DNA of 64,000 nucleotides, taken from the NCBI RefSeq assembly GCF_021531435.1, contig NZ_JAFBIS010000014.1:1-64000 (forward strand), read 5' to 3'. Numbering within the stretch: the stretch's first letter is position 1; every line of letters starts with the position of its first letter. This document shows, piece by piece, positions 1 through 64,000 of this stretch. The translations under genes and the position numbers were made by a program. Source of the stretch: Oscillibacter valericigenes (GTDB lineage: Bacteria > Bacillota > Clostridia > Oscillospirales > Oscillospiraceae). The notes below the pieces were generated by a model that did not search any database, had not been told where the DNA came from, and worked only from the letters and a program-made list of their open reading frames with translations.

Positions 1-100
1 TTCACTCTAACTTGGAGACTTTTTCTTGTCTACTCCACCCCTCGCTATAAGCTCTTTTTGTCCCCCGGCATAGCCGGGGTTGCCTTTGTCAAGACAATAC
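1..100. other. Unassigned left edge
   Basis: I see no gene in this short stretch. A small GC-rich inverted repeat (ccccggc-ata-gccgggg, 63-79) lies here, but no clear T-run follows it on either strand, so I do not call it a terminator. It may belong to a gene outside the window. Confidence 0.3.
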
Positions 101-138
101 AAAAACCCCTCAAAGCCTTACAGCTTTGAGGGGTTTTT
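101..138 (-). terminator. Terminator after tRNA-Arg
   Basis: A strong stem (ccctcaaagc / gctttgaggg) is flanked by A-run and T-run, directly behind the encoded CCA end of the tRNA on the minus strand. The symmetry would also let it act on transcripts coming from the left. Confidence 0.85.
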
Positions 139-214
139 GGTACGCCCTGAGGGATTCGAACCCCCGGCCTTCTGGTCCGTAGCCAGACGCTCTATCCAGC
201 TGAGCTAAGGGCGC
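138..214 (-). tRNA. tRNA-Arg (anticodon ACG)
   Basis: The minus strand folds as a cloverleaf. The acceptor stem GCGCCCT / AGGGCGT has one G-U pair at position 1-72. The D-loop contains AGCTGGATAGAGC, the anticodon stem is TCTGG / CCAGA around the loop CTACGGA, and the T-arm carries GGTTCGAATCC. The anticodon ACG is presumably deaminated to ICG to read CGU, CGC and CGA. Discriminator A and an encoded CCA occupy 138-141. A consensus promoter lies just upstream and a terminator just downstream, so it looks like a single-gene transcript. Confidence 0.95.
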
Positions 215-242
215 ACATCTTGTCCTCCCGGACAGCTTGTTT

Positions 243-271
243 ATAATAGCATACCTCTTTTTAAAATGCAA
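243..271 (-). promoter_or_regulatory. Promoter of tRNA-Arg
   Basis: On the minus strand TTGCAT (266-271) and TATTAT (243-248) are separated by exactly 17 bp, about 30 bp before the tRNA 5' end. This is a good vegetative sigma-A type match. Confidence 0.75.
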
Positions 272-308
272 GTCTTTTTTTCATTTTTTCTCCACTTTTT
301 TTCTGCCC

Positions 309-337
309 TTGTAAAACGGTATCCTTTGTGTTATAGT
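309..337 (+). promoter_or_regulatory. Promoter of the DivIVA-like gene
   Basis: TTGTAA (309-314) and TATAGT (332-337) are spaced by 17 bp and lie 36 bp upstream of the start codon of the gene beginning at 374. Confidence 0.6.
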
Positions 338-373
338 GACTACTGATATATATAGAAGAAAGCGGTGGGTTCT

Positions 374-997
374 ATGGACACCTATTCCATCAAAAGTGTT
401 GCCTTTGGCGGTTTCGACAAGCAGGATGTGATCCGTTATATCGAGCAGGCCGCTGAACAGGCCGCCGCCGCCCAGGAAGCCCTGCAAAGTGAGAACGATT
501 CCCTCCAGACTCAGGTATCCGACCTGCAGCAGGAAGTTTCCTCCCTGAAGGCCAAGCTTGAGGAATCCACAGCTTCGCTGAATCAGCTTCGGGATGAGCT
601 TGCCCGGGAATCCGCCGCCCGACAGGAGCTGGAACCCTTGAAGCCTCTGCAGGAGGAAGTCAGCCGCCTAAAGCAGGAGGCAGACGCCCTTCGGCCCGAC
701 GCCGAGGCCTATGCCCAGTTCCGGGAGCGCATCGGTGCCATCGAGTGCGAAGCCCGGAAGCGGGCCGCCGACCTGGAAGCCGCGACTGTGGCTCAGCTTC
801 AGCAGACGGTGGACCTGTTCCGCTCCCAGTATCAGATCCTGATGAGCACCTTTGAAACCACCGCGTCCCATGTCAACAGCGAACTTCGGAAGGTTGAAGT
901 GAATCTCACCCAGCTGCCCCGGGCCATGGATCAGTCCGGCGCGGAACTGAACGAGCTGGCCGCCCGGCTGGAGCGTTCCGTCAAAGGCGAAGAGTAA
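374..997 (+). CDS. DivIVA-like coiled-coil protein
   Basis: A 207-residue soluble protein. Its first 30 residues (MDTYSIKSVAFGGFDKQDVI and onward) resemble the N-terminal DivIVA/GpsB-type segment with a GFDKQDVIxYIE motif. From about residue 30 to 105 it is an almost uninterrupted Glu/Gln/Leu-rich coiled coil, followed by a second helical region. DivIVA-family proteins in Firmicutes bind curved membrane and scaffold division or polar growth factors; that role is inferred from the family. ATG 374 is preferred over GTG 365 because the purine-rich GGTGGG sits at ribosome-binding distance only for the ATG. It is a single-gene unit with its own promoter and a terminator behind it. Confidence 0.7.
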   Translation: MDTYSIKSVAFGGFDKQDVIRYIEQAAEQAAAAQEALQSENDSLQTQVSDLQQEVSSLKAKLEESTASLNQLRDELARESAARQELEPLKPLQEEVSRLKQEADALRPDAEAYAQFRERIGAIECEARKRAADLEAATVAQLQQTVDLFRSQYQILMSTFETTASHVNSELRKVEVNLTQLPRAMDQSGAELNELAARLERSVKGEE

Positions 998-1007
998 ATT
1001 AAACAAG

Positions 1008-1031
1008 GCCGCCCGGAATTTTCCGGGCGGC
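1008..1031 (+). terminator. Terminator between convergent genes
   Basis: A perfect GC-rich stem (gccgcccgg / ccgggcggc with AATTTT in the loop) lies between the end of the DivIVA-like gene and the convergent minus-strand gene that stops at 1038. The T-run is weak, so termination efficiency is uncertain, but the position fits both genes. Confidence 0.6.
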
Positions 1032-1037
1032 TTATGC

Positions 1038-2228
1038 TTATTGGTTTTCTAATGCCCGGAGATTCTCTTCCAGGCTTTTGCATGCATCATAGGACGAACG
1101 CTCCGTCACAAAACACAGGTCGCTGCGGAAATCCGCGCCGCTGCCGCCGGTGCGGAACTGGCTGCCCTCGGTGGTCAGCAGCAGCGTGCTGTTGTCCAGA
1201 TAGTCGTGGACCTCCTCCAGAAAAGCGGCAATAGCGGCGGGGTCAAAGCTATGGTGCATCTCGCTGTCGAACATCATATCGAACTCCACACTATTTTCTT
1301 GCAGCATCATCTTTTTCCCCGTACTGTCCAGAGAAAACAGCTGATACGCATAGGCATAGTAGCTCTGCCCCACAGCGGGGGTATACCGCAGCAGATAGTC
1401 CTGGCCGTCCAGTTTCAGAGAAAAGACGGACGTCCAGCCCGCGTGATATAGTCCCGCCTCCTGGCTCCACAGCAAGCTGCCGTCCGGGCGCTTGAGCCGC
1501 AGTTCGTACCAGGCCGGAAAAGCAGGTGCATCTTCCGGGGTCAGCACCGTCACCAGCTCCAATGTCTCCAACTCTCCATCGTGGTCAAAGTCATAGTTGC
1601 CGGGCAAAATCTCTGTGGTTTGCTCCATGGTACTGCCGGTGGTCACATCCTCGCCGGCATGGACTACACAGCGGTATGTATGCTGCTCCCCGGCGTCACC
1701 GCCCCGGCCCACCGTCAGCAGCAGCGTATCCATATCCAGCCATTCGCCCCAGTCTTCCGGCAGGAACGTATATTCCGGGATGGGGCTGCCGTCCGGCAAG
1801 GTAAACTCCCAGCTGGTCCAATAGGCCGTGGAAATGATTTTTACCGCTGTCCAGGTCCTGCCTCCGTATGCCAAAGCCACCAAATTGTTTGCTGGGGACC
1901 AGAGCACCGACTGGGTGACCCAGCCCTGGTCCTCCCATTTCACTTCCCCGGTCTTTCGATCCAAGATTTGGAGCGTCTCCGGCGGCACCACACCGCTGAC
2001 ACAAAGGCCGCTTCTTCCCTCTGCCCGAACTTCAAAGCGGCCATTTGGGGAAATCGTTTCCCCCTCGACCGGGGCTGTCGGCGTATTCGCCAGTATCTCC
2101 TCATAGGTCGTCTCCTGTTGCGGCGGTGCTGCCTCCGCTTTCTCTACTGTCCAAAGCTGTGCCGACCCGATCACCGCCGCCGATGCCGCCAGCAGAACGA
2201 AAAGCCCCATCACCTGCTGTTTCTGCAT
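1038..2228 (-). CDS. Secreted protein of unknown function
   Basis: A 396-residue protein that I do not recognise. The N-terminus (MQKQQVMGLFVLLAASAAVI) is a typical signal peptide or membrane anchor, so the rest is predicted to be extracytoplasmic. The middle has a WSP-type beta-propeller flavour (residues about 50-170) and an acidic turn NYDFDHDGELETLELV, similar to calcium-binding or FG-GAP-like loops in secreted proteins. ATG 2228 is chosen because AGGGGTGGC lies 7 bp upstream; a longer reading from 2258 has no binding site. A consensus promoter covered by a large palindrome precedes it, suggesting dedicated regulation. No function is proposed. Confidence 0.6.
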   Translation of the reverse strand: MQKQQVMGLFVLLAASAAVIGSAQLWTVEKAEAAPPQQETTYEEILANTPTAPVEGETISPNGRFEVRAEGRSGLCVSGVVPPETLQILDRKTGEVKWEDQGWVTQSVLWSPANNLVALAYGGRTWTAVKIISTAYWTSWEFTLPDGSPIPEYTFLPEDWGEWLDMDTLLLTVGRGGDAGEQHTYRCVVHAGEDVTTGSTMEQTTEILPGNYDFDHDGELETLELVTVLTPEDAPAFPAWYELRLKRPDGSLLWSQEAGLYHAGWTSVFSLKLDGQDYLLRYTPAVGQSYYAYAYQLFSLDSTGKKMMLQENSVEFDMMFDSEMHHSFDPAAIAAFLEEVHDYLDNSTLLLTTEGSQFRTGGSGADFRSDLCFVTERSSYDACKSLEENLRALENQ

Positions 2229-2234
2229 AAAAAT

Positions 2235-2274
2235 GCCACCCCTGTACTGATTATACACTCAGTATAGGGGTGGC
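2235..2274. promoter_or_regulatory. Operator-like inverted repeat
   Basis: Arms 2235-2250 (gccacccctgtactga) and 2259-2274 (tcagtataggggtggc) are complementary at 15 of 16 positions around an 8-bp centre. The repeat covers the -10 box and the start point of the promoter for the secreted protein, and its proximal arm includes that gene's ribosome-binding site. It is most simply a repressor operator; in a read-through transcript it could also hide the ribosome-binding site. Confidence 0.6.
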
Positions 2275-2288
2275 AAATTTTATGTCAA
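2261..2288 (-). promoter_or_regulatory. Promoter of the secreted protein gene
   Basis: On the minus strand a perfect TTGACA (2283-2288) and TATACT (2261-2266) are spaced by 16 bp, about 35 bp upstream of the start at 2228. Confidence 0.65.
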
Positions 2289-2317
2289 CTACAATTCGGT
2301 TACAAAACCTGATCGTA

Positions 2318-3931
2318 TCAGCCGGCGTTGCCCGCACGGCGGAATTCGATATAGTCCTCGTAGGTGCCCATTTTGTCGATAAGCCTGCCGTTCTCGAACT
2401 CCATGATACGGTTGGCGATGGTCTGGACGAATTCGTGGTCGTGGCTGGAGAACAGGACCACGCCCTTAAAGTCGATGAGGCCGTTGTTGACGGCTGTGAT
2501 GGACTCCAGATCCAGATGGTTTGTGGGCTGGTCCAGCACCAGCACGTTAGAGCCAAACAGCATCATCCGGGACAGCATACACCGCACCTTCTCACCGCCG
2601 GAGAGGACCTTGACGGGCTTGAACACATCGTCGCCGGAGAACAGCATCCGGCCCAGGAAGGAGCGTTTGAAGGATTCCGTGTTCTCCTCCGCGTTGTCCG
2701 CCGTGTACTGGGCCAGCCAGTCCAGCAGATTCAGGTCGCAGTCGTTGAAGAATGCGGAGTTATCCAGGGGGAAATAGCTGGTGGTGATGGTGGTGCCCCA
2801 CTTGTAGCTGCCCTCGTCGGGCTCCAGCTCGCCCATGATGATTTTAAACAGCGTCGTTTTGGCAATCTCGTCCTCGCCCACAAAGGCGATCTTGTCATCC
2901 CGGTTCACCCGGAAGCTGACGTTGTCCAGCACCTTGCGGCCATCCACGGTCTTTGAGAGGTTCTCCACTGCCAGAATTTCCTTGCCGCACTCCCGGTCCA
3001 TCTTGAAACCCACAAAGGGGTAGCGCCGGGAGGAAGCAGGCATCTCCTCCACGCTCAGCTTGTCCAGAAGCTTGCGGCGTGCGGTGGCCTGCTTGGACTT
3101 GGACTTGTTGGCGGAGAACCGCTGGATGAACAGCTGCAGTTCCTTGATCTTCTCCTCGTTCTTCCGGTTCTGGTCCCGGATCATGCGCTGGACCATCTGG
3201 CTGGACTCGTACCAAAATTCGTAGTTGCCCACGTACATTTTAATTTGGCCATAGTCCACATCTACGATGTTGGTGCACACGGTATTCAGAAAGTGACGGT
3301 CATGGGAGACCACCAGGGTCAGGGCCTCGCAGTCCATCAGGAAGTCCTCCAGCCACTCGATGGCTTGGATGTCCAGGTGGTTAGTAGGCTCGTCCAGCAG
3401 GATGATGTCGGGCTTGCCAAACAGCGCCTGAGCCAGCAAAACCTTCACCTTTTCCTTGGCGGTCAGGGTGGACATTTCGCTGTACAGAATGTCGTTGGAA
3501 AGGCCCAGGCCCTGGATGAGGCGGCTCACGTCGGACTCGGCCTCCCAGCCGTTCATCTCCGCAAACTCCGCCTCCAGCTCGGAGGCTTTCACGCCGTCTT
3601 CGTCGGTGAAGTCCTCCTTTTCATAGAGGGCGTCCTTCTCCTTCATCACATCGTACAGGTGCTGGTTGCCCATAATGACGGTATCCAGCACAGTGTACGC
3701 GTCATACTGGAAGTGGTCCTGCTTCAGAATGGACATACGTTCCTCCTTGGGGATGATGACCTCGCCGGTGGTGGGCTCCAGGTCGCCGGAGAGGATGCGG
3801 AGGAAAGTGGATTTACCGGCGCCGTTGGCGCCGATGATGCCGTAGCAGTTGCCGGGAACGAACTTCAGGTCCACATGCTTGAACAGCGTCTGGCCGCTGA
3901 AATTCATGCTGATGTCGTTGACAGTGATCAT
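2318..3931 (-). CDS. ABC-F family ATPase (YkpA/YbiT type)
   Basis: A 537-residue soluble protein with two ABC ATPase domains and no membrane segment, as in ABC-F proteins that act on the ribosome in translation or antibiotic resistance. Domain 1 has Walker A GANGAGKST (34-42) and Walker B with LLDEPTNHLD. The linker helices at about 235-290 carry the basic KSKSKQATARRKLLDKL segment. Domain 2 ends with LSGGEKVRC and LDQPTNHLD. The full-length resemblance is to YkpA/YbiT. Odd points: the first signature reads LTAKEK instead of LSGGE, the second Walker A reads GEDEIAKTT, and the second Walker B has Gln in the usual catalytic Glu position. AAAGGA precedes ATG 3931. The ribosomal target is not predictable from sequence. 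Confidence 0.9.
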   Translation of the reverse strand: MITVNDISMNFSGQTLFKHVDLKFVPGNCYGIIGANGAGKSTFLRILSGDLEPTTGEVIIPKEERMSILKQDHFQYDAYTVLDTVIMGNQHLYDVMKEKDALYEKEDFTDEDGVKASELEAEFAEMNGWEAESDVSRLIQGLGLSNDILYSEMSTLTAKEKVKVLLAQALFGKPDIILLDEPTNHLDIQAIEWLEDFLMDCEALTLVVSHDRHFLNTVCTNIVDVDYGQIKMYVGNYEFWYESSQMVQRMIRDQNRKNEEKIKELQLFIQRFSANKSKSKQATARRKLLDKLSVEEMPASSRRYPFVGFKMDRECGKEILAVENLSKTVDGRKVLDNVSFRVNRDDKIAFVGEDEIAKTTLFKIIMGELEPDEGSYKWGTTITTSYFPLDNSAFFNDCDLNLLDWLAQYTADNAEENTESFKRSFLGRMLFSGDDVFKPVKVLSGGEKVRCMLSRMMLFGSNVLVLDQPTNHLDLESITAVNNGLIDFKGVVLFSSHDHEFVQTIANRIMEFENGRLIDKMGTYEDYIEFRRAGNAG

Positions 3932-3998
3932 GTCGTTTCCTTTCGTACACAGAACAGGCGCGGGGCGAACGCCCCGCGTCTGTTCCGGTCATTTTTGA

Positions 3999-5222
3999 TT
4001 AGATATAAGCGCGGTGGAAGACCTTCTTGCCCTTCTTGATGACCAGGCCGTCGCCCTCAAAATCGCTCTGGTCGAAGGTCGCGTCGATGGAGGCCACCTT
4101 CTGGTCATTGACCGCCACGCCGCCCTGCTGGATCAGCCGCCGGGCCTCTCCGTTGGAGGCGCACAGGCCGCAGGCCACCAACAGGTTGATGGCGCCGATC
4201 TTGCCGTTCTCGAACTTGTCCGCGGAGAGCTGGGAGGAAGGCATATTTTCCAAAGAGCCCTTGCCGGAGAACAGGCCCCGGGCGGTCTCCTGGGCCTTGT
4301 TTGCCTCTTCCTCGCCGTGGACCAGTTTGGTCAGCTCGTAGGCCAAAATCTCCTTGGCGGTGTTGAGCTGGCTGCCCTCCCACTTGTCCATTTCGTCGAT
4401 CTGCTCCAGGGGCAGGAAGGTCAGCATCCGGATGCATTTGAGGACGTCGGCGTCCTCGATGTTCCGCCAGTACTGGTAGAAGTCGTAGGGAGAGGTCTTG
4501 TTGGGGTCCAGCCACACGGCGCCGCTGGCGGTCTTGCCCATCTTCTTGCCCTCAGAAGTCAGCAGCAGGGTAATGGTCATGGCGTGGGCATCCTTGCCCA
4601 GCTTGCGGCGGATCAGCTCGGTGCCGCCCAGCATGTTGCTCCACTGGTCGTTGCCGCCGAACTGCATGTTGCAGCCGTAATGCTGGAACAGGTAGTAGAA
4701 GTCGTAGGACTGCATGGGCATGTAGTTGAACTCCAGGAAGCTCAGGCCCTTCTCCATCCGCTGCTTGAAGCATTCGGCCCGCAGCATGTTGTTCACGGAG
4801 AAGCAGGCGCCGATGTCCCGGATGAAGTCCACGTAGTTCAGGTTCAGGAGCCAGTCAGCGTTGTTCACCATCTGGGCCTTGCCCTCGCCGAAGTCGATGA
4901 ACCGGGACATCTGCTTTTTGAAGCAGTCGCAGTTGTGCTGGATGGTCTCCTTCGTCATCATGGAGCGCATGTCGGTACGGCCGGAGGGATCACCGATCAT
5001 GGCGGTGCCGCCGCCGATGAGGGCGATGGGCTTGTTGCCGGCCATCTGGAGGCGCTTCATCAGGCACAGAGCCATGAAGTGGCCCACATGGAGGCTGTCG
5101 GCGGTGGGGTCAAAGCCGATATAGAAGGTGGCCTTGCCGTTGTTTACAAGTTCCCGGATCTCATTCTCGTCGGTCACCTGGGCGATCAGGCCACGGGCAA
5201 CCAGTTCTTCGTAAATCTGCAT
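3999..5222 (-). CDS. tyrS: Tyrosyl-tRNA synthetase
   Basis: A 407-residue class I synthetase that charges tRNA-Tyr in the cytosol. The HIGH-type motif HVGH is at 45-48 inside GFDPTADSLHVGH, and the KMSKS-type loop reads GKKMGK near residue 230. The C-terminal 70 residues form an S4-like RNA-binding domain (EARRLIQQGGVAVNDQKV). Start ATG 5222 follows AGGAGA in the leader; the longer reading into the leader is the untranslated T-box RNA. Expression is controlled by the T-box riboswitch immediately upstream. Confidence 0.96.
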   Translation of the reverse strand: MQIYEELVARGLIAQVTDENEIRELVNNGKATFYIGFDPTADSLHVGHFMALCLMKRLQMAGNKPIALIGGGTAMIGDPSGRTDMRSMMTKETIQHNCDCFKKQMSRFIDFGEGKAQMVNNADWLLNLNYVDFIRDIGACFSVNNMLRAECFKQRMEKGLSFLEFNYMPMQSYDFYYLFQHYGCNMQFGGNDQWSNMLGGTELIRRKLGKDAHAMTITLLLTSEGKKMGKTASGAVWLDPNKTSPYDFYQYWRNIEDADVLKCIRMLTFLPLEQIDEMDKWEGSQLNTAKEILAYELTKLVHGEEEANKAQETARGLFSGKGSLENMPSSQLSADKFENGKIGAINLLVACGLCASNGEARRLIQQGGVAVNDQKVASIDATFDQSDFEGDGLVIKKGKKVFHRAYI

Positions 5223-5556
5223 GGTAGTCTCTCCTGTTCTGAACAAAATATTGGCCGAAAGGGGCAAAATAGAAGCCCTCGTCCCGGCTTTGGGACAGAG
5301 GGCGAAATGCTTTCGCGGTACCACCTCTGGTTCGCCGTCCCCTCGCGGAAACGGCCTCATGGAGTGCCAACACACTCCCGCGCGTTAACGGGCGCTCCCG
5401 GAGCACGCCTACTGGGTTCTGAATAAACCGTTGGGGTGCCAGCTCCAAGGTGTATTCGCCGTCTGTCGCTCTCCCCTTTTCACCACCCAGGGGTTCTCTT
5501 GGCAGCGCCATGACGGGTACTGGTCCTCTTCTACGCTGTATACGTCGGGTATTTTA
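5223..5556 (-). ncRNA. T-box leader of tyrS
   Basis: Read on the minus strand, the leader starts with an AGAAGAGGACCAGTA stem I element. The specifier loop GAA-TAC-ACC follows, with the tyrosine codon TAC at 5452-5454. Next comes the T-box AGGTGGTACCGCG at 5314-5326, which can pair with the free acceptor end of uncharged tRNA. The terminator hairpin GCCCTCTGTCCC / GGGACGAGGGC (5275-5303) ends with TTCTATTTT. T-box leaders raise transcription when the cognate tRNA is uncharged. The specifier agrees with the gene, so Tyr control is well supported. This explains the gap between tyrS and recN. Confidence 0.95.
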
Positions 5557-5579
5557 TCCGATTTTGTCAGGATTGTCAA
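5551..5579 (-). promoter_or_regulatory. Promoter of the tyrS leader
   Basis: On the minus strand a perfect TTGACA (5574-5579) and TAAAAT (5551-5556) are spaced by 17 bp, just before the T-box stem I. Confidence 0.85.
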
Positions 5580-5596
5580 TGGAGAATATCGAAAAT

Positions 5597-5638
5597 GCTC
5601 CCCGGTTCAGAGGATGGCTCGCATCCTCTGAACCGGGG
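5597..5638 (-). terminator. Terminator of the OLE-recN operon
   Basis: A perfect 16-bp stem (ccccggttcagaggat and its complement) with a 7-base loop lies directly after the recN stop codon; AGCATTTTC follows on the minus strand. It separates the recN operon from the tyrS promoter. Confidence 0.8.
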
Positions 5639-5645
5639 CAAAACG

Positions 5646-7328
5646 TCATATGGACTTCCGATAGGCCTCCGCTTCATCCAGCAACTCCCCGGCGCTCTCC
5701 AGCAAGGCATCTGTTACCTTGCTGCCGCCGGTGATGCGGGCAAGTTCCGCCTTTCGCTGTTCCCGGTCAAGCAAAACAACGCGTGTAAAGGTCCTTCCCT
5801 TGCTCTCCCCTTTTTCCACGGAGAAATGGGTATCCGCCATGGCCGCCAGCTGGGGCAAATGGGTGACGCAAAGCACCTGCTTGCGGCGGCTGACCTGGGC
5901 CAGCTTTTCCGCCACCTTCTGGGCCGCCCGGCCGGAAACGCCGGTGTCCACTTCGTCAAATACCAGCGTCCCGATGGATTCCTGCTCCGCCAGCACGTTT
6001 TTCAGAGCCAGCATGATACGGGCCAGCTCGCCGCCGGAGGCGATCTTGGCGATGGGCCGCAGCTCCTCGCCCACGTTGGCTGACATCAGGAAGCGGACCG
6101 TGTCGCACCCGTCCGGAGACGGCTCTTTTTCCGCAAAGTCGATCGCGAACCGGATCTTTTTCATGTCCAGGTCCCGCAGTTCCCTCTGGATGCGGTCCTC
6201 CAGGGTTTTCGCCGCCGCCTTTCGGACTTTTGTCAATTCCGCACCGGCCGCCTGAACAGCCGTTTCCACCTTTTTCAGTTTCTGCTCCAGCAAAATCAAG
6301 GTATCGTCTGCCGTCTCAATGGCGTCCAGCTCCGCCCGGCACTTGTCCAGATAAGCAAGCATATCCTCCACCGTGGCGCCGTACTTCTTTTTCAGACGGT
6401 ACAGTTGGTCGGCACGCCTCTCCACCGCGTCCAGCTCCGCCGGAGAAAAGTCAAATTCCGCCCGTTTGTCCCGAATCGTCTCGGCAAGGTCATAGGCTTC
6501 ACAGCACAGTTCTTCCAAGCGTTTATACAGCTGAGCCAGGTCGTCACCCAGGGTGCGGATACCGGCCATGGCATCCTCCGCATCCCGGAGCTGTGCCACT
6601 GCCCCGGCGCTTTCATCGTCGCCGCTGAGGCAATAATCCGCCCCGGACAAGGCGGACAAATATTTCTCGCCGTTCCGCAGGATATTGCGCCGGGCATTCA
6701 GTTCCTCTTCCTCCCCCGGTATCAGCTCCGCCCGCTCCAGCTCGTCGATCTGAAAACGCAGGCTGTCTACCCGGCGGGCCTTTTCCGCCTCGTCCATCTG
6801 CAAAGCCCTGATTTGGGCTTTCAGATCCGCCATGGCGTCATATTCTTTCCGGTAAGCCGCAAGAGCGCCTTCTGTTTTTCCAAAGCGGTCCAGATATACG
6901 CCGTGCTGCTCTTCGTCCAAAAGCTGCTGGCCGTCATGCTGGCCGTGGATGTTCAGAAGGTCCGCACCGATTTGGCGAAGCTGGGCCACCGTGATCGGCC
7001 GTCCGTTGGCCCGGCAGATGTTTTTCCCGTCGCCGCCGATCTCCCGCTGGAGAAGTAGGTTCCCGTCCTCATCCGGGGCCACACCATTTTCCGCCAATCC
7101 CGGCAAATTGGCCGTGACATGGGAAAATTCAGCACTGACAAACGCCTTTTCCGCTCCCGTGCGGATAAGCTCCCGGGAGGTCCGGCCGCCCAGTACCGCG
7201 CCCATGGCGTCAATGACGATGGACTTGCCCGCGCCGGTCTCGCCGGTCAGCGCATTAAAACCCGGGCGGAACTGGATATCTGCCTGCTCAATGACGGCGA
7301 TATTCTCTATATGAAGCAGTTCCAGCAT
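5646..7328 (-). CDS. recN: DNA repair protein RecN
   Basis: A 560-residue SMC-like ATPase acting early in double-strand break repair. Walker A GETGAGKS is at 29-36, a long coiled-coil middle spans about 160-360, and the C-terminal half has the ABC signature (IASGGELARIMLALK), Walker B (LVFDEVDTGVSG) and a CVTHLPQLAAM H-loop. ATG 7328 is preferred to GTG 7337 because GGGGGAG is spaced 8 bp from the ATG. It is the last gene of the transcription unit led by OLE RNA, following argR as in many Firmicutes, and is closed by a strong hairpin. Confidence 0.96.
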   Translation of the reverse strand: MLELLHIENIAVIEQADIQFRPGFNALTGETGAGKSIVIDAMGAVLGGRTSRELIRTGAEKAFVSAEFSHVTANLPGLAENGVAPDEDGNLLLQREIGGDGKNICRANGRPITVAQLRQIGADLLNIHGQHDGQQLLDEEQHGVYLDRFGKTEGALAAYRKEYDAMADLKAQIRALQMDEAEKARRVDSLRFQIDELERAELIPGEEEELNARRNILRNGEKYLSALSGADYCLSGDDESAGAVAQLRDAEDAMAGIRTLGDDLAQLYKRLEELCCEAYDLAETIRDKRAEFDFSPAELDAVERRADQLYRLKKKYGATVEDMLAYLDKCRAELDAIETADDTLILLEQKLKKVETAVQAAGAELTKVRKAAAKTLEDRIQRELRDLDMKKIRFAIDFAEKEPSPDGCDTVRFLMSANVGEELRPIAKIASGGELARIMLALKNVLAEQESIGTLVFDEVDTGVSGRAAQKVAEKLAQVSRRKQVLCVTHLPQLAAMADTHFSVEKGESKGRTFTRVVLLDREQRKAELARITGGSKVTDALLESAGELLDEAEAYRKSI

Positions 7329-7350
7329 GGGAAGCACTCCCCCTTGCTAT

Positions 7351-7800
7351 TCAAAGCATCTCTTTGATTTCCTCGCAAAATGCCGCAGCGGACTCCGTGT
7401 CCTGCATCAGCAGAAAGGCCGTGTCGTCACCCGCCAGCGAGCCCACCATATAGGTGATGTCCATATTGTCCAGAGCGGAGCAGGCGGCACTGGCAAGACC
7501 CGGCATGGTTTTGAGCACCACAATGTTCTGGGCATACGCAATGCTGGTGATGCTCTCCCGGAAAATGGTCCGCAGTTTTTCCGCAAAGTTCAGCTTCGTC
7601 CGGTTGCCGGAGACGGCGTACTTGTACACGCCCTGGCCCACCGGTTCCTTGATGAGGTGCATCTGCTTGATGTCCCGGGAGATCGTTGCCTGGGTGCTGA
7701 TGATGCCCCGCTCCTGAAGCCGGGACAGAAGCTGCTCCTGCGTTTCAATGTTTTCCTGGGAAATGATCTCCAGGATCATATTCTGACGGTCATTCTTCAT
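7351..7800 (-). CDS. argR: Arginine repressor
   Basis: A 149-residue ArgR/AhrC regulator of arginine synthesis and catabolism. The N-terminal winged helix (about 1-70) includes STQATISRDIKQMHLIK, and the C-terminal hexamerisation and arginine-binding domain ends with the GDDT motif (GSLAGDDTAFLLM). The length matches the family (about 150). It overlaps the end of nadK by 11 bp and is followed by recN, the usual argR-recN pairing. No arginine genes are in the window, so its targets lie elsewhere. Confidence 0.95.
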   Translation of the reverse strand: MKNDRQNMILEIISQENIETQEQLLSRLQERGIISTQATISRDIKQMHLIKEPVGQGVYKYAVSGNRTKLNFAEKLRTIFRESITSIAYAQNIVVLKTMPGLASAACSALDNMDITYMVGSLAGDDTAFLLMQDTESAAAFCEEIKEML

Positions 7801-8674
7801 GATTCAAACCTCCCGGCAGCATTTTTTGAGCGAAAATTTCACAAAAGCTCTTTTCCGTCAGGCGCACCAGTTTCGTCACATATTTGCTGCGGCGCACCAG
7901 GACCTTATCATCGGCTTTCAGGGCAAAGGCGCGGCTCTCATCCACGAACAGATAGACGGGCTTCCGGCCATTCCGCTCCAGTTCCACCGTCAAGGTGTGC
8001 TCCGGCGAGAGAACATAAGAGGAAAACCGCATATTGTGGGTACAGATGGGACAGACCACCATGGTCTGCGCCACCGGCTCCACCACAGGGCCGCCTGCAG
8101 ACAGGGAATAAGCTGTGGAACCAGTGGGTGTGGAGACGATAACGCCGTCACCGGCAATGTCAGCCAGGTGGCGTCCGTCGGAGGAAATTTTCAGGTGGAT
8201 TACATGGGAGATGGGCCCCTCCCGGATCACGGCGTCATTGAGGCCCAGATTCGTGTAAATCGGCTTGCCGTCCCGGATCACAGTTACGTCCAGCATCATG
8301 CGGGACTCGGTTTCAAAATCCCAGCTTTTCAATTTTCGCAGAGTCTCCAGTTCCCCGGCTTCCAGTTCGGCGATAAAGCCCAGCCCTCCCATGTTGACGC
8401 CCAGCACCGGCAGTTTATTCAGCGCCGCCAGCTTGGCAAGGTGCAGGATAGTACCGTCTCCGCCAAAAGTGACCAGCAGATCGGCGCCTTTCATCTCGTG
8501 AGGCAGTGAATGCACGGTATAGTCGGCAAAAGCCCCATCCTTCTGATCCTTGAACGGTGAGCACACCACCGTTTGAAAGCCTATTTCCCGCAGGATCTTC
8601 TCGGCGGCTTTCGTGGCCCGCATTCCCTGGTCCCGGTTGGGGTTGGGACAAAGGATGATCTTCTTCTGATTCAT
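7790..8674 (-). CDS. nadK: NAD kinase
   Basis: A 294-residue ATP-dependent NAD kinase, making NADP from NAD in the cytosol. The diagnostic GGDGT is at 71-75, and the conserved NAD-binding segment reads GDGVIVSTPTGSTAYSLSAG. Length is typical. The start overlaps the tlyA stop by 4 bp (ATGA), so translation is probably coupled, and the end overlaps argR. The tlyA-nadK-argR-recN order is common in clostridia. Confidence 0.96.
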   Translation of the reverse strand: MNQKKIILCPNPNRDQGMRATKAAEKILREIGFQTVVCSPFKDQKDGAFADYTVHSLPHEMKGADLLVTFGGDGTILHLAKLAALNKLPVLGVNMGGLGFIAELEAGELETLRKLKSWDFETESRMMLDVTVIRDGKPIYTNLGLNDAVIREGPISHVIHLKISSDGRHLADIAGDGVIVSTPTGSTAYSLSAGGPVVEPVAQTMVVCPICTHNMRFSSYVLSPEHTLTVELERNGRKPVYLFVDESRAFALKADDKVLVRRSKYVTKLVRLTEKSFCEIFAQKMLPGGLNHEE

Positions 8675-9492
8675 AAGCCGCCCTCCCCGTGTTCCTTCAA
8701 GGTCTGGTGGGATTCTTCCACCAGAGCCTTCAAATCAAATTCCATTGGCTGCCAGTCTCCCTTTTCCAAATAGCCTAAATACTCAATATTTCCCTCCGGG
8801 CCGCGAATAGGAGAATATGTTAAACCAAGGACTGTAAAGCCGGATTCCTTTGCATGCTCCAGGAAGTGCTCCAGCACCTCCAGGTGCACCGCCGGGTCCC
8901 GGACAACGCCCTTTTTGCCCACTTTTTCCTTCCCTGCCTCGAACTGGGGCTTCACCAGGCAGGCCACATGGCCGCCGCCCTTCAAAATGCCGCAGACAGC
9001 GGGTAAGATCAGCTTCAGGGAAATGAAGCTGACGTCGATGGACGCAAAATCCAGTTCATCCGGGATCTGCTCATGGGTCAGATACCGGGCGTTGGTCCGC
9101 TCCATACAGACCACCCGGGGGTCCTCACGCAGCTTCCAGGCCAATTGGCCGTAGCCCACATCCACGGCGTACACCTTCGCGGCGCCGTTTTGCAGCATGC
9201 AGTCTGTAAAACCGCCGGTAGACGCGCCGATGTCGCCGCAAACGGCGCCCTCCAATTTTACCGGAAACGTGGCCATGGCCTTTTCCAGCTTCAGGCCGCC
9301 CCGGCTCACATATTTCAGCGCATTGCCCCGGACTTCGATGGCCGCGTCATTGGGAACGGCAGTGCCGGGCTTATCCACCCGCTGGCCGTTTACAAATACC
9401 AGTCCGCTCATAATGGTGGCCTGGGCCTTCTGCCGCGTCTCCTGCAGGCCCTGCTCCACCAGCAGCACATCCAGCCGTGTTTTATTCGCCAC
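8671..9492 (-). CDS. tlyA: TlyA-type rRNA 2'-O-methyltransferase / haemolysin-like
   Basis: A 273-residue protein with an N-terminal S4 RNA-binding domain (RLDVLLVEQGLQETRQKAQA) and an FtsJ-type Rossmann methyltransferase domain (GDIGASTGGFTDCMLQNGA, then VDVGYGQLAWKL). TlyA enzymes methylate ribose in 16S/23S rRNA; the specific site here is unknown. GTG 9492 is the likely start: GGAGG lies 9 bp upstream and the reading overlaps the dxs stop by 11 bp. Longer readings run deep inside dxs. Confidence 0.9.
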   Translation of the reverse strand: MANKTRLDVLLVEQGLQETRQKAQATIMSGLVFVNGQRVDKPGTAVPNDAAIEVRGNALKYVSRGGLKLEKAMATFPVKLEGAVCGDIGASTGGFTDCMLQNGAAKVYAVDVGYGQLAWKLREDPRVVCMERTNARYLTHEQIPDELDFASIDVSFISLKLILPAVCGILKGGGHVACLVKPQFEAGKEKVGKKGVVRDPAVHLEVLEHFLEHAKESGFTVLGLTYSPIRGPEGNIEYLGYLEKGDWQPMEFDLKALVEESHQTLKEHGEGGL

Positions 9493-11341
9493 TGTCCATC
9501 GCCTCCCGTACCGCCGCCGCAACACCGACAACGTCCAGGCCGCGGCTGTGTTCAAGCTGGCCCACGCTGCCCTCCGGGGCATAGGTCTTTCCCAGATTTT
9601 TCAAAATCAACTTTTCAGGAGCCTGGCCGTGCTCCGCCAAAATCGCTGCCAGCCGCTGGCCCACACACCCGGCGCCGAAGGAGTCCTCCAGCACCAGCAG
9701 CCGATTCCGACCGCCCAGCGCGGCGCAGACCGTCTCATCGTCCAGTGGAGAAACACGGTTCAGCTTTACCACTTCCGCCTGAATGCCCTGCCCGGCCAAC
9801 AGTTCAGCGGCCTCCAAAATGTGGTTCACCAGGATCCCGTAGGAGACCAGCGTCACATCCGCTCCCTGCCGCAGGCACACGATGGGCTTGTCCGACGTAT
9901 CCGCCCGGAACGCACCCTCGCCGCCCCGGGGATAACGGACCGCCACAGGGCCATCCAGGTAAAAGAGGGCCAGCCGCAGCATGGACCGAAGCTCCCCAAA
10001 GCTGGAGGGACAGAGGACGGTAAAGCCGGGAATTTCGGACAGAAACAGCACATCAAAGCAGCCGTGGTGTGTTTCGCCGTCGGCGCCGACCAGCCCCGCC
10101 CGGTCCACCGCCAGCACCACATGGAGGTGCTCCAGGGAAACATCGTGAATGAGCTCGTCGTACCCCCGCTGCAGAAATGTGGAATACACCGCGAATACAG
10201 GGATCATCCCCTGGCTGGCCAGGCCCGCCGACATGGATACGCCGTGCCCTTCCGCAATGGCGACGTCAAAAAAACGCTCCGGGAATTCTTTGGCAAAACC
10301 AGAGAGCCCGGTGCCGTCCGCCATGGCGGCGGTAACAGCGCAGACCCGGCTGTCCTGGGCGGCACAGTCTGTCAGCGCCTTGCCGAAAACAGTGGAAAAG
10401 CTCTCACCCGAAGGCTTTTTCAAAAGACCTGTCACCGGGTCGAAGGGACTAATGCCATGAAACTTGCCGGGGTCCTTCTCCGCGAAGGGGTATCCTTTCC
10501 CCTTCACCGTGTTGACGTGGACCACCACCGGGCTGTTCAGCTCCTTGGCCCACTGGAGCACAACACAAAGCCGGGGCAGGTCATGGCCGTCGATAGGCCC
10601 CAGATAGGTGAAGCCCATATTCTCAAAGAAGGTACTTCCCGGCCAGAGGGTCTTTTTCAGCGAGGTCTTCAGCTTGTGGTTGAACCGGTAAATACGGTTC
10701 TGCTCCGGGTGCTTGCCAAAAAGTCCCCTGTACCACTTTTTAAAGTGATAATAGGCAGGCTTGGACCGCAGGCGGCTCAAATGCCCCGGCATAGCCCCCA
10801 CGTTGGGATTGATGGACATTCCGTTGTCGTTCAAAATCACGATCAGAGGTTCATGGGAATCGCCGGCGTCATTCAGTCCCTCGTAGGCCAGACCACCGGT
10901 CAACGCGCCATCGCCGATGAGAGCCAGAACGTGATAATCCTTATGCTGTAAAGTCCTTGCCCTTGCCATGCCAAGTGCCACGGAAACGGAGTTGGATGCA
11001 TGGCCCGCGATAAAAGCGTCATGTTCGCTCTCATAGGGCTTGGGAAAACCGGAAAGGCCCCCGAACTGGCGGAGCGTGGAAAACAGCTCCTGCCGCCCGG
11101 TCAGGGCCTTGTGAACATAGCACTGGTGGCCCACATCGAACACCAGCCGGTCCGCGGAGGTGTCGAACACCCGGTGGATGGCCACCGTCAGTTCCACTGC
11201 CCCCAGATTGGAGGCCAGGTGTCCGCCGGTCTGGGATACGCTTTCTATCAAAAACGACCGCAGCTCCTCGCAGAGCTGTGGAAGCTGGTCTTTCTCCAGC
11301 GCCTTCACATCGGCGGGAGAATGGATGCTTTCCAAAATCAT
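9482..11341 (-). CDS. dxs: 1-Deoxy-D-xylulose-5-phosphate synthase
   Basis: A 619-residue thiamine diphosphate enzyme that condenses pyruvate and glyceraldehyde 3-phosphate, the first step of the MEP isoprenoid route. It has the Dxs N-terminus ([26 protein letters not shown]), the ThDP-binding [18 protein letters not shown] segment, and a transketolase-like second domain ([26 protein letters not shown]-type, here [10 protein letters not shown]). It starts 17 bp after oapA. With ispA upstream and dxr and ispG elsewhere in the window, much of the isoprenoid pathway is present. Confidence 0.96.
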   Translation of the reverse strand: [619 protein letters not shown]

Positions 11342-11358
11342 ATCTGCTGCCTTTCTCT

Positions 11359-11922
11359 TTAGCGGTGAAAAATGTGGAGGAACCGTCCCGCCCAGTAGAC
11401 CACTTTCGTGCTCTGCTTCATGGCGAAGGTTTTGCCAAGCGCCTTGCCGCCAATGGTCAAACCGGAGATCAAAGCTGTGATCACAACGGAGACCAGGACC
11501 GAGCGCAGGCTCAGCGCCTCCTGAAGGCGCACCACAATGATGGCGCCGGTGGTGCCGCTGACGATGCCGCAGATGTCGCCCACCACGTCGTTGCAGACAC
11601 TGGAGACATGGCTGGCATTCCGCAGCAGATTCAGCGCCTCCTTGGCGCCGGGCTCTTTATGGGAGGCCATGGAGTGGAACGGCCTTGGGTCCGCCGCCGT
11701 TACTGCCACGCCTAGGATGTCAAACACGATGCCCAGGGCAATGAACAGCCCCAAAATCAAAAGGGCGACGGCCATGCCCGCACCGCTCAGCATGGACTCT
11801 GAGGCCAAACTCAGCGCAGCGGATAAAGCCACCGCAAGTAAAAACACCGTGACCGCCCAGCGGTATTGGGAGGATTCTTCTCCCTTTTTCTTCTCTGATT
11901 TTTGATTTTTTGCTTGTTTCAA
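11359..11922 (-). CDS. oapA: OLE-associated membrane protein OapA (DUF21-type)
   Basis: A 187-residue integral membrane protein. A Lys-rich N-terminus (LKQAKNQKSEKKKGEE) is followed by hydrophobic segments at about 20-42, 46-68 and 128-153. Between them lies the conserved stretch ADPRPFHSMASHKEPGAKEA and ASHVSSVCNDVVGDICGIVSG. It resembles the DUF21 membrane part of CorB/CNNM proteins but has no CBS or CorC domains. It follows the OLE RNA directly and precedes dxs, exactly the position of OapA, the partner that localises OLE RNA to the membrane. TTG 11922 is the probable start because GGAGG lies 8 bp upstream; the ATG at 11937 has no binding site. Confidence 0.88.
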   Translation of the reverse strand: MKQAKNQKSEKKKGEESSQYRWAVTVFLLAVALSAALSLASESMLSGAGMAVALLILGLFIALGIVFDILGVAVTAADPRPFHSMASHKEPGAKEALNLLRNASHVSSVCNDVVGDICGIVSGTTGAIIVVRLQEALSLRSVLVSVVITALISGLTIGGKALGKTFAMKQSTKVVYWAGRFLHIFHR

Positions 11923-11954
11923 ACGGATTTCCTCCATGCAGGAAGGTATTCTTC

Positions 11955-12614
11955 ATTCTGCTAAGCCGGCGGCGGCAAAAAAGGTAAATCTTACGGCTTA
12001 GGTACGGGTTGGTTTTCCCCGCGGCGCACCTCTCGTTGCCGATGGAGGCGGTTCCCCCTTCGGCGCAGCGGCGTGACGTTGCCCGAACACGCTACCCGAT
12101 TGCCACTTAGTCCGCACTGCAATCCCTTTTTTGTCTCAATGGAACAGCCTAGGTGATTTCCACCACAGTCCGTCCGCTTCTTTAGCCTCTTTTGCAGCCA
12201 TGGTTTCAGAGAGCAGGGGGCCTCTCGCTCCGGCCGGGAGCAAATTCGGCCTGGCCTCTCATTCGCCATACCCACGCAAGGCAGGCTACATCTGCACACA
12301 GCGTTACGGCCCCGCAGGACCGATGCACCGCATTGCAGGTTCATCATCTGCTTCGTACACAGCTCGGAAATACCACGATGGGAGTACGACTGTGCACAAG
12401 AACAGGTCTCCACGGAAACAGGGTCGGGATAACCATGCCATTGGAAAGCGCCCTGAGTCCGCAAGCGCGCGTGGCGCACTTCCCCCCAGCACCCACCCAA
12501 AACTGGGCGTATCAAGCAGGCACCAGAGGTTTCATCGGTGTGCCCTTCAGAGGATTTTTAGGCCCTCCCTAGGAAACGGCAGATCTGACTAGAATACTGC
12601 GCCGCCGCTTAGCG
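11955..12614 (-). ncRNA. ole: OLE RNA (ornate large extremophilic RNA)
   Basis: About 660 nt with no credible protein. The order ispA - this region - oapA - dxs - tlyA - argR - recN is that of OLE loci in Bacillus halodurans and clostridia, and the length fits the class (about 600 nt). The predicted 5' end GCTAAGCGGCGGC (12601-12613) pairs with the 3' segment GCCGCCGGCTTAGC (11960-11973) with one bulged C, closing the molecule by a long-range stem. Internal hairpins are visible, for example GGCAC...GTGCC near 12525 and a GGCC-rich hairpin near 12230. A consensus promoter sits 7 bp upstream of the proposed 5' end. OLE RNPs are membrane-bound and linked to stress tolerance in other species; ends here are estimates (plus or minus 15 nt). 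Confidence 0.88.
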
Positions 12615-12620
12615 AGGTTT

Positions 12621-12649
12621 AGTATAGCACACCCCACATAAATATACAA
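12621..12649 (-). promoter_or_regulatory. Promoter of OLE RNA
   Basis: On the minus strand TTGTAT (12644-12649) and TATACT (12621-12626) are spaced by 17 bp in an AT-rich patch. Initiation about 7 bp downstream coincides with the 5' strand of the closing stem of the RNA. Confidence 0.8.
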
Positions 12650-12691
12650 CATATTCCGTATATACAATTTGTGAATTTTTCGAGTGCCGCG

Positions 12692-12726
12692 AAAAAGCCG
12701 GAGAGGGGAATTTCCCTCTCCGGCTC
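12692..12726 (-). terminator. Terminator after ispA
   Basis: The stem gccggagaggg / ccctctccggc with a 6-base loop is followed on the minus strand by TTTTTC. It closes the xseA-xseB-ispA unit and separates it from the OLE promoter. Confidence 0.85.
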
Positions 12727-12738
12727 TTGATTTTCCAT

Positions 12739-13614
12739 TTAATGATTCCGCTCCGCCAGGCTGTCCGCCAGGAAAGCCAGAAAGCCATCGGAATCGCAGT
12801 CACGAACGGCGGCCTTGGCCTGTTCCGTACAGGCCAGAACTATCTTGTCGCAGCCCTCCAGACCCAGCAGATCGACGTAGGTCACCTTGCCCTCCTCCTT
12901 GTCGGAGCCGATGGGCTTGCCGAACTCGTCAACGTTTCCGATGACATCCAGCATATCGTCCCGGATCTGGAACGCCAGACCCAGCTGATAGCCGTACTCC
13001 TCCGCGGCAGCCAGCAGCTCCCGGCTTCCTCCGGCGGCAGCGCCCAGCTTGCAGGCCCCCGCGATCATGGCACCGGTCTTGAGGTGGTCCACCTCTTTCA
13101 GCTCCTCTTCCGTCTTCGGGGCGTGGAGGGTGTCCAGGACCTGGCCCGCCACCATGCCGTCTGCCCCGGCGGCCTCCGCCAAAATGAGTGCGCAGTCCGC
13201 CCGCTGCTCCGGGGCAATGTCCGGGGCCGTCAGGATGAGGCGGAACGCCTCCGGCTGGAGGGCGTCTCCCGCCAAGACTGCCATCGTCTCACCAAAGACC
13301 TTGTGGTTGGTGGGCTTGCCCCGGCGGAGGTCATCGTTATCCATGCAGGGCAGATCGTCGTGGATCAGCGAATAGGTATGCACCAGCTCCAGCGCGCAGG
13401 CCACGGGGACCGCCTTCTCCCACTCCAGCCCGGCAAGTCGGGCAAACTCCAGCGTCAGCACCGGGCGGATGCGCTTGCCGCCCGCCAGCAGGCTGTACCG
13501 CATGGACTCGTACAGGTCCGCCCAGTGGGGCTTGTCCATGAACAGGCTGTCCAGATATGCTTCCACCGCCTGACGATAAGCACTGTATTTCGCGTCAAAT
13601 TCTCTCTGTTCCAT
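12739..13614 (-). CDS. ispA: Farnesyl/geranyl diphosphate synthase
   Basis: A 291-residue short-chain trans-prenyltransferase that condenses IPP with allylic diphosphates. The first aspartate-rich motif DDLPCMDNDD is at 86-95, and the second (IRDDMLD) is near 217. Lys/Arg residues for IPP binding are in GGKRIRP (45-51). The residues before the first motif (ALELVHTYSLIH) suggest a short product, probably farnesyl diphosphate. It follows xseB by 5 bp with GGAGG before the ATG. The xseA-xseB-ispA order is standard in Firmicutes. Confidence 0.95.
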   Translation of the reverse strand: MEQREFDAKYSAYRQAVEAYLDSLFMDKPHWADLYESMRYSLLAGGKRIRPVLTLEFARLAGLEWEKAVPVACALELVHTYSLIHDDLPCMDNDDLRRGKPTNHKVFGETMAVLAGDALQPEAFRLILTAPDIAPEQRADCALILAEAAGADGMVAGQVLDTLHAPKTEEELKEVDHLKTGAMIAGACKLGAAAGGSRELLAAAEEYGYQLGLAFQIRDDMLDVIGNVDEFGKPIGSDKEEGKVTYVDLLGLEGCDKIVLACTEQAKAAVRDCDSDGFLAFLADSLAERNH

Positions 13615-13619
13615 TTTCT

Positions 13620-13856
13620 TCAGTCCTCCTTATCCTCGAAGGGAAGCTCCACGGGCGCACCGTCGGCGCCCTTCATCAGCTTGACCACCTGCTGCTCCGC
13701 CTGATCCAGTTGCTTAGAACAGGATGAGATCAGCTTTGTTCCCTCCTCGAACAGGGCCAGAGAGTCCGCAAGAGGGGCATCGCCCTTCTCCAGAGCCGCC
13801 ACGATCTCCTCCAGACGGGCAAGCTGCTGTTCAAAAGTCGCCTTTTTTGCGCTCAT
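13620..13856 (-). CDS. xseB: Exodeoxyribonuclease VII small subunit
   Basis: A 78-residue helical protein with the family signature FEQQLARLEEIVAALEKGDAPL and ALFEEGTKLISSCSKQLDQAE. It partners the large subunit XseA in degrading single-stranded DNA. The start overlaps the end of xseA by 4 bp and GGAGG precedes it. Confidence 0.95.
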   Translation of the reverse strand: MSAKKATFEQQLARLEEIVAALEKGDAPLADSLALFEEGTKLISSCSKQLDQAEQQVVKLMKGADGAPVELPFEDKED

Positions 13857-15055
13857 TTCCGTACCTCCTCAACTGTGGCGGAAAAACCGCCTTCTCCCAG
13901 TGTGACCGACACTCGCTCCCCGGCTGTCACATCCCGGCAGCTCTTCAATATTTGCCCCGCGTCATTCTGAACCATGGCATAGCCCCGGCCCAGCACCTTC
14001 AGGGGACTCATGGCATCCAGAGAAGCCGCCAGAGCAGCAAAGCTCTGCCGCTTCCGGGCCAACTGTCCGTCTGCCAAATCACCCAGCCGCTGCTGGACAT
14101 GAATCAGCGCCATCCGCTTGTCCTGGACGTAGGCAAGCTGATCTGTCATCACCCGTTTGGACGCCAGTGTTTTCAGCCGCTGACGCAGGGTATCCAGTCG
14201 GGCCGTTTCGCTCTGCTCCATCCGCTCTTCCGCGCCCCGGAGCCACCGCAGCAGCTCCACCTGATCCGGAACAGCAATTTCAGCGGCATTGGAGGGCGTG
14301 CTGGCCCGGGCGTCGGCCACGAAGTCGGAGATGGTCACGTCCGGCTCATGTCCCACAGCGGAGATGACCGGGGTCTCGCAGGCATAGATGGCGCGGGCCA
14401 CTCGCTCGTCGTTGAAGGCCCACAGATCCTCCATGGAGCCGCCGCCCCGGCCGGTGATGATGACGTCACCGATCTTCCATTTATCCGCGTACCGGATGGC
14501 TCCGGCGATCTCCGGCGGAGCCTCCGCGCCCTGCACCCGGACGGGCAGCAGGATGACTTTCGCAATGGGATACCGGCGGCGCAGAATGCGGATCATGTCG
14601 TGGACCGCCGCGCCCGCCGAGGAAGTCACAATGGCGATCTTCTCCGGATAAGCGGGCAGCGGCTTTTTGTGGGCGGGGTCAAACAGCCCCTCGGCGTACA
14701 GCTTGGCCTTCAGCTGCTCAAAAGCCACCGCCAGGTCGCCCACGCCCTCCGGGGTCATGGTATTGCAGTAGAGCTGATAGGCACCGTCACGGGGAAACAC
14801 GGTGACACGGCCCGTCACCACTACCTTCATGCCGTTTTCCGGCCGGAACCGGAGGCGCATGGCGCTGCCCTTGAACATGACGCAGCGGATGGCGCCCTCC
14901 TGGTCCTTCAGGGAGAAATAGTGGTGCCCGGAGGGGTACATTTTGTAGTTGGAAAGTTCGCCCCGGACGCAGATGTTCTGGAGCATGGGCTCGTTGTCCA
15001 GCAGGAGCTTCACCAATTCATTGACTTCGGTAACGCCGAAGATATGCTGTTCCAT
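13853..15055 (-). CDS. xseA: Exodeoxyribonuclease VII large subunit
   Basis: A 400-residue nuclease subunit. The N-terminal OB fold (about 1-100; FGVTEVNELVKLLLDNEPML then VRGELSNYKMYPSGHHYFSL) is followed by the catalytic domain (IAIVTSSAGAAVHDMI, ITGRGGGSMEDLWAFNDE, SAVGHEPDVTISDFVADARA) and a C-terminal helical region for XseB. Length is slightly below the E. coli enzyme, as usual for Firmicutes. AGGAGG precedes ATG 15055. Confidence 0.95.
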   Translation of the reverse strand: MEQHIFGVTEVNELVKLLLDNEPMLQNICVRGELSNYKMYPSGHHYFSLKDQEGAIRCVMFKGSAMRLRFRPENGMKVVVTGRVTVFPRDGAYQLYCNTMTPEGVGDLAVAFEQLKAKLYAEGLFDPAHKKPLPAYPEKIAIVTSSAGAAVHDMIRILRRRYPIAKVILLPVRVQGAEAPPEIAGAIRYADKWKIGDVIITGRGGGSMEDLWAFNDERVARAIYACETPVISAVGHEPDVTISDFVADARASTPSNAAEIAVPDQVELLRWLRGAEERMEQSETARLDTLRQRLKTLASKRVMTDQLAYVQDKRMALIHVQQRLGDLADGQLARKRQSFAALAASLDAMSPLKVLGRGYAMVQNDAGQILKSCRDVTAGERVSVTLGEGGFSATVEEVRK

Positions 15056-15092
15056 GAACGCCTCCTATGTTAAGGCTTGTCCCCTTTCGGGA

Positions 15093-15142
15093 ACAAAAAG
15101 ACAGAGCCGGACGGGGTCTCTCCCCCTGCCCCGCTCTGCCGT
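15093..15142 (-). terminator. Terminator after nusB
   Basis: An imperfect GC-rich stem (CAGAGCGGGG / CCCCG...GCTCTG) is followed on the minus strand by TCTTTTTG, just past the nusB stop codon. A second small hairpin with a GAAA loop (15077-15096) lies in the xseA leader right behind it. Confidence 0.65.
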
Positions 15143-15146
15143 TTTC

Positions 15147-15596
15147 TTATTCGCCGATCTCCTGCCGCACAAAGCTGCCCAGGATACCGTTGATGAACTT
15201 CACCGTCTCCGGCGTCTCGTACTTTTTGGCGATCTCCACGGCCTCGTTGATGGCGGCGCCGTTGGGGATGTCCGGCATGTACAAGATCTCGTACATGGCC
15301 ACCCGCATGATGGCGGAGGCCACCAAGGGGATACGGGCAAAGCTCCAGCCCTTGGCGTACTTGGCAATGTAGCCGTCCAACTCCGCCGCGTGCTCCTCCA
15401 CGCCCTTTACCAGACGGCGGATATACTCCGCCTGCTTAGCGTTGGGCGCCTCGGCATAAAGGGCGTCCTCCTCCGCCAGAGTAGCGAAGGTGTCCGCCGT
15501 CAGCCGCTGGTCCAGCAGCTCGTCAACGGTCTTGTCCGTGAAGCTCAGTTCATAGGAAAGATGGATCGCGATCTCCCGCGCGGTGTTCCGTACCAT
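15147..15596 (-). CDS. nusB: Transcription antitermination factor NusB
   Basis: A 149-residue all-helical protein that acts with NusE/S10 in rRNA transcription antitermination. Family signatures are AREIAIHLSYELSF near the N-terminus, RIPLVASAIMRVAMYEILY and the ending GAAINEAVEIAKKYETPETV, then FINGILG. It lies downstream of asp23, an order common in clostridia, and is followed by a terminator. Confidence 0.95.
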   Translation of the reverse strand: MVRNTAREIAIHLSYELSFTDKTVDELLDQRLTADTFATLAEEDALYAEAPNAKQAEYIRRLVKGVEEHAAELDGYIAKYAKGWSFARIPLVASAIMRVAMYEILYMPDIPNGAAINEAVEIAKKYETPETVKFINGILGSFVRQEIGE

Positions 15597-15638
15597 ACAG
15601 CAATTCGTCCTTTTCTCTCTCGTTCACACATTGGGCCG

Positions 15639-16016
15639 TCAGGCCAGGGTCACGCCGCCCACATGGATGTTGACGGTGCCCACAGGGCAGCCGGTCATGG
15701 CCTCCACAGCGGAGGCGACGGCCTTCTGGGCGTTCTCCGCCACCTCGGGGATGGCGTGGCCATACTGCACCGTCAGGTACAGGTCCAGCACCAAAGCCGT
15801 GCCGGTCATGTCGATCTTGACACCCTTGGCGCCCTTCTGGGCATTCTTGCGGTTGTTCACCAGGTCCGTGACGCTGTTGCCCATGCTGGTCATCATGCCG
15901 GACACGCCCTCCACCTCGCGGACGGCGCCCACGGCGATGGCGGCGATGACTTCCTCCGAAATGTTGATGCTTCCGTTTTCCTCCGGCAGCGTCATGTATT
16001 CCTTGCTATCAGCCAT
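15639..16016 (-). CDS. Asp23/Gls24 family envelope stress protein
   Basis: A 125-residue small protein with the Asp23 domain (INISEEVIAAIAVGAVREVEG, then VKIDMTGTALVLDLYLTVQY). Proteins of this family associate with the cell envelope in Gram-positive bacteria; the member beside nusB is widespread (YqhY in Bacillus) and tied to lipid synthesis there. Start MADSKEYM at 16016 is chosen for the GGAG at correct distance; a longer reading to 16082 would overlap the promoter. Confidence 0.92.
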   Translation of the reverse strand: MADSKEYMTLPEENGSINISEEVIAAIAVGAVREVEGVSGMMTSMGNSVTDLVNNRKNAQKGAKGVKIDMTGTALVLDLYLTVQYGHAIPEVAENAQKAVASAVEAMTGCPVGTVNIHVGGVTLA

Positions 16017-16072
16017 TGCGATTCTCCTTATCCTTGGTATCCAGGACCGTATTTTCTTCATTCTGGATAGAT

Positions 16073-16101
16073 ATTTTACCATGGTATGCGGAAAATTACA
16101 A
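16073..16101 (-). promoter_or_regulatory. Promoter of asp23-nusB
   Basis: On the minus strand TTGTAA (16096-16101) and TAAAAT (16073-16078) are spaced by 17 bp, immediately after the spoIIIAH stop codon and about 57 bp before the asp23-like gene. Confidence 0.7.
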
Positions 16102-16104
16102 CAG

Positions 16105-16668
16105 CTAATTTGCGGCCATGATCTTCACGTCGGACACCGGCAGCCCGGTCTCCGACACGGCGATGTCCGTGATCTTCGCCACGTCCGCCTCCGTCAGCTC
16201 CCCGCTGTCGGTGGAGACCACCACGCTGATGCCGTCGTCCCCCATGAAGGCCACGCACTCCTTGTAGCCCTTGGCGGTCACCAGGTTCTCCACCTGGGCC
16301 TCCTTCATGGTGTAGGACGCCAGCACCTGAATGCCCTGGCTGGCCTCATTGATAACGGACTGGTCGGCGTTTTCCTGGTCCGCCGCCTCCTGAAGCAGGC
16401 TGATGGCGTTGTCCCGGGCCTGCTGCCGGGTCAGCCGGGCGGAGGCAAAATAATCCGAACCGGTATAGACTTCCGTCTCATCCACGGCCTCCGCCGCGCC
16501 GTCCTCCTGGCCGGAGACCAGGGTGGCCTCCCCCAGGATCTTCGTACCCGTTTCCTCCGCGTCCTTCACCGCCTCCCGGCCGGAGAATTTCCAGTTCAGC
16601 GCCACCGCCGCGCATACCAGCACCGCCATGGTGGCTATCACTGTGTTCCGCTTCCATTTTGCGCTCAT
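16105..16668 (-). CDS. spoIIIAH: Stage III sporulation protein AH
   Basis: A 187-residue mother-cell protein with one N-terminal membrane anchor (VIATMAVLVCAAVALNW) and an extracellular C-terminal domain of the YscJ/FliF-like ring-building fold (SASQGIQV-type, here NEASQGIQVLASYTMKEAQ). SpoIIIAH meets forespore SpoIIQ across the intermembrane space to form the feeding-tube channel. GGAGG precedes ATG 16668; longer readings enter spoIIIAG. The interdomain linker is Glu-rich. Confidence 0.95.
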   Translation of the reverse strand: MSAKWKRNTVIATMAVLVCAAVALNWKFSGREAVKDAEETGTKILGEATLVSGQEDGAAEAVDETEVYTGSDYFASARLTRQQARDNAISLLQEAADQENADQSVINEASQGIQVLASYTMKEAQVENLVTAKGYKECVAFMGDDGISVVVSTDSGELTEADVAKITDIAVSETGLPVSDVKIMAAN

Positions 16669-16688
16669 ACTTTTCCTCCTCCAAACGA

Positions 16689-17198
16689 TCACTGCCATTT
16701 TGCCACGGTGATGCGGTCTGCGCTCAGTCCGGTGAGAGACGCCACCGCCTCTGTCACCGTCAGCCGCACATCCGCCCTGTCTCCGCCCTGACAGACCACC
16801 AGGGCCCCCCGGTACGTCGGATACAGGGTCCGGGTCACTACCGTCCCGTCTCCCCCGCCATCCGTCAAAACGGTCTCGGACCTGCGGGAATAGTCCTCCG
16901 GCGCCGCGGCGCTGCCGCTGTACGTCAGTTCCGTGTCCTGGGCCAGCTGCCGCTCGCCGTCGGAATCCACCGTCAGCATCACCTTCACCTGACCCACCCC
17001 ACTTATGGCGCCAAGAATACCCTCCATCTCCGTCTGAATATCCCGGATATCCGCCGTCTCTGTCTGCCGCCGCGAGGTCGTCTCTGTACCGCCTTTTCCA
17101 CTCGGCCATAACAGCAGCCCTGCGCCGATCAGCACCACTAATGCCGCGTATTTGTACCTGTCCCATAGCTTTCGCACTCCTTCAGTTTTCCCTTTCAT
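16689..17198 (-). CDS. spoIIIAG: Stage III sporulation protein AG
   Basis: A 169-residue protein with one membrane anchor at about 17-32 (YAALVVLIGAGLLLWP) and a ring-forming extracellular domain (ISGVGQVKVMLTVDSDGERQ). Its homologue assembles into the large ring of the mother-cell to forespore channel. It overlaps the end of spoIIIAF by 17 bp. Confidence 0.95.
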   Translation of the reverse strand: MKGKTEGVRKLWDRYKYAALVVLIGAGLLLWPSGKGGTETTSRRQTETADIRDIQTEMEGILGAISGVGQVKVMLTVDSDGERQLAQDTELTYSGSAAAPEDYSRRSETVLTDGGGDGTVVTRTLYPTYRGALVVCQGGDRADVRLTVTEAVASLTGLSADRITVAKWQ

Positions 17199-17661
17199 GC
17201 CAAACCTGCCTCTCCCGCGGTATCCCCAGCTCGTTTTTCATATACGACGCCAGTTCCTCTGACCGGGGACCCGTGACCTCCGCCGCAGCGGGCACCGGCA
17301 CACCGTCGTCCCCCGTGTCTGTCTCCACCCGGACGGTCACCTCCAGCCCCAGAGCGTCCGCTTTGTCCGATATATATGCGGCTGTCCGCTCCGCTATACG
17401 TTCCGCCATCTCGGTATCGCCGGCGGAGGACAGCTCCTCCCGGGCATTCTGAAGCTCCCGTTCGTATCCGTCCAGGTCCAGCCGCAGGCGCTCCAGGTCG
17501 GCGCCAAGTACCGGCCGCAGCAGCGCGACCAGCAGGATGAGCCCTCCGGCAAAGGAGGCCACCCGGCGGATACTCCCCTCCGGCACCAGCATCTGGGCCA
17601 CGGACAGCAGCAGCGTCACTACCACGATGGAGGTGAGCCACTCCCGCAGCGCCCCGATCAT
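17182..17661 (-). CDS. spoIIIAF: Stage III sporulation protein AF
   Basis: A 159-residue protein with two N-terminal membrane helices (residues about 8-27 and 35-53: VVVTLLLSVAQMLVPEG, FAGGLILLVALLRPVLG) and a soluble mixed domain typical of SpoIIIAF. It overlaps spoIIIAE by 4 bp, so translation is probably coupled. Confidence 0.94.
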   Translation of the reverse strand: MIGALREWLTSIVVVTLLLSVAQMLVPEGSIRRVASFAGGLILLVALLRPVLGADLERLRLDLDGYERELQNAREELSSAGDTEMAERIAERTAAYISDKADALGLEVTVRVETDTGDDGVPVPAAAEVTGPRSEELASYMKNELGIPRERQVWHEREN

Positions 17662-18737
17662 GGCACCACCGCCGCCACGGAGGACAGCACGGAAACCAGA
17701 AGCAGCACCGCGCAGCTCCCGGTCATTCCCAGCACCAGGCCAAAGGCGCCGCCCAGTCCGTCAATGAGCTTGCCAAGCCCCGGCGCCCCCACCGCCCCGG
17801 CCAAAAAAGCCGTCAGCTTGTACAGGAGGTATTGGATGCCCAGCTGCAAAAACGGATAGGCACAGGAGGCCAGGATCACCAGCGTTCCGAAAACGCCGAT
17901 GGTGCTTCTCAGCATCCCCGCGCCCGCCAGCACCGTTTCCGACGCCTCGGCAATGATGCTCCCCACCACCGGCACCACGCTGGAGACGGCGGCCTTCGCC
18001 ACCTTTACCGTGGCATTATCGGCTGTGCCGGCAATGACCCGGGCAACGGACAGATATACCGTGAACACCAGCAGAGCCGTGGTCAGCATCCATGTCACCG
18101 CCTTTTTCAAGCCATCCGCCAATGCGGTCAGACGGCTTTCCGACAGGCAGGCCGACGCGGTGAGAACGCCGATGTAGAGATAGACCAGCGGCAGCAGCAA
18201 TCCGTTGATGAGGTCCATCAGCAGGTCTACCAAAAACACGGTGGTCACCTGCTGGAAGGCGGCGGCGCTGACCTGGCCGGAGGCCGCCATCGCCGCCGCA
18301 AGGGTGGGCAGCAAGGCTTTGGAAAACGTGTCCAGTTCCCCGATGGTCTCCGCTCCCAAGCCGATGAGACTGTCCAGGCTCCCGGCGGTCAGAAGCGTCA
18401 CGGACAGCGCCCCCGCCATCGGCAGAAATATCGCTGCTTTTCCGGCTCCCGCTCCGACGCGAAAGCCCTCCACCGCGCCGCAGAGGATGACCACCAGCAA
18501 AACAGACGCCGCCCCCTGCACCCGCTGGCGCAGGATCGTGCCGACCTGTCCGCCCACCTTTTCCAGCAATGCGGAAATGCCGCCGGTAAAGCCCTCCGTG
18601 CCGGAAAAATCCTCTCCACGGAGCAGTTCTTTTGCACCGTCCGGCACGGCGTGGGTCAGGTCTTTGGGCAGCTCCGCCGCACAAACGCCCACCGTCAGCA
18701 TCAAAACCGCCCCCAGCAAACAAAGCATTCGTTTCAT
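17658..18737 (-). CDS. spoIIIAE: Stage III sporulation protein AE
   Basis: A 359-residue polytopic membrane protein with a signal peptide (MKRMLCLLGAVLMLTVGVCA) and about seven further hydrophobic stretches, the largest membrane part of the SpoIIIA complex. It starts within the end of spoIIIAD (4-bp overlap). The reading can be extended upstream without a stop, but that extension covers spoIIIAD in another frame, so ATG 18737 is used. Confidence 0.94.
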   Translation of the reverse strand: MKRMLCLLGAVLMLTVGVCAAELPKDLTHAVPDGAKELLRGEDFSGTEGFTGGISALLEKVGGQVGTILRQRVQGAASVLLVVILCGAVEGFRVGAGAGKAAIFLPMAGALSVTLLTAGSLDSLIGLGAETIGELDTFSKALLPTLAAAMAASGQVSAAAFQQVTTVFLVDLLMDLINGLLLPLVYLYIGVLTASACLSESRLTALADGLKKAVTWMLTTALLVFTVYLSVARVIAGTADNATVKVAKAAVSSVVPVVGSIIAEASETVLAGAGMLRSTIGVFGTLVILASCAYPFLQLGIQYLLYKLTAFLAGAVGAPGLGKLIDGLGGAFGLVLGMTGSCAVLLLVSVLSSVAAVVP

Positions 18738-19123
18738 CCCATCAGCTCCATCAGCAGCTCCAGCACTGCCCGCAGCAAGGGCATGGCGACCAGCAGCGCG
18801 CACACCGCCCCCGCCGTCTCCACCACCGACGCCAGAGCCGCGCCTCCCGCGTCCCGGCACAGGTCGCCGCCCACCTTTGCCACCAGTCCGATCCCTACAG
18901 TTTTATACAAAGGGACGAACAGCGTCTCCGAAACGCCGCTCCGCTCCCCCAGCTCCCGCAGAAACTCCACCAGCTCTCCCAGCCCGTCCGTCAACAGGGC
19001 CAGCCCCGCGACGGCGGCGCACAGCACCAGCAGCAGCGCCTGTTCCGGGCTGGTTTTTTTCAGCACCAGGGCCAGAATCACCCCCACGACGCACAGCGCC
19101 GTCACCCGTGACGCCAGCTCCAT
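18734..19123 (-). CDS. spoIIIAD: Stage III sporulation protein AD
   Basis: A 129-residue membrane protein with four predicted helices and the characteristic amphipathic segment LGELVEFLRELGERSGVSETLFVPLYK (shown in part). It begins 2 bp after spoIIIAC and probably depends on coupled translation because no clear ribosome-binding site is present. Confidence 0.95.
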   Translation of the reverse strand: MELASRVTALCVVGVILALVLKKTSPEQALLLVLCAAVAGLALLTDGLGELVEFLRELGERSGVSETLFVPLYKTVGIGLVAKVGGDLCRDAGGAALASVVETAGAVCALLVAMPLLRAVLELLMELMG

Positions 19124-19125
19124 GG

Positions 19126-19320
19126 CTAAAAGTTGAACAGGGTCTTGATGAGGTCGAACAGCTGGCTGATCTGCTGTACCATCATCATCAAAACCACCAC
19201 CAGTCCCGCCAGCGTCGTCATCATGGCCTGTTCCTCCCGGCCGGAGCGCACCAAAAGCTGGTTCAGTACCGCCACCAGGATACCGATGGCGGCGATCTTG
19301 AAAATCAAATCCACATCCAT
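19126..19320 (-). CDS. spoIIIAC: Stage III sporulation protein AC
   Basis: A 64-residue membrane protein with two helices and the family start MDVDLIFKIAAIGILVAVLN. Length matches SpoIIIAC in other spore formers. GAGG precedes the ATG at 19320; the gene starts 10 bp after spoIIIAB. Confidence 0.95.
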   Translation of the reverse strand: MDVDLIFKIAAIGILVAVLNQLLVRSGREEQAMMTTLAGLVVVLMMMVQQISQLFDLIKTLFNF

Positions 19321-19330
19321 TGCCGTTTCC

Positions 19331-19828
19331 TCATATCAGTAAGATCACCAGCAGCGCCGCGGCGGAGAAACACAGCGCCGCCGCCCGCCTGTCCTCCCCC
19401 TTTCGCTCCGCCGCCCGCTCTTCCGCGTGCTTTGCCAGCTCATAAGCAGCAAGGGAAATCGCTTTACATGCTTCCTCCTCATCGCCGCCCAGGGCGGCAC
19501 CCAGCGGCTCCAGCGTCCGGACGTCCTCCGGCGGCAGGGGCAGGCGGGACACCTCCCGCCGCCAGCTCTCCTCCAGGCTCTCACCCCGGCGGAGGCACTC
19601 CGCCGTCTCGGAGAAAAAGGCGGCGGCATCCGGGCACCGGTCTTTCGCCAGATACTCCAGCAGCAGCGGCATAGGCGTCCGGGCCAGACGAATTTCCTCC
19701 CCCATCCGCCGCAGGGCGGTCAATACATCGGACAGCGTGTCCCATTGGCGGCGGCGTTCCGACAGCCGGGCTCCCTGAACAAGAAAGCCCCCCGCCAGGA
19801 TACAGGCGCTTCCCAGCAATTTCAGCAT
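19331..19828 (-). CDS. spoIIIAB: Stage III sporulation protein AB
   Basis: A 165-residue protein with an N-terminal membrane helix (MLKLLGSACILAGGFLVQGA), a soluble helical middle (RRMGEEIRLARTPMPLLLEYLA) resembling type II secretion/pilus inner-membrane proteins, and a C-terminal helix (CFSAAALLVILLI). GGAGGAA lies before ATG 19828; it overlaps spoIIIAA by 7 bp. Confidence 0.93.
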   Translation of the reverse strand: MLKLLGSACILAGGFLVQGARLSERRRQWDTLSDVLTALRRMGEEIRLARTPMPLLLEYLAKDRCPDAAAFFSETAECLRRGESLEESWRREVSRLPLPPEDVRTLEPLGAALGGDEEEACKAISLAAYELAKHAEERAAERKGEDRRAAALCFSAAALLVILLI

Positions 19829-20736
19829 GGCAGTTCCTCCACCTGGTAAGTCCGCTCTCCGTTCGCCGAGCTGATGCACACCGCCTGCCGGAACACGCCC
19901 TCCGCCAGCAGCTCCCGGTACAGCGGCCGCTGGAGCAGCTCCGCCGTGTCAGCGGCGTGGATGGTGGCAAGCAGCCCCACGCCGCAGCCTGCCGCCATAA
20001 CGACTGAGCGCAGATCCGCCCGGGCGGTGATCTCGTCCACAGCGATCACCTGGGGATTCATGGCACGCAGGACGATGGGGATGCCCAGTGCTTTCGGACA
20101 GGCGTCCAGCACATCCGTGCGGCCGCCCACATCCATCTGGGGCTCCCCCCGGTACATCACCGCCACCTCGCCCCGCTCGTCGATGAGGGACACCCGCAAA
20201 GGCGGCGTATCCGCCGTCCCGTCGGAAAGGCACCGCACCAGGTCCCGCAGGAGCGTGGTCTTGCCGCCTCCGGGTGGGGACAAAATCAGTGTGCTTTGAA
20301 ACACGCCCTCCCGGAACAGGCGGGGCACCACCGGCTCTCCGATCCCCTTCCGTTCCCGGGCGATGCGGATGACCGCCGAGGACAGGTTTTTTAAATTCGT
20401 ATTCATGCCGTTTTTCATCACCGCAGTCCCGCACAGCCCCAGGCGGAACCCGCCCCGGACAGGCACAAAGCCCTCCCGCAGTGTCTCCGCCGCCGCGTAG
20501 CGGGAAAACTCCGTAGCCAGGTCGCACAGCGTCTCCAGCTCCGCCGTGTCCACCACGGCGTCCAGCGAAATTTCACCCTCCGGCAGCAGTACGGTCATGG
20601 GCCGCCCTGCCCGGAGACGAAGCTCCTCCGCGACTTCTTTTTGTTCCGCCGGCAGGGCCAGGGCCAGCTTCCGCAGGCGGTTCGGCAAAATGGCCGCGGC
20701 AGCCTCATAGCAGGTGACATTCTGATTGTTTTCCAA
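19822..20736 (-). CDS. spoIIIAA: Stage III sporulation protein AA (ATPase)
   Basis: A 304-residue AAA+/secretion-type ATPase of the SpoIIIA channel. Walker A SPPGGGKTT is at 153-161, Walker B is around VIAVDEITARADLRSV, and a GCGVGLLATIHAAD sensor region follows. It resembles type II secretion ATPases. TTG 20736 is the favoured start, with AGGGGGAG 7 bp upstream; the in-frame GTG 20766 has no binding site. A sigma-E-like promoter lies 30-60 bp upstream, consistent with mother-cell expression of the operon. Confidence 0.95.
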   Translation of the reverse strand: MENNQNVTCYEAAAAILPNRLRKLALALPAEQKEVAEELRLRAGRPMTVLLPEGEISLDAVVDTAELETLCDLATEFSRYAAAETLREGFVPVRGGFRLGLCGTAVMKNGMNTNLKNLSSAVIRIARERKGIGEPVVPRLFREGVFQSTLILSPPGGGKTTLLRDLVRCLSDGTADTPPLRVSLIDERGEVAVMYRGEPQMDVGGRTDVLDACPKALGIPIVLRAMNPQVIAVDEITARADLRSVVMAAGCGVGLLATIHAADTAELLQRPLYRELLAEGVFRQAVCISSANGERTYQVEELPC

Positions 20737-20766
20737 GGGTCGTCTCCCCCTTTCCTGTTTCACCAC

Positions 20767-20795
20767 ACTCTATGACGGCTCGTCCTCCGCTATGC
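20767..20795 (-). promoter_or_regulatory. Sigma-E-like promoter of spoIIIA operon
   Basis: On the minus strand GCATAGC (20789-20795) and CATAGAGT (20767-20774) are separated by 14 bp. This fits the sigma-E pattern (xxATAxx, then CATACAxT) with one mismatch in the -10. spoIIIA operons are known sigma-E targets. Confidence 0.6.
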
Positions 20796-20805
20796 CGGGT
20801 TTGTC

Positions 20806-20841
20806 CAAAAAAATTGACGGGGCTGTTTCCAGCCCCGTCAC
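20806..20841 (-). terminator. Terminator after the 2-hydroxyacid dehydrogenase
   Basis: The stem GACGGGGCTG / CAGCCCCGTC with loop GAAA is followed on the minus strand by AATTTTTTT. It separates the dehydrogenase from the spoIIIA promoter. Confidence 0.9.
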
Positions 20842-21824
20842 CTGTTCAATTCTGTTTCGCAGGGTACTCCATTGGCCATCTCCCAGATGCCCCGGATACC
20901 GCATTCTACCATGCTGGCTACTGCCGCGTCGGTGTAGAACGCCATATGCTGGGTCATCACGACATTGCGAAACTGATGGAGATAGAACCAGTTCCTGTTG
21001 GGAAGGATGTCCACCCGGTGGTCGGCGTGAACGATGCCCTCGTCCCCCTCGCAGGTGTCCATACCCAGGGCGCCGATCTTCTGGCTCTCGATGCCCTCCA
21101 CCAGGGCTTCAATGTCCGCCAGTTCGCCCCGGGAGCAGTTGACGATGACCACGCCATCCTTCATTTTGGCAATGCTCTCCCGGTTGATGATGTGCCGGTT
21201 GCTGTCCAGCAGCGGCATGTGCAGGGTGATGACATCCGCCCGGGCCAGCAGGGTGTCAAAATCCACATAGGTCACCAATTTCTCCACCGCCGGGTTCCGA
21301 CGCAGGTCATAGGCGAGAATGCGGCAGCCGAAGCCCGACAGGTTCCGGATGACCTGGGCGCCGATTTTCCCGGTGCCGATGATGCCGATGGTCAGATCCT
21401 TCATCTCCCGGCCCTGGAGTCCGTTCAGGGAGAAATCGTTGACCTGCCCCCGCCACATAGCCTGCTTGTAATGCCGCAGGCACATCAAGATCAGCATGAC
21501 GGCAAAATCCGCCACACCGTTAGGGGCGTAGCTGGCGCTGCACACGCGGATCCCCAGCTCTTTCGCATGGGCCAGGTCAATGTGATCATAGCCCACTGTC
21601 CGGGTGGAGAGGTAACGCACACCCAGGCCGTACCAGGCGTCCAGCAGCGGCTCGTCGATTTTTCCCTGTCCGAGAATGGAAACACCCTCGCAGCCCGCCG
21701 CCAGCGCCGCGTTTTCTATCGTGGGCACCTCGCAGCTTATCTCCAGGGAAACACCCAGCTTCTCCGCCTGGCGCGCCAGCTCCGCCTGCTCGTCCTCCCG
21801 GACCTCATACACCATGATCTTCAT
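20838..21824 (-). CDS. D-2-hydroxyacid dehydrogenase (D-lactate dehydrogenase/VanH-like)
   Basis: A 328-residue NAD-dependent dehydrogenase. The Rossmann motif GIIGTGKIG lies near residue 150. The catalytic triad appears as Arg in NCSRGELAD, Glu in MDTCEGDEG and His in TQHMAFYT. These match fermentative D-lactate dehydrogenases and VanH-type enzymes; substrate cannot be settled from sequence. No vanA/ddl neighbour is present, so lactate or another keto acid is more likely than resistance. ATG 21824 has GGAAGGG at 8 bp. It diverges from a LysR regulator that is the obvious candidate controller. Confidence 0.88.
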   Translation of the reverse strand: MKIMVYEVREDEQAELARQAEKLGVSLEISCEVPTIENAALAAGCEGVSILGQGKIDEPLLDAWYGLGVRYLSTRTVGYDHIDLAHAKELGIRVCSASYAPNGVADFAVMLILMCLRHYKQAMWRGQVNDFSLNGLQGREMKDLTIGIIGTGKIGAQVIRNLSGFGCRILAYDLRRNPAVEKLVTYVDFDTLLARADVITLHMPLLDSNRHIINRESIAKMKDGVVIVNCSRGELADIEALVEGIESQKIGALGMDTCEGDEGIVHADHRVDILPNRNWFYLHQFRNVVMTQHMAFYTDAAVASMVECGIRGIWEMANGVPCETELNR

Positions 21825-21857
21825 GTGCATCACCCTTCCGTTGAATCATTGTTCGTT

Positions 21858-21886
21858 ATTCTAATACAGGTCAATATCGCTTGCAA
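21858..21886 (-). promoter_or_regulatory. Promoter of the 2-hydroxyacid dehydrogenase
   Basis: On the minus strand TTGCAA (21881-21886) and TAGAAT (21858-21863) are spaced by 17 bp. The -35 hexamer is palindromic and is also the -35 of the divergent lysR-type promoter. Confidence 0.65.
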
Positions 21887-21909
21887 CCTCTGATTTTTCA
21901 TGTTAAAAT
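21881..21909 (+). promoter_or_regulatory. Promoter of the LysR-family gene
   Basis: TTGCAA (21881-21886) and TAAAAT (21904-21909) are spaced by 17 bp. The -10 is followed by a dyad at 21908-21922. Confidence 0.65.
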
Positions 21910-21922
21910 AAGTATATCTTAT
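21908..21922. promoter_or_regulatory. Candidate regulator-binding dyad
   Basis: ATAAG-TATAT-CTTAT, a 15-bp interrupted dyad of the size of LysR-type boxes, sits at the start point of the regulator's own promoter. Binding there would fit negative autoregulation. Confidence 0.45.
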
Positions 21923-21937
21923 ATTTAGGGGCCACTT

Positions 21938-22828
21938 ATGAACATCAACCAATTGAAATACTTTGTTGCCGTGGCGGAGCAGCGCAGCTTTACCAAAGCC
22001 GCCACCCAATATTACCTCTCCCAGACCGCTGTCACCCAGCAGGTACGGGCTTTGGAGGAAAGCCTGGGCGTCCAGCTCCTGGACCGCAACAGCCGTCCAG
22101 TGTCTCTGACCCCCGCCGGCGCTGTGTTTTTGAAAGAGGCCAAGGCCATCCTGGTGCGGATGGACACCGCTGTCAGTCGTGCCAGGGACGCCTCCACAGG
22201 TGTCGTTGGTTCCCTGCGCATCGGCTACACGAAAGGCTACGAGCGGAGCACACTGTCCGACAAGCTCCGTCTCTTTCACCGGGACCACCCCAACATTCTC
22301 CTTACCTGCTACCGCTGTGACACCGACGAGTTGGCCGCAGGCCTGCTGAACAAGGAGTACGACATTATTTTCACCTGGGACAGCACGAATATCCGCCAGG
22401 ATGACCAGGTGGAATACCGCCTGGTGGAGCACGCCCGGCTGGCGGTGGCACTGTACAACGGCCATCCCCTGGCACAGCGGACGGCCCTGCGGCGGGAGGA
22501 ACTGAAAAACGAAACGATTTTATACATGACCCCCTCCGCCACCGGCTCCTCCTTTGGCGACGCTCACTTCATGGCCCTGTACCAGAAGGCCGGGTATCAG
22601 CCCAACATTCTGCTGCGCTCCAACGATGTAGAGAGCATCTTGATGATGGTGGCGGCGGAGGAGGGCATCTCCATCCTGCCCGCCTACTGCACCGACAAGC
22701 TGACCAACGCCGACAACCTGACCTTCCTCCCCCTCCTGGGTGACGAGGAAACAGAGGAAATTCTGGCAGTCTGGCGGAAGGATGACATAAGCCCCGCTCT
22801 GCGGCATTTCACAGAAGAAGCGATCTGA
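21938..22828 (+). CDS. LysR-family transcriptional regulator
   Basis: A 296-residue regulator with an N-terminal winged helix-turn-helix (MNINQLKYFVAVAEQRSFTK through about residue 60) and a periplasmic-binding-like effector domain from about 90 onward (GSLRIGYTKGYERSTLSDKL). AGGGG lies 7 bp before the ATG. It is divergent from the D-2-hydroxyacid dehydrogenase with only 113 bp between the starts, so that gene is the likely target; the effector is unknown. Confidence 0.93.
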   Translation: MNINQLKYFVAVAEQRSFTKAATQYYLSQTAVTQQVRALEESLGVQLLDRNSRPVSLTPAGAVFLKEAKAILVRMDTAVSRARDASTGVVGSLRIGYTKGYERSTLSDKLRLFHRDHPNILLTCYRCDTDELAAGLLNKEYDIIFTWDSTNIRQDDQVEYRLVEHARLAVALYNGHPLAQRTALRREELKNETILYMTPSATGSSFGDAHFMALYQKAGYQPNILLRSNDVESILMMVAAEEGISILPAYCTDKLTNADNLTFLPLLGDEETEEILAVWRKDDISPALRHFTEEAI

Positions 22829-22832
22829 CAGC

Positions 22833-22862
22833 AAAACAGCCGGCCCGTGGGCCGGCTGTTTT
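22833..22862. terminator. Bidirectional terminator
   Basis: The stem aaaacagccggccc / gggccggctgtttt serves the LysR gene on the plus strand and the convergent cysteine-rich gene on the minus strand. Confidence 0.9.
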
Positions 22863-22872
22863 GAGCCTTGCG

Positions 22873-23712
22873 TCACTTGCTGAAGATGCAGCTCTTGGCG
22901 TCCTCGTAATTCTCCGGCATCTTCACGGTGTTGGGCGGGAAAAACTCACCCACCGGGAAGGAGATGTTCCGGAAAATGCCGCAGGGGTCTTCGCTGCCGC
23001 CGCTGCCGCAGGCGCACTCCTTGTCGGGCATGCAGTAGTCGTACACCGGGATCAGGAGCTGGGTGTCCCGCTCCAGGCGGACGATGGAGAACTGGCCCAG
23101 GGTGACATACACCCGGCGGTTGTCATCGCCGCTGGACAGTTCGCCGTCAAAGCAGCTGTTGACAAAGGACGGCACTTCGCACAGGTCGCAGTCGCAGTCC
23201 CGCTTACCGCAGCAGTCCATGATACGGGCGTCCAGGACGATAGGGTCCACGGCCTCCACGACGGCGACGGGCGCGTTGGCCCGGCGCATCATCTGCATGT
23301 CAGGCTCCCCGACCCGCAGCTCGGAGGAGAAAATTTTGGCGTTCCCCTCGCTGCCGAACAGGATGACCCGCTTGTCGAACACACACAGCCCCTCCACGGT
23401 GACGGGCGCGGGGCAGCTCAGGTACGCCTGCAGGGTCACCGCGTAGAAGAAGCGCATATCCACGGTGTAGAAGCCCCGGTTGAAGCTGACGGGCTCCACA
23501 TCCACGTACACATACAGCAGTCTGGCGCTGCCGCCCTTCACGGACAGCGCGCGGTTGATGACGTCCACATACTGCATCTTCGGATAGAAGCGCAGGTCCT
23601 CGATGCAGTCTTTATCACGGCAGGAATCATAGATCTTCCTGGTATGGATGCAAACCGCCTCTCGGATGCCGTTAGGGTCCTCAATGGGACCGGGCATGAC
23701 TTTCTCGGGCAT
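22873..23712 (-). CDS. Cysteine-rich protein, probably sporulation-related
   Basis: A 279-residue soluble protein without signal peptide or membrane helix and with 16 cysteines. They cluster as SCRDKDCIEDLRFYP (about 30-45), DCCGKRDCDCDLCEV (near 165-180) and CMPDKECACGSGG (near 235). I do not recognise a named family. The cysteine pattern and repeated beta-rich stretches resemble spore-coat-like proteins of clostridia, and its upstream region carries a perfect sigma-E type -10 (CATACACT). A coat or sporulation role is therefore inference from promoter and composition. AGGAGG precedes ATG 23712. Confidence 0.6.
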   Translation of the reverse strand: MPEKVMPGPIEDPNGIREAVCIHTRKIYDSCRDKDCIEDLRFYPKMQYVDVINRALSVKGGSARLLYVYVDVEPVSFNRGFYTVDMRFFYAVTLQAYLSCPAPVTVEGLCVFDKRVILFGSEGNAKIFSSELRVGEPDMQMMRRANAPVAVVEAVDPIVLDARIMDCCGKRDCDCDLCEVPSFVNSCFDGELSSGDDNRRVYVTLGQFSIVRLERDTQLLIPVYDYCMPDKECACGSGGSEDPCGIFRNISFPVGEFFPPNTVKMPENYEDAKSCIFSK

Positions 23713-23734
23713 TGCAATACCTCCTAATAAGTAA

Positions 23735-23770
23735 CTGGATGAAAGCAGTTTGCTTTCAATCCAGTGTATG
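23735..23770 (-). promoter_or_regulatory. Sporulation-type -10 with inverted repeat
   Basis: On the minus strand CATACACT (23763-23770) matches the sigma-E -10 consensus; the -35 is not convincing for sigma-E, and a CACC about 16 bp upstream would instead fit sigma-K. The start point falls in an inverted repeat (ctggatgaaagc / gctttcaatccag, 23735-23764) ahead of the ribosome-binding site. Confidence 0.45.
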
Positions 23771-23790
23771 CGCGCCCGGGAAATGGGTGA

Positions 23791-23824
23791 AAAAAGGACG
23801 CCCCTGATCGGGGCGTCCTTTTCA
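23791..23824 (-). terminator. Terminator after the DUF3048 lipoprotein
   Basis: The stem aaggacgcccc / ggggcgtcctt with loop TGATC is flanked by A and T runs, 5 bp past the stop codon at 23829. Confidence 0.9.
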
Positions 23825-23828
23825 AAAA

Positions 23829-24923
23829 TCAGGTGATCGTCACCGTGCTGGTCTTAGGACTGATAATACAAACATAACTGTTGCCCTGGCCCAGAGTCAG
23901 GGGCGTGCCGTCCTCCAGGCGGTAGACAAACTGGCTGCTGCGGTCCGCCTTGCTCCATTGGATCGGCACGGACTTTCCTCCGCAGAAGTAGGTGCCCTTT
24001 CCCTCTCCGGTCAGCTTGACCGTCAGCCGTCCCGCTTTGTCGCCGGGGATTATGGAGATGGCCGTCTCCAAAAGCAGCACGTTGGTCGCACTCACCTGTT
24101 CGCCGGTGCTGCCGTCTGTATACGGCCCGCCGTACTGGCTCACCAAGTACTTGCCGGAGGCGGCGTCGTAGTCGAACAGGCCGGTCTTGTAAGCCGAATA
24201 GACCAGCTTGATGTGCTCCGCGGCCGTGCCGTTTACTGGGGTTCCATCCTCCGCAAAGGCCTGGGTGTATGTATAGCCGTCCTCGTGCTCCGTGCGGAAA
24301 TGGCCGTCCACATACTCCTGGATCTTCTCGCCGGAGGTCACCAGGGTGTGCTCATAGTCCATGGTCTTCTTGCGTTCCGCGTCCCGCCAGAAGATTTTGG
24401 CATCGCTGCCGCCGTTGACGCCGTCCATATTGTCCACGCCCCAGGCGGGAATATCCTTGTAGGCCTCCGGGCTGCCGCCGGCGTGGACGTACAGGGCGTC
24501 GTGGCCCAGCGCCAGCTCCAGATAATAGGGCCGGGACGAACGGATACTGCCTAAGGTCCCCACACCCTCCAGGCTCTGGAACACCCCCAGCATCCGGGTA
24601 ATGCCGCCCTCGGCGGGGACCTCATAGATGATGTCCGCCTGGCTGATGCCAAGCTGGGGCTGAGCCGCTTTCAGGTTATTGAACATGACGGCCACCGGGC
24701 GGTCGTTCTCCTGCTCCGGCTCCATCGGAAGGCCCGTCAAAGGATTTGTTCCCGCTGGACCGGACGGTTCTTCCGGCTCCGGCTCCGGTTCTATGACAGG
24801 CTCGGGCTCCTCAATGGGTTCCGGCTCTGCCGCCGGGACCGCCGGTTCTTCCTGCTTTCCGCAGCCAACCAGGGACAGAAGCATCATCGTTGCCAGGAAC
24901 ATCGCCAGGACCCGCTTTTTCAT
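23829..24923 (-). CDS. DUF3048 lipoprotein (YerB-like)
   Basis: A 364-residue predicted lipoprotein. The signal peptide MKKRVLAMFLATMMLLSLVG ends at a lipobox with Cys about residue 21. A Glu/Pro-rich linker (about 25-60) follows, then the DUF3048 domain (NPLTGLP, DRPVAVMFNNLKAAQPQLG, YEVPAEGGITRMLGVFQ, GSIRSSRPYYLELALGHDA). Homologues such as B. subtilis YerB have no firmly established function. A good promoter lies upstream and a terminator downstream, so it is a single-gene unit. Confidence 0.9.
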   Translation of the reverse strand: MKKRVLAMFLATMMLLSLVGCGKQEEPAVPAAEPEPIEEPEPVIEPEPEPEEPSGPAGTNPLTGLPMEPEQENDRPVAVMFNNLKAAQPQLGISQADIIYEVPAEGGITRMLGVFQSLEGVGTLGSIRSSRPYYLELALGHDALYVHAGGSPEAYKDIPAWGVDNMDGVNGGSDAKIFWRDAERKKTMDYEHTLVTSGEKIQEYVDGHFRTEHEDGYTYTQAFAEDGTPVNGTAAEHIKLVYSAYKTGLFDYDAASGKYLVSQYGGPYTDGSTGEQVSATNVLLLETAISIIPGDKAGRLTVKLTGEGKGTYFCGGKSVPIQWSKADRSSQFVYRLEDGTPLTLGQGNSYVCIISPKTSTVTIT

Positions 24924-24953
24924 ACAGACGCCGCCTCTCCTCATAATAACCAT

Positions 24954-24982
24954 ATGATACCAGCACCGTCAGGCTCCGTCAA
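24954..24982 (-). promoter_or_regulatory. Promoter of the DUF3048 lipoprotein
   Basis: On the minus strand TTGACG (24977-24982) and TATCAT (24954-24959) are spaced by 17 bp, 31 bp upstream of the start. Confidence 0.7.
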
Positions 24983-25012
24983 GCGAGTCTCCGCCCTTTT
25001 TCGATTTCACTC

Positions 25013-25042
25013 TGTACAAACCGCCACCAGATGCGGTATACT
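25013..25042 (+). promoter_or_regulatory. Possible promoter of the DUF4364 gene
   Basis: TATACT (25037-25042) is a good -10; the best -35 is a poor TGTACA (25013-25018) at 18 bp. It is placed 38 bp before the start codon. Confidence 0.35.
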
Positions 25043-25079
25043 ATGTTCAAAGGAAAATCTACATCTGGAGGTGTCTTTT

Positions 25080-25613
25080 ATGGAAGGCCGCGGCTTTATC
25101 CACGACAAACTGGAGATCAAATTTCTCATTCTCTATATCGCCGCCCGTGTCATTGAGCCTATCCCCTTTGACACGATGCTGGATTTGACCATGTGCGACG
25201 ACGGCGTGGGCTATTTTGATTTTTCCGAATGCCTGCGGGATCTGGTGGATACCGGGCATCTGACGCTGTCTGACACGGGGCTGTATGCCATTACCGACAA
25301 AGGCCTGCGGAACAGCCAGATCTGCGAATCCTCCATTCCCTACTCTGTGCGGCTTCGGTGCGACAAAAACCTGGCCGCCTGGAACCGGAAGCTCCGGCGG
25401 AAAAATCAGGTGAAAACCTCGGTGGACCAGCGCTCCAACGGCACCTTTACCGTGCGGATGAGCCTGGACGACGACATGGGCAACGTCATGGATCTGAGGC
25501 TCATGGCAGTGCGGCAGGACATCGCAAAGCTCCTGGCGGACCGCTTTCAGAAGGAGCCGGAGCGCATTTACAGCCAGATCATGAAACTGCTGATGGAAGA
25601 CAGTGAACAGTAA
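25080..25613 (+). CDS. DUF4364 family protein
   Basis: A 177-residue soluble protein with the DUF4364 pattern: IHDKLEIKFLILYIAARVIE, then SECLRDLVDTGHLTLSDTGL and YAITDKGLRN, which looks like a winged-helix fold. The remainder (NGTFTVRMSLDDDM) is a beta-strand-rich tail. Proteins of this family are widespread in clostridia and are thought to be DNA-binding-like, but no function is established. GGAGGTG precedes ATG 25080. Confidence 0.85.
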   Translation: MEGRGFIHDKLEIKFLILYIAARVIEPIPFDTMLDLTMCDDGVGYFDFSECLRDLVDTGHLTLSDTGLYAITDKGLRNSQICESSIPYSVRLRCDKNLAAWNRKLRRKNQVKTSVDQRSNGTFTVRMSLDDDMGNVMDLRLMAVRQDIAKLLADRFQKEPERIYSQIMKLLMEDSEQ

Positions 25614-25617
25614 AGAT

Positions 25618-25650
25618 AAGAAAACAGCCGTCGAAGCGGCTGTTTTCTTT
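25618..25650. terminator. Bidirectional terminator
   Basis: The stem aaaacagccg / cggctgtttt with loop TCGAAG lies between the convergent DUF4364 gene and dnaE. Confidence 0.9.
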
Positions 25651-25657
25651 ATGTCTC

Positions 25658-28600
25658 TCATTTTACGACTACATTTTCCGCCCCCAGCGTCTCCCGTGCC
25701 TCCTCGACCAAGGCTTTGTGGAGCAGCACCTGGGTTGCGTAGACCTTCCGGGTATCCGCCATCACCATTTTGACCTGGGTCGTACCGGGGAACATGTTGA
25801 ACACCAGCTTCATATGCCGTACCGCCGGGTCGTCGATGCTGGGGAATTTCAAATACAGTGTGCTCCCCTGCACCCGCTTCTCCCCTTTGGGCTGCGGCTG
25901 GGGCTTGGGCGGCAGGCCGCCCTCCACCGTGGACAGCGGATAGGCGGAATCGCACATGATCTGGGGTGCCTTTTCATCCCGGACGGACAGCCGCCCCTTC
26001 ACCACGACGGCCTGATTTTCCTTCAAATAGGCGCCGCAGGTATCCAGCACCCGGGAAAAACACAGCAGCTCCATGGCGGCGGTATCGTCCTCTACCGTCA
26101 CATAGGCCATCAGGCTGTTGTTTTTGGTGGTCTTGGTCTTGCTGGAGGTCACCACGCCGGCGATGGTGATGCGCTGGTTGTCCGCAAAGCGCACCGGGCC
26201 GCCCTCCTGGGCAAAATCCTCCAGAATCGAGCCGATGGACGGCGCGTTCAGCTTCCGCACAATGTCCCGGTACTGGTCCATGGGGTGGCCGGAAAGGTAG
26301 AGGCCTGTGGTCTCCTTCTCCATGGTCATCAGTTCCTGGGCGGTATACTCCGGAATGTCCGGCAAGGGGATCTCCTTCACAGTGTTTGCGGTGGAATTGC
26401 CGGCGGCCATGGAGAAAAAGTCCATCTGCCCTTCTAGGTTCTGCCGCTGCTGGGCGGCGATGGAGTCCATCACCGTCTCGTAGACCTTGACAAGCTGGGA
26501 GCGGCGGGCTCCGGTGGAGTCAAAGGCCCCCGCCCGAATGAGGTTCTCCACCGCCCGCTTGTTCATGTCGCTGCCCATCATCCGTGCGCAGAAGTCGTGG
26601 AGGGATGTGAAAGGCCCGTTCTCCCGCTCCCGCATGACAGCCTGAATGAAGCCCCGGCCAATGTTTTTGATTGCCACCAAGCCGAAGCGGATACCGCCCT
26701 CCTCCACGGTAAAGCGGTCGGAGGAACGGTTGATGTCCGGCGGCAGCAGGGCGATGCCGCAATCCTTGCACTCGTTGATATAGCCCGCCACCTTGTCGGA
26801 GTTGTCCAGCACAGAGGTCAACAGTGCCGCCATATACTCCTTTGTAAAGTGACATTTGAAGTACGCCGTCTGGTAGGCCACCACCGCGTAGGAGACGGCG
26901 TGGGCCTTGTTGAAAGCGTAGTTGGCAAAATCGTAAATTTCCTGGTAAATGGCCTCGGCAGTCGCCTCCGGGATGCCGTTTGCAACACAGCCCGAAATAC
27001 CCCGCTCCGGGTCGCCGTGGATGAAGGCGTCCTTCTCCTTTTGGATCTGGGCGGCCTTTTTCTTGGAAATGGCCCGGCGCACCATGTCCGCCTGGCCCAG
27101 GGAGTAGCCGCCCAGCTGCTGAAAGATTTGGATGACCTGCTCCTGGTACACGATGCATCCATAGGTGATGGACAAAATCGGCTCCAGAGACGGGTGCTTG
27201 TAGGTGATGAGCTTGGGATTCTGCTTGCAGGCGATAAACCGGGGAATGGAGTCCATAGGCCCGGGACGGTACAGGGCGATGATTGCGGTGATGTCCTCAA
27301 TGTTCTGGGGCTTCAATCCCACGCAGACCCCGGTCATGCCGGTGGATTCCATCTGGAACACGCCGCTGGTCTGGCCCCGGGAGATCATCTCAAAGGTCTC
27401 CTTGTCGTCCTCGGGGATGTCCTCCAGCCGGAAGTCTGGCTGGTGCTCCTGCACCATTTTCACCGCGTCGTCCAGCACCGTCAGGTTCCGCAGGCCCAGA
27501 AAGTCCATTTTCAGCAGGCCCAGCTCCTCCAGTGTCGTCATGACGTACTGACACACCACCGCCTCGTCGTTTTTCGCCAGGGGCACATACTCGTACACCG
27601 GCCGTTTCGTAATGACCACGCCGGCGGCGTGGGTGGATGCGTGGCGGGGCATTCCCTCCAGGGCTTTGGCGGTGTCGATGAGCTTTCTCACCCGCTCGTC
27701 GGTATCGTAGAGGTCAGACAGGGGCTTGCTCAGCCGCAGGGCGTCGTCCAGGGTGATATGCAGGGTATTGGGCACCTGCTTGGCGATCTGGTCCACCTCG
27801 GCGTAGGGAATGTTCATGACCCGACCCACGTCCCGGATGACACCCCGGGCGGCCATGGTGCCGAAGGTGACGATCTGGGCCACATGGTCATCGCCGTACT
27901 TGCGGCGGACGTAATCCACCACCTCGCCCCGGCGGGTGTCGCCGAAATCCATGTCAATATCCGGCATACTGACCCGCTCCGGATTCAAAAAGCGCTCGAA
28001 GTACAGGCTGTATTGCATGGGGTCAATGTCCGTGATATGCAGGCAATAACTGACCATGGAGCCCGCCGCGCTGCCGCGGCCCGGGCCCACGGGAATACCG
28101 ACGCTCTTGGCATAGCGAACGAAGTCGGAAACGATCAGAAAATAGTCCGTAAAGCCCATCTTCTCGATCATATCCTGCTCGTATTGGAGCTGGCCCCGGT
28201 ACTGGTCGTTCTCTCCGTACCGCTCCTTGTAGCCCTCGTCGCAGAGCTTTTTCAGATAGGAAAAGCTGTCATAGCCCGGAGGAAGCTGGAATTCCGGCAG
28301 ATGGTACTTGCCGAAGGTAAATTCCAGATTGCACATCTCCGCGATTTTGGCGGTGTTTTCCATGGCGCCTTCATAATCCTCAAACAGCTCCGCCATCTCC
28401 GCCTCGCTGCGGAGGTAAAAGTTCTGTGGCTCATAGCGCATCCGGTTCTCGTCATCCAGGGTCTTTCCGGTCTGGATGCACAGCAGCACATCATGGGCCT
28501 CGGCGTCCTCTTTGCGCAGATAGTGCGCGTCATTGGTGCATACCATGGGGATGCCGGTCTCCCGGTGGATGCGCAAAACACTCTGGTTGACGACTGCCTG

Positions 28601-29149
28601 GTCCCGGATACCATGATCCTGAAGTTCCAGGTAGAAATGCTCCGGGCCGAAAATCTCCTGCATTTGCAGGGCGTAATTCTTGGCGTTCTCATACTCGCCG
28701 TTCCGCAGCATCCGGGGGATCTCACCCGCGAGACACGCGGACAGGGCGATCAGGCCCTTGCTGTGCTCCCGCAAAAGGGCCAGATCGATACGGGGCTTGA
28801 TATAAAAGCCCTCCGTCCAGGCCATGGAGACCATGTAGGAGAGGTTGCGGTAGCCCTCCTCATTCTCGCACAGCAGCACCAGATGACGGCTCTCCGCATC
28901 GAACTCGTGGATCTTCTCAAACCGGGAGCGGCCTTTGGGCGTCATATACACCTCACAGCCGATGATGGGCTTGACGCCCTCGGTCTTGCAGGCGCGGTAA
29001 AAGTCAATGACGCCGTACATCACGCCGTGGTCAGTGATGGCGCAGGCGGTCTGTCCCAGCTCCTTCACCACCTTGGGCAGGTCCCGGATGCGGCAGGCGC
29101 CGTCCAGCAGGCTGTATTCCGTATGAACATGTAAATGGACGAAGGACAT
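25658..29149 (-). CDS. dnaE: DNA polymerase III alpha subunit DnaE
   Basis: A 1163-residue C-family replicative polymerase. The N-terminal PHP domain begins with HLHVHTEYSLLDG (5-17). The catalytic core includes GPGRGSAAGSMVSYCL and MPDIDMDFGD near 395. A C-terminal OB fold (about 970-1060, ITIAGVVTSSKTKTTKNNSL) follows. There is no 3'-5' exonuclease domain. In low-GC Gram-positives DnaE works beside PolC, extending RNA primers; both occur in this window. It is the last gene of a minus-strand cluster with whiA, and faces a terminator. Confidence 0.97.
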   Translation of the reverse strand: MSFVHLHVHTEYSLLDGACRIRDLPKVVKELGQTACAITDHGVMYGVIDFYRACKTEGVKPIIGCEVYMTPKGRSRFEKIHEFDAESRHLVLLCENEEGYRNLSYMVSMAWTEGFYIKPRIDLALLREHSKGLIALSACLAGEIPRMLRNGEYENAKNYALQMQEIFGPEHFYLELQDHGIRDQAVVNQSVLRIHRETGIPMVCTNDAHYLRKEDAEAHDVLLCIQTGKTLDDENRMRYEPQNFYLRSEAEMAELFEDYEGAMENTAKIAEMCNLEFTFGKYHLPEFQLPPGYDSFSYLKKLCDEGYKERYGENDQYRGQLQYEQDMIEKMGFTDYFLIVSDFVRYAKSVGIPVGPGRGSAAGSMVSYCLHITDIDPMQYSLYFERFLNPERVSMPDIDMDFGDTRRGEVVDYVRRKYGDDHVAQIVTFGTMAARGVIRDVGRVMNIPYAEVDQIAKQVPNTLHITLDDALRLSKPLSDLYDTDERVRKLIDTAKALEGMPRHASTHAAGVVITKRPVYEYVPLAKNDEAVVCQYVMTTLEELGLLKMDFLGLRNLTVLDDAVKMVQEHQPDFRLEDIPEDDKETFEMISRGQTSGVFQMESTGMTGVCVGLKPQNIEDITAIIALYRPGPMDSIPRFIACKQNPKLITYKHPSLEPILSITYGCIVYQEQVIQIFQQLGGYSLGQADMVRRAISKKKAAQIQKEKDAFIHGDPERGISGCVANGIPEATAEAIYQEIYDFANYAFNKAHAVSYAVVAYQTAYFKCHFTKEYMAALLTSVLDNSDKVAGYINECKDCGIALLPPDINRSSDRFTVEEGGIRFGLVAIKNIGRGFIQAVMRERENGPFTSLHDFCARMMGSDMNKRAVENLIRAGAFDSTGARRSQLVKVYETVMDSIAAQQRQNLEGQMDFFSMAAGNSTANTVKEIPLPDIPEYTAQELMTMEKETTGLYLSGHPMDQYRDIVRKLNAPSIGSILEDFAQEGGPVRFADNQRITIAGVVTSSKTKTTKNNSLMAYVTVEDDTAAMELLCFSRVLDTCGAYLKENQAVVVKGRLSVRDEKAPQIMCDSAYPLSTVEGGLPPKPQPQPKGEKRVQGSTLYLKFPSIDDPAVRHMKLVFNMFPGTTQVKMVMADTRKVYATQVLLHKALVEEARETLGAENVVVK

Positions 29150-29166
29150 GGTACGCTCCTGTTCTT

Positions 29167-29295
29167 TTATTCTTCTCTCAGCAGTCCGAAAAGCCGCACG
29201 CCGAACGATCCGGCCAGGATCAAGCGATCACCGGTCCGCGCCGCGTGAAAGCAATTCACCGTTCTGCCCGCTTTCTTTTCCGCATCTTCAGCCAC
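29167..29295 (-). CDS. Possible small ORF before dnaE
   Basis: An open reading of 42 codons (VAEDAEKKAGRTVNCFHAAR then TGDRLILAGSFGVRLFGLLR and EE) starts at a GTG that overlaps the stop of the upstream redox gene by 8 bp and ends 18 bp before dnaE. Charged N-terminus and hydrophobic C-terminus look protein-like, but the ribosome-binding site is weak. It may be a real small protein, a remnant of a longer gene, or chance in GC-rich DNA. Confidence 0.3.
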   Translation of the reverse strand: MAEDAEKKAGRTVNCFHAARTGDRLILAGSFGVRLFGLLREE

Positions 29296-29734
29296 GCTCT
29301 GCCAGCATTGCCTCAACGATCTCCACAGCGGTGACGACCATAATGGCGCAGTGGCCCGTCAGACCCAGCGTCTTGGCGGCAGGCGTGGTGTCATCCGGGG
29401 TAAATTTGTTTTTCAGCAGATCCTGGCAGCGGAGCGCGCCGAATTTCTCGGAAAACCGCTTTTGCAGCTCTTTTGCCTGGGCCACCGTCCGCTTTTTGCT
29501 GCCCACAGGATCCGTCATGTCAACAGGCGTCAGAAGGCCCAGCGCCATGATAGCGCCGGAAAGCGCGCCGCACAGCTCTCCCGTACCCGCGCCGCTGCCG
29601 AAACCGCCGCCCAGGTCAAAGCTGGCCTGCTCGGACAGGCCCGTTAAATCAGAAAACGCCGCCAGCACACTCTGACAGCAGTTATAGCCCTGCTTATGAT
29701 AGTTGTCTGCCAATTCACACCGGTTTGTATGCAT
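29288..29734 (-). CDS. C_GCAxxG_C_C family (redox-type) protein
   Basis: A 148-residue soluble protein with the cysteine signature of this small family: GYNCCQSVLAAF (about 16-27), the glycine-rich GGGFGSGAGTGELCGALSGA (about 43-62) and LRCQDLL near 100, plus a late Cys (GHCAIMV). The conserved cysteines suggest metal or redox chemistry; no reaction is established. AAAGGAGAG precedes the ATG. It sits between whiA and dnaE. Confidence 0.85.
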   Translation of the reverse strand: MHTNRCELADNYHKQGYNCCQSVLAAFSDLTGLSEQASFDLGGGFGSGAGTGELCGALSGAIMALGLLTPVDMTDPVGSKKRTVAQAKELQKRFSEKFGALRCQDLLKNKFTPDDTTPAAKTLGLTGHCAIMVVTAVEIVEAMLAERG

Positions 29735-29866
29735 GCCTGATTCTCTCCTTTAAAACATTCTTTCAGAAATCGCTTTCCGCAAATAAACAGTCAGATGCGT
29801 CCGCCTTGCCGTATGTACAGATCAGCGTCAGGGAAAGGCAAACGCACGGCAGCAAGTTTATCAGCT

Positions 29867-30766
29867 TTACAGTCCTTTTGCCAGCTCCAAAATTTTTCGC
29901 AGCCGGTGGTTCAAACAGGATTTGCTCACCGGCGGGTCAAATTCTTCCGCCAGTTCACTGAGGGTCAGCTCCGGATTTTCCAGGCGAAGCGCCGCCGTCA
30001 ACTGCAGCTTGTCCGGCAGCTGCTCCAAAAGGCCGGCCGTCTGAAGGGCGCGGATGGCCTCCAGCTGTTCCTGGGAGGCCAGGACCGCCTTGTCCAGATT
30101 TGCGCTGTCGCAGTTCAGCCGCCGGTTCACGCTGTTCCGCAGGTCCTTTTCCAGTTTGGCGCTCATCACGTTCATGGCCGCCACCGGAGCGCCGATCATC
30201 GTGAGAAAGTCCTCGATCTGGTCGCTCTGCTTGAAATAGGTCACAAAGCTGCCGTTTCGGGACACGCTTTTCGGTGGATAGCCGCACTCCCGCAGCAGCA
30301 CATCCAGCTCCCGGCTGGCCTGTGCATGGGATGTCGTCAGCTCCAAATGATAGCGCTTCAGAGGATCGGTAATGCTCCCCCCGGCAAAGAAGATGCCCCG
30401 CAGGAAGGAAGCGCGGCAGCACTCCTCCTCCAGCATGGCGAAGTTGACGTGCAGCACCAGATTCTGCCGGGGATCATAGCCCAGCAGGTTTGTGATATGA
30501 TCCAATTTCTTTCGGTCCGTGATCTGGAACACCATCTTGCCCTCTGCCCCAGGTTCCGGCTGGCGGTCAAAGTGAAGATTGAACGCCCGGTGGAACAGCT
30601 TCGGAAGGCGTGCGGCAAAGTTGGGATTCTCCGTGATGATACGGACCTCCGTGGAGCTGAACGTGTTGCAGTAGAGCAGGATACCGTAGGCCTCCGCCCG
30701 GGCGCAGCACAGCTTCTGAACCGGCAGGCGGCATAATTCATTTTTTGTATCGAATGAAAATGACAT
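29867..30766 (-). CDS. whiA: DNA-binding protein WhiA
   Basis: A 299-residue protein with a LAGLIDADG-like N-terminal half (FLRGIFFAGGSITDPLKRYH) and a C-terminal helix-turn-helix (LTLSELAEEFDPPVSKSCLN then HRLRKI). WhiA is a sporulation regulator in actinomycetes and affects cell division and chromosome segregation in Firmicutes. ATG 30766 has AAGGGAAC directly upstream; the longer reading to 30796 overlaps yvcK. The order rapZ-yvcK-whiA is conserved across Firmicutes. Confidence 0.95.
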   Translation of the reverse strand: MSFSFDTKNELCRLPVQKLCCARAEAYGILLYCNTFSSTEVRIITENPNFAARLPKLFHRAFNLHFDRQPEPGAEGKMVFQITDRKKLDHITNLLGYDPRQNLVLHVNFAMLEEECCRASFLRGIFFAGGSITDPLKRYHLELTTSHAQASRELDVLLRECGYPPKSVSRNGSFVTYFKQSDQIEDFLTMIGAPVAAMNVMSAKLEKDLRNSVNRRLNCDSANLDKAVLASQEQLEAIRALQTAGLLEQLPDKLQLTAALRLENPELTLSELAEEFDPPVSKSCLNHRLRKILELAKGL

Positions 30767-30779
30767 AAGTTCCCTTTCG

Positions 30780-31832
30780 TCACTGTTTTCGCTCAAGACG
30801 GTAGCTGTCCTTCCGGAAGTCCTCTCCGGCGATGCGAACGCTCCGCTCCGCGTGAAGCAGGATCAGCTCCCGGGCCAGATTTTCCGAATGGTGGCGGACG
30901 TAGCCGTTCTCCACTGTGGCGATGGGCCGGCTCACCAGCTCCACGCCCAGCGCGGCGCAGCGCCCCGCGTCATACCGCAATGGCTCCGCCCCCTCCTGGG
31001 CATACCGGGCCGCCACATCCCGGGGGATCGGCGAGGAATTGGTCAGGCACAGGTCAAACAGTCCCGGCGCTGAGTGCTGGAAAATCGCCGCGATGTGGTC
31101 GGAGGCGGTATAGCCCTCCGTCTCCCCCTCCTGGGTCATCACATTGGCGACATAGACCTTCAGCGCCTGGGACGACTGGATTGCCTCCACGATGCCGTCC
31201 ACAAGCAGATTGGGGATGATGCTGGTATAAAGGCTCCCTGGCCCCAGGATCAGCAGGTCCGCCTCCCGGATGGCGTCCATGGCCTCCGGCAGCGCCTTGG
31301 GATGCTCCGGAATCAGGTGCACCTTGGTGATCCGGCAGTCCTCTTTCTTTTTGCAGTAAAAGATTTTGGATTCCCCAACCACCGACGCACCGTTTTCAAA
31401 CTCCGCTTCCAGCTGCACGTCGGCGGTGGTCACAGGCAATACCCGGCCCGTGATCGCCAGGACTTCGCTCATCCGGCGCACCGCCGTGTCAAAGGATGGA
31501 GAGATCCCGTTAAGAGCAGCCAAAAACAGGTTTCCGAAGCTCTGTCCCGCCAGGGACCCTTCGGTAAAGCGGTAGTGCATCAGCTCGCTCATCAGCGGCT
31601 CCGTGTTGGCCAGGGCCTCCAGGCAGTTGCGGATGTCCCCCGGAGGAGGCATCCCCAAGTCCTGGCGCAGCATCCCGCTGCCGCCGCCGTCATCCGCCAC
31701 CGTGACGATGGCGGAGATATTTTCCGTATAGCGTTTTAAGCCCCGCAGCATATTGGACAGCCCATGTCCGCCGCCGATGACGGCGATCCTGGGCCCTCTC
31801 GCCTTGGGGGACAGACCGCGCAGTCTTTCCAT
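30780..31832 (-). CDS. yvcK: Gluconeogenesis factor (YvcK/CofD-like)
   Basis: A 350-residue protein of the CofD/UPF0052 fold. Motifs include AVIGGGHGLSNMLRGLKRYT (about 17-36), VTVADDGGGSGMLRQDLGMP and PGDIRNCLEAL, binding UDP-sugars in homologues. YvcK is required for growth on gluconeogenic carbon sources and for cell shape in Bacillus. It lies between rapZ and whiA; AAAGGAG precedes ATG 31832. Confidence 0.94.
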   Translation of the reverse strand: MERLRGLSPKARGPRIAVIGGGHGLSNMLRGLKRYTENISAIVTVADDGGGSGMLRQDLGMPPPGDIRNCLEALANTEPLMSELMHYRFTEGSLAGQSFGNLFLAALNGISPSFDTAVRRMSEVLAITGRVLPVTTADVQLEAEFENGASVVGESKIFYCKKKEDCRITKVHLIPEHPKALPEAMDAIREADLLILGPGSLYTSIIPNLLVDGIVEAIQSSQALKVYVANVMTQEGETEGYTASDHIAAIFQHSAPGLFDLCLTNSSPIPRDVAARYAQEGAEPLRYDAGRCAALGVELVSRPIATVENGYVRHHSENLARELILLHAERSVRIAGEDFRKDSYRLERKQ

Positions 31833-31847
31833 GTGGCTCCTTTCCCG

Positions 31848-32711
31848 TCAGCTGCCGCGGCTCATGTCCCGGTGGTTCTCCGTCACCTGATAGCCAAGGC
31901 CCCTGATAAATTCCGCCAAAGCGTGTGTGACCGCCACGGAGCGGTGGTGGCCGCCGGTGCAGCCCACCGCGATAACAAGCGAGGTTTTCCCCTCCTCCGC
32001 ATACAGCGGCAGGGTGAAGGACAGCAGGTCCTCCAGACGTTTCATGCACCCCTGGGTCTGCTGGAAGGAAAACACATAGTCGCTGACCGCCTGATCCAAG
32101 CCCGTCTGGGGGCGCAGTTCCTCCATGTAAAAGGGATTGGGCATAAAGCGCACATCAAAAACCAGGTCCGCCTCCAGGGGCAGGCCGTATTTGTAGCCGA
32201 AGGAGGTGACGCTGACGGTCATGCCGCCCTTCTCCCCCGCCTCTCCGAACAATCGCAGCAGTTCGCCCCGGAGCTGGGCAGTAGAGGTGTGGGAGGTGTC
32301 GATCACGTAATCCGCCCGCTCCCGCACCGGCTGCATCAGCTCCCGCTCCCGGTGGACAGCCTCCGCCAGAGAGTCCGTCTGGTCCGCCAGGGGATGACGG
32401 CGGCGGGTCTCCTTGTACCGCTTGATGATGACCTCCGGCGCCGCCTCCAGGAACAGCATCCGGCAGGCGCCCTCCATGGCCCGCAGCTTATCCAGCACAT
32501 CGAACAGCTCCGTGAAGGAATTGGCCGTCCGCACATCGTACACCAGGGCCACCCGGTCATACCGGCCATTGCCCCCGGCGCAGAATTCGGCGAATTTCAA
32601 AATCATGGCGGCAGGCATGTTGTCCACGATATAAAAGCCCATGTCCTCCAGATAGGACGCCGCCTTGCTCTTTCCCGCGCCGGACAGTCCGGAGATGATA
32701 AGAATATCCAT
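31848..32711 (-). CDS. rapZ: RNase adapter RapZ (nucleotide-binding)
   Basis: A 287-residue P-loop protein with Walker A GLSGAGKS (8-15). The C-terminal domain has CTGGHHRSVAVTHALAEFI, the RapZ hallmark. In E. coli RapZ controls GlmZ and senses glucosamine 6-phosphate; in Firmicutes (YvcJ) the role is less clear. ATG 32711 is preferred over 32729, which would run into murB. The gene starts next to the murB stop codon. Confidence 0.94.
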   Translation of the reverse strand: MDILIISGLSGAGKSKAASYLEDMGFYIVDNMPAAMILKFAEFCAGGNGRYDRVALVYDVRTANSFTELFDVLDKLRAMEGACRMLFLEAAPEVIIKRYKETRRRHPLADQTDSLAEAVHRERELMQPVRERADYVIDTSHTSTAQLRGELLRLFGEAGEKGGMTVSVTSFGYKYGLPLEADLVFDVRFMPNPFYMEELRPQTGLDQAVSDYVFSFQQTQGCMKRLEDLLSFTLPLYAEEGKTSLVIAVGCTGGHHRSVAVTHALAEFIRGLGYQVTENHRDMSRGS

Positions 32712-32725
32712 GTTTAACGCCTCTC

Positions 32726-33646
32726 TCAATGGATGATACGGACCTCCGGCTCCAGCCGGACGCCCTTTTCCGCGTATACACGGTCCTGCACCTGCCGGAT
32801 GACCGCCAGAACATCCGCTGCTGTGGCGGTGCCGGTGTTGATGACGAAGCCCGCGTGCTTCTCGCTGACCTGGGCGCCGCCCACGGTCAGGCCCTTCAGT
32901 CCGCTACTCTCGATAAGCGTCCCGGCAAAATAGCCTGCGGGCCGTTTGAAGGTACTGCCCGCGCTGGGATATTCCAGCGGCTGGCTGGCCTTGCGGCGGG
33001 CCATCAGCTCCCGCATCCTGGCCCGAATGGTCTCCCGGTCACCGGGGACCAGACGGAACGTCGCCCGCAGCACCACCGCGTCAGGATGGTCGGACAGCAG
33101 GCTGTGGCGGTAAGAAAAGTCCATCTCCCCGCAGGAGAGGGTCTTAATGCCCTCCTCCGGGAACAGGACGGTCACACGCTCGATGACCTGCTTCATCTCC
33201 CCATCGTAAGCGCCGGCGTTCATGCACACCGCGCCGCCCACCGTGCCGGGGATGCCGTGGGCAAATTCCAGTCCCGTCAAACCCTGTTTGCAGGCAAAGT
33301 CCGCGAGGCGCGCCAGGGATACCCCCGCTTCCGCCGTCAGGGTGTCCGGCTCTGTGCCCGGCTCCAGCCGGTTCAGCCCGGCGGAGGTATCGATCACCAG
33401 GCGGTCCAGGCCCTCGTCCGGGGCCAGCAGGTTCGTGCCGTTGCCGATGACCAGCGGCCGCGCGCCGCATTCCCGGGCACGGTCCAGCAGCAGTACCAGC
33501 TGCTCACCGCTGGCAGGAAACGCCATCCGCTTCGCCGGACCGCCCACCCGGAAAGAGGTATGGCGGCTCATGGGCTCGTCATTGGTGATCTTCAGGTCCG
33601 GCAGATACTCCGCCGTCCATTGGTCAAGTTCTGTCTCCCAAGACAT
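32726..33646 (-). CDS. murB: UDP-N-acetylenolpyruvoylglucosamine reductase
   Basis: A 306-residue FAD enzyme making UDP-N-acetylmuramic acid in peptidoglycan synthesis. FAD-binding motifs include RHTSFRVGGPAKRMAFP (about 28-44), LVIGNGTNLLAP and GIPGTVGGAVCMNAGAY. The catalytic serine region YPSAGSTFKRPAGYFAG fits the type II enzymes of Gram-positives. GGAGG precedes ATG 33646. Confidence 0.96.
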   Translation of the reverse strand: MSWETELDQWTAEYLPDLKITNDEPMSRHTSFRVGGPAKRMAFPASGEQLVLLLDRARECGARPLVIGNGTNLLAPDEGLDRLVIDTSAGLNRLEPGTEPDTLTAEAGVSLARLADFACKQGLTGLEFAHGIPGTVGGAVCMNAGAYDGEMKQVIERVTVLFPEEGIKTLSCGEMDFSYRHSLLSDHPDAVVLRATFRLVPGDRETIRARMRELMARRKASQPLEYPSAGSTFKRPAGYFAGTLIESSGLKGLTVGGAQVSEKHAGFVINTGTATAADVLAVIRQVQDRVYAEKGVRLEPEVRIIH

Positions 33647-33666
33647 GGAAAGACCTCCCAGAAAAA

Positions 33667-34605
33667 TCAGATTGCCCGGCCCAACATGGCCGCGCCGATG
33701 ATGCCGGCGTCATTGCCCAGCTCGGCCCGCACGATATGGGGCACCTGGCCCACATGTCGGGCATAGCATTCCCTGGCCACGATCTCCCGCACAGGGTCCA
33801 GCAGCAAATACTCCGGCGCGGCGGCCACGCCGCCGCCCAGTGCCACGGCCTCGGGGTGCAGGATGTTCACCAGGTCTGTCAAACCGGAAGCCAGATATTC
33901 AGCATAGCTGCGGCACACCGCCAGGGCGGTCTCGTCACCCTGCTCCGCCGCCTGAAAGGACGTCCGCCCGTCCACGGCGCCGTTTTGGGCGGCCACCTGG
34001 TGGAGAAGGCTCTCAGGATGGGCCTTCATCGCCTCTGTTGTTTCCCGGATCAGGCCGGTGGCGGAGGCGTAGGCCTCCCAGCAGCCCCGGCGTCCGCAGT
34101 TGCAGGGGACACCGTCCTTCTGCACGACGATGTGGCCCACCTCGCCTCCGGCGCCGCATCCGCTGTACAGCTTGCCGTTCAGGATCATGCCGCCGCCCAC
34201 GCCGGTGCCCAGGGTGATAACAATAAAATGCTTGGTGCCCCGGCCCACGCCGCAGCTCCACTCGCCCACGGCGGCGCAGTCCGCATCGTTGCCCAACAGC
34301 ACAGGCAGGTTCAGATGCTGCCGGAACAGCTTCTCCAGCGGTACATTCTTCATGGGGATGTTGGCGGTATATAAAATATCTCCGCCGGCCACGGCGCCGG
34401 GAATGCCAATGCCCACATATTCCACATCCTGTGCCGCCGCGCCGCCGGAGGCCATGACCGCTTTTGCCAGCGACGCCAGTGTGTCTGCAAAGCTCTCCGG
34501 CCCCCGGAAGTCCAGGGGCGTGCGTTCTACTGCCAGAATCGTCCCGCTCTGATCCACAAGGCCGGCCTTTAAATTTGTGCCGCCCACATCGATCCCAATA
34601 TACAC
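33667..34605 (-). CDS. glk: ROK-family glucokinase
   Basis: A 312-residue sugar kinase. The ATP-binding DxGGTxxK motif is in GIDVGGTNLKAGLVDQ (4-19). The ROK signature with zinc ligands reads HIVVQKDGVPCNCGRRGCWE, and the glucose-binding GIPGAV and LGNDADCAAVGE are present. It fits the glucose-phosphorylating ROK enzymes of Firmicutes. The start is a GTG (34605) preceded by GGAGGAG. Its place directly after hprK ties it to carbon control. Confidence 0.92.
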   Translation of the reverse strand: MYIGIDVGGTNLKAGLVDQSGTILAVERTPLDFRGPESFADTLASLAKAVMASGGAAAQDVEYVGIGIPGAVAGGDILYTANIPMKNVPLEKLFRQHLNLPVLLGNDADCAAVGEWSCGVGRGTKHFIVITLGTGVGGGMILNGKLYSGCGAGGEVGHIVVQKDGVPCNCGRRGCWEAYASATGLIRETTEAMKAHPESLLHQVAAQNGAVDGRTSFQAAEQGDETALAVCRSYAEYLASGLTDLVNILHPEAVALGGGVAAAPEYLLLDPVREIVARECYARHVGQVPHIVRAELGNDAGIIGAAMLGRAI

Positions 34606-34626
34606 GTTTTCTCTCCTCCAAAGTCA

Positions 34627-35565
34627 TCAAATCTTTCCGCTGCCAAGATCCGCCCGCAGATCCACCCGCTGGGCCAGGTCCCGGGCGGCGTTATAGCCGA
34701 ATTTCCGGTGCCGGTTGTTCATCGCCGCCACCTCAACAATGCTGGCCAGGTTCCGGCCCGGCCGCACCGGAATGGTGACGATAGGCACCTGAACATCCAG
34801 AATATCCGTAAAGTGGTCCTCAATGCCAAGGCGGTCATAGAACTTCGTCTGGTCCCACTGCTCAAAGTGGACCACCAGATCCAACTGGGACTCCACTTTG
34901 ATCGCCCGCATCCCAAACAGCTGCCGCACGTCGATAACGCCGATGCCCCGCAGTTCAATGTAGTGCCGGATGACCTCCGGGGCGGTGCCGATCAGCTGGT
35001 TGGAAATACGCCGCAGCTCCACCGCGTCGTCCGCCACCAGACGGTGGCCCCGCATGATCAGCTCGATAGCCGCCTCGCTCTTGCCGACGCCGGAGTCGCC
35101 GGTGATCATGACGCCCTCGCCGTAAATATCCAGCAGGACGCCGTGCCGGGTAACGCAGGGGGCCAATACGCGGTTCAAATACTCGATCGTATGGCTGGTG
35201 AAATCCACAGTGGTCTCCTGGGTACGCAGCAGCGTCCGCTCATGCTCCCGGGCGCTCTCCAGGCACTCCGGGAAGCAGTCCAGTCCCCGGGAGATCACCA
35301 GCGCGGGAATGTCATACTGAAACAGGTCGTCAAAGCATTTGCGGCGCTGTTCTGCCGTCAGACTTCCCAGGTAGGTGACCTCGGCCTTGCCGATGACCTG
35401 CAAACGCCGGGGATCGAAATAATCGTAGAAATCGTGGAACTGAAGCCCCGGCCGGTTGACATCCGTGATGGTCAGCCGGGCGGAATCATAGCCGCTCCCC
35501 TGGTTCAGCACTTCCAGGTCAAAGGTCTTGACAAATTCTGTGATCTTCAATCCGTTTTCACTCAT
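34627..35565 (-). CDS. hprK: HPr kinase/phosphorylase
   Basis: A 312-residue bifunctional enzyme that phosphorylates HPr on Ser and removes that phosphate, the sensor of carbon catabolite repression in low-GC Gram-positives. Walker A GDSGVGKS is at 156-163, and the HPr kinase signature near 200 reads ELRGIGVIDVRQLFGMRAIK. The N-terminal domain (about 1-125) is the regulatory part. It is the first gene of a unit running into glk, murB, rapZ, yvcK and whiA, behind a good promoter. Confidence 0.96.
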   Translation of the reverse strand: MSENGLKITEFVKTFDLEVLNQGSGYDSARLTITDVNRPGLQFHDFYDYFDPRRLQVIGKAEVTYLGSLTAEQRRKCFDDLFQYDIPALVISRGLDCFPECLESAREHERTLLRTQETTVDFTSHTIEYLNRVLAPCVTRHGVLLDIYGEGVMITGDSGVGKSEAAIELIMRGHRLVADDAVELRRISNQLIGTAPEVIRHYIELRGIGVIDVRQLFGMRAIKVESQLDLVVHFEQWDQTKFYDRLGIEDHFTDILDVQVPIVTIPVRPGRNLASIVEVAAMNNRHRKFGYNAARDLAQRVDLRADLGSGKI

Positions 35566-35671
35566 AAAAGTTTCCCTCGTCTTTCCGGCGCGGAGTCCAC
35601 CGCACCCGTTTCCACACTCCTGCGAACACCCGGCTGGGGTGGCAGAAAATCAGTCGTTTAAAATTGCTTTT

Positions 35672-35700
35672 ATTATATATGAATTTCCCTGATTCCGCAA
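35672..35700 (-). promoter_or_regulatory. Promoter of the hprK cluster
   Basis: On the minus strand TTGCGG (35695-35700) and a perfect TATAAT (35672-35677) are spaced by 17 bp. The leader to hprK is about 100 nt. Confidence 0.7.
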
Positions 35701-35767
35701 CACCTTCCCCATTTTCGGCCGCAGCAAAATACCCGCAAAATTTCTTCATATTTTTTGAAAATTCTTC

Positions 35768-35796
35768 TTGCATTTTGGGAATGATTCTGTTATTAT
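35768..35796 (+). promoter_or_regulatory. Promoter of rpmB
   Basis: TTGCAT (35768-35773) and TATTAT (35791-35796) are spaced by 17 bp, divergent from the hprK promoter. Confidence 0.75.
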
Positions 35797-35854
35797 ATCA
35801 AACGTGCCTATGAAAGTTGGCATGGAAGTACGCAACAGCAAGGAGGTGCAACGG

Positions 35855-36043
35855 ATGGCAAAGTGCGAGTTCTGCGACAAGGGCGTGACCTTCGGTATTC
35901 AGGTTTCTCACTCTCATCGGCGTTCCAATCGTCCCTGGAAGCCCAATGTGAAGCGTGTGAAGGCGATCGTCAACGGTTCCCCCCGCCATGTGTATGTTTG
36001 TACCCGGTGTATGCGTTCCGGTAAGGTCACCAGAGCGATCTAA
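35855..36043 (+). CDS. rpmB: Large ribosomal subunit protein bL28
   Basis: A 62-residue ribosomal protein of the zinc-binding form: CEFCDKGVTFG at the start and CTRCMRSGKV at the end give a CxxC...CxxC set. The core VSHSHRRSNRPWKPNVKRV is diagnostic. AGGAGGTG precedes ATG 35855. It stands alone with its own promoter and terminator. Confidence 0.97.
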   Translation: MAKCEFCDKGVTFGIQVSHSHRRSNRPWKPNVKRVKAIVNGSPRHVYVCTRCMRSGKVTRAI

Positions 36044-36056
36044 CGTTGGACAAACA

Positions 36057-36091
36057 AAAATCCCGGACATTTGTCCGGGATTTCTTTTTTT
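36057..36091 (+). terminator. Terminator of rpmB
   Basis: The stem tcccggaca / tgtccggga is followed by a run of T (TTTCTTTTTTT). Confidence 0.9.
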
Positions 36092-36092
36092 C

Positions 36093-36128
36093 AAAAACCC
36101 GTGGAAACGCCGCTTCCACGGGTTTTTT
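36093..36128 (-). terminator. Terminator of the gpsA-side unit
   Basis: The stem aaacccgtggaa / ttccacgggttt, with A and T runs on both sides, lies directly after the minus-strand stop at 36132. Back to back with the rpmB terminator. Confidence 0.9.
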
Positions 36129-36131
36129 ATT

Positions 36132-37013
36132 TTAAGGATGTACGGCGGGCCGGCGCTCCGCCAGCTCTTCCAGGAAATGGACCGCGCCGCGATTGGAAGA
36201 CGGCACCTCTGTCCGCAGGACCGTACCGGGCAGAGAAAACTCCGCCATCAGGCAGTCCGTATACTGGGGATTCTGCGTAAGAGAAACACCCTGTAACGAT
36301 GTCCACGGGATGGAGGTAAACTCGGCGCTGTACTTCTGCTCTCCTTTCCGCTCCGGCTTGCCGCTGCGCAGCAGCAGCATTTCCCGGTCATTGTGGAGAT
36401 ACAGCGTCCCGGCAAATTCCTCCGGCTTTGTCCAGGGAAACCGTTTCCCCGTCCGAACCGCGCTCCAGCAGGGCTGGTAGGCGTCCAGCGCAAAGGCCGT
36501 TCCCTGTTCCCGCAGATCCCGCATCTGGTTATAAAGCCAGATATCCACCTGCTCCTCCCGCAGGTCCGGGTCGCCCCGGAGGCCGGCCGGAGCCGCGTTT
36601 TCCGCCGGGTACTCTCCGCGGAGCAGCTCCGCGAACTTCCGCATGACCGAAGCGGACACGGTGTTGTAGCGGATCTCCGTGCCGCCATCCTGCCCATAAA
36701 TCGTGCAGATACCGAGAAGCAGCCTCTGGTACAGCCGGACGCCGGTGACTTCCCTCAGGGGAACAACCGTGCTCTCCACCGTTTTTTCCCGCCGGGTCCA
36801 GACGTAAACGGCTTCATCATCCGCTCCCACCACCTGGTCATAGAGGTCCATGTCCGGGGTGGCCTTCCGCCGCTCAATATTCCGGGGGATCTTGAACAGC
36901 ATCCGATACGCCCGGCTGCTGTCCACATAGGGCACGAACAGCGGCGGCAGCGGATGGTCCCCATCGATCTCATAGACCCATGGGCCAAAAGCATCATATT
37001 CTGAAACTCGCAT
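36132..37013 (-). CDS. Conserved-looking protein of unknown function
   Basis: A 293-residue soluble protein that I do not recognise. It has no signal peptide or membrane helix. Two halves each show a strand-rich stretch that could be a PH-like fold (VVGADDEAVYVWTRREKTVE at about 62-81, then LYLHNDREMLLLRSGKPERK near 215). A GGGGGG-type ribosome-binding site precedes ATG 37013 and codon use looks like its neighbours. It is the last gene of the der-plsY-gpsA unit, 21 bp after gpsA. Confidence 0.6.
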   Translation of the reverse strand: MRVSEYDAFGPWVYEIDGDHPLPPLFVPYVDSSRAYRMLFKIPRNIERRKATPDMDLYDQVVGADDEAVYVWTRREKTVESTVVPLREVTGVRLYQRLLLGICTIYGQDGGTEIRYNTVSASVMRKFAELLRGEYPAENAAPAGLRGDPDLREEQVDIWLYNQMRDLREQGTAFALDAYQPCWSAVRTGKRFPWTKPEEFAGTLYLHNDREMLLLRSGKPERKGEQKYSAEFTSIPWTSLQGVSLTQNPQYTDCLMAEFSLPGTVLRTEVPSSNRGAVHFLEELAERRPAVHP

Positions 37014-37034
37014 ATCCGGAACCCCCCTTTTCCC

Positions 37035-38039
37035 TTACATCCAGGTGGTTTCCAGCAATTCGTCCTTCTTGGCGCGGGTCATCAGCTCCGTCACCACTTC
37101 CCGGACATTTTTGCCCTGGTACAGCACCTCGTAAGCGCAGCGGCAGATGGGCATGTCCACGCCCTCCCGCTCCGCCAGCTGGTGGATGCTCTCGGCGGCG
37201 TAGTAGCCCTCCACCACCGCGCCGACCTCCTCCATGGCCTGCTGGACGGTCCTGCCCTGGCCGATGAGGATGCCCGCCCGGTTGTTCCGGGAGTGCATGG
37301 AGGTGCAGGTGACGATCAGGTCGCCCATCCCCGCCAGGCCGCCGAATGTGCGGCGGGTGCCGCCCAGCTGCTCGCCCAAACGGGTCAGCTCCGCCATAGC
37401 GCGCGTCATCAGCAGGGCCTTGGTGTTGTCCTGGAATCCCAGGCCGGTGCAGATGCCGCAGCTCAGGGCCACCACGTTTTTCAGCGCCGCCGCCAGCTCC
37501 ACGCCCACGATGTCGTAGCTGGTATAGATGCGGAAGTAGTCGTTCATAAAGGTGTCCTGGACAAAACGGGCTGCCGTCCGATCCGGGCAGGCAGACACGC
37601 AGCCGGTGGGCATCCGAATCCCCACTTCCTCTGCGTGGGAGGGGCCGGAAAGCGCAACTACTTTACAGATATTCCCGGTCACTTCCTGCAGAACCTGGCT
37701 CATGCGCAGGTTCGTATCCCGCTCGATGCCCTTGGAGACCGTGACCAAAATGCTGTCCGGCCGCAGATAGGGCGCCATTTTTTTGCCCGTCTCCCGGACG
37801 GCAAAGGACGGCGGCGCGGACACCACCATATCCGCCCCCTCCAGGCAGGAAAGGTCGCTGGTGATCTGGAGGCCATCCGGCAGGCGGACCCCCTTCAGCA
37901 GAGGATTTTCCCGTGTCCGGGCCATTTGAGCGGCCTTCTCCGGGCTGTGGGACCAGAGATATGTGTCGTGACCGTTGTCGCAGAGGACCTGGCTCAGGGC
38001 CGTGCCCCAGCCGCCGCTGCCTAACACCACTGCTTTCAT
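37035..38039 (-). CDS. gpsA: Glycerol-3-phosphate dehydrogenase (NAD(P)+)
   Basis: A 334-residue cytosolic enzyme that reduces dihydroxyacetone phosphate to sn-glycerol 3-phosphate for phospholipids. The Rossmann motif LGSGGWGTALSQVL is at 6-19. The catalytic Lys lies in GVELAAALKNVVALSCGIC, and GDLIVTCTSMHSRNNRAG is the substrate-binding region. It follows plsY, which uses its product. AGGAGG precedes the ATG. Confidence 0.96.
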   Translation of the reverse strand: MKAVVLGSGGWGTALSQVLCDNGHDTYLWSHSPEKAAQMARTRENPLLKGVRLPDGLQITSDLSCLEGADMVVSAPPSFAVRETGKKMAPYLRPDSILVTVSKGIERDTNLRMSQVLQEVTGNICKVVALSGPSHAEEVGIRMPTGCVSACPDRTAARFVQDTFMNDYFRIYTSYDIVGVELAAALKNVVALSCGICTGLGFQDNTKALLMTRAMAELTRLGEQLGGTRRTFGGLAGMGDLIVTCTSMHSRNNRAGILIGQGRTVQQAMEEVGAVVEGYYAAESIHQLAEREGVDMPICRCAYEVLYQGKNVREVVTELMTRAKKDELLETTWM

Positions 38040-38050
38040 GGCCGTTCCTC

Positions 38051-38689
38051 CTATTTTTTATGATGCAGGCTGAACTTATTTTCCGTACCGTTCAGGAGCC
38101 GCTTGATATTGGCCCGGTGCTGCCAGACCACCAGTCCGCCGCAGGCGAAAGCCAAAACGACGATAAGAGGATCAGTGTAGCAGTACCAGGAGATAAACGG
38201 GAAGCTGGCCCCGGCCCACAGGGAGCCCAGGGATACGTACCGGGTCAGGACGGTCAAAATCAGGAACCCGCCCCAGACCACCAGGGCAATGCGCCAGTCG
38301 ATCATCAGCGCGATGGTGCCGCCGGAGAGGATGCCCTTGCCGCCCTTGAAGTGGAACATGCAGGGGAACATATGACCCAGCAGGCAGAACAGAGCAGCCC
38401 AGTATTTGCCTAACAGCGCATTTCCCATCATTCCAAAAATCCATGCGCCGATCAGGACGGCAATCACCGCCTTCAGCACGTCGCACAAGATCACCACAGC
38501 GGTCAGAGGGCCTCCGAAGGTCCGGTAAAAGTTGGTCAGTCCCGCGTTGCCGCTGCCATGGGTGCGCACATCATCCCGCAGGATATATTTGGATACGATG
38601 ACAGCGCCGTTAAAGCAGCCAAGGAAATAAGAAACAATCGCGAGGCCGCCATAGTAAATGAAAATGGTCAGCCACCAATTTTCGCCCAT
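38051..38689 (-). CDS. plsY: Acyl-phosphate glycerol-3-phosphate acyltransferase
   Basis: A 212-residue membrane enzyme with about six hydrophobic segments. Family motifs are GSGNAGLTNFYRTFG (about 41-55) and FKGGKGILSGGT (about 112-123). It acylates glycerol 3-phosphate with acyl phosphate, the first step of phospholipid synthesis. It lies between der and gpsA with a 3-bp gap to der. Confidence 0.95.
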   Translation of the reverse strand: MGENWWLTIFIYYGGLAIVSYFLGCFNGAVIVSKYILRDDVRTHGSGNAGLTNFYRTFGGPLTAVVILCDVLKAVIAVLIGAWIFGMMGNALLGKYWAALFCLLGHMFPCMFHFKGGKGILSGGTIALMIDWRIALVVWGGFLILTVLTRYVSLGSLWAGASFPFISWYCYTDPLIVVLAFACGGLVVWQHRANIKRLLNGTENKFSLHHKK

Positions 38690-38692
38690 GAC

Positions 38693-40018
38693 TCACTCCT
38701 CCTTATCGCCCTTCTGCCGGATGGACATGATCACAGGGGTGCCCTCCAGACCAAAGGTGTTGCGGATGCAGTTCTCCAGATACCGCCGGTAGGAGAAGTG
38801 GAACAGCCGGGAATCGTTGCAGAAGATGACGAAATGGGGCGGACGGATGCCCACCTGGGTCATATAATAAATTTTCAGCCGGCGGCCCTTGTCCGTGGGA
38901 GGCTGCACCCGGGTCTGGGCATCCTCCAGGACGTTGTTCAGCATCCCCGTGGTGATGCGGACGCTGGCCTGGTTCGACACGTAGTCGATCATGTCAAACA
39001 GCTTGTCCACCCGCTGGCCGGTCTTGGCAGAGATGAACATAATGGGGGCATAGGTCATAAAGGCCAGGTCCTGCCGGACTTTTTCCCGCATTTTGTCCAT
39101 GGTCTTGTCGTCTTTTTCCACAAGGTCCCACTTGTTGATGACGATAATGCTGGCCTTGCCCGCCTCATGGGCCAGGCCAGCCACCTTGGTGTCCTGCTCC
39201 GTGACGCCCTCGGTGGCGTCGATCATGATGAGGCACACATCGCTGCGCTCAATGGCCATGGTAGCGCGAAGGACGCTGTACTTCTCGATGTCCTCCTCCA
39301 CCTTGGACTTCTTGCGGATACCGGCGGTGTCGATGAAGACGAACTTGCCCTTGTCGTTTTCAAAGCGGGAGTCGATAGCGTCCCGGGTGGTGCCCGCCAC
39401 GTCGGAGACGATGACCCGGTTCTCCCCCAAGATCTTGTTCACCAGGGAGGATTTACCCGCGTTGGGCTTGCCGATGACCGCCACCTTGATGGCATCGTCC
39501 TCTTCCTCCTCTTCCTCCTCCGGCGGGAAATACCGGACGCAGGCGTCCAGCAGGTCTCCGGTGCCGTGACCGTGGACAGCGGAAACGGCGATGGGGTCGC
39601 CCAGGCCCAGGTTATAAAACTCGTAAAAATCGGGGTCCGGCACGCCGGTGGAGTCCATCTTGTTCACCGCCAGCACGATGGGCTTTCCGCTGCGCAGCAG
39701 CATGTTGGCCACTTCATGGTCGGAGGCGGTGAGGCCCGTCTTAATATCCGTCAGAAACACGATAACGGTGGCGTTTTCAATGGCGATCTGGGCCTGGTCC
39801 CGCATGAATTCCAAAATCTGGTTATCCGTACGGGGCTCGATGCCTCCGGTGTCGATGAGGGTAAACTTCCGGCCGTTCCAGTCGGTCTCCCCGTAAATGC
39901 GGTCCCGGGTGACGCCCGGGGTATCCTCCACGATCGAAAGCCGCTTGCCGATCAGCTTATTGAACAGCATGGACTTGCCCACATTGGGGCGGCCCACGAT
40001 GGCAACGATGGGTTTCAT
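38693..40018 (-). CDS. der: Ribosome-assembly GTPase Der
   Basis: A 441-residue GTPase with two tandem G domains. The first P-loop GRPNVGKS is at 9-16 and the second, GKPNAGKS, is near 183. A Glu/Asp-rich linker (PPEEEEEEEDDAIK) joins them, and a KH-like C-terminal domain ends at FGLEGTPVIMSIRQK. It acts in assembly of the large ribosomal subunit. It leads the der-plsY-gpsA unit behind a consensus promoter; AAGGATGTG precedes the ATG. Confidence 0.96.
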   Translation of the reverse strand: MKPIVAIVGRPNVGKSMLFNKLIGKRLSIVEDTPGVTRDRIYGETDWNGRKFTLIDTGGIEPRTDNQILEFMRDQAQIAIENATVIVFLTDIKTGLTASDHEVANMLLRSGKPIVLAVNKMDSTGVPDPDFYEFYNLGLGDPIAVSAVHGHGTGDLLDACVRYFPPEEEEEEEDDAIKVAVIGKPNAGKSSLVNKILGENRVIVSDVAGTTRDAIDSRFENDKGKFVFIDTAGIRKKSKVEEDIEKYSVLRATMAIERSDVCLIMIDATEGVTEQDTKVAGLAHEAGKASIIVINKWDLVEKDDKTMDKMREKVRQDLAFMTYAPIMFISAKTGQRVDKLFDMIDYVSNQASVRITTGMLNNVLEDAQTRVQPPTDKGRRLKIYYMTQVGIRPPHFVIFCNDSRLFHFSYRRYLENCIRNTFGLEGTPVIMSIRQKGDKEE

Positions 40019-40060
40019 CGGCTCTCACATCCTTTCTTGATTTCATAGTAAAGCAAGTAT

Positions 40061-40089
40061 ATTATACCCGCCCACAGGCAGGTTAGCAA
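40061..40089 (-). promoter_or_regulatory. Promoter of der
   Basis: On the minus strand TTGCTA (40084-40089) and a perfect TATAAT (40061-40066) are spaced by 17 bp, between the rpmF terminator and der. Confidence 0.8.
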
Positions 40090-40091
40090 GA

Positions 40092-40125
40092 CAAAAAGTA
40101 AGGAGGGAAGAATGTCTTCCCTCCT
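40092..40125 (-). terminator. Terminator of yceD-rpmF
   Basis: The stem aggagggaag / cttccctcct with loop AATGT is followed on the minus strand by TTACTTTTTG. Confidence 0.85.
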
Positions 40126-40138
40126 AAAGCAAGCTTCC

Positions 40139-40333
40139 TTATTTTGCGACGACGGACTTGACAACCTTGACCTCGCGGCCATTGTAGTAACCGCACTCCT
40201 GGCACATTCTGTGAGGCAGGTGCAGCGCACCGCATTTGGGGCAAGCAACGAGACCGGGAGCCTCCAGCTTCCAAACGGAGCTGCGGCGCTTGTCGCGTCT
40301 TGCTTTGGATACTTTTCCCTTAGGTACTGCCAT
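40139..40333 (-). CDS. rpmF: Large ribosomal subunit protein bL32
   Basis: A 64-residue ribosomal protein starting MAVPKGKVSKARRDKRRSS. It has a zinc ribbon CPKCGALHLPHRMCQECG (about 31-48). It directly follows the yceD-like gene, the usual bacterial arrangement. GGAGGTG precedes ATG 40333. Confidence 0.97.
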   Translation of the reverse strand: MAVPKGKVSKARRDKRRSSVWKLEAPGLVACPKCGALHLPHRMCQECGYYNGREVKVVKSVVAK

Positions 40334-40390
40334 TGTGACACCTCCTTGATCTTTCAAAGGCCCGGAACCGTGCCCGTCCTTATTTTTACT

Positions 40391-40885
40391 TTATTTCTCC
40401 AAAAGCTTGGCCAGGACCGCCAGCCGGGGATCGGTCTCCTTTTTACAGGAGCAGGGGCCGAGGTTCAGATCGGCGCCGCACCGGGGGCAGAGTCCCTTGC
40501 AATCTTCTGAACACAGAGTTTTCGTGTCCATGTCGAGGATGAACGCGGTGCGGGCCAACTCGCCCACATCCACCATGCCGTCCTCCAGAAGCTCGATCTC
40601 GTCGTTGTCCTCGTTCTGGAGTTCCTCCGCCAGCATACAGGCAAAGGGCACATCCTTGTCCTGTTTGAACGCCTTGCCGCAGCGGTCGCACACGGCGTCC
40701 AGCGTGGTCCGGGCATTCAATGTCAGCTCCAGGATACCCGCCGTATTGCGGACTTCTCCGCGGACGGCCACCGGGCGGCTGACCGGATACCGGCCGGAAA
40801 ATTCCATGTCGGAAAGGTCCAGTTCAAACTGGAAATCCAACTGCTTTCCGGGGGTGTTCAGGATGGGTTTTACGTTCAAAAGCAT
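40391..40885 (-). CDS. YceD/DUF177 family protein
   Basis: A 164-residue protein with the DUF177 pattern: a Cys pair in LDAVCDRCGKAF and a C-terminal set in LCSEDCKGLCPRCGADLNLG and CSCKKETDPRLAVL. It is needed for 23S rRNA accumulation in some organisms and is nearly always upstream of rpmF, as here. A perfect TTGACA-17-TATAAT promoter precedes it. Confidence 0.93.
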   Translation of the reverse strand: MLLNVKPILNTPGKQLDFQFELDLSDMEFSGRYPVSRPVAVRGEVRNTAGILELTLNARTTLDAVCDRCGKAFKQDKDVPFACMLAEELQNEDNDEIELLEDGMVDVGELARTAFILDMDTKTLCSEDCKGLCPRCGADLNLGPCSCKKETDPRLAVLAKLLEK

Positions 40886-40912
40886 AAGCTACCTCGCAAT
40901 GACACGGTTAGT

Positions 40913-40941
40913 ATTATAAGGGATGGAAAGGCTATTGTCAA
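40913..40941 (-). promoter_or_regulatory. Promoter of yceD-rpmF
   Basis: On the minus strand a full consensus TTGACA (40936-40941) and TATAAT (40913-40918) are spaced by 17 bp, 27 bp before the start codon. Confidence 0.92.
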
Positions 40942-40967
40942 ACAGTTTTTTCAAAATCCGCATAAAA

Positions 40968-41441
40968 TTATTCCGGCTCTTCCCCGTCATCCTCCGGGTC
41001 CCGGTTCAGGCTCCCCAGGTCCACACCCAGGATCACATTGCGGAAGCCGCCGCGAATGGTTTTGTAATCCGTGATCCCATAGGCGTCCTTGGGCCAGCGG
41101 GCGGCCCAGCCGTCCCGCAGCAGCTCCGCCAGACGCTGGCAGCCCGGCTCCTCCAGCCCCAGCAGCATCGGGGACAGGTAGGTCACCATCATCTGCTTCT
41201 CCGTGGTCCGGACGGCGGCGCGGTTCCAGAACCGCTGGCGTTTCCACCCCTCCTCCAGCCCGTCCAGCAAGCTTCCGGCCAGGGCGCCCAGGCCCTTCTC
41301 TCCGGCGGCACGGACGGCTTCCATATAAAGGGGACCGAAGCGCTGGGTGTATTCCCGGAAAGCCCGGGTATACTCTTTCCGGGTAAAACGGTCCATCCAT
41401 TCCCTGCCGGTCTGCACGGCGGCAAGCAGCTCGTCATTCAT
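40968..41441 (-). CDS. Hypothetical protein
   Basis: A 157-residue soluble protein, Arg/Trp-rich and helical (VRAAGEKGLGALAGSLLDGL, LLRDGWAARWPKDAYGITDY), ending in an acidic tail. I do not recognise it. Its start overlaps the stop of the upstream membrane protein by 4 bp, so the two are probably translated together. Confidence 0.6.
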   Translation of the reverse strand: MNDELLAAVQTGREWMDRFTRKEYTRAFREYTQRFGPLYMEAVRAAGEKGLGALAGSLLDGLEEGWKRQRFWNRAAVRTTEKQMMVTYLSPMLLGLEEPGCQRLAELLRDGWAARWPKDAYGITDYKTIRGGFRNVILGVDLGSLNRDPEDDGEEPE

Positions 41442-41761
41442 GGCTCATCCTCCGGTCCTTCCAGCTCAAAGTTTTCTTCTTCCGGCTCTTCCCCGGCGGG
41501 CTCCGGCAAATCCGGGTCGTCGTTCCAGGTCTCCGGGTCGTCCTTGTGCGCCAGGCCGAAGCGGTACGCCTTCCACTCGCAGTAGGCCAGATACCCGCCC
41601 ACAGCTGCAAAGACCAATGCGCCGGCGATGCTCACAGCAACCATGCCCGTCTCGCCTTTGACGACCGACCGCAGCATCCGGAACGCCAGGAACAGCAGAT
41701 AAATGGCCGCCAGCGCCCGGACGATATTCACCTTGCCGGTCTGCTTCTGATTGTTTTCCAT
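41438..41761 (-). CDS. Small membrane protein of unknown function
   Basis: A 107-residue protein with two hydrophobic segments (about 14-30, IVRALAAIYLLFLAFRML, and about 41-62, MVAVSIAGALVFAAVGGYLA) and a very acidic C-terminal tail (GEEPEEENFELEGPEDEP). AGGAGA-like purines precede ATG 41761; longer upstream readings cross the opposite rluD-like gene start. No function proposed. Confidence 0.6.
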   Translation of the reverse strand: MENNQKQTGKVNIVRALAAIYLLFLAFRMLRSVVKGETGMVAVSIAGALVFAAVGGYLAYCEWKAYRFGLAHKDDPETWNDDPDLPEPAGEEPEEENFELEGPEDEP

Positions 41762-41860
41762 AAAAGATTCTCCTAATCCAGTGAAAAAATTCCGGCCTTT
41801 ACAACCCGCCGGTAAACAGGTATGATGATAACGATTTATGAACTTGCGGGAGGGGCAGAT

Positions 41861-42835
41861 ATGCGGGAGTTTACGATTGGGAAAAATGACGCCGGACAGC
41901 GGCTGGATCGGTTCGTATCCAAGAACCTGCCCCTGCTGCCCCCTGCCCTGCTGCAAAAATATATCCGGCTCAAGCGCATCAAGGTCAACGGGAAAGGCTC
42001 CAAGCGGGACCAGCGTCTCGCGGTGGGCGATATTTTACAATTATATATCAACGACGAGTTCTTTGACAAGCCCAACGAGGAAAATCTCTTTCTGACGGTG
42101 TTCAAGCCGGTGCTGAACATCGTCTACGAGGACGAGAACCTGCTTCTTGTGGACAAGCGTCCCGGCATGGTGGTCCATGCCGACGAGACGGAAAAGGTCA
42201 ACACCCTCATCAACCACATCCAGGCGTACCTGTATCAGAAAAAAGAGTGGAACCCCAAGTGGGAGAACGCCTTCACACCCGCCCTGTGCAACCGCATCGA
42301 CCGGAACACCGGCGGCATCGTCATCGCCGCCAAAAACGCCGAGACGCTGCGCATCATCAATGAGAAAATTCGGGACCATGAGCTGGAAAAGTCCTACCTC
42401 TGCGTCACTGTGGGCCATCCCCGGCCCGCGGAGGGAAAGATCGAGGGCTTTTTGCTGAAGGACGAGGCCAAAAAGCTGGTGTCGTTTTACCGCCGCCCCG
42501 TCCCCGGCGGCAAAACCGCCGTTACCCTTTATAAAACGCTGGAAAACCGGGGAGAACTGTCTTTGGTGGAGTGCCGCCTGCTCACCGGGCGGACGCACCA
42601 GATCCGTGTCTCCATGGCGGAGATCGGCTGTCCCCTGCTGGGCGACGGCAAATACGGCAACGGCGCCGTCAACAAGCGCTACCACGAGACCCGTCAGGCT
42701 CTCTATTCCTACAAGCTGCACTTCGACCTGCCCACCGACGCGGGAATGCTGAACTACCTGCGGGGCAAGGTGTTCACCGTTGACGAGGTCCCCTTCCGGG
42801 AGAAGTATTTTTCGTCAAAAACAAATTCAAAATGA
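41861..42835 (+). CDS. RluA-family pseudouridine synthase
   Basis: A 324-residue enzyme with an N-terminal S4 domain (QRLDRFVSKNLPLLPPALLQ, about 11-30) and the RluA catalytic core. The aspartate motif reads NRIDRNTGGIVIAAKN near 145-160, and RLLTGRTHQIRVSMAEIGCP is diagnostic. Subfamily (RluC/RluD or other) and the modified rRNA site cannot be told. ATG 41861 is preceded by GGGAGGGG; the reading from 41822 is not. Confidence 0.9.
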   Translation: MREFTIGKNDAGQRLDRFVSKNLPLLPPALLQKYIRLKRIKVNGKGSKRDQRLAVGDILQLYINDEFFDKPNEENLFLTVFKPVLNIVYEDENLLLVDKRPGMVVHADETEKVNTLINHIQAYLYQKKEWNPKWENAFTPALCNRIDRNTGGIVIAAKNAETLRIINEKIRDHELEKSYLCVTVGHPRPAEGKIEGFLLKDEAKKLVSFYRRPVPGGKTAVTLYKTLENRGELSLVECRLLTGRTHQIRVSMAEIGCPLLGDGKYGNGAVNKRYHETRQALYSYKLHFDLPTDAGMLNYLRGKVFTVDEVPFREKYFSSKTNSK

Positions 42836-42851
42836 AAAATTGGTAATTCCC

Positions 42852-42880
42852 TTGACATTTCAGGACACTTCCTATATATT
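42852..42880 (+). promoter_or_regulatory. Promoter of potABCD
   Basis: A perfect TTGACA (42852-42857) and TATATT (42875-42880) are spaced by 17 bp, about 97 bp ahead of potA. Confidence 0.8.
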
Positions 42881-42976
42881 CAAAATTGCTGAATTTCGAC
42901 GAGAAAGGTTCCCCCTCAACAGAGAAAAGAGGCGTATTGATTTTATCAAAATTACTATTGAAATGGGGGAGGATAC

Positions 42977-44161
42977 ATGTCCAAAGAGTTGATTCGCCTG
43001 CAGAATATCTGCATGGCCTTCGACGACGAGCTGGTTCTCGATCATTTAAACCTGTATTTCAAAGACAAAGAATTCCTCACACTGTTAGGGCCCAGCGGGT
43101 GCGGCAAGACCACCACGCTGCGGATCATTGGCGGCTTCGCGACACCTACGAGCGGAGACGTCCTCTTTGACGGTGTGAGGATTAATGACGTTCCGCCCTA
43201 TCAGCGGCAGATCAACACGGTCTTCCAGAAATACGCCCTGTTCCCGCACCTGAACGTGTTTGAAAACATCGCCTTCGGCCTGCGGATGCAGAAGCGTCCC
43301 GATCCCAACGATCCTTCCGGCCGCCGGATGGTGAAGATCCCCGAGGAGGAGATTCGGGAGCGGGTCATGGAGATGCTGGAGGTCATCAGTCTGAAAGGCT
43401 TTGAGCACCGCAAGCCAGACGCCCTCTCCGGCGGCCAGCAGCAGCGGGTTGCCATTGCCCGCGCCCTGGTGAACCGCCCCAAGGTCCTGCTGCTGGACGA
43501 ACCGCTGGCGGCCCTGGACCTGAAGCTGCGCAAGGATATGCAGATCGAGCTGAAGCGCATCCAGCAGCAGGTGGGCATCACCTTTATTTACGTGACCCAC
43601 GACCAGGAGGAAGCCCTCACCATGTCCGACACCATCGTGGTCATGGACAAGGGCACCATTCAGCAGATTGGCACCCCCGAGGACATCTACAACGAGCCGA
43701 AAAACGCCTTTGTTGCCGACTTCATCGGCGAGTCCAACATCATCGACGGCGTCATGCTCCGGGACAAGTGCGTGAAAATGTACGGCCGGGAGTTCGCCTG
43801 TCTGGACGGCGGTTTCGCCGAAAACGAGCCGGTGGACGTGGTCATCCGCCCCGAGGACATCGACATCGTCCCCGTGGAGCAGGGGCAGCTGGTTGGCACT
43901 GTCACCAACGTGACCTTCAAAGGGCTGCAATATGATATCATCGTGGACTTCAAGGGCTTCAAGTGGCTCATCCAGACCACGGACCACTCCCCCGCCGGTT
44001 CCCGCATCGGCATCAAGATCGACCCGGATGCCATCCACATTATGAAAAAGAGTAAGTACTCCGGTATGTTCGGCGATTATTCCTCCTTCTCCGATGAATA
44101 CGACGAACTGGACGACGCCAGCCTCGCGTCGGATGAGGAGGAGAGCGGGGATGAAGAATAA
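42977..44161 (+). CDS. potA: Spermidine/putrescine import ATPase PotA
   Basis: A 394-residue ABC ATPase. Walker [10 protein letters not shown] is at 38-46, the signature [15 protein letters not shown] follows, and Walker B reads [17 protein letters not shown]. The C-terminal TOBE-like regulatory domain (about 270-355) ends in an unusually acidic tail ([16 protein letters not shown]). It energises the polyamine importer with PotB, PotC and PotD. GGGGGAGG precedes the ATG, and the end overlaps potB by 11 bp. Confidence 0.95.
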
Positions 44162-45005
44162 GCTCTCCCACCTGGCCATCCCCTATGTGATCTGGATGGC
44201 GCTGTTTGTGGTGGCCCCTATCATCATGGTGGTCATTTACGCGTTTTCTTCCGCGGACGGCGGGTTCACCCTGGCTAATTTCGGCAAGATCGGCACGTAT
44301 GCCGTGGTGTTCGGCCGGTCCTTCAAGCTGGCCATCATTGCCACCGTCATCTGCTTGGCTATCGGCTATCCCGTGTCCTATATGATGAGCAAGGAAGGCC
44401 CCCGGTTCCAGCGCATCGCCATGGTGCTCATTATGCTGCCCATGTGGATGAACTTTCTGCTGCGGACCTACTCCTGGATGTCCATTCTGGAGAATAACGG
44501 CCTTCTGAATCAGCTGTTTCAGAAGATCGGCCTGATCGCGCTCTACAACAATATCTTCGGAACAGACCTTCAGTTTTTCCGCATGATGAACACGCAGGGC
44601 GCCGTCGTGCTGGGCATGGTGTACAACTATCTGCCCTTTATGATCCTGCCCATCTATTCCGTCATCGTAAAGCTGGACAACAGCCTGATCGAGGCCGCGC
44701 GGGACCTGGGCGCCAACAGCATGAATGTGTTTCGCCGGGTCATCCTGCCTCTTTCCCTGCCCGGCGTGCTGTCCGGCATCACCATGGTGTTCGTCCCCTC
44801 CGTGTCCACCTTCGCCATCAGCAAAATGCTGGGCGGCGGCACGGAGATCCTGCTGGGCGACCTGATCGAGCAGCAGTTCCTGGGCGGCGCATACAACCCC
44901 TATCTGGGTTCCGCCATTTCCCTGGTCATGATGGTCATTGTGGTCATCTGCATGGTGGTTATGAATCGCTTCGGTGAGGGCGAGGAACAGGCGGTGATGC
45001 TGTGA
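44151..45005 (+). CDS. potB: Polyamine ABC transporter permease PotB
   Basis: A 284-residue permease with about six membrane helices and the inner-membrane loop [22 protein letters not shown] that couples to the ATPase (shown in part in family alignments). It starts inside the end of potA; GAGGAG lies before ATG 44151. Confidence 0.94.
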
Positions 45006-45871
45006 ACAAGAACAATTCTTTTGTAAACCGCCTGTTTATGGTTCTGGTTTTCGTATTCCTGTATGCCCCCATCCTCCTGCTGATCATCTTTTCCTTCAAC
45101 GCAGGCAGCAGCAACACGATTTGGAAGGGCTTTTCCCTGGACTGGTATCAAAAGCTGCTCCATGACCGGCTCATTATACAGAGCGTGTATACCACGATAC
45201 TAGTGTCCCTGCTGGCCACGGTCATCTCTACCTTTGCCGGCACCTTTGCTGCCATCGGCTTTTACGCCATGCGGCGGCGCACACGGGAGCCGCTGATGAC
45301 CGTCAACAACATTCCCATGATGAACGCGGATATTGTCACCGGCGTCAGTCTGTGCCTGTTTTTTGTGGCCTTTTTCTCCCAGTGGAGCAGCTTTGCCTCC
45401 TGGGTCAACGGTATCCAGTCGTTCTTTGTATTGCCTACCCGTCTGACCCTGGGGTTCGGCACCCTGCTGATCGCCCACATCACCTTCAACATTCCCTATG
45501 TCATTCTGTCTGTCAGCCCCAAGCTGCGGCAAATGGACAAGAACCTGGTGGATGCCGCCATGGATCTCGGCTGCACCTGGATGCAGGCCTTCTGGAAGGT
45601 CATCCTGCCGGAGATCAAGCCCGGCATCGTGTCCGGCGCTCTGACGGCTTTTACCATGAGCATTGATGACTTTGTTATCAGCTACTTCACCGCCGGCACC
45701 TCCTCCACTTTGGCAATGACCATCTACGGTATGACCAAAAAACGGGTGACGCCGGAGATCAACGCTGTCTCCACATTGCTGTTTGTCACTGTGCTGATTT
45801 TGCTTGCCATCATCAATATCCGGGAAGTCCGGCAGGAGAGACGCCGCATCGTGGAGCAAAATCGAATATAA
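45002..45871 (+). CDS. potC: Polyamine ABC transporter permease PotC
   Basis: A 289-residue permease with six predicted helices and the coupling loop DAAMDLGCTWMQAFWKVILP. The start is a GTG overlapping the potB stop by 4 bp. It forms the channel with PotB. Confidence 0.94.
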   Translation: MNKNNSFVNRLFMVLVFVFLYAPILLLIIFSFNAGSSNTIWKGFSLDWYQKLLHDRLIIQSVYTTILVSLLATVISTFAGTFAAIGFYAMRRRTREPLMTVNNIPMMNADIVTGVSLCLFFVAFFSQWSSFASWVNGIQSFFVLPTRLTLGFGTLLIAHITFNIPYVILSVSPKLRQMDKNLVDAAMDLGCTWMQAFWKVILPEIKPGIVSGALTAFTMSIDDFVISYFTAGTSSTLAMTIYGMTKKRVTPEINAVSTLLFVTVLILLAIINIREVRQERRRIVEQNRI

Positions 45872-45936
45872 AATAATCGTTTCATGGCCCAGAGCCTTGA
45901 AATAAAAGCAAAAAGTTTTACTGGAGGAATGATCAA

Positions 45937-47025
45937 TTGAAAAAGACACTTGCCCTTGTCATGATAATGGTGACTGCCCTGACCCTGACCGCCTGCGGCG
46001 GAAGCAGCAGCGGAAGCGAAAGCAAAGACCGGGTCGTCAACGTATGCAGCTGGGGCGAATACATTGATGAAGATCTGATCTATCAATTTGAAGAAGAAAC
46101 CGGCATCAAAGTCAACTATCAGACCGCCGAAAGCAATGAGGTTCTTTACTCCCTGCTCAAAACCGGCGCCGGCGACTATGATGTTATCGTTCCCTCTGAC
46201 TATATGATTGGCCGCCTGATTGCGGAGGATATGCTGGCGGAGCTGAACTATGACAATATTCCGAACTACGCCCTGATTGACGATCGGTACAAGGGTCTGA
46301 GCTATGATCCTGACAACAAGTATACCGTCCCCTATACCTGGGGAACTTTGGGTATTATCTATAACTCCGCTATGGTGGATGAGGAGATCACCAGCTGGGA
46401 CGCCATGTTTGACGAGAAGTATGCCGGACAGGTCCTGATGATCCGCAACTCCCGTGATGCTCTGGCCGCCGCCCTGCTGGACCTGGGCTATGACATCAAC
46501 ACCACCGACGAAGCCCAGATCCGGGAAGCCTATGATCTGCTGTCCACCGCCAAGAACAACGGGATCTACCAGGCTTTCGTCATGGATGAGATCTACACCA
46601 AAATGGAAGGCGGCAACGCTGCGATCGCCATGTATTACGCGGGTGACTACCTGACTATGCTGGAGAATAACGAGGATCTGCGATATGTTGTGCCTGAGGA
46701 GGGCTCTAACTGGTTCGTGGACGCCATGTGTGTCCTGAAAAACGCACAGCATAAGGAAGAAGCCGAAGCCTGGATCAATTTCATTGCCGGCACCGACGCC
46801 AGTCTCGCCAACATGGACTATATCTGGTACGCCTCCCCCAACGCCAAAGCCCTGGAGCAGTATCCCGCCTATTACGAGGAGTCCTACGGCGAGCCCCTGG
46901 ACCAGGAGACCTTTGAGATCATGGCCGCTCCCGCCGGTGTGCTGGACCGCTGCACCTTGTATGAGAACCTGCCTGCCGAAACATTAGCTTTGTACAACGA
47001 ACTCTGGACGGAGTTGGGTATCTGA
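45937..47025 (+). CDS. potD: Polyamine-binding lipoprotein PotD
   Basis: A 362-residue extracellular substrate-binding lipoprotein. The signal peptide MKKTLALVMIMVTALTLTA ends at Cys 20 (lipobox LTAC), and the PotD domain begins VVNVCSWGEYIDEDLIYQFE. Acidic and aromatic residues line the site in homologues. The start is TTG 45937: GGAGG is 9 bp upstream, and the only nearby ATG (45929) meets a stop after two codons. Confidence 0.94.
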   Translation: MKKTLALVMIMVTALTLTACGGSSSGSESKDRVVNVCSWGEYIDEDLIYQFEEETGIKVNYQTAESNEVLYSLLKTGAGDYDVIVPSDYMIGRLIAEDMLAELNYDNIPNYALIDDRYKGLSYDPDNKYTVPYTWGTLGIIYNSAMVDEEITSWDAMFDEKYAGQVLMIRNSRDALAAALLDLGYDINTTDEAQIREAYDLLSTAKNNGIYQAFVMDEIYTKMEGGNAAIAMYYAGDYLTMLENNEDLRYVVPEEGSNWFVDAMCVLKNAQHKEEAEAWINFIAGTDASLANMDYIWYASPNAKALEQYPAYYEESYGEPLDQETFEIMAAPAGVLDRCTLYENLPAETLALYNELWTELGI

Positions 47026-47032
47026 TGCCGCA

Positions 47033-47061
47033 AAGCCCGGCGCCGAATGGTGCCGGGCTTG
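47033..47061 (+). terminator. Likely terminator after potD
   Basis: The stem aagcccggc / gccgggctt lies just past the potD stop, but only a broken T-run follows (GCTCTTG), so strength is doubtful. Confidence 0.5.
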
Positions 47062-47064
47062 CTC

Positions 47065-47093
47065 TTGCCAAACAGCATCAAATCAGATACACT
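47065..47093 (+). promoter_or_regulatory. Promoter of the thioesterase gene
   Basis: TTGCCA (47065-47070) and TACACT (47088-47093) are spaced by 17 bp, 31 bp before the start codon. Confidence 0.55.
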
Positions 47094-47123
47094 ATTCCTG
47101 ATAGAAAAAAGGAGGAATTCCCT

Positions 47124-47519
47124 ATGATTTTGATTGGAACCAAGTGTCAGCTGGAACAGACAGTCACCGAAGACCTGACCGCCGCCAAGATCGGCTCCGG
47201 CCTGCTGCCGGTATTCGGCACGCCTTTCATGGCCGCCATGATGGAAAACGCTGCCCAGACCGCCCTCCAGAATTTCCTGGACGACGATAAGGGCAGCGTG
47301 GGCACCCACCTGGACATCAGCCACGATGCCCCCACTCCCGTAGGCATGAAGGTCTGGGTCGAGGCCGAGATCGTGGGCGTGTCTGAAAACGGCAAGATGG
47401 TGGACTTTAAAGTTTCCGCCTGGGACGAAAAAGGTCCCATCGGCTCCGGCACCCATACCCGGGCCATCATCTCCCCTGACCGCTTCCTGACGAAGTGCAA
47501 CGCCAAGCTGGAGAAATAA
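47124..47519 (+). CDS. FlK-like hotdog-fold thioesterase
   Basis: A 131-residue single-domain hotdog protein. Thr33 in FGTPFMAA, Glu41 in MMENAAQ and His67 in ISHDAPTP have the same spacing (8 and 26 residues) as the Thr-Glu-His triad of fluoroacetyl-CoA thioesterase FlK. Proteins of this type hydrolyse small acyl-CoA thioesters; fluoroacetate as substrate is not implied. GGAGGAATT precedes ATG 47124, and promoter and terminator make it a single-gene unit. Confidence 0.85.
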   Translation: MILIGTKCQLEQTVTEDLTAAKIGSGLLPVFGTPFMAAMMENAAQTALQNFLDDDKGSVGTHLDISHDAPTPVGMKVWVEAEIVGVSENGKMVDFKVSAWDEKGPIGSGTHTRAIISPDRFLTKCNAKLEK

Positions 47520-47532
47520 ATCCGATACGCAA

Positions 47533-47564
47533 AAAGGACACCGCCATCGGCGGTGTCCTTTTTT
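47533..47564. terminator. Bidirectional terminator
   Basis: The stem aaaggacaccgcc / ggcggtgtccttt lies between the thioesterase and the convergent ferritin gene. Confidence 0.9.
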
Positions 47565-47577
47565 GATGCTATGTATC

Positions 47578-48090
47578 TTACAGTACCAGAGAAGGTGCGT
47601 TGTACACCCGAGCGGCCAGCTCGCTGTTGAGCATATACAGGCTCTTGGGATCGGAGCCGAACAGCTCCATCTTGGAGATCAGATCATTGGCGTTGGTCTC
47701 CTCCTCACCCTGCTCCTTGACGAACCAATCCAGGAACTGCATGGTACGGAAGTCCTTCACCTCGTAAGCGGCGGCATAGATGTCGTTGATGAGGGAGGTC
47801 ACATACTCCTCATGCTCCAGGCCGGCCTTCAGGACCGTCATATCGCTGTCCAGCACCTTATCGGGCTTGGCGATGGCATCCAGGGTCACGGTCTCGTTGT
47901 TATTGTGCAGGTACTGATAGAACAGAAGGGCGTGGTCCCGCTCCTCCTGGGCCTGAATTTTGTACCAGTTGGCAAAGCCGTCCAGTCCACGGGCCTCAAA
48001 GTAGTTGGAGAAGTCCAGATACAGATAAGCGGAGTAGAACTCCTTGTTCACCTGCTGGTTCAGCAGCTCTTTCACTTTTGCGTTCAGCAT
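47578..48090 (-). CDS. ftnA: Ferritin (non-haem)
   Basis: A 170-residue four-helix iron-storage protein. The ferroxidase ligands can be read: Glu17 in VNKEFYSAYLY, Glu50 and His53 in QEERDHALLF, Glu94 in GLEHEEYV and Gln in EQGEEETNA. It fits bacterial FtnA. GGAGG precedes the ATG and a promoter lies 55 bp upstream. No Fur-type box is obvious. Confidence 0.94.
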   Translation of the reverse strand: MLNAKVKELLNQQVNKEFYSAYLYLDFSNYFEARGLDGFANWYKIQAQEERDHALLFYQYLHNNNETVTLDAIAKPDKVLDSDMTVLKAGLEHEEYVTSLINDIYAAAYEVKDFRTMQFLDWFVKEQGEEETNANDLISKMELFGSDPKSLYMLNSELAARVYNAPSLVL

Positions 48091-48144
48091 ATGTCATTCC
48101 TCCATTTGAAAATTCTCGGCCATTCGGTCGATTTTACCACTCTC

Positions 48145-48172
48145 ATCATACCACACTTACTTCAAAACACAA
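48145..48172 (-). promoter_or_regulatory. Promoter of ferritin
   Basis: On the minus strand TTGTGT (48167-48172) and TATGAT (48145-48150) are spaced by 16 bp. Confidence 0.6.
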
Positions 48173-48193
48173 GGAAAACTTCCTTGCGGCGCA

Positions 48194-51100
48194 TCAGAAC
48201 AGCGTGATCTGGCTGGTCTCCGCCATGCCCGCGAAAGCGCCCAGCGCCTTGAGCTGCTCAATGTGGGTCTTGGACAGCTTGTTGCAGCACATGGCAAACT
48301 CCTCGATGGAGACAAAGGTCTTCCCTTTCCGCTTTTCCACCGTGTCAATGGCCGCCGCCTCACCCAGGCCGTGGACGGTGACAAAGGGCGGCAGCAGGCC
48401 GTTCTCCGTCACGATAAACTTGGTGGCGTCGGACTTATAAATGTCGATGGTGTCAAAGTGGAAGCCGCGGAGATAAAACTCATAGCAGACCTCCAGCGTG
48501 GTCAGCAGGTTCTGTTCCACAGCGGTAGCGTCCTTGTTGTTCTCGATCTCCCGGATCTTCCGCTTCACCGCGTCCTTGCCGGCGCAGCAGTATTCCGCGT
48601 CAAAGGCCTTGGCCCGGACGGAGAAGAAGGTGGCATAGAACGCCAGCGGCTCATGGACTTTGTACCAGGCAATGCGGAAAGCCATCATCACGTAGGCTAC
48701 GGCGTGGGCCTTGGGGAACAGGTAGCCGATCTTCGCCAGAGACTCTATGTACCACTCGGGAACATCATGTTCCCGCATGGCCTCCACCCAGCCCTCGTCG
48801 AAGCCGCCCTTCTTCACCTTGCCCTTTCGGACCTTCTCCATGATCTTGAAGCTCATTTTGGGGTCCAGACCCTTTGAGATCAGGTACAGCATGATGTCGT
48901 CACGGCAGCCCACCGTCTCCAAAACGCTTGCCGTACCGCTGACGATCAGCTCCCGGGCGTTGCCCATCCACACATCGGTGCCGTGGGAAAAGCCGGACAG
49001 CCGCACCAGAGTGTTGAAGTCCTTGGGCTGGGTATCGATCAGCATTTGCCGGGTGAAACGGGTGTTGAACTCCGGGATGGCCACGGCGCCGGTGGGCCCC
49101 AGAATCTCGTCATTCTCATACCCCAGCACCTTGCTGGAGGTAAATATGGACATGGTGTCCGGGTCATCCAGCGGAATATCGTGGGGGTCCACGCCGGTCA
49201 GGTCCTGCATCATACGGACCATGGTGGGGTCATCGTGTCCCAGCATGTCCAGCTTCAGGATATTGGCTTCCATGGAGTGGTATTCAAAATGGGTGGTGAT
49301 GGTGTCGGAGCCGTCATCGTCCGCCGGATGCTGGACAGGACAGAAATCCTCCATGTCCTTGTCGTCGGGGACCACCACCAGGCCGCCGGGATGCTGACCC
49401 GTGGTACGCCGAACGCCCACGCAGCCCAGGGTCAGGCGGTTCTCCTCCGCCCGGCCCGCCGTGATGCCGTTCTCCTCCAGATACTTCTTGACGAAACCGT
49501 AGGCGGTCTTTTCCGCCAGCGTACCGATGGTTCCGGCACGGAACACCTGGGTCTCGCCGAACATCTCAATGGCGTGGCGGTGAGCCTTGGCCTGGTATTC
49601 GCCGGAGAAGTTCAGGTCAATATCCGGCACCTTGCCGCCGCCGTAGCCCAGGAAGGTCTCAAAGGGAATGTCAAAGCCGTCCTTGATGTACTTCGTGCCG
49701 CAGACCGGGCACACCTTGTCCGGCATGTCGGCGCCGCAGCCGTAGCTTCCGTCCATGATAAACTCGCTGTTTTTGCAATTGGGGCAGCGGTAGTGGGGCG
49801 GCAGGGAGTTGACCTCCGTGATGCCGGACATATAGGCCACCAGGGACGAGCCCACGGAGCCACGGGAACCCACCAGATAGCCGTTCTCCAGGCTCCGCTG
49901 CACCAGCTTCTGGGCGGACATGTACACCACGTCATACTTGCCCAAAATGCCGCCCAGCTCCACATTCAGACGGTCCACAATGAGCTGCGGCGGGTTTTCA
50001 CCATAGAGGCGGTGGACCTTCTCCCACACCAGGCGGTTCAGGTCCTCCTCGGAGTTTTCCAGGCGGGGCGGGAACAGCTCGCTGGGCAGCAGCTCGAAGG
50101 TCTCTACCTGGTCGGCCACCAGCCGGGTGTTCTCCACCACCACTTCGTAGGCCTTCTCCTCCCCCAGATAGCTGAACTCCTCCAGCATCTCGTCGGTGGT
50201 CTTGAAGTAAATTGGCAGGGACTCGTTGGCGTCCGGGAATTTTTTGGACGCCAGCAGGATGTGGCGGTACACCTCGTCCTCCGGCTCCCGGAAGTGGACG
50301 TCACCGGTGGCGCAGACGGGCTTGCCCAGTTCCTCGCCCAGCCGGACGACCGTACGGTTAAACTCCCGCAAATCCTCCTCCGACTGCACCTCGCCGTTGC
50401 GCAGCATGAAACGGTTGTTGCAAAGGGGCTGAATCTCCAGATAGTCATAAAAGGAAGCGATGCGCTTCAGCTCGTCCCAGTCCTTGTGGTCCACAATGGC
50501 CCGGAACAGCTCGCCCGCTTCACAGGCGGCGCCCACGATGATGCCTTCCCGGTGCTCGTTCAAAAGGCTCTTGGGGATGGTGGGTACCCGCTTGAAATAT
50601 TTCAGGTTGGAGGCGGAAATCATCTGATACAGGTTTTTCAGGCCCGTTTTGTTCCGTGCAATGAGGATAATATGCTTGGGAAAGCGGTTGGACTTGCTGC
50701 CCAAAGGCCGCAGCTTCTCCATCTCCGGGTTCACCGCCTGGAGGGTATGAACGCCCCGCTCATGGAGCATCTTCCAGAACGGGATCAGCATATAGCCCAC
50801 CGTGGCGGCGTCGTCGCTGGCCCGGTGGTGGTTAAAGGCAGGCAGGTCCAGATGCTCCGCCACGATGTCCAGCTTATACTTATGCAGGTCAGGCAGCAGG
50901 TTTTGCGCCAGAATCAGAGAGTCCACATAGGTTGGATGGAACTCCAGCCCCACCTGCTTACAGCCCGCCCGGATAAAGCCGATGTCGAACTCGGCGTTGT
51001 GGGCTGCCAGAGGACGGCCGTTCACGAACTTCAAAAAGTCCGTCAGAGCCTCTTTCAGAGACGGCGCGTCCTTCAGCATTTCGTCGGTAATGCCCGTCAG

Positions 51101-52192
51101 ACCGATGATCTCCGGCGTCAGGCGGCGGTTGGGATTCACAAAGGTCTGGAACCGCTCCGCGATCTCTCCGTTTTTCAGAACCACCGCGCCGATCTCCGTG
51201 ATGGCCTCCCGGTCCACCTTCAAACCGGTGGTCTCGATGTCGAAGCAAACGAACTCGTCGTCCAGACCGCAGTCCTGGGTGCCGTGGACCACCACCCGGT
51301 CGTCGATATTGTTGATGAAATAACCCTCAACGCCGTAAAGTATTTTTATTTTATCCCCCGCGGCGTGCCAGGCGTCCGGGAAGGACTGGGCCACACCGTG
51401 GTCGGTGATGGCAATGGCGGGATGCCCCCAGCGGATGGCCTCCTGAATGACCTCCTTGGTGTCCGTCAGGGCGTCCATGTTGCTCATCTTCGTATGGAGG
51501 TGCAGCTCCACCCGCTTCACCGGAGCGGTGTCCTGGCGTTCCTTGTGCTCAATCACATTGATGTGGTAAGGATTCAGCTGGATGTCCTTGCCGTCCCAGG
51601 TAGGTTCCATCTTACCCTGGACGCACAGCCACATGCCGGGCTTGATGGCACTCTCCAGCCCCTGGGCCTCCTTGGTGGTCAGGTTCTTCTGAACGGTGAC
51701 GGAGTTGGTGTAGTCCGTCATGTCAAAGCTCAGACGCCACATGCCGGGCCGCCGGGTCTCCCGGCACTCAAAGGCAAATACCTTGCCGCTGACCGTGGCG
51801 GTACCCATTTTCACATTCAGGTCCTTCATGGGGCCGGGCCGGGCCTTGATGGGATTTCCCATCAGCACCTTCCCCACCACGGGCTTTCCCTCTTTGGAGC
51901 TGCCGCCGGCAGACGCCGCCTGCACAGGTGCGGACTTCATGGGTTCCGCCGGAGCCTTGCAGGTCACGTCAATGTCCACGCTGGCAAAGCCATATACCGC
52001 CCGGATGGCATCCTTGACGCTTTCCAGGTCTTCTTCCGACAGGGCGGATTTGACCGTCAGCCGCAGTTGGATGGTCATGGCCACCTGGTCAATGCGGGCC
52101 CCTGTCAGCTCCGCGCCCGCCAGCTTCAGCCGCAGCTCTCCTGAGAGCTGCAGCTCCGCGAACATTTCAAAAAATGGGATATTTCTCGACAT
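48194..52192 (-). CDS. polC: DNA polymerase III PolC
   Basis: A 1332-residue Gram-positive replicative polymerase, about 100 shorter than B. subtilis PolC, mostly in the N-terminal domain. In order: N-terminal domain (1-110), OB fold (about 130-215), PHP start HLHT (231-234) interrupted by the DEDD proofreading exonuclease (CFDIETTGL at 316-324), zinc finger (CPNC...CPVCG near 790), and the polymerase core with VPDIDLNFSGEY near 850. GGAGG precedes ATG 52192; a longer reading to 52237 lacks a binding site. It follows ispG, as in other clostridia. Confidence 0.97.
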   Translation of the reverse strand: MSRNIPFFEMFAELQLSGELRLKLAGAELTGARIDQVAMTIQLRLTVKSALSEEDLESVKDAIRAVYGFASVDIDVTCKAPAEPMKSAPVQAASAGGSSKEGKPVVGKVLMGNPIKARPGPMKDLNVKMGTATVSGKVFAFECRETRRPGMWRLSFDMTDYTNSVTVQKNLTTKEAQGLESAIKPGMWLCVQGKMEPTWDGKDIQLNPYHINVIEHKERQDTAPVKRVELHLHTKMSNMDALTDTKEVIQEAIRWGHPAIAITDHGVAQSFPDAWHAAGDKIKILYGVEGYFINNIDDRVVVHGTQDCGLDDEFVCFDIETTGLKVDREAITEIGAVVLKNGEIAERFQTFVNPNRRLTPEIIGLTGITDEMLKDAPSLKEALTDFLKFVNGRPLAAHNAEFDIGFIRAGCKQVGLEFHPTYVDSLILAQNLLPDLHKYKLDIVAEHLDLPAFNHHRASDDAATVGYMLIPFWKMLHERGVHTLQAVNPEMEKLRPLGSKSNRFPKHIILIARNKTGLKNLYQMISASNLKYFKRVPTIPKSLLNEHREGIIVGAACEAGELFRAIVDHKDWDELKRIASFYDYLEIQPLCNNRFMLRNGEVQSEEDLREFNRTVVRLGEELGKPVCATGDVHFREPEDEVYRHILLASKKFPDANESLPIYFKTTDEMLEEFSYLGEEKAYEVVVENTRLVADQVETFELLPSELFPPRLENSEEDLNRLVWEKVHRLYGENPPQLIVDRLNVELGGILGKYDVVYMSAQKLVQRSLENGYLVGSRGSVGSSLVAYMSGITEVNSLPPHYRCPNCKNSEFIMDGSYGCGADMPDKVCPVCGTKYIKDGFDIPFETFLGYGGGKVPDIDLNFSGEYQAKAHRHAIEMFGETQVFRAGTIGTLAEKTAYGFVKKYLEENGITAGRAEENRLTLGCVGVRRTTGQHPGGLVVVPDDKDMEDFCPVQHPADDDGSDTITTHFEYHSMEANILKLDMLGHDDPTMVRMMQDLTGVDPHDIPLDDPDTMSIFTSSKVLGYENDEILGPTGAVAIPEFNTRFTRQMLIDTQPKDFNTLVRLSGFSHGTDVWMGNARELIVSGTASVLETVGCRDDIMLYLISKGLDPKMSFKIMEKVRKGKVKKGGFDEGWVEAMREHDVPEWYIESLAKIGYLFPKAHAVAYVMMAFRIAWYKVHEPLAFYATFFSVRAKAFDAEYCCAGKDAVKRKIREIENNKDATAVEQNLLTTLEVCYEFYLRGFHFDTIDIYKSDATKFIVTENGLLPPFVTVHGLGEAAAIDTVEKRKGKTFVSIEEFAMCCNKLSKTHIEQLKALGAFAGMAETSQITLF

Positions 52193-52225
52193 GGTTTCCT
52201 CCCGGAAAGTCTCACGTATCATAGA

Positions 52226-52250
52226 ACTGCGGCGCATCCCGCGCCGCAGT
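52226..52250 (-). terminator. Hairpin between ispG and polC
   Basis: A perfect 10-bp stem (actgcggcgc / gcgccgcagt) with a 5-base loop lies just past the ispG stop. Only a weak T-run (TTCTATG) follows, so it may attenuate, process or protect the message rather than end it. Confidence 0.55.
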
Positions 52251-52261
52251 TTGAAACCCTC

Positions 52262-53299
52262 TCACAGTTTCTCGATCTCCGCCATCAAAGCGTCTACAAG
52301 CCGCTCCTGTGGCACCTTGTAAAGGATTTCTCCTTTTCGGAACAGCAGGCCTTCTCCCTTGCCTCCGGCAATGCCAATATCGGCTGCGGAGGCCTCACCG
52401 GGGCCGTTTACCGCACAGCCCATGACAGCAACGGTGATGTTTTTATGGCAGTTCGCCAAACGGCGCTCCACCTCTTCCGCGATGGGAATGAGGTCGATGC
52501 GGGTCCGTCCGCAAGTGGGGCAGGCAATGAGGTTGACCCCCTCTTTTCGCAGGCCCGCGGCCTTCAAAATCTTGTGGGCCGCATAAATTTCCTCCACCGG
52601 GTCGGCGGTCAGCGTCACCCGGATGGTGTCGCCGATGCCCATGCAGAGCAGCCCGCCGATGCCCATGGCGGACTTCACCATGCCCATAGACGGCGTACCC
52701 GCCTCGGTGATGCCCAGGTGCAGCGGATAATCCGTCTGCTGACTCAGCAGCGTATAGGCCTTCATGGTCAGGGGCACATCGGAACACTTCACGGAAATGC
52801 AGATGTCGTCGAAATCAAACTTGTTCAGCAGATGTACGTGGCCCATGGCGCTCTCCACCAGGGCCTCGGCAGTGACGCCGCCGTACTTCGCCCGCAGCTC
52901 CTTTTCCAAAGAACCTCCGTTGACGCCGATGCGGATGGGGATGTGTTTGCGATTGCACATGTCCGCCACGGCCTTCACGTTCTCCTCGGCGCCGATGTTG
53001 CCGGGATTGATGCGGATGGCGTCAATGCCCCGCTCGGCGCACTCCAGGGCATATTTGTAGTTGAAATGGATGTCGGCGATCAGCGGGATGTCGATCTGCT
53101 CCTTGATTTTGTCAACTGCCTCCGCCGCGGCCTGGTCGGGGATGGCCACCCGGATGATCTCGCATCCGGCAGCCTCCAGTTCCTTGATCTGGGCCACGGT
53201 AGCGGCCACATCGTCGGTCTTTGTATTGCACATGGACTGGATGGACACCGGGGCGCCGCCGCCCACGGGGACCTTCCCCACGAATAATTGCTTTGTCAT
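52262..53299 (-). CDS. ispG: 4-Hydroxy-3-methylbut-2-enyl diphosphate synthase (IspG)
   Basis: A 345-residue iron-sulfur enzyme of the MEP isoprenoid route. The N-terminal barrel starts with PVSIQSMCNTKTDDV. The 4Fe-4S ligands are in LIACPTCGRTRIDL and MGCAVNGPGEASAADIGIAG. The length fits the short bacterial form. GGAGG precedes ATG 53299. It follows rseP. Confidence 0.96.
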   Translation of the reverse strand: MTKQLFVGKVPVGGGAPVSIQSMCNTKTDDVAATVAQIKELEAAGCEIIRVAIPDQAAAEAVDKIKEQIDIPLIADIHFNYKYALECAERGIDAIRINPGNIGAEENVKAVADMCNRKHIPIRIGVNGGSLEKELRAKYGGVTAEALVESAMGHVHLLNKFDFDDICISVKCSDVPLTMKAYTLLSQQTDYPLHLGITEAGTPSMGMVKSAMGIGGLLCMGIGDTIRVTLTADPVEEIYAAHKILKAAGLRKEGVNLIACPTCGRTRIDLIPIAEEVERRLANCHKNITVAVMGCAVNGPGEASAADIGIAGGKGEGLLFRKGEILYKVPQERLVDALMAEIEKL

Positions 53300-53311
53300 A
53301 AAACGTCCTCC

Positions 53312-54385
53312 CTAACGGAACAGCTTGAATACATCCTGGAACGTCACCAGCAGCATAAAGCCCATCAGCACCACAAAGCCCGCGGCGTTCACAGCCGCCT
53401 GGTACTTCTCCGGCACCCGCCGCTTGAACAGCAGCAGCGCCACGGCGTCCACCAGCAAGAAGAAGATACGGCCGCCGTCCAAAGCCGGAATCGGCAGCAT
53501 ATTCATAACGGACAGGTTCACCGCCAGCAGAGCCGCGAAATAGAAGATCTGGCTCCAGGCGTCCCGGGTGGTCGCCGCCGTTGAACCGACCTCCGTGATC
53601 GTGGAAACGATGCCCACCGGGCCGCTGAGGTCTGCCACGGACGCGCCGCCGGTAAAGAGCTGCTTCAGGCTGAACACCACCAGTTGCACGAAGTCCAGAG
53701 CGGTGTTCCAGGTGTATTTCAGCTTGGCTCCAAGTGTGGCCTCCTGAAGCTCCGCGCCCAAATAGATGCCGAATCCGGTGTAGGGCGTACCGTCACTGCC
53801 GGAATAGGTCTGCCGGGCCATGGGGAAATCCTTCAAAATGACCTTCTCGCCGTCCCGGATGACTTCCAGGTCAATCGTGTCACCCTTGTGGTAGCTGAGG
53901 AATAGAGAGGCGTCTCCCCGCAGATAGGTACGGTAATCGTCAATTTTATAGAAAATATCGCCTTCCATCAGGCCGTCCTCACCCCGGAGGGCAAATTCCG
54001 GCGCGAAGCCTACCAGCTTATCCGTGTAGAAGCCCGTTGCGCCGGCGTACAGCAACAGAATGATGACCACACCGGCCACAAAATTCATCAGTGACCCGGC
54101 GGCCAGAATGATGAACTTTTTCCAGAAGCCCTGGCGGACGAAGGAGCGGCTGTCGCCGGTATCCTCATCCTCCCCTTCCATGGCGCAGTATCCGCCGATG
54201 GGCAGCGCCCGAAGGGAATACTCTGTCTCCCCCTTTCGCTTCTGCCAGAGCAGAGGGCCCATGCCGATAGAAAACTCATTGACCTTCACGCCGCAGAGCT
54301 TGGCGGCCACAAAATGGCCCAGCTCATGGACGGCGATGAGCACGCCGAAAATCAGAATTGCCGCCAGGATATAAACAGGTTTCAT
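53312..54385 (-). CDS. rseP: Site-2 protease RseP/RasP
   Basis: A 357-residue membrane metalloprotease. The zinc site HELGH is at 20-24 in AVHELGHFVAAKL. A PDZ-like region lies in the middle, and the second metal-binding motif reads NMLPIPALDGGRIFF. It cleaves transmembrane segments such as anti-sigma factors and leftover signal peptides. It lies between dxr and ispG, the classic order. Confidence 0.95.
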   Translation of the reverse strand: MKPVYILAAILIFGVLIAVHELGHFVAAKLCGVKVNEFSIGMGPLLWQKRKGETEYSLRALPIGGYCAMEGEDEDTGDSRSFVRQGFWKKFIILAAGSLMNFVAGVVIILLLYAGATGFYTDKLVGFAPEFALRGEDGLMEGDIFYKIDDYRTYLRGDASLFLSYHKGDTIDLEVIRDGEKVILKDFPMARQTYSGSDGTPYTGFGIYLGAELQEATLGAKLKYTWNTALDFVQLVVFSLKQLFTGGASVADLSGPVGIVSTITEVGSTAATTRDAWSQIFYFAALLAVNLSVMNMLPIPALDGGRIFFLLVDAVALLLFKRRVPEKYQAAVNAAGFVVLMGFMLLVTFQDVFKLFR

Positions 54386-54403
54386 GCGATAGCTCCTAAA
54401 ACA

Positions 54404-55546
54404 TCAATCTCCGAGAACGGCCTGCCGTGCCGCCCGGTCCGCTTCCAAAATCTCCTCCAGTGTTGGACTTTGCACCACAGGCACCTTCGCCCGGGCCTCC
54501 GCTACCAGCCTGGGAATGTCGTGGAAGCCAATTTTGTCCGCCAGGAACAGCCGGACGGCTTCCTCGTTGGCGCCGTTCAGAATGGCGCAGGCGGTACCGC
54601 CCTGCGTGGCCGCCTCCTCCGCCAGCCGCAGGCACGGGAATGCTTCCCGGTCCGGTGCCGCGAACGTCAGAGGCGGGCAGGTCAGTAAGTCCAGCGGCTC
54701 CGCCGGATTCACGCCCCGCTCCGGGTAGGTCATGGCATAGCGAATGGGCAGGCGCATATCCGGTGTCCCCAGTTGGGCCAGCACCGCGCCGTCCCGGTAC
54801 TCCACCAGGGAGTGAACGATGGACTGGCGGTGGATGACCACGCTCACCTGCTCCAAAGGCAGGCGGTAGAGCCGCATGGCCTCAATGACCTCCAGGCCCT
54901 TGTTCATCAGCGTGGCGCAGTCCACGGTGATCTTGGGCCCCATCTTCCAGTTGGGGTGCTTCAAGGCGTCCGCCTTTGTCATTTTACCCACTTCGTCGTA
55001 AGTCATGCCATAAAACGGTCCGCCGGAGCAGGTCAAAATCAGCCGCTTGATCTCCCGGCGGTCGGCACAGCCCTGGACGCACTGAAAAATGGCAGAGTGC
55101 TCGGAATCCACCGGAACGATCTCCGCCCCGGCAGCGTCCGCCGCGTCCATCACCAGTTCTCCGGCGCAGACCAGCGTCTCTTTGTTAGCAAGGGCAATGC
55201 GCTTTTTTTCTTTGATGGCGGCGAGTGTAGGCTTCAAGCCCACCATGCCCACCACGGCGGTGACAACGGTGTCCGCCTCCGGGACCGTGGCGGCCTCCAG
55301 CAAAGCGTCAAAGCCGCCCAGGACCCGGGTATCGGTATCCGCCAGCCGGGCGGCCAGATCTTTCGCCGCCGCCTCGTCAGTCAGCACGGCAAGACGCGGC
55401 TTGAACTGCCGCGCCTGCTCTTCTATTCTCTCCACGCTGGAGTTGGCGGTAATGGCCGCAACCCGCAGCCCCATCTGCTCCGCCACATCCAGGGTCTGAC
55501 GGCCGATGGAGCCGGTGGAACCCAGTATAGAAATCGTATGACTCAT
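54404..55546 (-). CDS. dxr: 1-Deoxy-D-xylulose-5-phosphate reductoisomerase
   Basis: A 380-residue NADPH enzyme, second step of the MEP route. The nucleotide-binding motif is ILGSTGSIGRQTLDV (7-21), and metal and substrate residues are in VPVDSEHSAIFQC and LTCSGGPFYGM. NKGLEVIEA and the HRQSIVHSLVEY segment are diagnostic. The start follows cdsA by 9 bp without a strong ribosome-binding site. Confidence 0.96.
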   Translation of the reverse strand: MSHTISILGSTGSIGRQTLDVAEQMGLRVAAITANSSVERIEEQARQFKPRLAVLTDEAAAKDLAARLADTDTRVLGGFDALLEAATVPEADTVVTAVVGMVGLKPTLAAIKEKKRIALANKETLVCAGELVMDAADAAGAEIVPVDSEHSAIFQCVQGCADRREIKRLILTCSGGPFYGMTYDEVGKMTKADALKHPNWKMGPKITVDCATLMNKGLEVIEAMRLYRLPLEQVSVVIHRQSIVHSLVEYRDGAVLAQLGTPDMRLPIRYAMTYPERGVNPAEPLDLLTCPPLTFAAPDREAFPCLRLAEEAATQGGTACAILNGANEEAVRLFLADKIGFHDIPRLVAEARAKVPVVQSPTLEEILEADRAARQAVLGD

Positions 55547-55555
55547 ACACGTATC

Positions 55556-56362
55556 TTATTTCACAAAACTTAAAATCATCTCAATGACCGGGGTCACGAA
55601 CAGCACACTGTCAAACCGGTCCAGGACCCCGCCGTGCTCCAGAAACAGATGGCCGTAGTCTTTGATACCGAACTCCCGCTTGATAAGGGAGAAGCTCAGG
55701 TCGCCCACCTGGGCCACGATGCCGCACAGCAGCGCCAGCAGCGCCATGGCGCCGTAGCCGATGCCCGCGCCGAAAGCCCGGTCCATTACAAAAGCAAAGA
55801 TCAAGCCGCACACCACGTTGCCCGCCATGCCGCCGATGGAGCCCTCCACGGTCTTTTTCGGGCTGACCTTGGGGGCCAGCTTGTGCTTGCCGAATGCCCG
55901 GCCCGCAAAATAGGCAAAGGTGTCGCAGGCAAAGCTCAGGATGAAAGGCAGCAGCAGATAGGCCCGGTGGATGCCGGCGGCCTGCATGCGGAGGAACGCC
56001 GCGAAAGAGTACGGAATCGCCACCACAGCGAAAATGCCCGCCAGGGTTTGGACAAATTTCACCTCTCCCGCCTTCACGATCGCATAGATAAAGACCGCCA
56101 CCACATAAATGATCCACCAAATCGCCACATAGTCCGGGCGGTCATAGTACCACTCCACGGAGAAAGCCGCGGCGATCACTGACCAGATATGGAGGAAGTT
56201 CGTCTTTTCCACGCCGACGCATCGCGTCAGTTCATGCGCCGCGATGCCCGCCAGCAGCGCCAGCGCCGCCATCATCACGATGGACGGCGCCCACAGCACC
56301 ACCCACACCAGCACCGGCACGCCGATGATGGCCACCAATACGCGGGACTGCAAGGAACTCAT
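55556..56362 (-). CDS. cdsA: Phosphatidate cytidylyltransferase
   Basis: A 268-residue membrane enzyme with about eight hydrophobic segments making CDP-diacylglycerol. The signature SLIKREFGIKDYGHLFLEHG and GVLDRFDSVLFV is at the C-terminus. It overlaps the end of uppS by 4 bp. Confidence 0.95.
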   Translation of the reverse strand: MSSLQSRVLVAIIGVPVLVWVVLWAPSIVMMAALALLAGIAAHELTRCVGVEKTNFLHIWSVIAAAFSVEWYYDRPDYVAIWWIIYVVAVFIYAIVKAGEVKFVQTLAGIFAVVAIPYSFAAFLRMQAAGIHRAYLLLPFILSFACDTFAYFAGRAFGKHKLAPKVSPKKTVEGSIGGMAGNVVCGLIFAFVMDRAFGAGIGYGAMALLALLCGIVAQVGDLSFSLIKREFGIKDYGHLFLEHGGVLDRFDSVLFVTPVIEMILSFVK

Positions 56363-57111
56363 TTTTTCACGCCCCCAAACCGTCTGTCTCTCTGTTGGTA
56401 AGCCGCGATAGCCTTGTCCAGCTCAGCCTCGTCGAAATCCGGCCACAGGACATCGGTGAAATAAAACTCCGAATAGGCGCACTGCCACAGCAGGAAATTA
56501 CTCAGCCGCAGCTCTCCGCTTGGGCGGATAATGAGCTCCGGGTCCGGGATGCCCCTGGAATCCAGATAGCCGGAGAACATGGCGTCGTCCAGGTCCTCTG
56601 GCTTCTTCTCCCCCGCCGCGCAGTCGGCGGCGAACTTCCGCACGGCCCGCAAAATTTCGTCCCGGCCGCCGTAGTTCAGGCAGACGTTGGCCTGGAAGTC
56701 ATCCTTGGAAAGATGCTCCGTGATCTCGTCGGTCTCCCGGGCCAGCGCCCGCAGCTCCGGGTCGATGGGCGTCATATCCCCGAAAAAGTGGAGCCGGATG
56801 TGGTCCCGTTCCATGGTGTCCACCGCTTCCAGCAGATACTTTTTCAAAAGCGCCATAATTGCCCCTACCTCGTCGGCGGAGCGTTTCCAATTCTCCGTGG
56901 AAAACGCATACACCGTCAGATACTGCACGCCGATGTCCTTACAGTAAGTGGCGATGCGGCGGAAGGTCTCGGCTCCCGCCTTGTGTCCGGCAGTCCGGGG
57001 CAGGCCCCGTTTCGTGGCCCAGCGGCCGTTGCCGTCCATAATAATCGCAATATGACGAGGCGGATTCTGCATCCGCCCCGCCATATCGGTGATTTTCATT
57101 CCTTCTGCCAT
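56359..57111 (-). CDS. uppS: Isoprenyl (undecaprenyl) diphosphate synthase
   Basis: A 250-residue cis-prenyltransferase making the lipid carrier for cell-wall precursors. The catalytic Asp26 is in IAIIMDGNGRWA, with HKAGAETFRRI and the C-terminal RPSGELRLSNFLLWQCAYSE. The start overlaps the frr stop (TGATG), so translation is probably coupled. Confidence 0.95.
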   Translation of the reverse strand: MAEGMKITDMAGRMQNPPRHIAIIMDGNGRWATKRGLPRTAGHKAGAETFRRIATYCKDIGVQYLTVYAFSTENWKRSADEVGAIMALLKKYLLEAVDTMERDHIRLHFFGDMTPIDPELRALARETDEITEHLSKDDFQANVCLNYGGRDEILRAVRKFAADCAAGEKKPEDLDDAMFSGYLDSRGIPDPELIIRPSGELRLSNFLLWQCAYSEFYFTDVLWPDFDEAELDKAIAAYQQRDRRFGGVKK

Positions 57112-57668
57112 CAGACTGCCATCAATTCCTTTTCTTTTTTCGCCAGCAGCTCATCCAGCTTCTTGCAGCTGTCATCAGTCAGCTTCTGGAGGTCCTTCTC
57201 CACCTGCTTCAGCTCATCCTCGGTGATCTCGGACTTCTTCTCCTGCTTCTTGAAGTTGTCCATGGCGTCCCGGCGGATATTGCGGACGGCGACCTTACCG
57301 TTTTCCGCATACTTGTGGATCTGCTTCACCAGCTCCTTACGGCGTTCCTCCGTCAGCTGGGGGAAGCTCAGGCGGATGCAGCGGCCGTCGTTCTGGGGAT
57401 TGATGCCCAAATCGGAGTTCTGGATGGCCTTCTCAATGCTCTTCAGAGCCTTGCTGTCCCAGGGGGAGATGACCAGGGCCCGGGGGTCGGGAGAGGAGAT
57501 GGCGGCGATCTGCTGGATGGGGGTGGGGCTGCCGTAGTAGTCCACCATGATGCGGTCCAGCACGGCGGCGTTGGCGCGGCCCGCGCGCACGGAAGCAAAG
57601 TCCGCGGCCACGGAGTCGATGCTCTTCTTCATCTTGTCCTCATAAACTTTGTACTCGTCCTTCAACAT
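57111..57668 (-). CDS. frr: Ribosome recycling factor
   Basis: A 185-residue protein that splits post-termination ribosomes with EF-G. The family pattern includes VRAGRANAAVLDRIMVDYYG and RLSFPQLTEERRKELVKQIH. Length is exact for the family. AAGGAAGG precedes ATG 57668. Confidence 0.97.
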   Translation of the reverse strand: MLKDEYKVYEDKMKKSIDSVAADFASVRAGRANAAVLDRIMVDYYGSPTPIQQIAAISSPDPRALVISPWDSKALKSIEKAIQNSDLGINPQNDGRCIRLSFPQLTEERRKELVKQIHKYAENGKVAVRNIRRDAMDNFKKQEKKSEITEDELKQVEKDLQKLTDDSCKKLDELLAKKEKELMAV

Positions 57669-57725
57669 AACGGGGTCCTTCCTTTCACATTCATTCTGTT
57701 ATGGGGAGGCGCTTACGCGCAGTCG

Positions 57726-58442
57726 TTATTCCTTCACGATGGTGCCCACGTTCTCACCGCACAGGGCACGGATGATGTTGTGGGGGTCCTTCAGGGCGAA
57801 CAGCAGCACGGGGATGTGGTTGTCCATGGAGAGAGAGGTGGCTGTGGTATCCATCACCATCAGGTGCTGGGCCAGCACATCGTCGTAGCTGATGGTATCG
57901 TACTTGACGGCGGTGGGGTCCTTCACAGGATCGGCGCTGTACACACCGTCCACGTTCTTAGCCAGCAGGATGACATCAGCATTGATCTCCGCCGCCCGCA
58001 GCACCGCGGCGGTATCCGTGGAGAAATAGGGATTGCCGGTGCCGGCGCCAAAGATGACGACCCGGCCCTTCTCCAAATGATGGATCGCCCGGCCCCGGAT
58101 GTAAGGCTCGGCGATGGCCCGCATTTCAATGGCGGTCTGGACCCGGACGGGAATGCCCTTCTGCTCGCACACATCGGCCACCGCCAGGCAGTTCATCACG
58201 GTCGCAAGCATACCCATGTGGTCGGCGCGGGTGCGTTCCATCTTGCCGCCGCTGTTCTTGGCGCCCCGCCAGAAGTTGCCGCCGCCGATGACAACGCCCA
58301 CCTGGACACCCATATCCAGGCACTCCTTAATGACGTCGCAGACCTGGCCGATCATCTCAAAATCCAGGCCGGTGCCCTTCCCGCCGGCCAGCGCCTCGCC
58401 GCTGATCTTCAGCAGGACACGCTGATAAACAGGTTTTGCCAT
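57726..58442 (-). CDS. pyrH: Uridylate kinase
   Basis: A 238-residue hexameric kinase making UDP from UMP. Motifs are [15 protein letters not shown] (about 7-21), [11 protein letters not shown] and [25 protein letters not shown] precedes ATG 58442; a longer reading to 58478 lacks one. An AT-rich TAAAAT about 50 bp upstream may be its -10, but no good -35 is seen. It begins the pyrH-frr-uppS-cdsA-dxr-rseP-ispG-polC series. Confidence 0.96.
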
Positions 58443-58553
58443 ATGAAAAACCTCCGTCTTTTTCGCAGAATTCAACATGTATATTTTAACGTATTTTTCC
58501 TCGCTTGCATAGGGGGTAAACGAGATTTTCCCAAAAAGCTCTATTCCCGGTTC

Positions 58554-58967
58554 CTACGATTCCTCCGGAAGCAGGTTGCTCACATAGGGCGTCCGGCCGG
58601 AAAGCACATCTGCGTAAAAGCCCTGCTTCCAGTCGATATACCGGACGGCGTCCTCCAGTTCCCGGATGTGTTCCAGGAGTTGTCCCCTTTTCCGGTCCAG
58701 AAGCGCCTGCCGCGCCGGAATGGAGTCCTGCCCCTGTGCACACAGACCGACGTAGTCCTTCATCTCCTGAATGCTCATCCCGCAGCGTTTCAGGCATCCC
58801 AGGCTCTCGATCCACGCCACATCCCGGTCATCAAAGACCCGGTAATTGTTCGAATCCCGTTTTACATTGGGGACCAGACCCTGGTTGCAATAAAATTTCA
58901 GCGCCTCGTAAGTCATCCCCGTTTTTCGGCAGACATCCTTCATGGAATACAGCACCGTCTCCCCCAT
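58554..58967 (-). CDS. MerR-family transcriptional regulator
   Basis: A 137-residue regulator. The N-terminal winged helix (SMKDVCRKTGMTYEALKFYC, about 8-27, then NYRVFDDRDVAWIE) is followed by a helical dimerisation arm (QALLDRKRGQLLEHIREL) and a short C-terminal end without metal-binding cysteines. It is divergent from an aldo/keto reductase whose promoter has the MerR architecture, making that gene its likely target. Confidence 0.9.
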   Translation of the reverse strand: MGETVLYSMKDVCRKTGMTYEALKFYCNQGLVPNVKRDSNNYRVFDDRDVAWIESLGCLKRCGMSIQEMKDYVGLCAQGQDSIPARQALLDRKRGQLLEHIRELEDAVRYIDWKQGFYADVLSGRTPYVSNLLPEES

Positions 58968-58994
58968 TTCTCCAGATAAAAGTCAAAAAAGGTA

Positions 58995-59025
58995 TTGACC
59001 GGTTGTAACAACCGGGTCGTACACT
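58995..59025 (+). promoter_or_regulatory. MerR-type promoter and operator
   Basis: TTGACC (58995-59000) and TACACT (59020-59025) are 19 bp apart, too long for normal recognition. The spacer holds a dyad CCGGTTG-TAA-CAACCGG (58999-59015), the hallmark of promoters that MerR proteins activate by twisting DNA. It drives the aldo/keto reductase. Confidence 0.8.
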
Positions 59026-59099
59026 GAAAGCATAACACATCCTTGCCGGTTCCGCAAGGGAGCTGTCAGCACTTCGTAAAACAACGAGGAGGAAGCAAT

Positions 59100-59987
59100 A
59101 TGGAATTTATCACATTACGAAATGGAGTCAGAATGCCCATTCTGGGCTACGGTGTCTATCAAATACCGCAGGATATTTGCGAACGCTGTGTTCTGGATGC
59201 TTTGCAGGTGGGCTACCGCTCCCTGGACACGGCCCAGAGCTATTTCAACGAAGAACAGGTCGGCAGCGCGATCGAGAAATCAGGCATTCCCCGGGAGGAG
59301 ATCTTCCTGACGACCAAGGTCTGGATCGAGCATTACGGATATGAGCAGGCAAAAGCATCCGTGCTGGAATCCATGGAGAAGCTGCGGACGGATTATCTGG
59401 ATCTGGTGCTGCTCCACCAGCCCTTTGCCGATTATTACGGCTCCTACCGGGCGCTGGAGGACCTGTATGAGGCCGGAAAGCTTCGCTCCATCGGCATCTC
59501 CAACTTCTATCCCGACCGGATGGTGGACATCGCCTCTCTCGCCCGCATCCGTCCCTTGGTGAATCAGATTGAGGTCCATCCGCTCCACCAGCAGGCCGAA
59601 GCAAAACAGTGGCTGGACAAATACGGCATCCAGATGGAAGCCTGGGCCCCCTTCGGAGAAGGGCGGGGCGGCCTGTTCACGAACCCTGCACTCACCCAAA
59701 TCGGCGCAAAATACGGAAAGACGGCGGCGCAAGTGATGCTGCGTTGGCATATCCAGCGGGGCATCGCCGTCATCCCCAAGTCCACCCACATCGAGCGGAT
59801 GCGGGAAAATCTGGAGGTATTTGACTTCGCCCTGACGCGGGAGGACATGGCCGCTGTCGCGGCTCTGGACCAGAGGCAGATCGCCTTTTTCTCCCATCAG
59901 GACCCCGCCATGGTGGAGTGGTTCGTGAAGATGGTAGAGGAGCGCAAAAAGCAGCATGACTGCGCAAAGGAGCAAAAAAGCTGGTAA
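59100..59987 (+). CDS. Aldo/keto reductase
   Basis: A 295-residue NADPH-dependent (beta/alpha)8-barrel enzyme. The catalytic set can be read as Asp and Tyr in LDTAQSYFNEEQVG, Lys in TTKVWIEHYG and His in LVLLHQPFADYYG; the cofactor region is AVIPKSTHIERMREN. It resembles 2,5-diketogluconate-reductase-type enzymes; the substrate, probably a reactive aldehyde or ketone, is unknown. GAGGAGG precedes ATG 59100. Control by the divergent MerR protein is likely. Confidence 0.92.
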   Translation: MEFITLRNGVRMPILGYGVYQIPQDICERCVLDALQVGYRSLDTAQSYFNEEQVGSAIEKSGIPREEIFLTTKVWIEHYGYEQAKASVLESMEKLRTDYLDLVLLHQPFADYYGSYRALEDLYEAGKLRSIGISNFYPDRMVDIASLARIRPLVNQIEVHPLHQQAEAKQWLDKYGIQMEAWAPFGEGRGGLFTNPALTQIGAKYGKTAAQVMLRWHIQRGIAVIPKSTHIERMRENLEVFDFALTREDMAAVAALDQRQIAFFSHQDPAMVEWFVKMVEERKKQHDCAKEQKSW

Positions 59988-59991
59988 CGCA

Positions 59992-60022
59992 AAAAAGGAA
60001 CGGCTCACGCCGTTCCTTTTCG
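59992..60022. terminator. Bidirectional terminator
   Basis: The stem aaaaggaacggc / gccgttcctttt with loop TCAC lies between the aldo/keto reductase and the convergent engB. Confidence 0.9.
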
Positions 60023-60023
60023 C

Positions 60024-60617
60024 TTATTCACAAGCTCTGTTCAGCAGGCCGATGAGTTCTTCCTTGCCGGTGCCCTTTTCCGCGGAGAAGGGCACCAGGA
60101 TGTCCTCCTCCGTCAGTTCCAGCGTCTCCCGGATGAGGGCCAGGGCAGGCTCCACCTGGCTGCGTTTCAGCTTATCAATCTTGTTGGCCACAATAATCTC
60201 CGGACAGCCTGATTCCCGGAACCAGCTGTGCATGACCCGGTCGTTTTCCGTGGGCTTGTGGCGGATGTCCACGATCAGCACCCCGGCGGTAATGGCGTCG
60301 GCCCCATCCTGAAAGTAGGTCTCCATCAGCCGGGCCCACCGCTCCTTCTCCGCCTGGCTGACCTTGGCGTAACCGTAGCCCGGCAAGTCCACCAGATATG
60401 CCCGGTCATCCACCAAAAAGTAGTTGATCTGGGTGGTCTTTCCCGGAGAAGCGCCCACATAGGCCAGATTCTTCCGGTTCACCAGACGATTGATGACCGA
60501 GGACTTGCCCACATTGGACCGGCCCGCAAAGGCAAACTGAGGCAGCCCGTCCCGCAAAAAGTCCGCGGGGGTGCCGGCGGAACGGCTGTACGCCACCTTT
60601 CCAAAATTCAAAGCCAT
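60024..60617 (-). CDS. engB: Ribosome biogenesis GTP-binding protein EngB (YsxC)
   Basis: A 197-residue GTPase needed for large-subunit assembly. The P-loop GRSNVGKS is at 32-39, followed by GKTTQINYFLVDD, VDLPGYGYAKVS and NKIDKLKRSQ. The second ATG (60617) is chosen because AGGAG lies 7 bp before it; the first (60623) is too close. It follows lon, as in Bacillus. Confidence 0.96.
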   Translation of the reverse strand: MALNFGKVAYSRSAGTPADFLRDGLPQFAFAGRSNVGKSSVINRLVNRKNLAYVGASPGKTTQINYFLVDDRAYLVDLPGYGYAKVSQAEKERWARLMETYFQDGADAITAGVLIVDIRHKPTENDRVMHSWFRESGCPEIIVANKIDKLKRSQVEPALALIRETLELTEEDILVPFSAEKGTGKEELIGLLNRACE

Positions 60618-60629
60618 TGGCATTCTCCT

Positions 60630-63050
60630 TTACTGCCGCAGGGCGCCTCCCCCGACATTTTCCCGGCTTATGGGCGCGAAAGCCGCCACATGTCCGGCGG
60701 GCTCCTCCCGCAGCGGCTCTGTCTCCGGGCACAATGCCTCGGCAAACACCTGGTCCACCGTCTCCACCGGCACGAACCGCAGGGCGGCCCGGACGGTCTG
60801 GTCGATCTCCTCCAGATCCCGCACGTTGTCCTTCGGGATCAGGACGGTGCCGATGTGATTCCGCAGAGCGGCCATGGTTTTTTCCTTCAAACCGCCGATG
60901 GGCAGCACCCGGCCCCGTAAAGTGACTTCGCCTGTCATTGCTACGCCTGCCTTGACTTTCCGGCCCGTCAGGGCGGAGAGCATGGCGGTGGTAACGGCAA
61001 TACCTGCGGACGGGCCGTCCTTGGGTACCGCTCCCTCCGGGAAGTGGACGTGGATGTCCTTGGTCTTGTAGAAGTCCGCCTCGATGCCAAGCACTGCCGC
61101 CCGGCTGCGGAGGCAGCTCAGGGCCGCCTGAGCGGACTCCTTCATCACATCGCCCAAATTGCCGGTCAGCTCCAGCTTGCCGGAGCCGTCCATCACATTG
61201 ACCTCGACCTCCAGAATTTCACCGCCGGCTTCCGTCCAGGCCAGGCCGTTCACGACGCCGGTCTCCTCCTTCTCCGTGTGGAGCGCAGGGGGATAGGGCT
61301 GGCAATCCAGCAGCTTCGGAAGGTCTTTTTCTGTAACGGCGATTCGCTTTACACCACCTGTCAGCAGGCGCATATCCGCCTTCCGGCAGACAGCCGCCAG
61401 CCGCCGCTCCAGCAAACGGACGCCGGACTCCCGGGTATAGTCCCGGATGATAGCCCGGAGCACATCATCGCCGATGCGGACGCTGCCCTTTTTCAGGCCG
61501 TGCTCCTCCATCTGCTTAGGCAGCAGGTGGCGGCGGGCGATCTGCACCTTTTCCTCGTCGGTATAGCTGGAGAGCTGGATGATCTCCATGCGGTCCAGCA
61601 GAGGCCGGGGAATGGTATCGCTGGTATTAGCGGTGGTAATGAACATCACCTTGCTCAGATCCACGGGGATTTCCAGGAAATGATCCCGGAACGCGTAGTT
61701 CTGCTCGCTGTCCAGCACCTCCAACAGGGCGGAGGCGGGGTCACCCCGGTAGTCATTGCCCAGCTTGTCGATCTCGTCCAGCAGCAGCAGAGGATTCATA
61801 GACCCGCTGCGGCTGATGGCCTCGATAATGCGGCCGGGCATGGAGCCTATGTAGGTCTTCCGGTGGCCCCGGATATCCGCCTCGTCCCGGACGCCGCCCA
61901 GGGAAATGCGGGCCAGCTTCCGGTTCAGCGCCTTGGCGACGGAAATGGCAATGGAGGTCTTGCCCACGCCGGGAGGTCCCACCAGGCAGATGATCTGCCC
62001 CTTCCCCTCCGGATTCATCTGGCGGACGGCAATGGTCTCCAGGATGCGCTCCTTCACCTTTTCCAGGCCGAAATGGTCCTTTTCCAGCACCTTGCGGGCA
62101 GCATCCACACTGACCCGCTCCTTCGTATAGGTGTTCCAGGGCATTTCCAGGCACACATCCAGATAGTTGCGGATGACGGCGCCCTCGGCGCTGCCGAAGG
62201 GCTGCTTGGAGAGCTTATTGACCTCTTTCAGCAGGTGCTTCTGGACGTCCTCGCCCAATTCCAGGGCCATGATCTTCTGGCGGTAGGTGTCGATCTCGTC
62301 ATCGGCGTCCTCTCCCTCGCCCAGCTCGTTCTGAAGGACCCGGATCTGCGTCCGCAGGATCTGGTCCCGCTGACTGCGGGCCAGCTGGTCCCGGACCTTG
62401 CCCTCCATCTCATGCTCAAAGCCCAGCACATTGCACTCCCGGGCCAGGAAGCCGTTCAGCTTCCGCAGGCGGATGAACGGCGCCATCTCCTCCAGGATTT
62501 CCTGCTTGTCAGTGTGGCGCAGGGCAATATTCTGCGTAATAAAGTCCGCCAGATACCCAACATCCCGGCAGTCCATCACCGTAGTAATGACCTCATCCGG
62601 CACGCTGCCCGCCAGCTCCGCATACTCGCTGAACAGGTTCCAGGTTTGGCGGAGCAGCGCCTCGGTCCGGGGACTGCGGCGGAACGCTTCGGAGGCCTCC
62701 TCCTCTGCCAGTGTCTCCACATTGGCCTGCAGGAAAGGCTCTGTCTGCCACAGGCGGCGCAGGCGCGCCCGGTAGCGTCCCTCCACCATGACCCGCACGG
62801 AGTTAGCGGACAGGCGCAAGATCTGGCTGATGTGGGAGACGGTGCCAACCTCATACAGGTCTTTTTCCGCCGGGGCATTGACGCCTATCTCCCGCTGCGT
62901 CACCAGAAAAATCTCCTGGTCCGCCTCCATAGCGCGCTCCAGAGCCGTAATGGAGATGGGGCGCTCCACATCAAACGTCAGGGTCATATGGGGGAAAACC
63001 GTCAGGCCCCGGAGGGCCAGAACGGGAATATTCATCGTCATGGGTTCCAT
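60630..63050 (-). CDS. lon: ATP-dependent protease Lon
   Basis: An 806-residue cytosolic protease. The N-terminal substrate-binding domain spans about 1-210 (PVLALRGLTVFPHMTLTFDV), the AAA+ domain has GPPGVGKTSIAISVAKAL near 355, and the C-terminal protease domain has the catalytic Ser in PKDGPSAGIAVTTAML with the Lys in GGLKEKTMAALR. AGGAAA precedes ATG 63050. It lies between clpX and engB, the usual order. Confidence 0.97.
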   Translation of the reverse strand: MEPMTMNIPVLALRGLTVFPHMTLTFDVERPISITALERAMEADQEIFLVTQREIGVNAPAEKDLYEVGTVSHISQILRLSANSVRVMVEGRYRARLRRLWQTEPFLQANVETLAEEEASEAFRRSPRTEALLRQTWNLFSEYAELAGSVPDEVITTVMDCRDVGYLADFITQNIALRHTDKQEILEEMAPFIRLRKLNGFLARECNVLGFEHEMEGKVRDQLARSQRDQILRTQIRVLQNELGEGEDADDEIDTYRQKIMALELGEDVQKHLLKEVNKLSKQPFGSAEGAVIRNYLDVCLEMPWNTYTKERVSVDAARKVLEKDHFGLEKVKERILETIAVRQMNPEGKGQIICLVGPPGVGKTSIAISVAKALNRKLARISLGGVRDEADIRGHRKTYIGSMPGRIIEAISRSGSMNPLLLLDEIDKLGNDYRGDPASALLEVLDSEQNYAFRDHFLEIPVDLSKVMFITTANTSDTIPRPLLDRMEIIQLSSYTDEEKVQIARRHLLPKQMEEHGLKKGSVRIGDDVLRAIIRDYTRESGVRLLERRLAAVCRKADMRLLTGGVKRIAVTEKDLPKLLDCQPYPPALHTEKEETGVVNGLAWTEAGGEILEVEVNVMDGSGKLELTGNLGDVMKESAQAALSCLRSRAAVLGIEADFYKTKDIHVHFPEGAVPKDGPSAGIAVTTAMLSALTGRKVKAGVAMTGEVTLRGRVLPIGGLKEKTMAALRNHIGTVLIPKDNVRDLEEIDQTVRAALRFVPVETVDQVFAEALCPETEPLREEPAGHVAAFAPISRENVGGGALRQ

Positions 63051-63072
63051 AGGATCGGTTTCCTTTCTTGGA

Positions 63073-63116
63073 AGTGAGAAAGAGGGAGAGGCGTTTCGAC
63101 GTCCCTCCCTCCTGAT
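63073..63116 (-). terminator. Imperfect hairpin between clpX and lon
   Basis: An imperfect stem (GAGGGAGGGACG / CGCCTCTCCCTC) followed on the minus strand by TTTCTC. It could be a weak terminator that lets some transcription through to lon. Confidence 0.35.
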
Positions 63117-64000
63117 TTAAGACGCCGACTTGGGGGTGGAACCGCTTTTGGCGGTCTTCTCGCCCTTGCCGGGGTTCAGTTTCACGGAATAGCTGATCTT
63201 GTCCGGGTCCCGGAGCAGCTCCGGCTGGCCCGTCCCCTCCACGCATCCCTTGGTGATGGTCACCTTGACAATGGTAGGATCGGAAGGCACATCGTACATG
63301 ATCTGGGTCAGCAGGCCCTCCATGACGGCCCGCAGACCGCGGGCGCCGATATTGCGCTCGATGGCCTTGTCAGCGATCGCGCCCAAGGCGTCGGGCGTGA
63401 ACTCCAGGTCCACATCGTCGTATTCCATCAGCTTCTTGTATTGCTTCACCAGAGCGTTCTTCGGCTCCTGCAGGATACGGACCAGGTCTTCCCGCTTCAG
63501 AGCGTTCAGCGGCGCGATGACCGGCAGACGGCCCACCAGCTCTGGGATGATGCCGAACTTCAGGATGTCATGGGGCTGGACCTCATGGAGGATCTTATCC
63601 ATATCCTTGTCTTTTTTGCCCTGAACGTTGGCGCCGAAACCGATGCTCTTCTGATCCAGCCGCCGTTCGATGATCTTCTCCAACCCGTCAAAAGCGCCGC
63701 CGCAGATGAACAGGATGTTCTTGGTGTTCACCTGGATGAACTCCTGGTGGGGATGCTTCCGTCCGCCCTGGGGCGGCACATTGGCGACCGTACCCTCCAC
63801 GATTTTCAGCAGCGCCTGCTGCACACCCTCGCCGGATACGTCCCGGGTAATAGAGGGATTCTCGCTCTTCCGGGCGATCTTGTCGATCTCGTCCACGTAG
63901 ATGATGCCCCGCTCGGCGCGCTCCACGTCAAAGTCGGCCGCCTGGAGCAGGCGCAGGAGGATATTCTCCACATCGTCGCCCACATAACCGGCCTCCGTCA
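63117..64000 (-). CDS. clpX: ATP-dependent Clp protease ATPase ClpX (5' end missing)
   Basis: The C-terminal 294 residues of the Clp protease unfoldase ClpX; the gene runs off the right edge. Visible are [20 protein letters not shown], Walker B in [17 protein letters not shown], the pore and sensor region [18 protein letters not shown], and sensor 2 in [14 protein letters not shown]. The missing part would include the zinc-binding domain and Walker A. An apparent start at 63983 is only an internal Val codon, since the frame is open to 64000. Confidence 0.96.

Follow-up and report, generated by a model that had tools for sequence, protein, structure and literature searches.

An OLE RNA of Oscillibacter valericigenes with an additional hairpin in place of junction J5/6

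The minus strand of positions 11953-12621 in the window, i.e., the stretch of 64,000 nt of Oscillibacter valericigenes DNA analyzed here, is a genuine full-length OLE RNA. New is that it represents a family-specific sub-variant, in which a hairpin termed P5a stands in place of junction J5/6. Taking all observations together, we consider it about 85% probable that an OLE RNA gene with oapA downstream gained P5a and thereby lost a strand of kink-turn (k-turn) 1a, and that some relatives later lost the protein partner OapC. Among bacterial RNAs of unsolved function, OLE RNAs are some of the largest.

The assignment to this RNA class is based on a comparison of positions 10000-15000 with all Rfam families, where OLE (RF01071) was the single match (12621-11953, minus strand, 379.5 bits, E = 4.8e-109), well above the curated gathering score of 50 and with full coverage of the model (positions 1-616). 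A previous sequence-only reading had placed an OLE RNA at 11955-12614 and had proposed a search of the minus strand with the Rfam covariance model; the high-scoring, full-length match confirms the region, and the ends have to be corrected to about 11953-12621 according to the model. The own genome (2.80-Mb assembly) contains one OLE match in total, and the covariance-model search gave a match in 0/14 control genomes. The plain fold of the whole RNA is modestly more stable than that of shuffled sequences (z = -2.19), with one of 20 shuffles being equally stable.

That gut Clostridia carry OLE is no novelty. We found it in 41 of 150 sampled genomes of the family and in 135 of 341 genomes of the class, two of these 135 being from the family of the window, and the accessible text of PMC11332333 describes 2,822 OLE hits in Bacillota as well as OLE variants from gut lineages. 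An OLE RNA in a gut anaerobe is therefore expected. The nearest OapA loci bearing genus names, from which the family was taken to be Oscillospiraceae, belong to Oscillibacter and Dysosmobacter, many of them from animal gut samples.

Compared to the full-length OLE RNAs of, e.g., Halalkalibacterium halodurans and Clostridium acetobutylicum (RF01071), the window RNA matches all 616 model positions, keeps the dimer loops L4, L5, L6 and L9.3 and shares the genomic setting with oapA downstream and isoprenoid, argR and recN genes nearby. It differs from them by P5a instead of the UUAAG of J5/6 together with two possible extra pairs of P6, by position 84 of J4a/5 being C and not U and by a long, strongly paired terminal helix (Table 1). 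The published OLE variants 1 and 2 of the TANB77 and RF39 clades (PMC11332333) resemble the window RNA in their gut origin and in a covariance score below that of the standard type, the variant bins of that paper being defined by the bit score of its own model. As far as described there, P7-P9 are shortened or missing in these variants, whereas the window RNA has P7, P8 and P9 (stem naming following our reading of the alignment to the model) and shows a gain in J5/6. An assignment to variant 1 or 2 was consequently rejected.

Table 1. Features of the OLE locus in the window (positions refer to the window).
Feature	Position	Strand	Basis or remark
OLE RNA, full length	11953..12621	minus	cmscan vs RF01071
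P5a, extra 8-pair hairpin replacing J5/6	12463..12481	minus	covariation, family comparison
GC extending P6 by two possible pairs with GU of J6/7	12461..12462	minus	family comparison
OapC kink-turn, strand in J4a/5 (C-C-GAU-GAA)	12531..12538	minus	C for usual U at position 84; role according to PMC9723947 (accessible text)
J6/7 GUGGAGAC, k-turn 1b strand, kept	12406..12413	minus	role according to PMC12286853 and PMC12054373 (accessible text)
L4 CUAAAAAU, A-A contact in the dimer seen by cryo-EM	12554..12561	minus	invariant in 39 aligned family RNAs; role according to PMC12286853 (accessible text)
Palindrome GGCC in L9.3, kissing loop of the dimer (bridge B3)	12232..12235	minus	at least 90% conserved in 39 family RNAs; role according to PMC12286853 (accessible text)
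Terminal helix, 5' arm	12601..12613	minus	pairs with 11960-11973
Terminal helix, 3' arm	11960..11973	minus	no T-run after the arm
Candidate promoter TTGTAT-17-TATACT, TGC before the -10	12621..12649	minus	sequence
Palindromic terminator between ispA and OLE, 13-pair stem	12696..12725	T-run following on the minus strand	terminator scan and sequence
oapA, 192 aa, CNNM/DUF21-like membrane protein	11359..11937	minus	Pfam CNNM and family neighborhood
ispA, farnesyl diphosphate synthase	12739..13614	minus	
dxs	9482..11341	minus	

According to their J5/6 region, the 41 OLE RNAs of the family fall into class I, 13 RNAs in which UUAAG links P5 to P6, and class II, 28 RNAs with P5a including that of the window. 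P5a as the relevant divergence had escaped the sequence-only reading. Of the 80 named OapA loci closest to that of the window, 68 were readable and all of these were likewise scored as having an insert, the other 12 being unparsed (15 of 80 were unparsed in the covariation set and 8 of 80 in the reading of the junction letters). Outside the family, P5a was seen in 0/90 RNAs, a sample drawn from 133 outside-family OLE hits (the 30 best-scoring plus 60 spread over families); in these, the distance from the k-turn strand to L6 amounts to 67-70 nt and the junction is UUAAG-like. A hairpin in J5/6 is not mentioned in the text of the OLE literature as far as accessible to us, and the insert may be present in the alignments of Rfam or of published work; the corresponding text of PMC12265935 places OLE variation in the part from J6/7 to P8.

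The pairing of P5a is supported by covariation. Among 17 distinct arm pairs of the family, 98 of 102 cells were paired, compared to a mean of 75 and a maximum of 87 in whole-arm shuffles, and the inclusion of 65 named relatives led to 189 of 204 cells for 34 distinct arm pairs (shuffle maximum 173). In this larger set, pairs 2, 4 and 5 exceeded every shuffle, pair 1 was invariant and pairs 3 and 6 did not exceed the shuffles. As the arms had been chosen by script as the best-pairing ones, a control with the same choice was performed on letter-shuffled inserts, where re-picked arms reached a mean of 94.5 and a maximum of 111 paired cells in 1,000 shuffles vs 163/168 observed. Related sequences can beat column shuffles even without structure, and changes on both sides of a pair were consequently given most weight.

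In the plain fold, P5, P5a and P6 are predicted to follow each other directly, separated by no more than one unpaired base. The two additional pairs at the base of P6 are possible in all 28 class II RNAs and in none of the 13 class I RNAs, and the inner one is possible in 0/90 of the outside-family RNAs. The insert itself ranges from 14 to 180 nt (median 21). Very long inserts of 108 to 180 nt occur in two family loci (L039 and L041) and two named loci (L211 and L228); the OLE matches of the former two extend over 762 and 833 nt, respectively, and that of L040 spans 841 nt despite a P5a of 32 nt. On an OLE tree built without the junction, in which 9 of the 13 named outgroup loci entered, class II requires two changes, and a single origin is neither shown nor rejected (AU test, p = 0.481). 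We conclude that P5a arose about once.

The position of P5a is relevant due to the role of J5/6 in protein binding. In biochemical studies, J4a/5 and J5/6 form k-turn 1a as the site of OapC (PMC9723947), in the cryo-EM structure J4a/5 and J6/7 form k-turn 1b (PMC12286853), and, judging from its accessible text, PMC12054373 leaves the use of 1a vs 1b by OapC unsettled. Position numbers of H. halodurans and of the published work were mapped by us onto the window and its relatives. In common with these OapC/YbxF systems (PMC9723947; PMC12286853; PMC12054373; accessible text in each case), the window RNA keeps the J4a/5 strand with the invariant C85 and GA as well as J6/7 with GUGGAGAC; unlike in the k-turn 1a system (PMC9723947), however, the UUAAG strand of J5/6 is absent and P5a is found in its place. 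We treat UUAAG in J5/6 as a feature of most OLE members and not as a defining one. With the J5/6 strand gone, any binding of OapC to this RNA would be expected to involve k-turn 1b, formed by J4a/5 and J6/7, or to be weak.

The remaining strands of the kink-turns differ in their conservation. J6/7 is intact (GNGGAG) in 28/28 class II RNAs, and the dimer contacts L4, L5/L6 and L9.3, whose roles are taken from the accessible text of PMC12286853, are conserved in the window RNA according to the family alignment. The GAU bulge of J4a/5 was found in 90/90 outside RNAs and 12/13 class I RNAs and in only 3/28 of class II, and position 84, which is U in 87 and A in three of the 90 outside RNAs, is U in 13, A in six, C in six and G in three class II members. 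Tabulation of position 84 against J6/7, which hardly varies, revealed no co-change. Among the named near relatives, GAU is kept in 42 of 72 readable loci, and the bulge is thus not strongly relaxed in the close kin of the window. A family in which a large part of the members has the 1a strand replaced, while the 1b strand has been retained along with the dimer contacts, represents a natural experiment on the two kink-turns, and some of these members are isolates rather than metagenome bins judging by their record titles, namely Oscillibacter valericigenes An860 and Oscillibacter sp. 1-3, ER4 and PC13.

Further hints come from the distribution of OapC, which was scored as YbxF within 1.5 kb of rpsL in judgeable genomes only. 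It lies beside rpsL in 12/12 judged genomes of class I (13 genomes), in 9/21 of class II (28 genomes, of which seven could not be judged) and in 44/84 of the OLE-negative genomes (109 genomes). Five genomes (one of class II, four OLE-negative), in which rpsL is unclear or lies close to the end of a contig, were left out of the count, as were all genomes without a located rpsL. As YbxF matches were listed down to about 21 bits, the 40/84 absences in OLE-negative genomes are an upper bound. The 12 judged OLE-positive genomes without OapC all belong to class II, and an HMM search among the ORFs of the sequence retrieved upstream of rpsL revealed OapC in none of these 12; over the 33 family genomes and the own genome, this search found OapC in 21, the stretch of one genome (G093) ending at the contig end. 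The genome of the window and eight other class II genomes retain OapC. The absences lie in sister lineages: a clade of 14 class II members (support 98/97) comprises nine without OapC and five not judged, and three further class II members of the tree lack it.

For the association between class and OapC, Fisher's exact test, which ignores kinship, gives p = 0.0017. However, as P5a arose about once, the link does not constitute statistically independent evidence: the tree offers one phylogenetically independent pair on starred branches and two on all branches, with which a sign test cannot reach significance. The state of OapC changes at least four times on the tree, three times within class II, and the tree gives no direction for these changes. 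In addition, YbxF is missing in up to 40/84 OLE-negative genomes, and the loss of OapC may therefore have other causes.

Based on these observations, we propose the following course. As described for H. halodurans, the RNA would dimerize and OapA would retain it at the membrane; RNA, OapA, OapB, OapC and bS21 could together form a stress-responsive particle, with a function that is presumably the one of OLE RNAs in general. In this lineage, P5a was gained between P5 and P6, and P6 may be longer by two basal pairs. The J5/6 strand required by k-turn 1a would have been removed thereby. Most likely, P5a would have fixed the junction in the state in which P5 and P6 are formed, rendering an OapC-induced rearrangement unnecessary, and some relatives could subsequently have lost OapC. 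The data fit an order in which k-turn 1a was lost first and OapC became dispensable later.

Two other explanations of P5a deserve attention. The hairpin could be a neutral expansion, comparable to the expansion segments of rRNA, at an exposed junction, with k-turn 1b being the one site that matters for OapC in the family and with absences of OapC that are unrelated to the hairpin; we regard this as a serious option that falls somewhat short of even odds. It would account for the wide range of insert lengths up to the 180 nt tolerated in the long-insert loci, for the kept J6/7 and for the OLE-negative genomes in which OapC is also absent. Harder to reconcile with neutrality is that the J4a/5 bulge and position 84, (near-)invariant in 90/90 outside RNAs, vary in class II, so that the change reaches the OapC strand itself, and that no genome without OapC was found among the 12 judged of class I.

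Rather unlikely, in our estimation, is that P5a acts as an RNA replacement for OapC, i.e., that the hairpin stabilizes and locks the J4a/5-P6 junction otherwise remodeled by the protein, which would thereby have become dispensable and would then have been lost repeatedly. Such a function could be reflected in the predicted abutment of P5, P5a and P6, in the possible P6 extension specific to class II within the family and in the restriction of all judged OLE-positive absences of OapC to this class, but it is weakened by the 9/21 judged class II genomes that retain OapC and by the approximately single origin of P5a. If true, k-turn 1a would be dispensable and k-turn 1b would form the architectural core. 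The relatives without OapC might offer a smaller particle for structural work.

At the level of genes, a complete OLE ribonucleoprotein is predicted for the strain of the window. The ORF of oapA starts at the 16th base past the end of the OLE model, its start being uncertain (11920-11937), as the ATG at 11937 overlaps a GGAGG suited to a TTG start at 11922. The protein scores 26.6 bits against Pfam CNNM, below the cut-off of 28.4, and gave no meaningful match to PDB sequences (best E = 0.057). Its identity is supported by family context: an OapA match follows OLE in 40/41 family loci, and an HMM built from 40 OapA ORFs of the family matches an ORF in 23 of 30 outside-family OLE loci (E = 2.2e-58 to 9.7e-72), the other seven giving no match or being unparsed and the position marker of L082 being unreliable. 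This substantiates the layout of RNA plus OapA suggested earlier. The only one of the 41 family loci without an OapA match within 1.5 kb downstream is L028 (genome G029, OLE at 1501-2167), where by our reading an aminopeptidase-like ORF lies upstream; a weak CNNM match in the same genome could be a relocated oapA.

The other partners are encoded elsewhere in the own genome. A gene for OapB (94 aa; L043:1195-1479) directly precedes infA and has OapB (7k9b, E = 4e-6) as best PDB match, with no fitting family in NCBIfam. The gene for OapC (L042:2376-2660) directly precedes rpsL, and its product has YbxF (4lck, E = 9.7e-13) as best PDB match and scores far higher with the L7ae-like PRK13602 (69.3 bits) than with YlxQ (20.3 bits), both under the NCBIfam cut-offs; bS21 is encoded as well. 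The proposal that a non-extremophile carries the complete ribonucleoprotein therefore holds for the genes, but the surprise it implied does not, OLE being common in the family and class. OapB-like genes are present in 32/41 OLE-positive and 70/109 OLE-negative family genomes. Of the 12 class II genomes without OapC, 10 have such a gene.

The sole CNNM match of the own genome is weak (E = 5.2e-7) and was interpreted as OapA. In the family, 9/41 OLE-positive vs 99/109 OLE-negative genomes have strong CNNM matches (E below 1e-20). This distribution agrees with the anticorrelation of OLE and MpfA described in the accessible text of PMC11332333, the CNNM matches counted here not being proven MpfA.

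The complementary ends of the RNA noted in the sequence-only reading were verified as well: 12613-12601 GCTAAGCGGCGGC pairs with 11973-11960 GCCGCCGGCTTAGC over 13 pairs with one bulged G. In an alignment of 39 family RNAs (the 41 minus L031 and L040, whose 5' ends are cut), the helix is kept for about seven pairs, with pairs 4, 5 and 6 exceeding all 1,000 column shuffles, pairs 1-3 being nearly invariant and pairs 7-11 not exceeding them. The 3' arm lacks a subsequent T-run and thus does not resemble a terminator in front of oapA, and read-through from OLE into oapA is likely. In H. halodurans, the OLE cluster is described as one polycistronic transcript (accessible text of PMC12265935).

The OLE RNA gene probably has its own promoter. 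An extended -10 element (TGCTATACT, 12629-12621) is located just upstream of the RNA, from which a 5' end near 12614 can be inferred, and a TATAAT-like hexamer (at least 5/6) was found just upstream of OLE in 25/36 family loci vs 8/36 in a control stretch. The promoter scan did not list this candidate, whose hexamers match at three and five positions and thus fall under the threshold; it lists another site at 12675-12648, with one site found vs 0.9 expected by chance. Upstream, the terminator between ispA and OLE was listed in full on the plus strand and in part on the minus strand, and the scanned stretch contains six terminator-like sites vs 1.9 expected.

That the region instead represents an extended untranslated oapA leader or an overlooked coding sequence is very improbable: the proximity of oapA with no terminator in between, the ORFs of up to 174 aa and the polycistronic RNA of H. 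halodurans (PMC12265935, accessible text) might suggest it, but the full-length match to a structured RNA family, the family-wide compensatory changes and the lack of Pfam matches for the inside ORFs led us to reject it as an alternative to OLE, a possible co-transcription with oapA being compatible with an OLE RNA. The three longest ORFs inside the region (174, 153 and 126 aa, spread over both strands) had no Pfam match with E ≤ 1, in line with the earlier impression that it contains no credible gene.

On the minus strand, the order of genes is xseA, xseB, ispA, OLE, oapA, dxs, tlyA, nadK, argR and recN, the latter assigned from its SMC/RecN domain. The order from ispA via the RNA and a DUF21-type protein to dxs, tlyA, argR and recN had been recognized correctly before, except for nadK, which lies between tlyA and argR and had been omitted. 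Further upstream of xseA, nusB, asp23 and spoIIIAE (15147-18860, minus strand) are found, i.e., a sporulation cluster adjoins the OLE operon.
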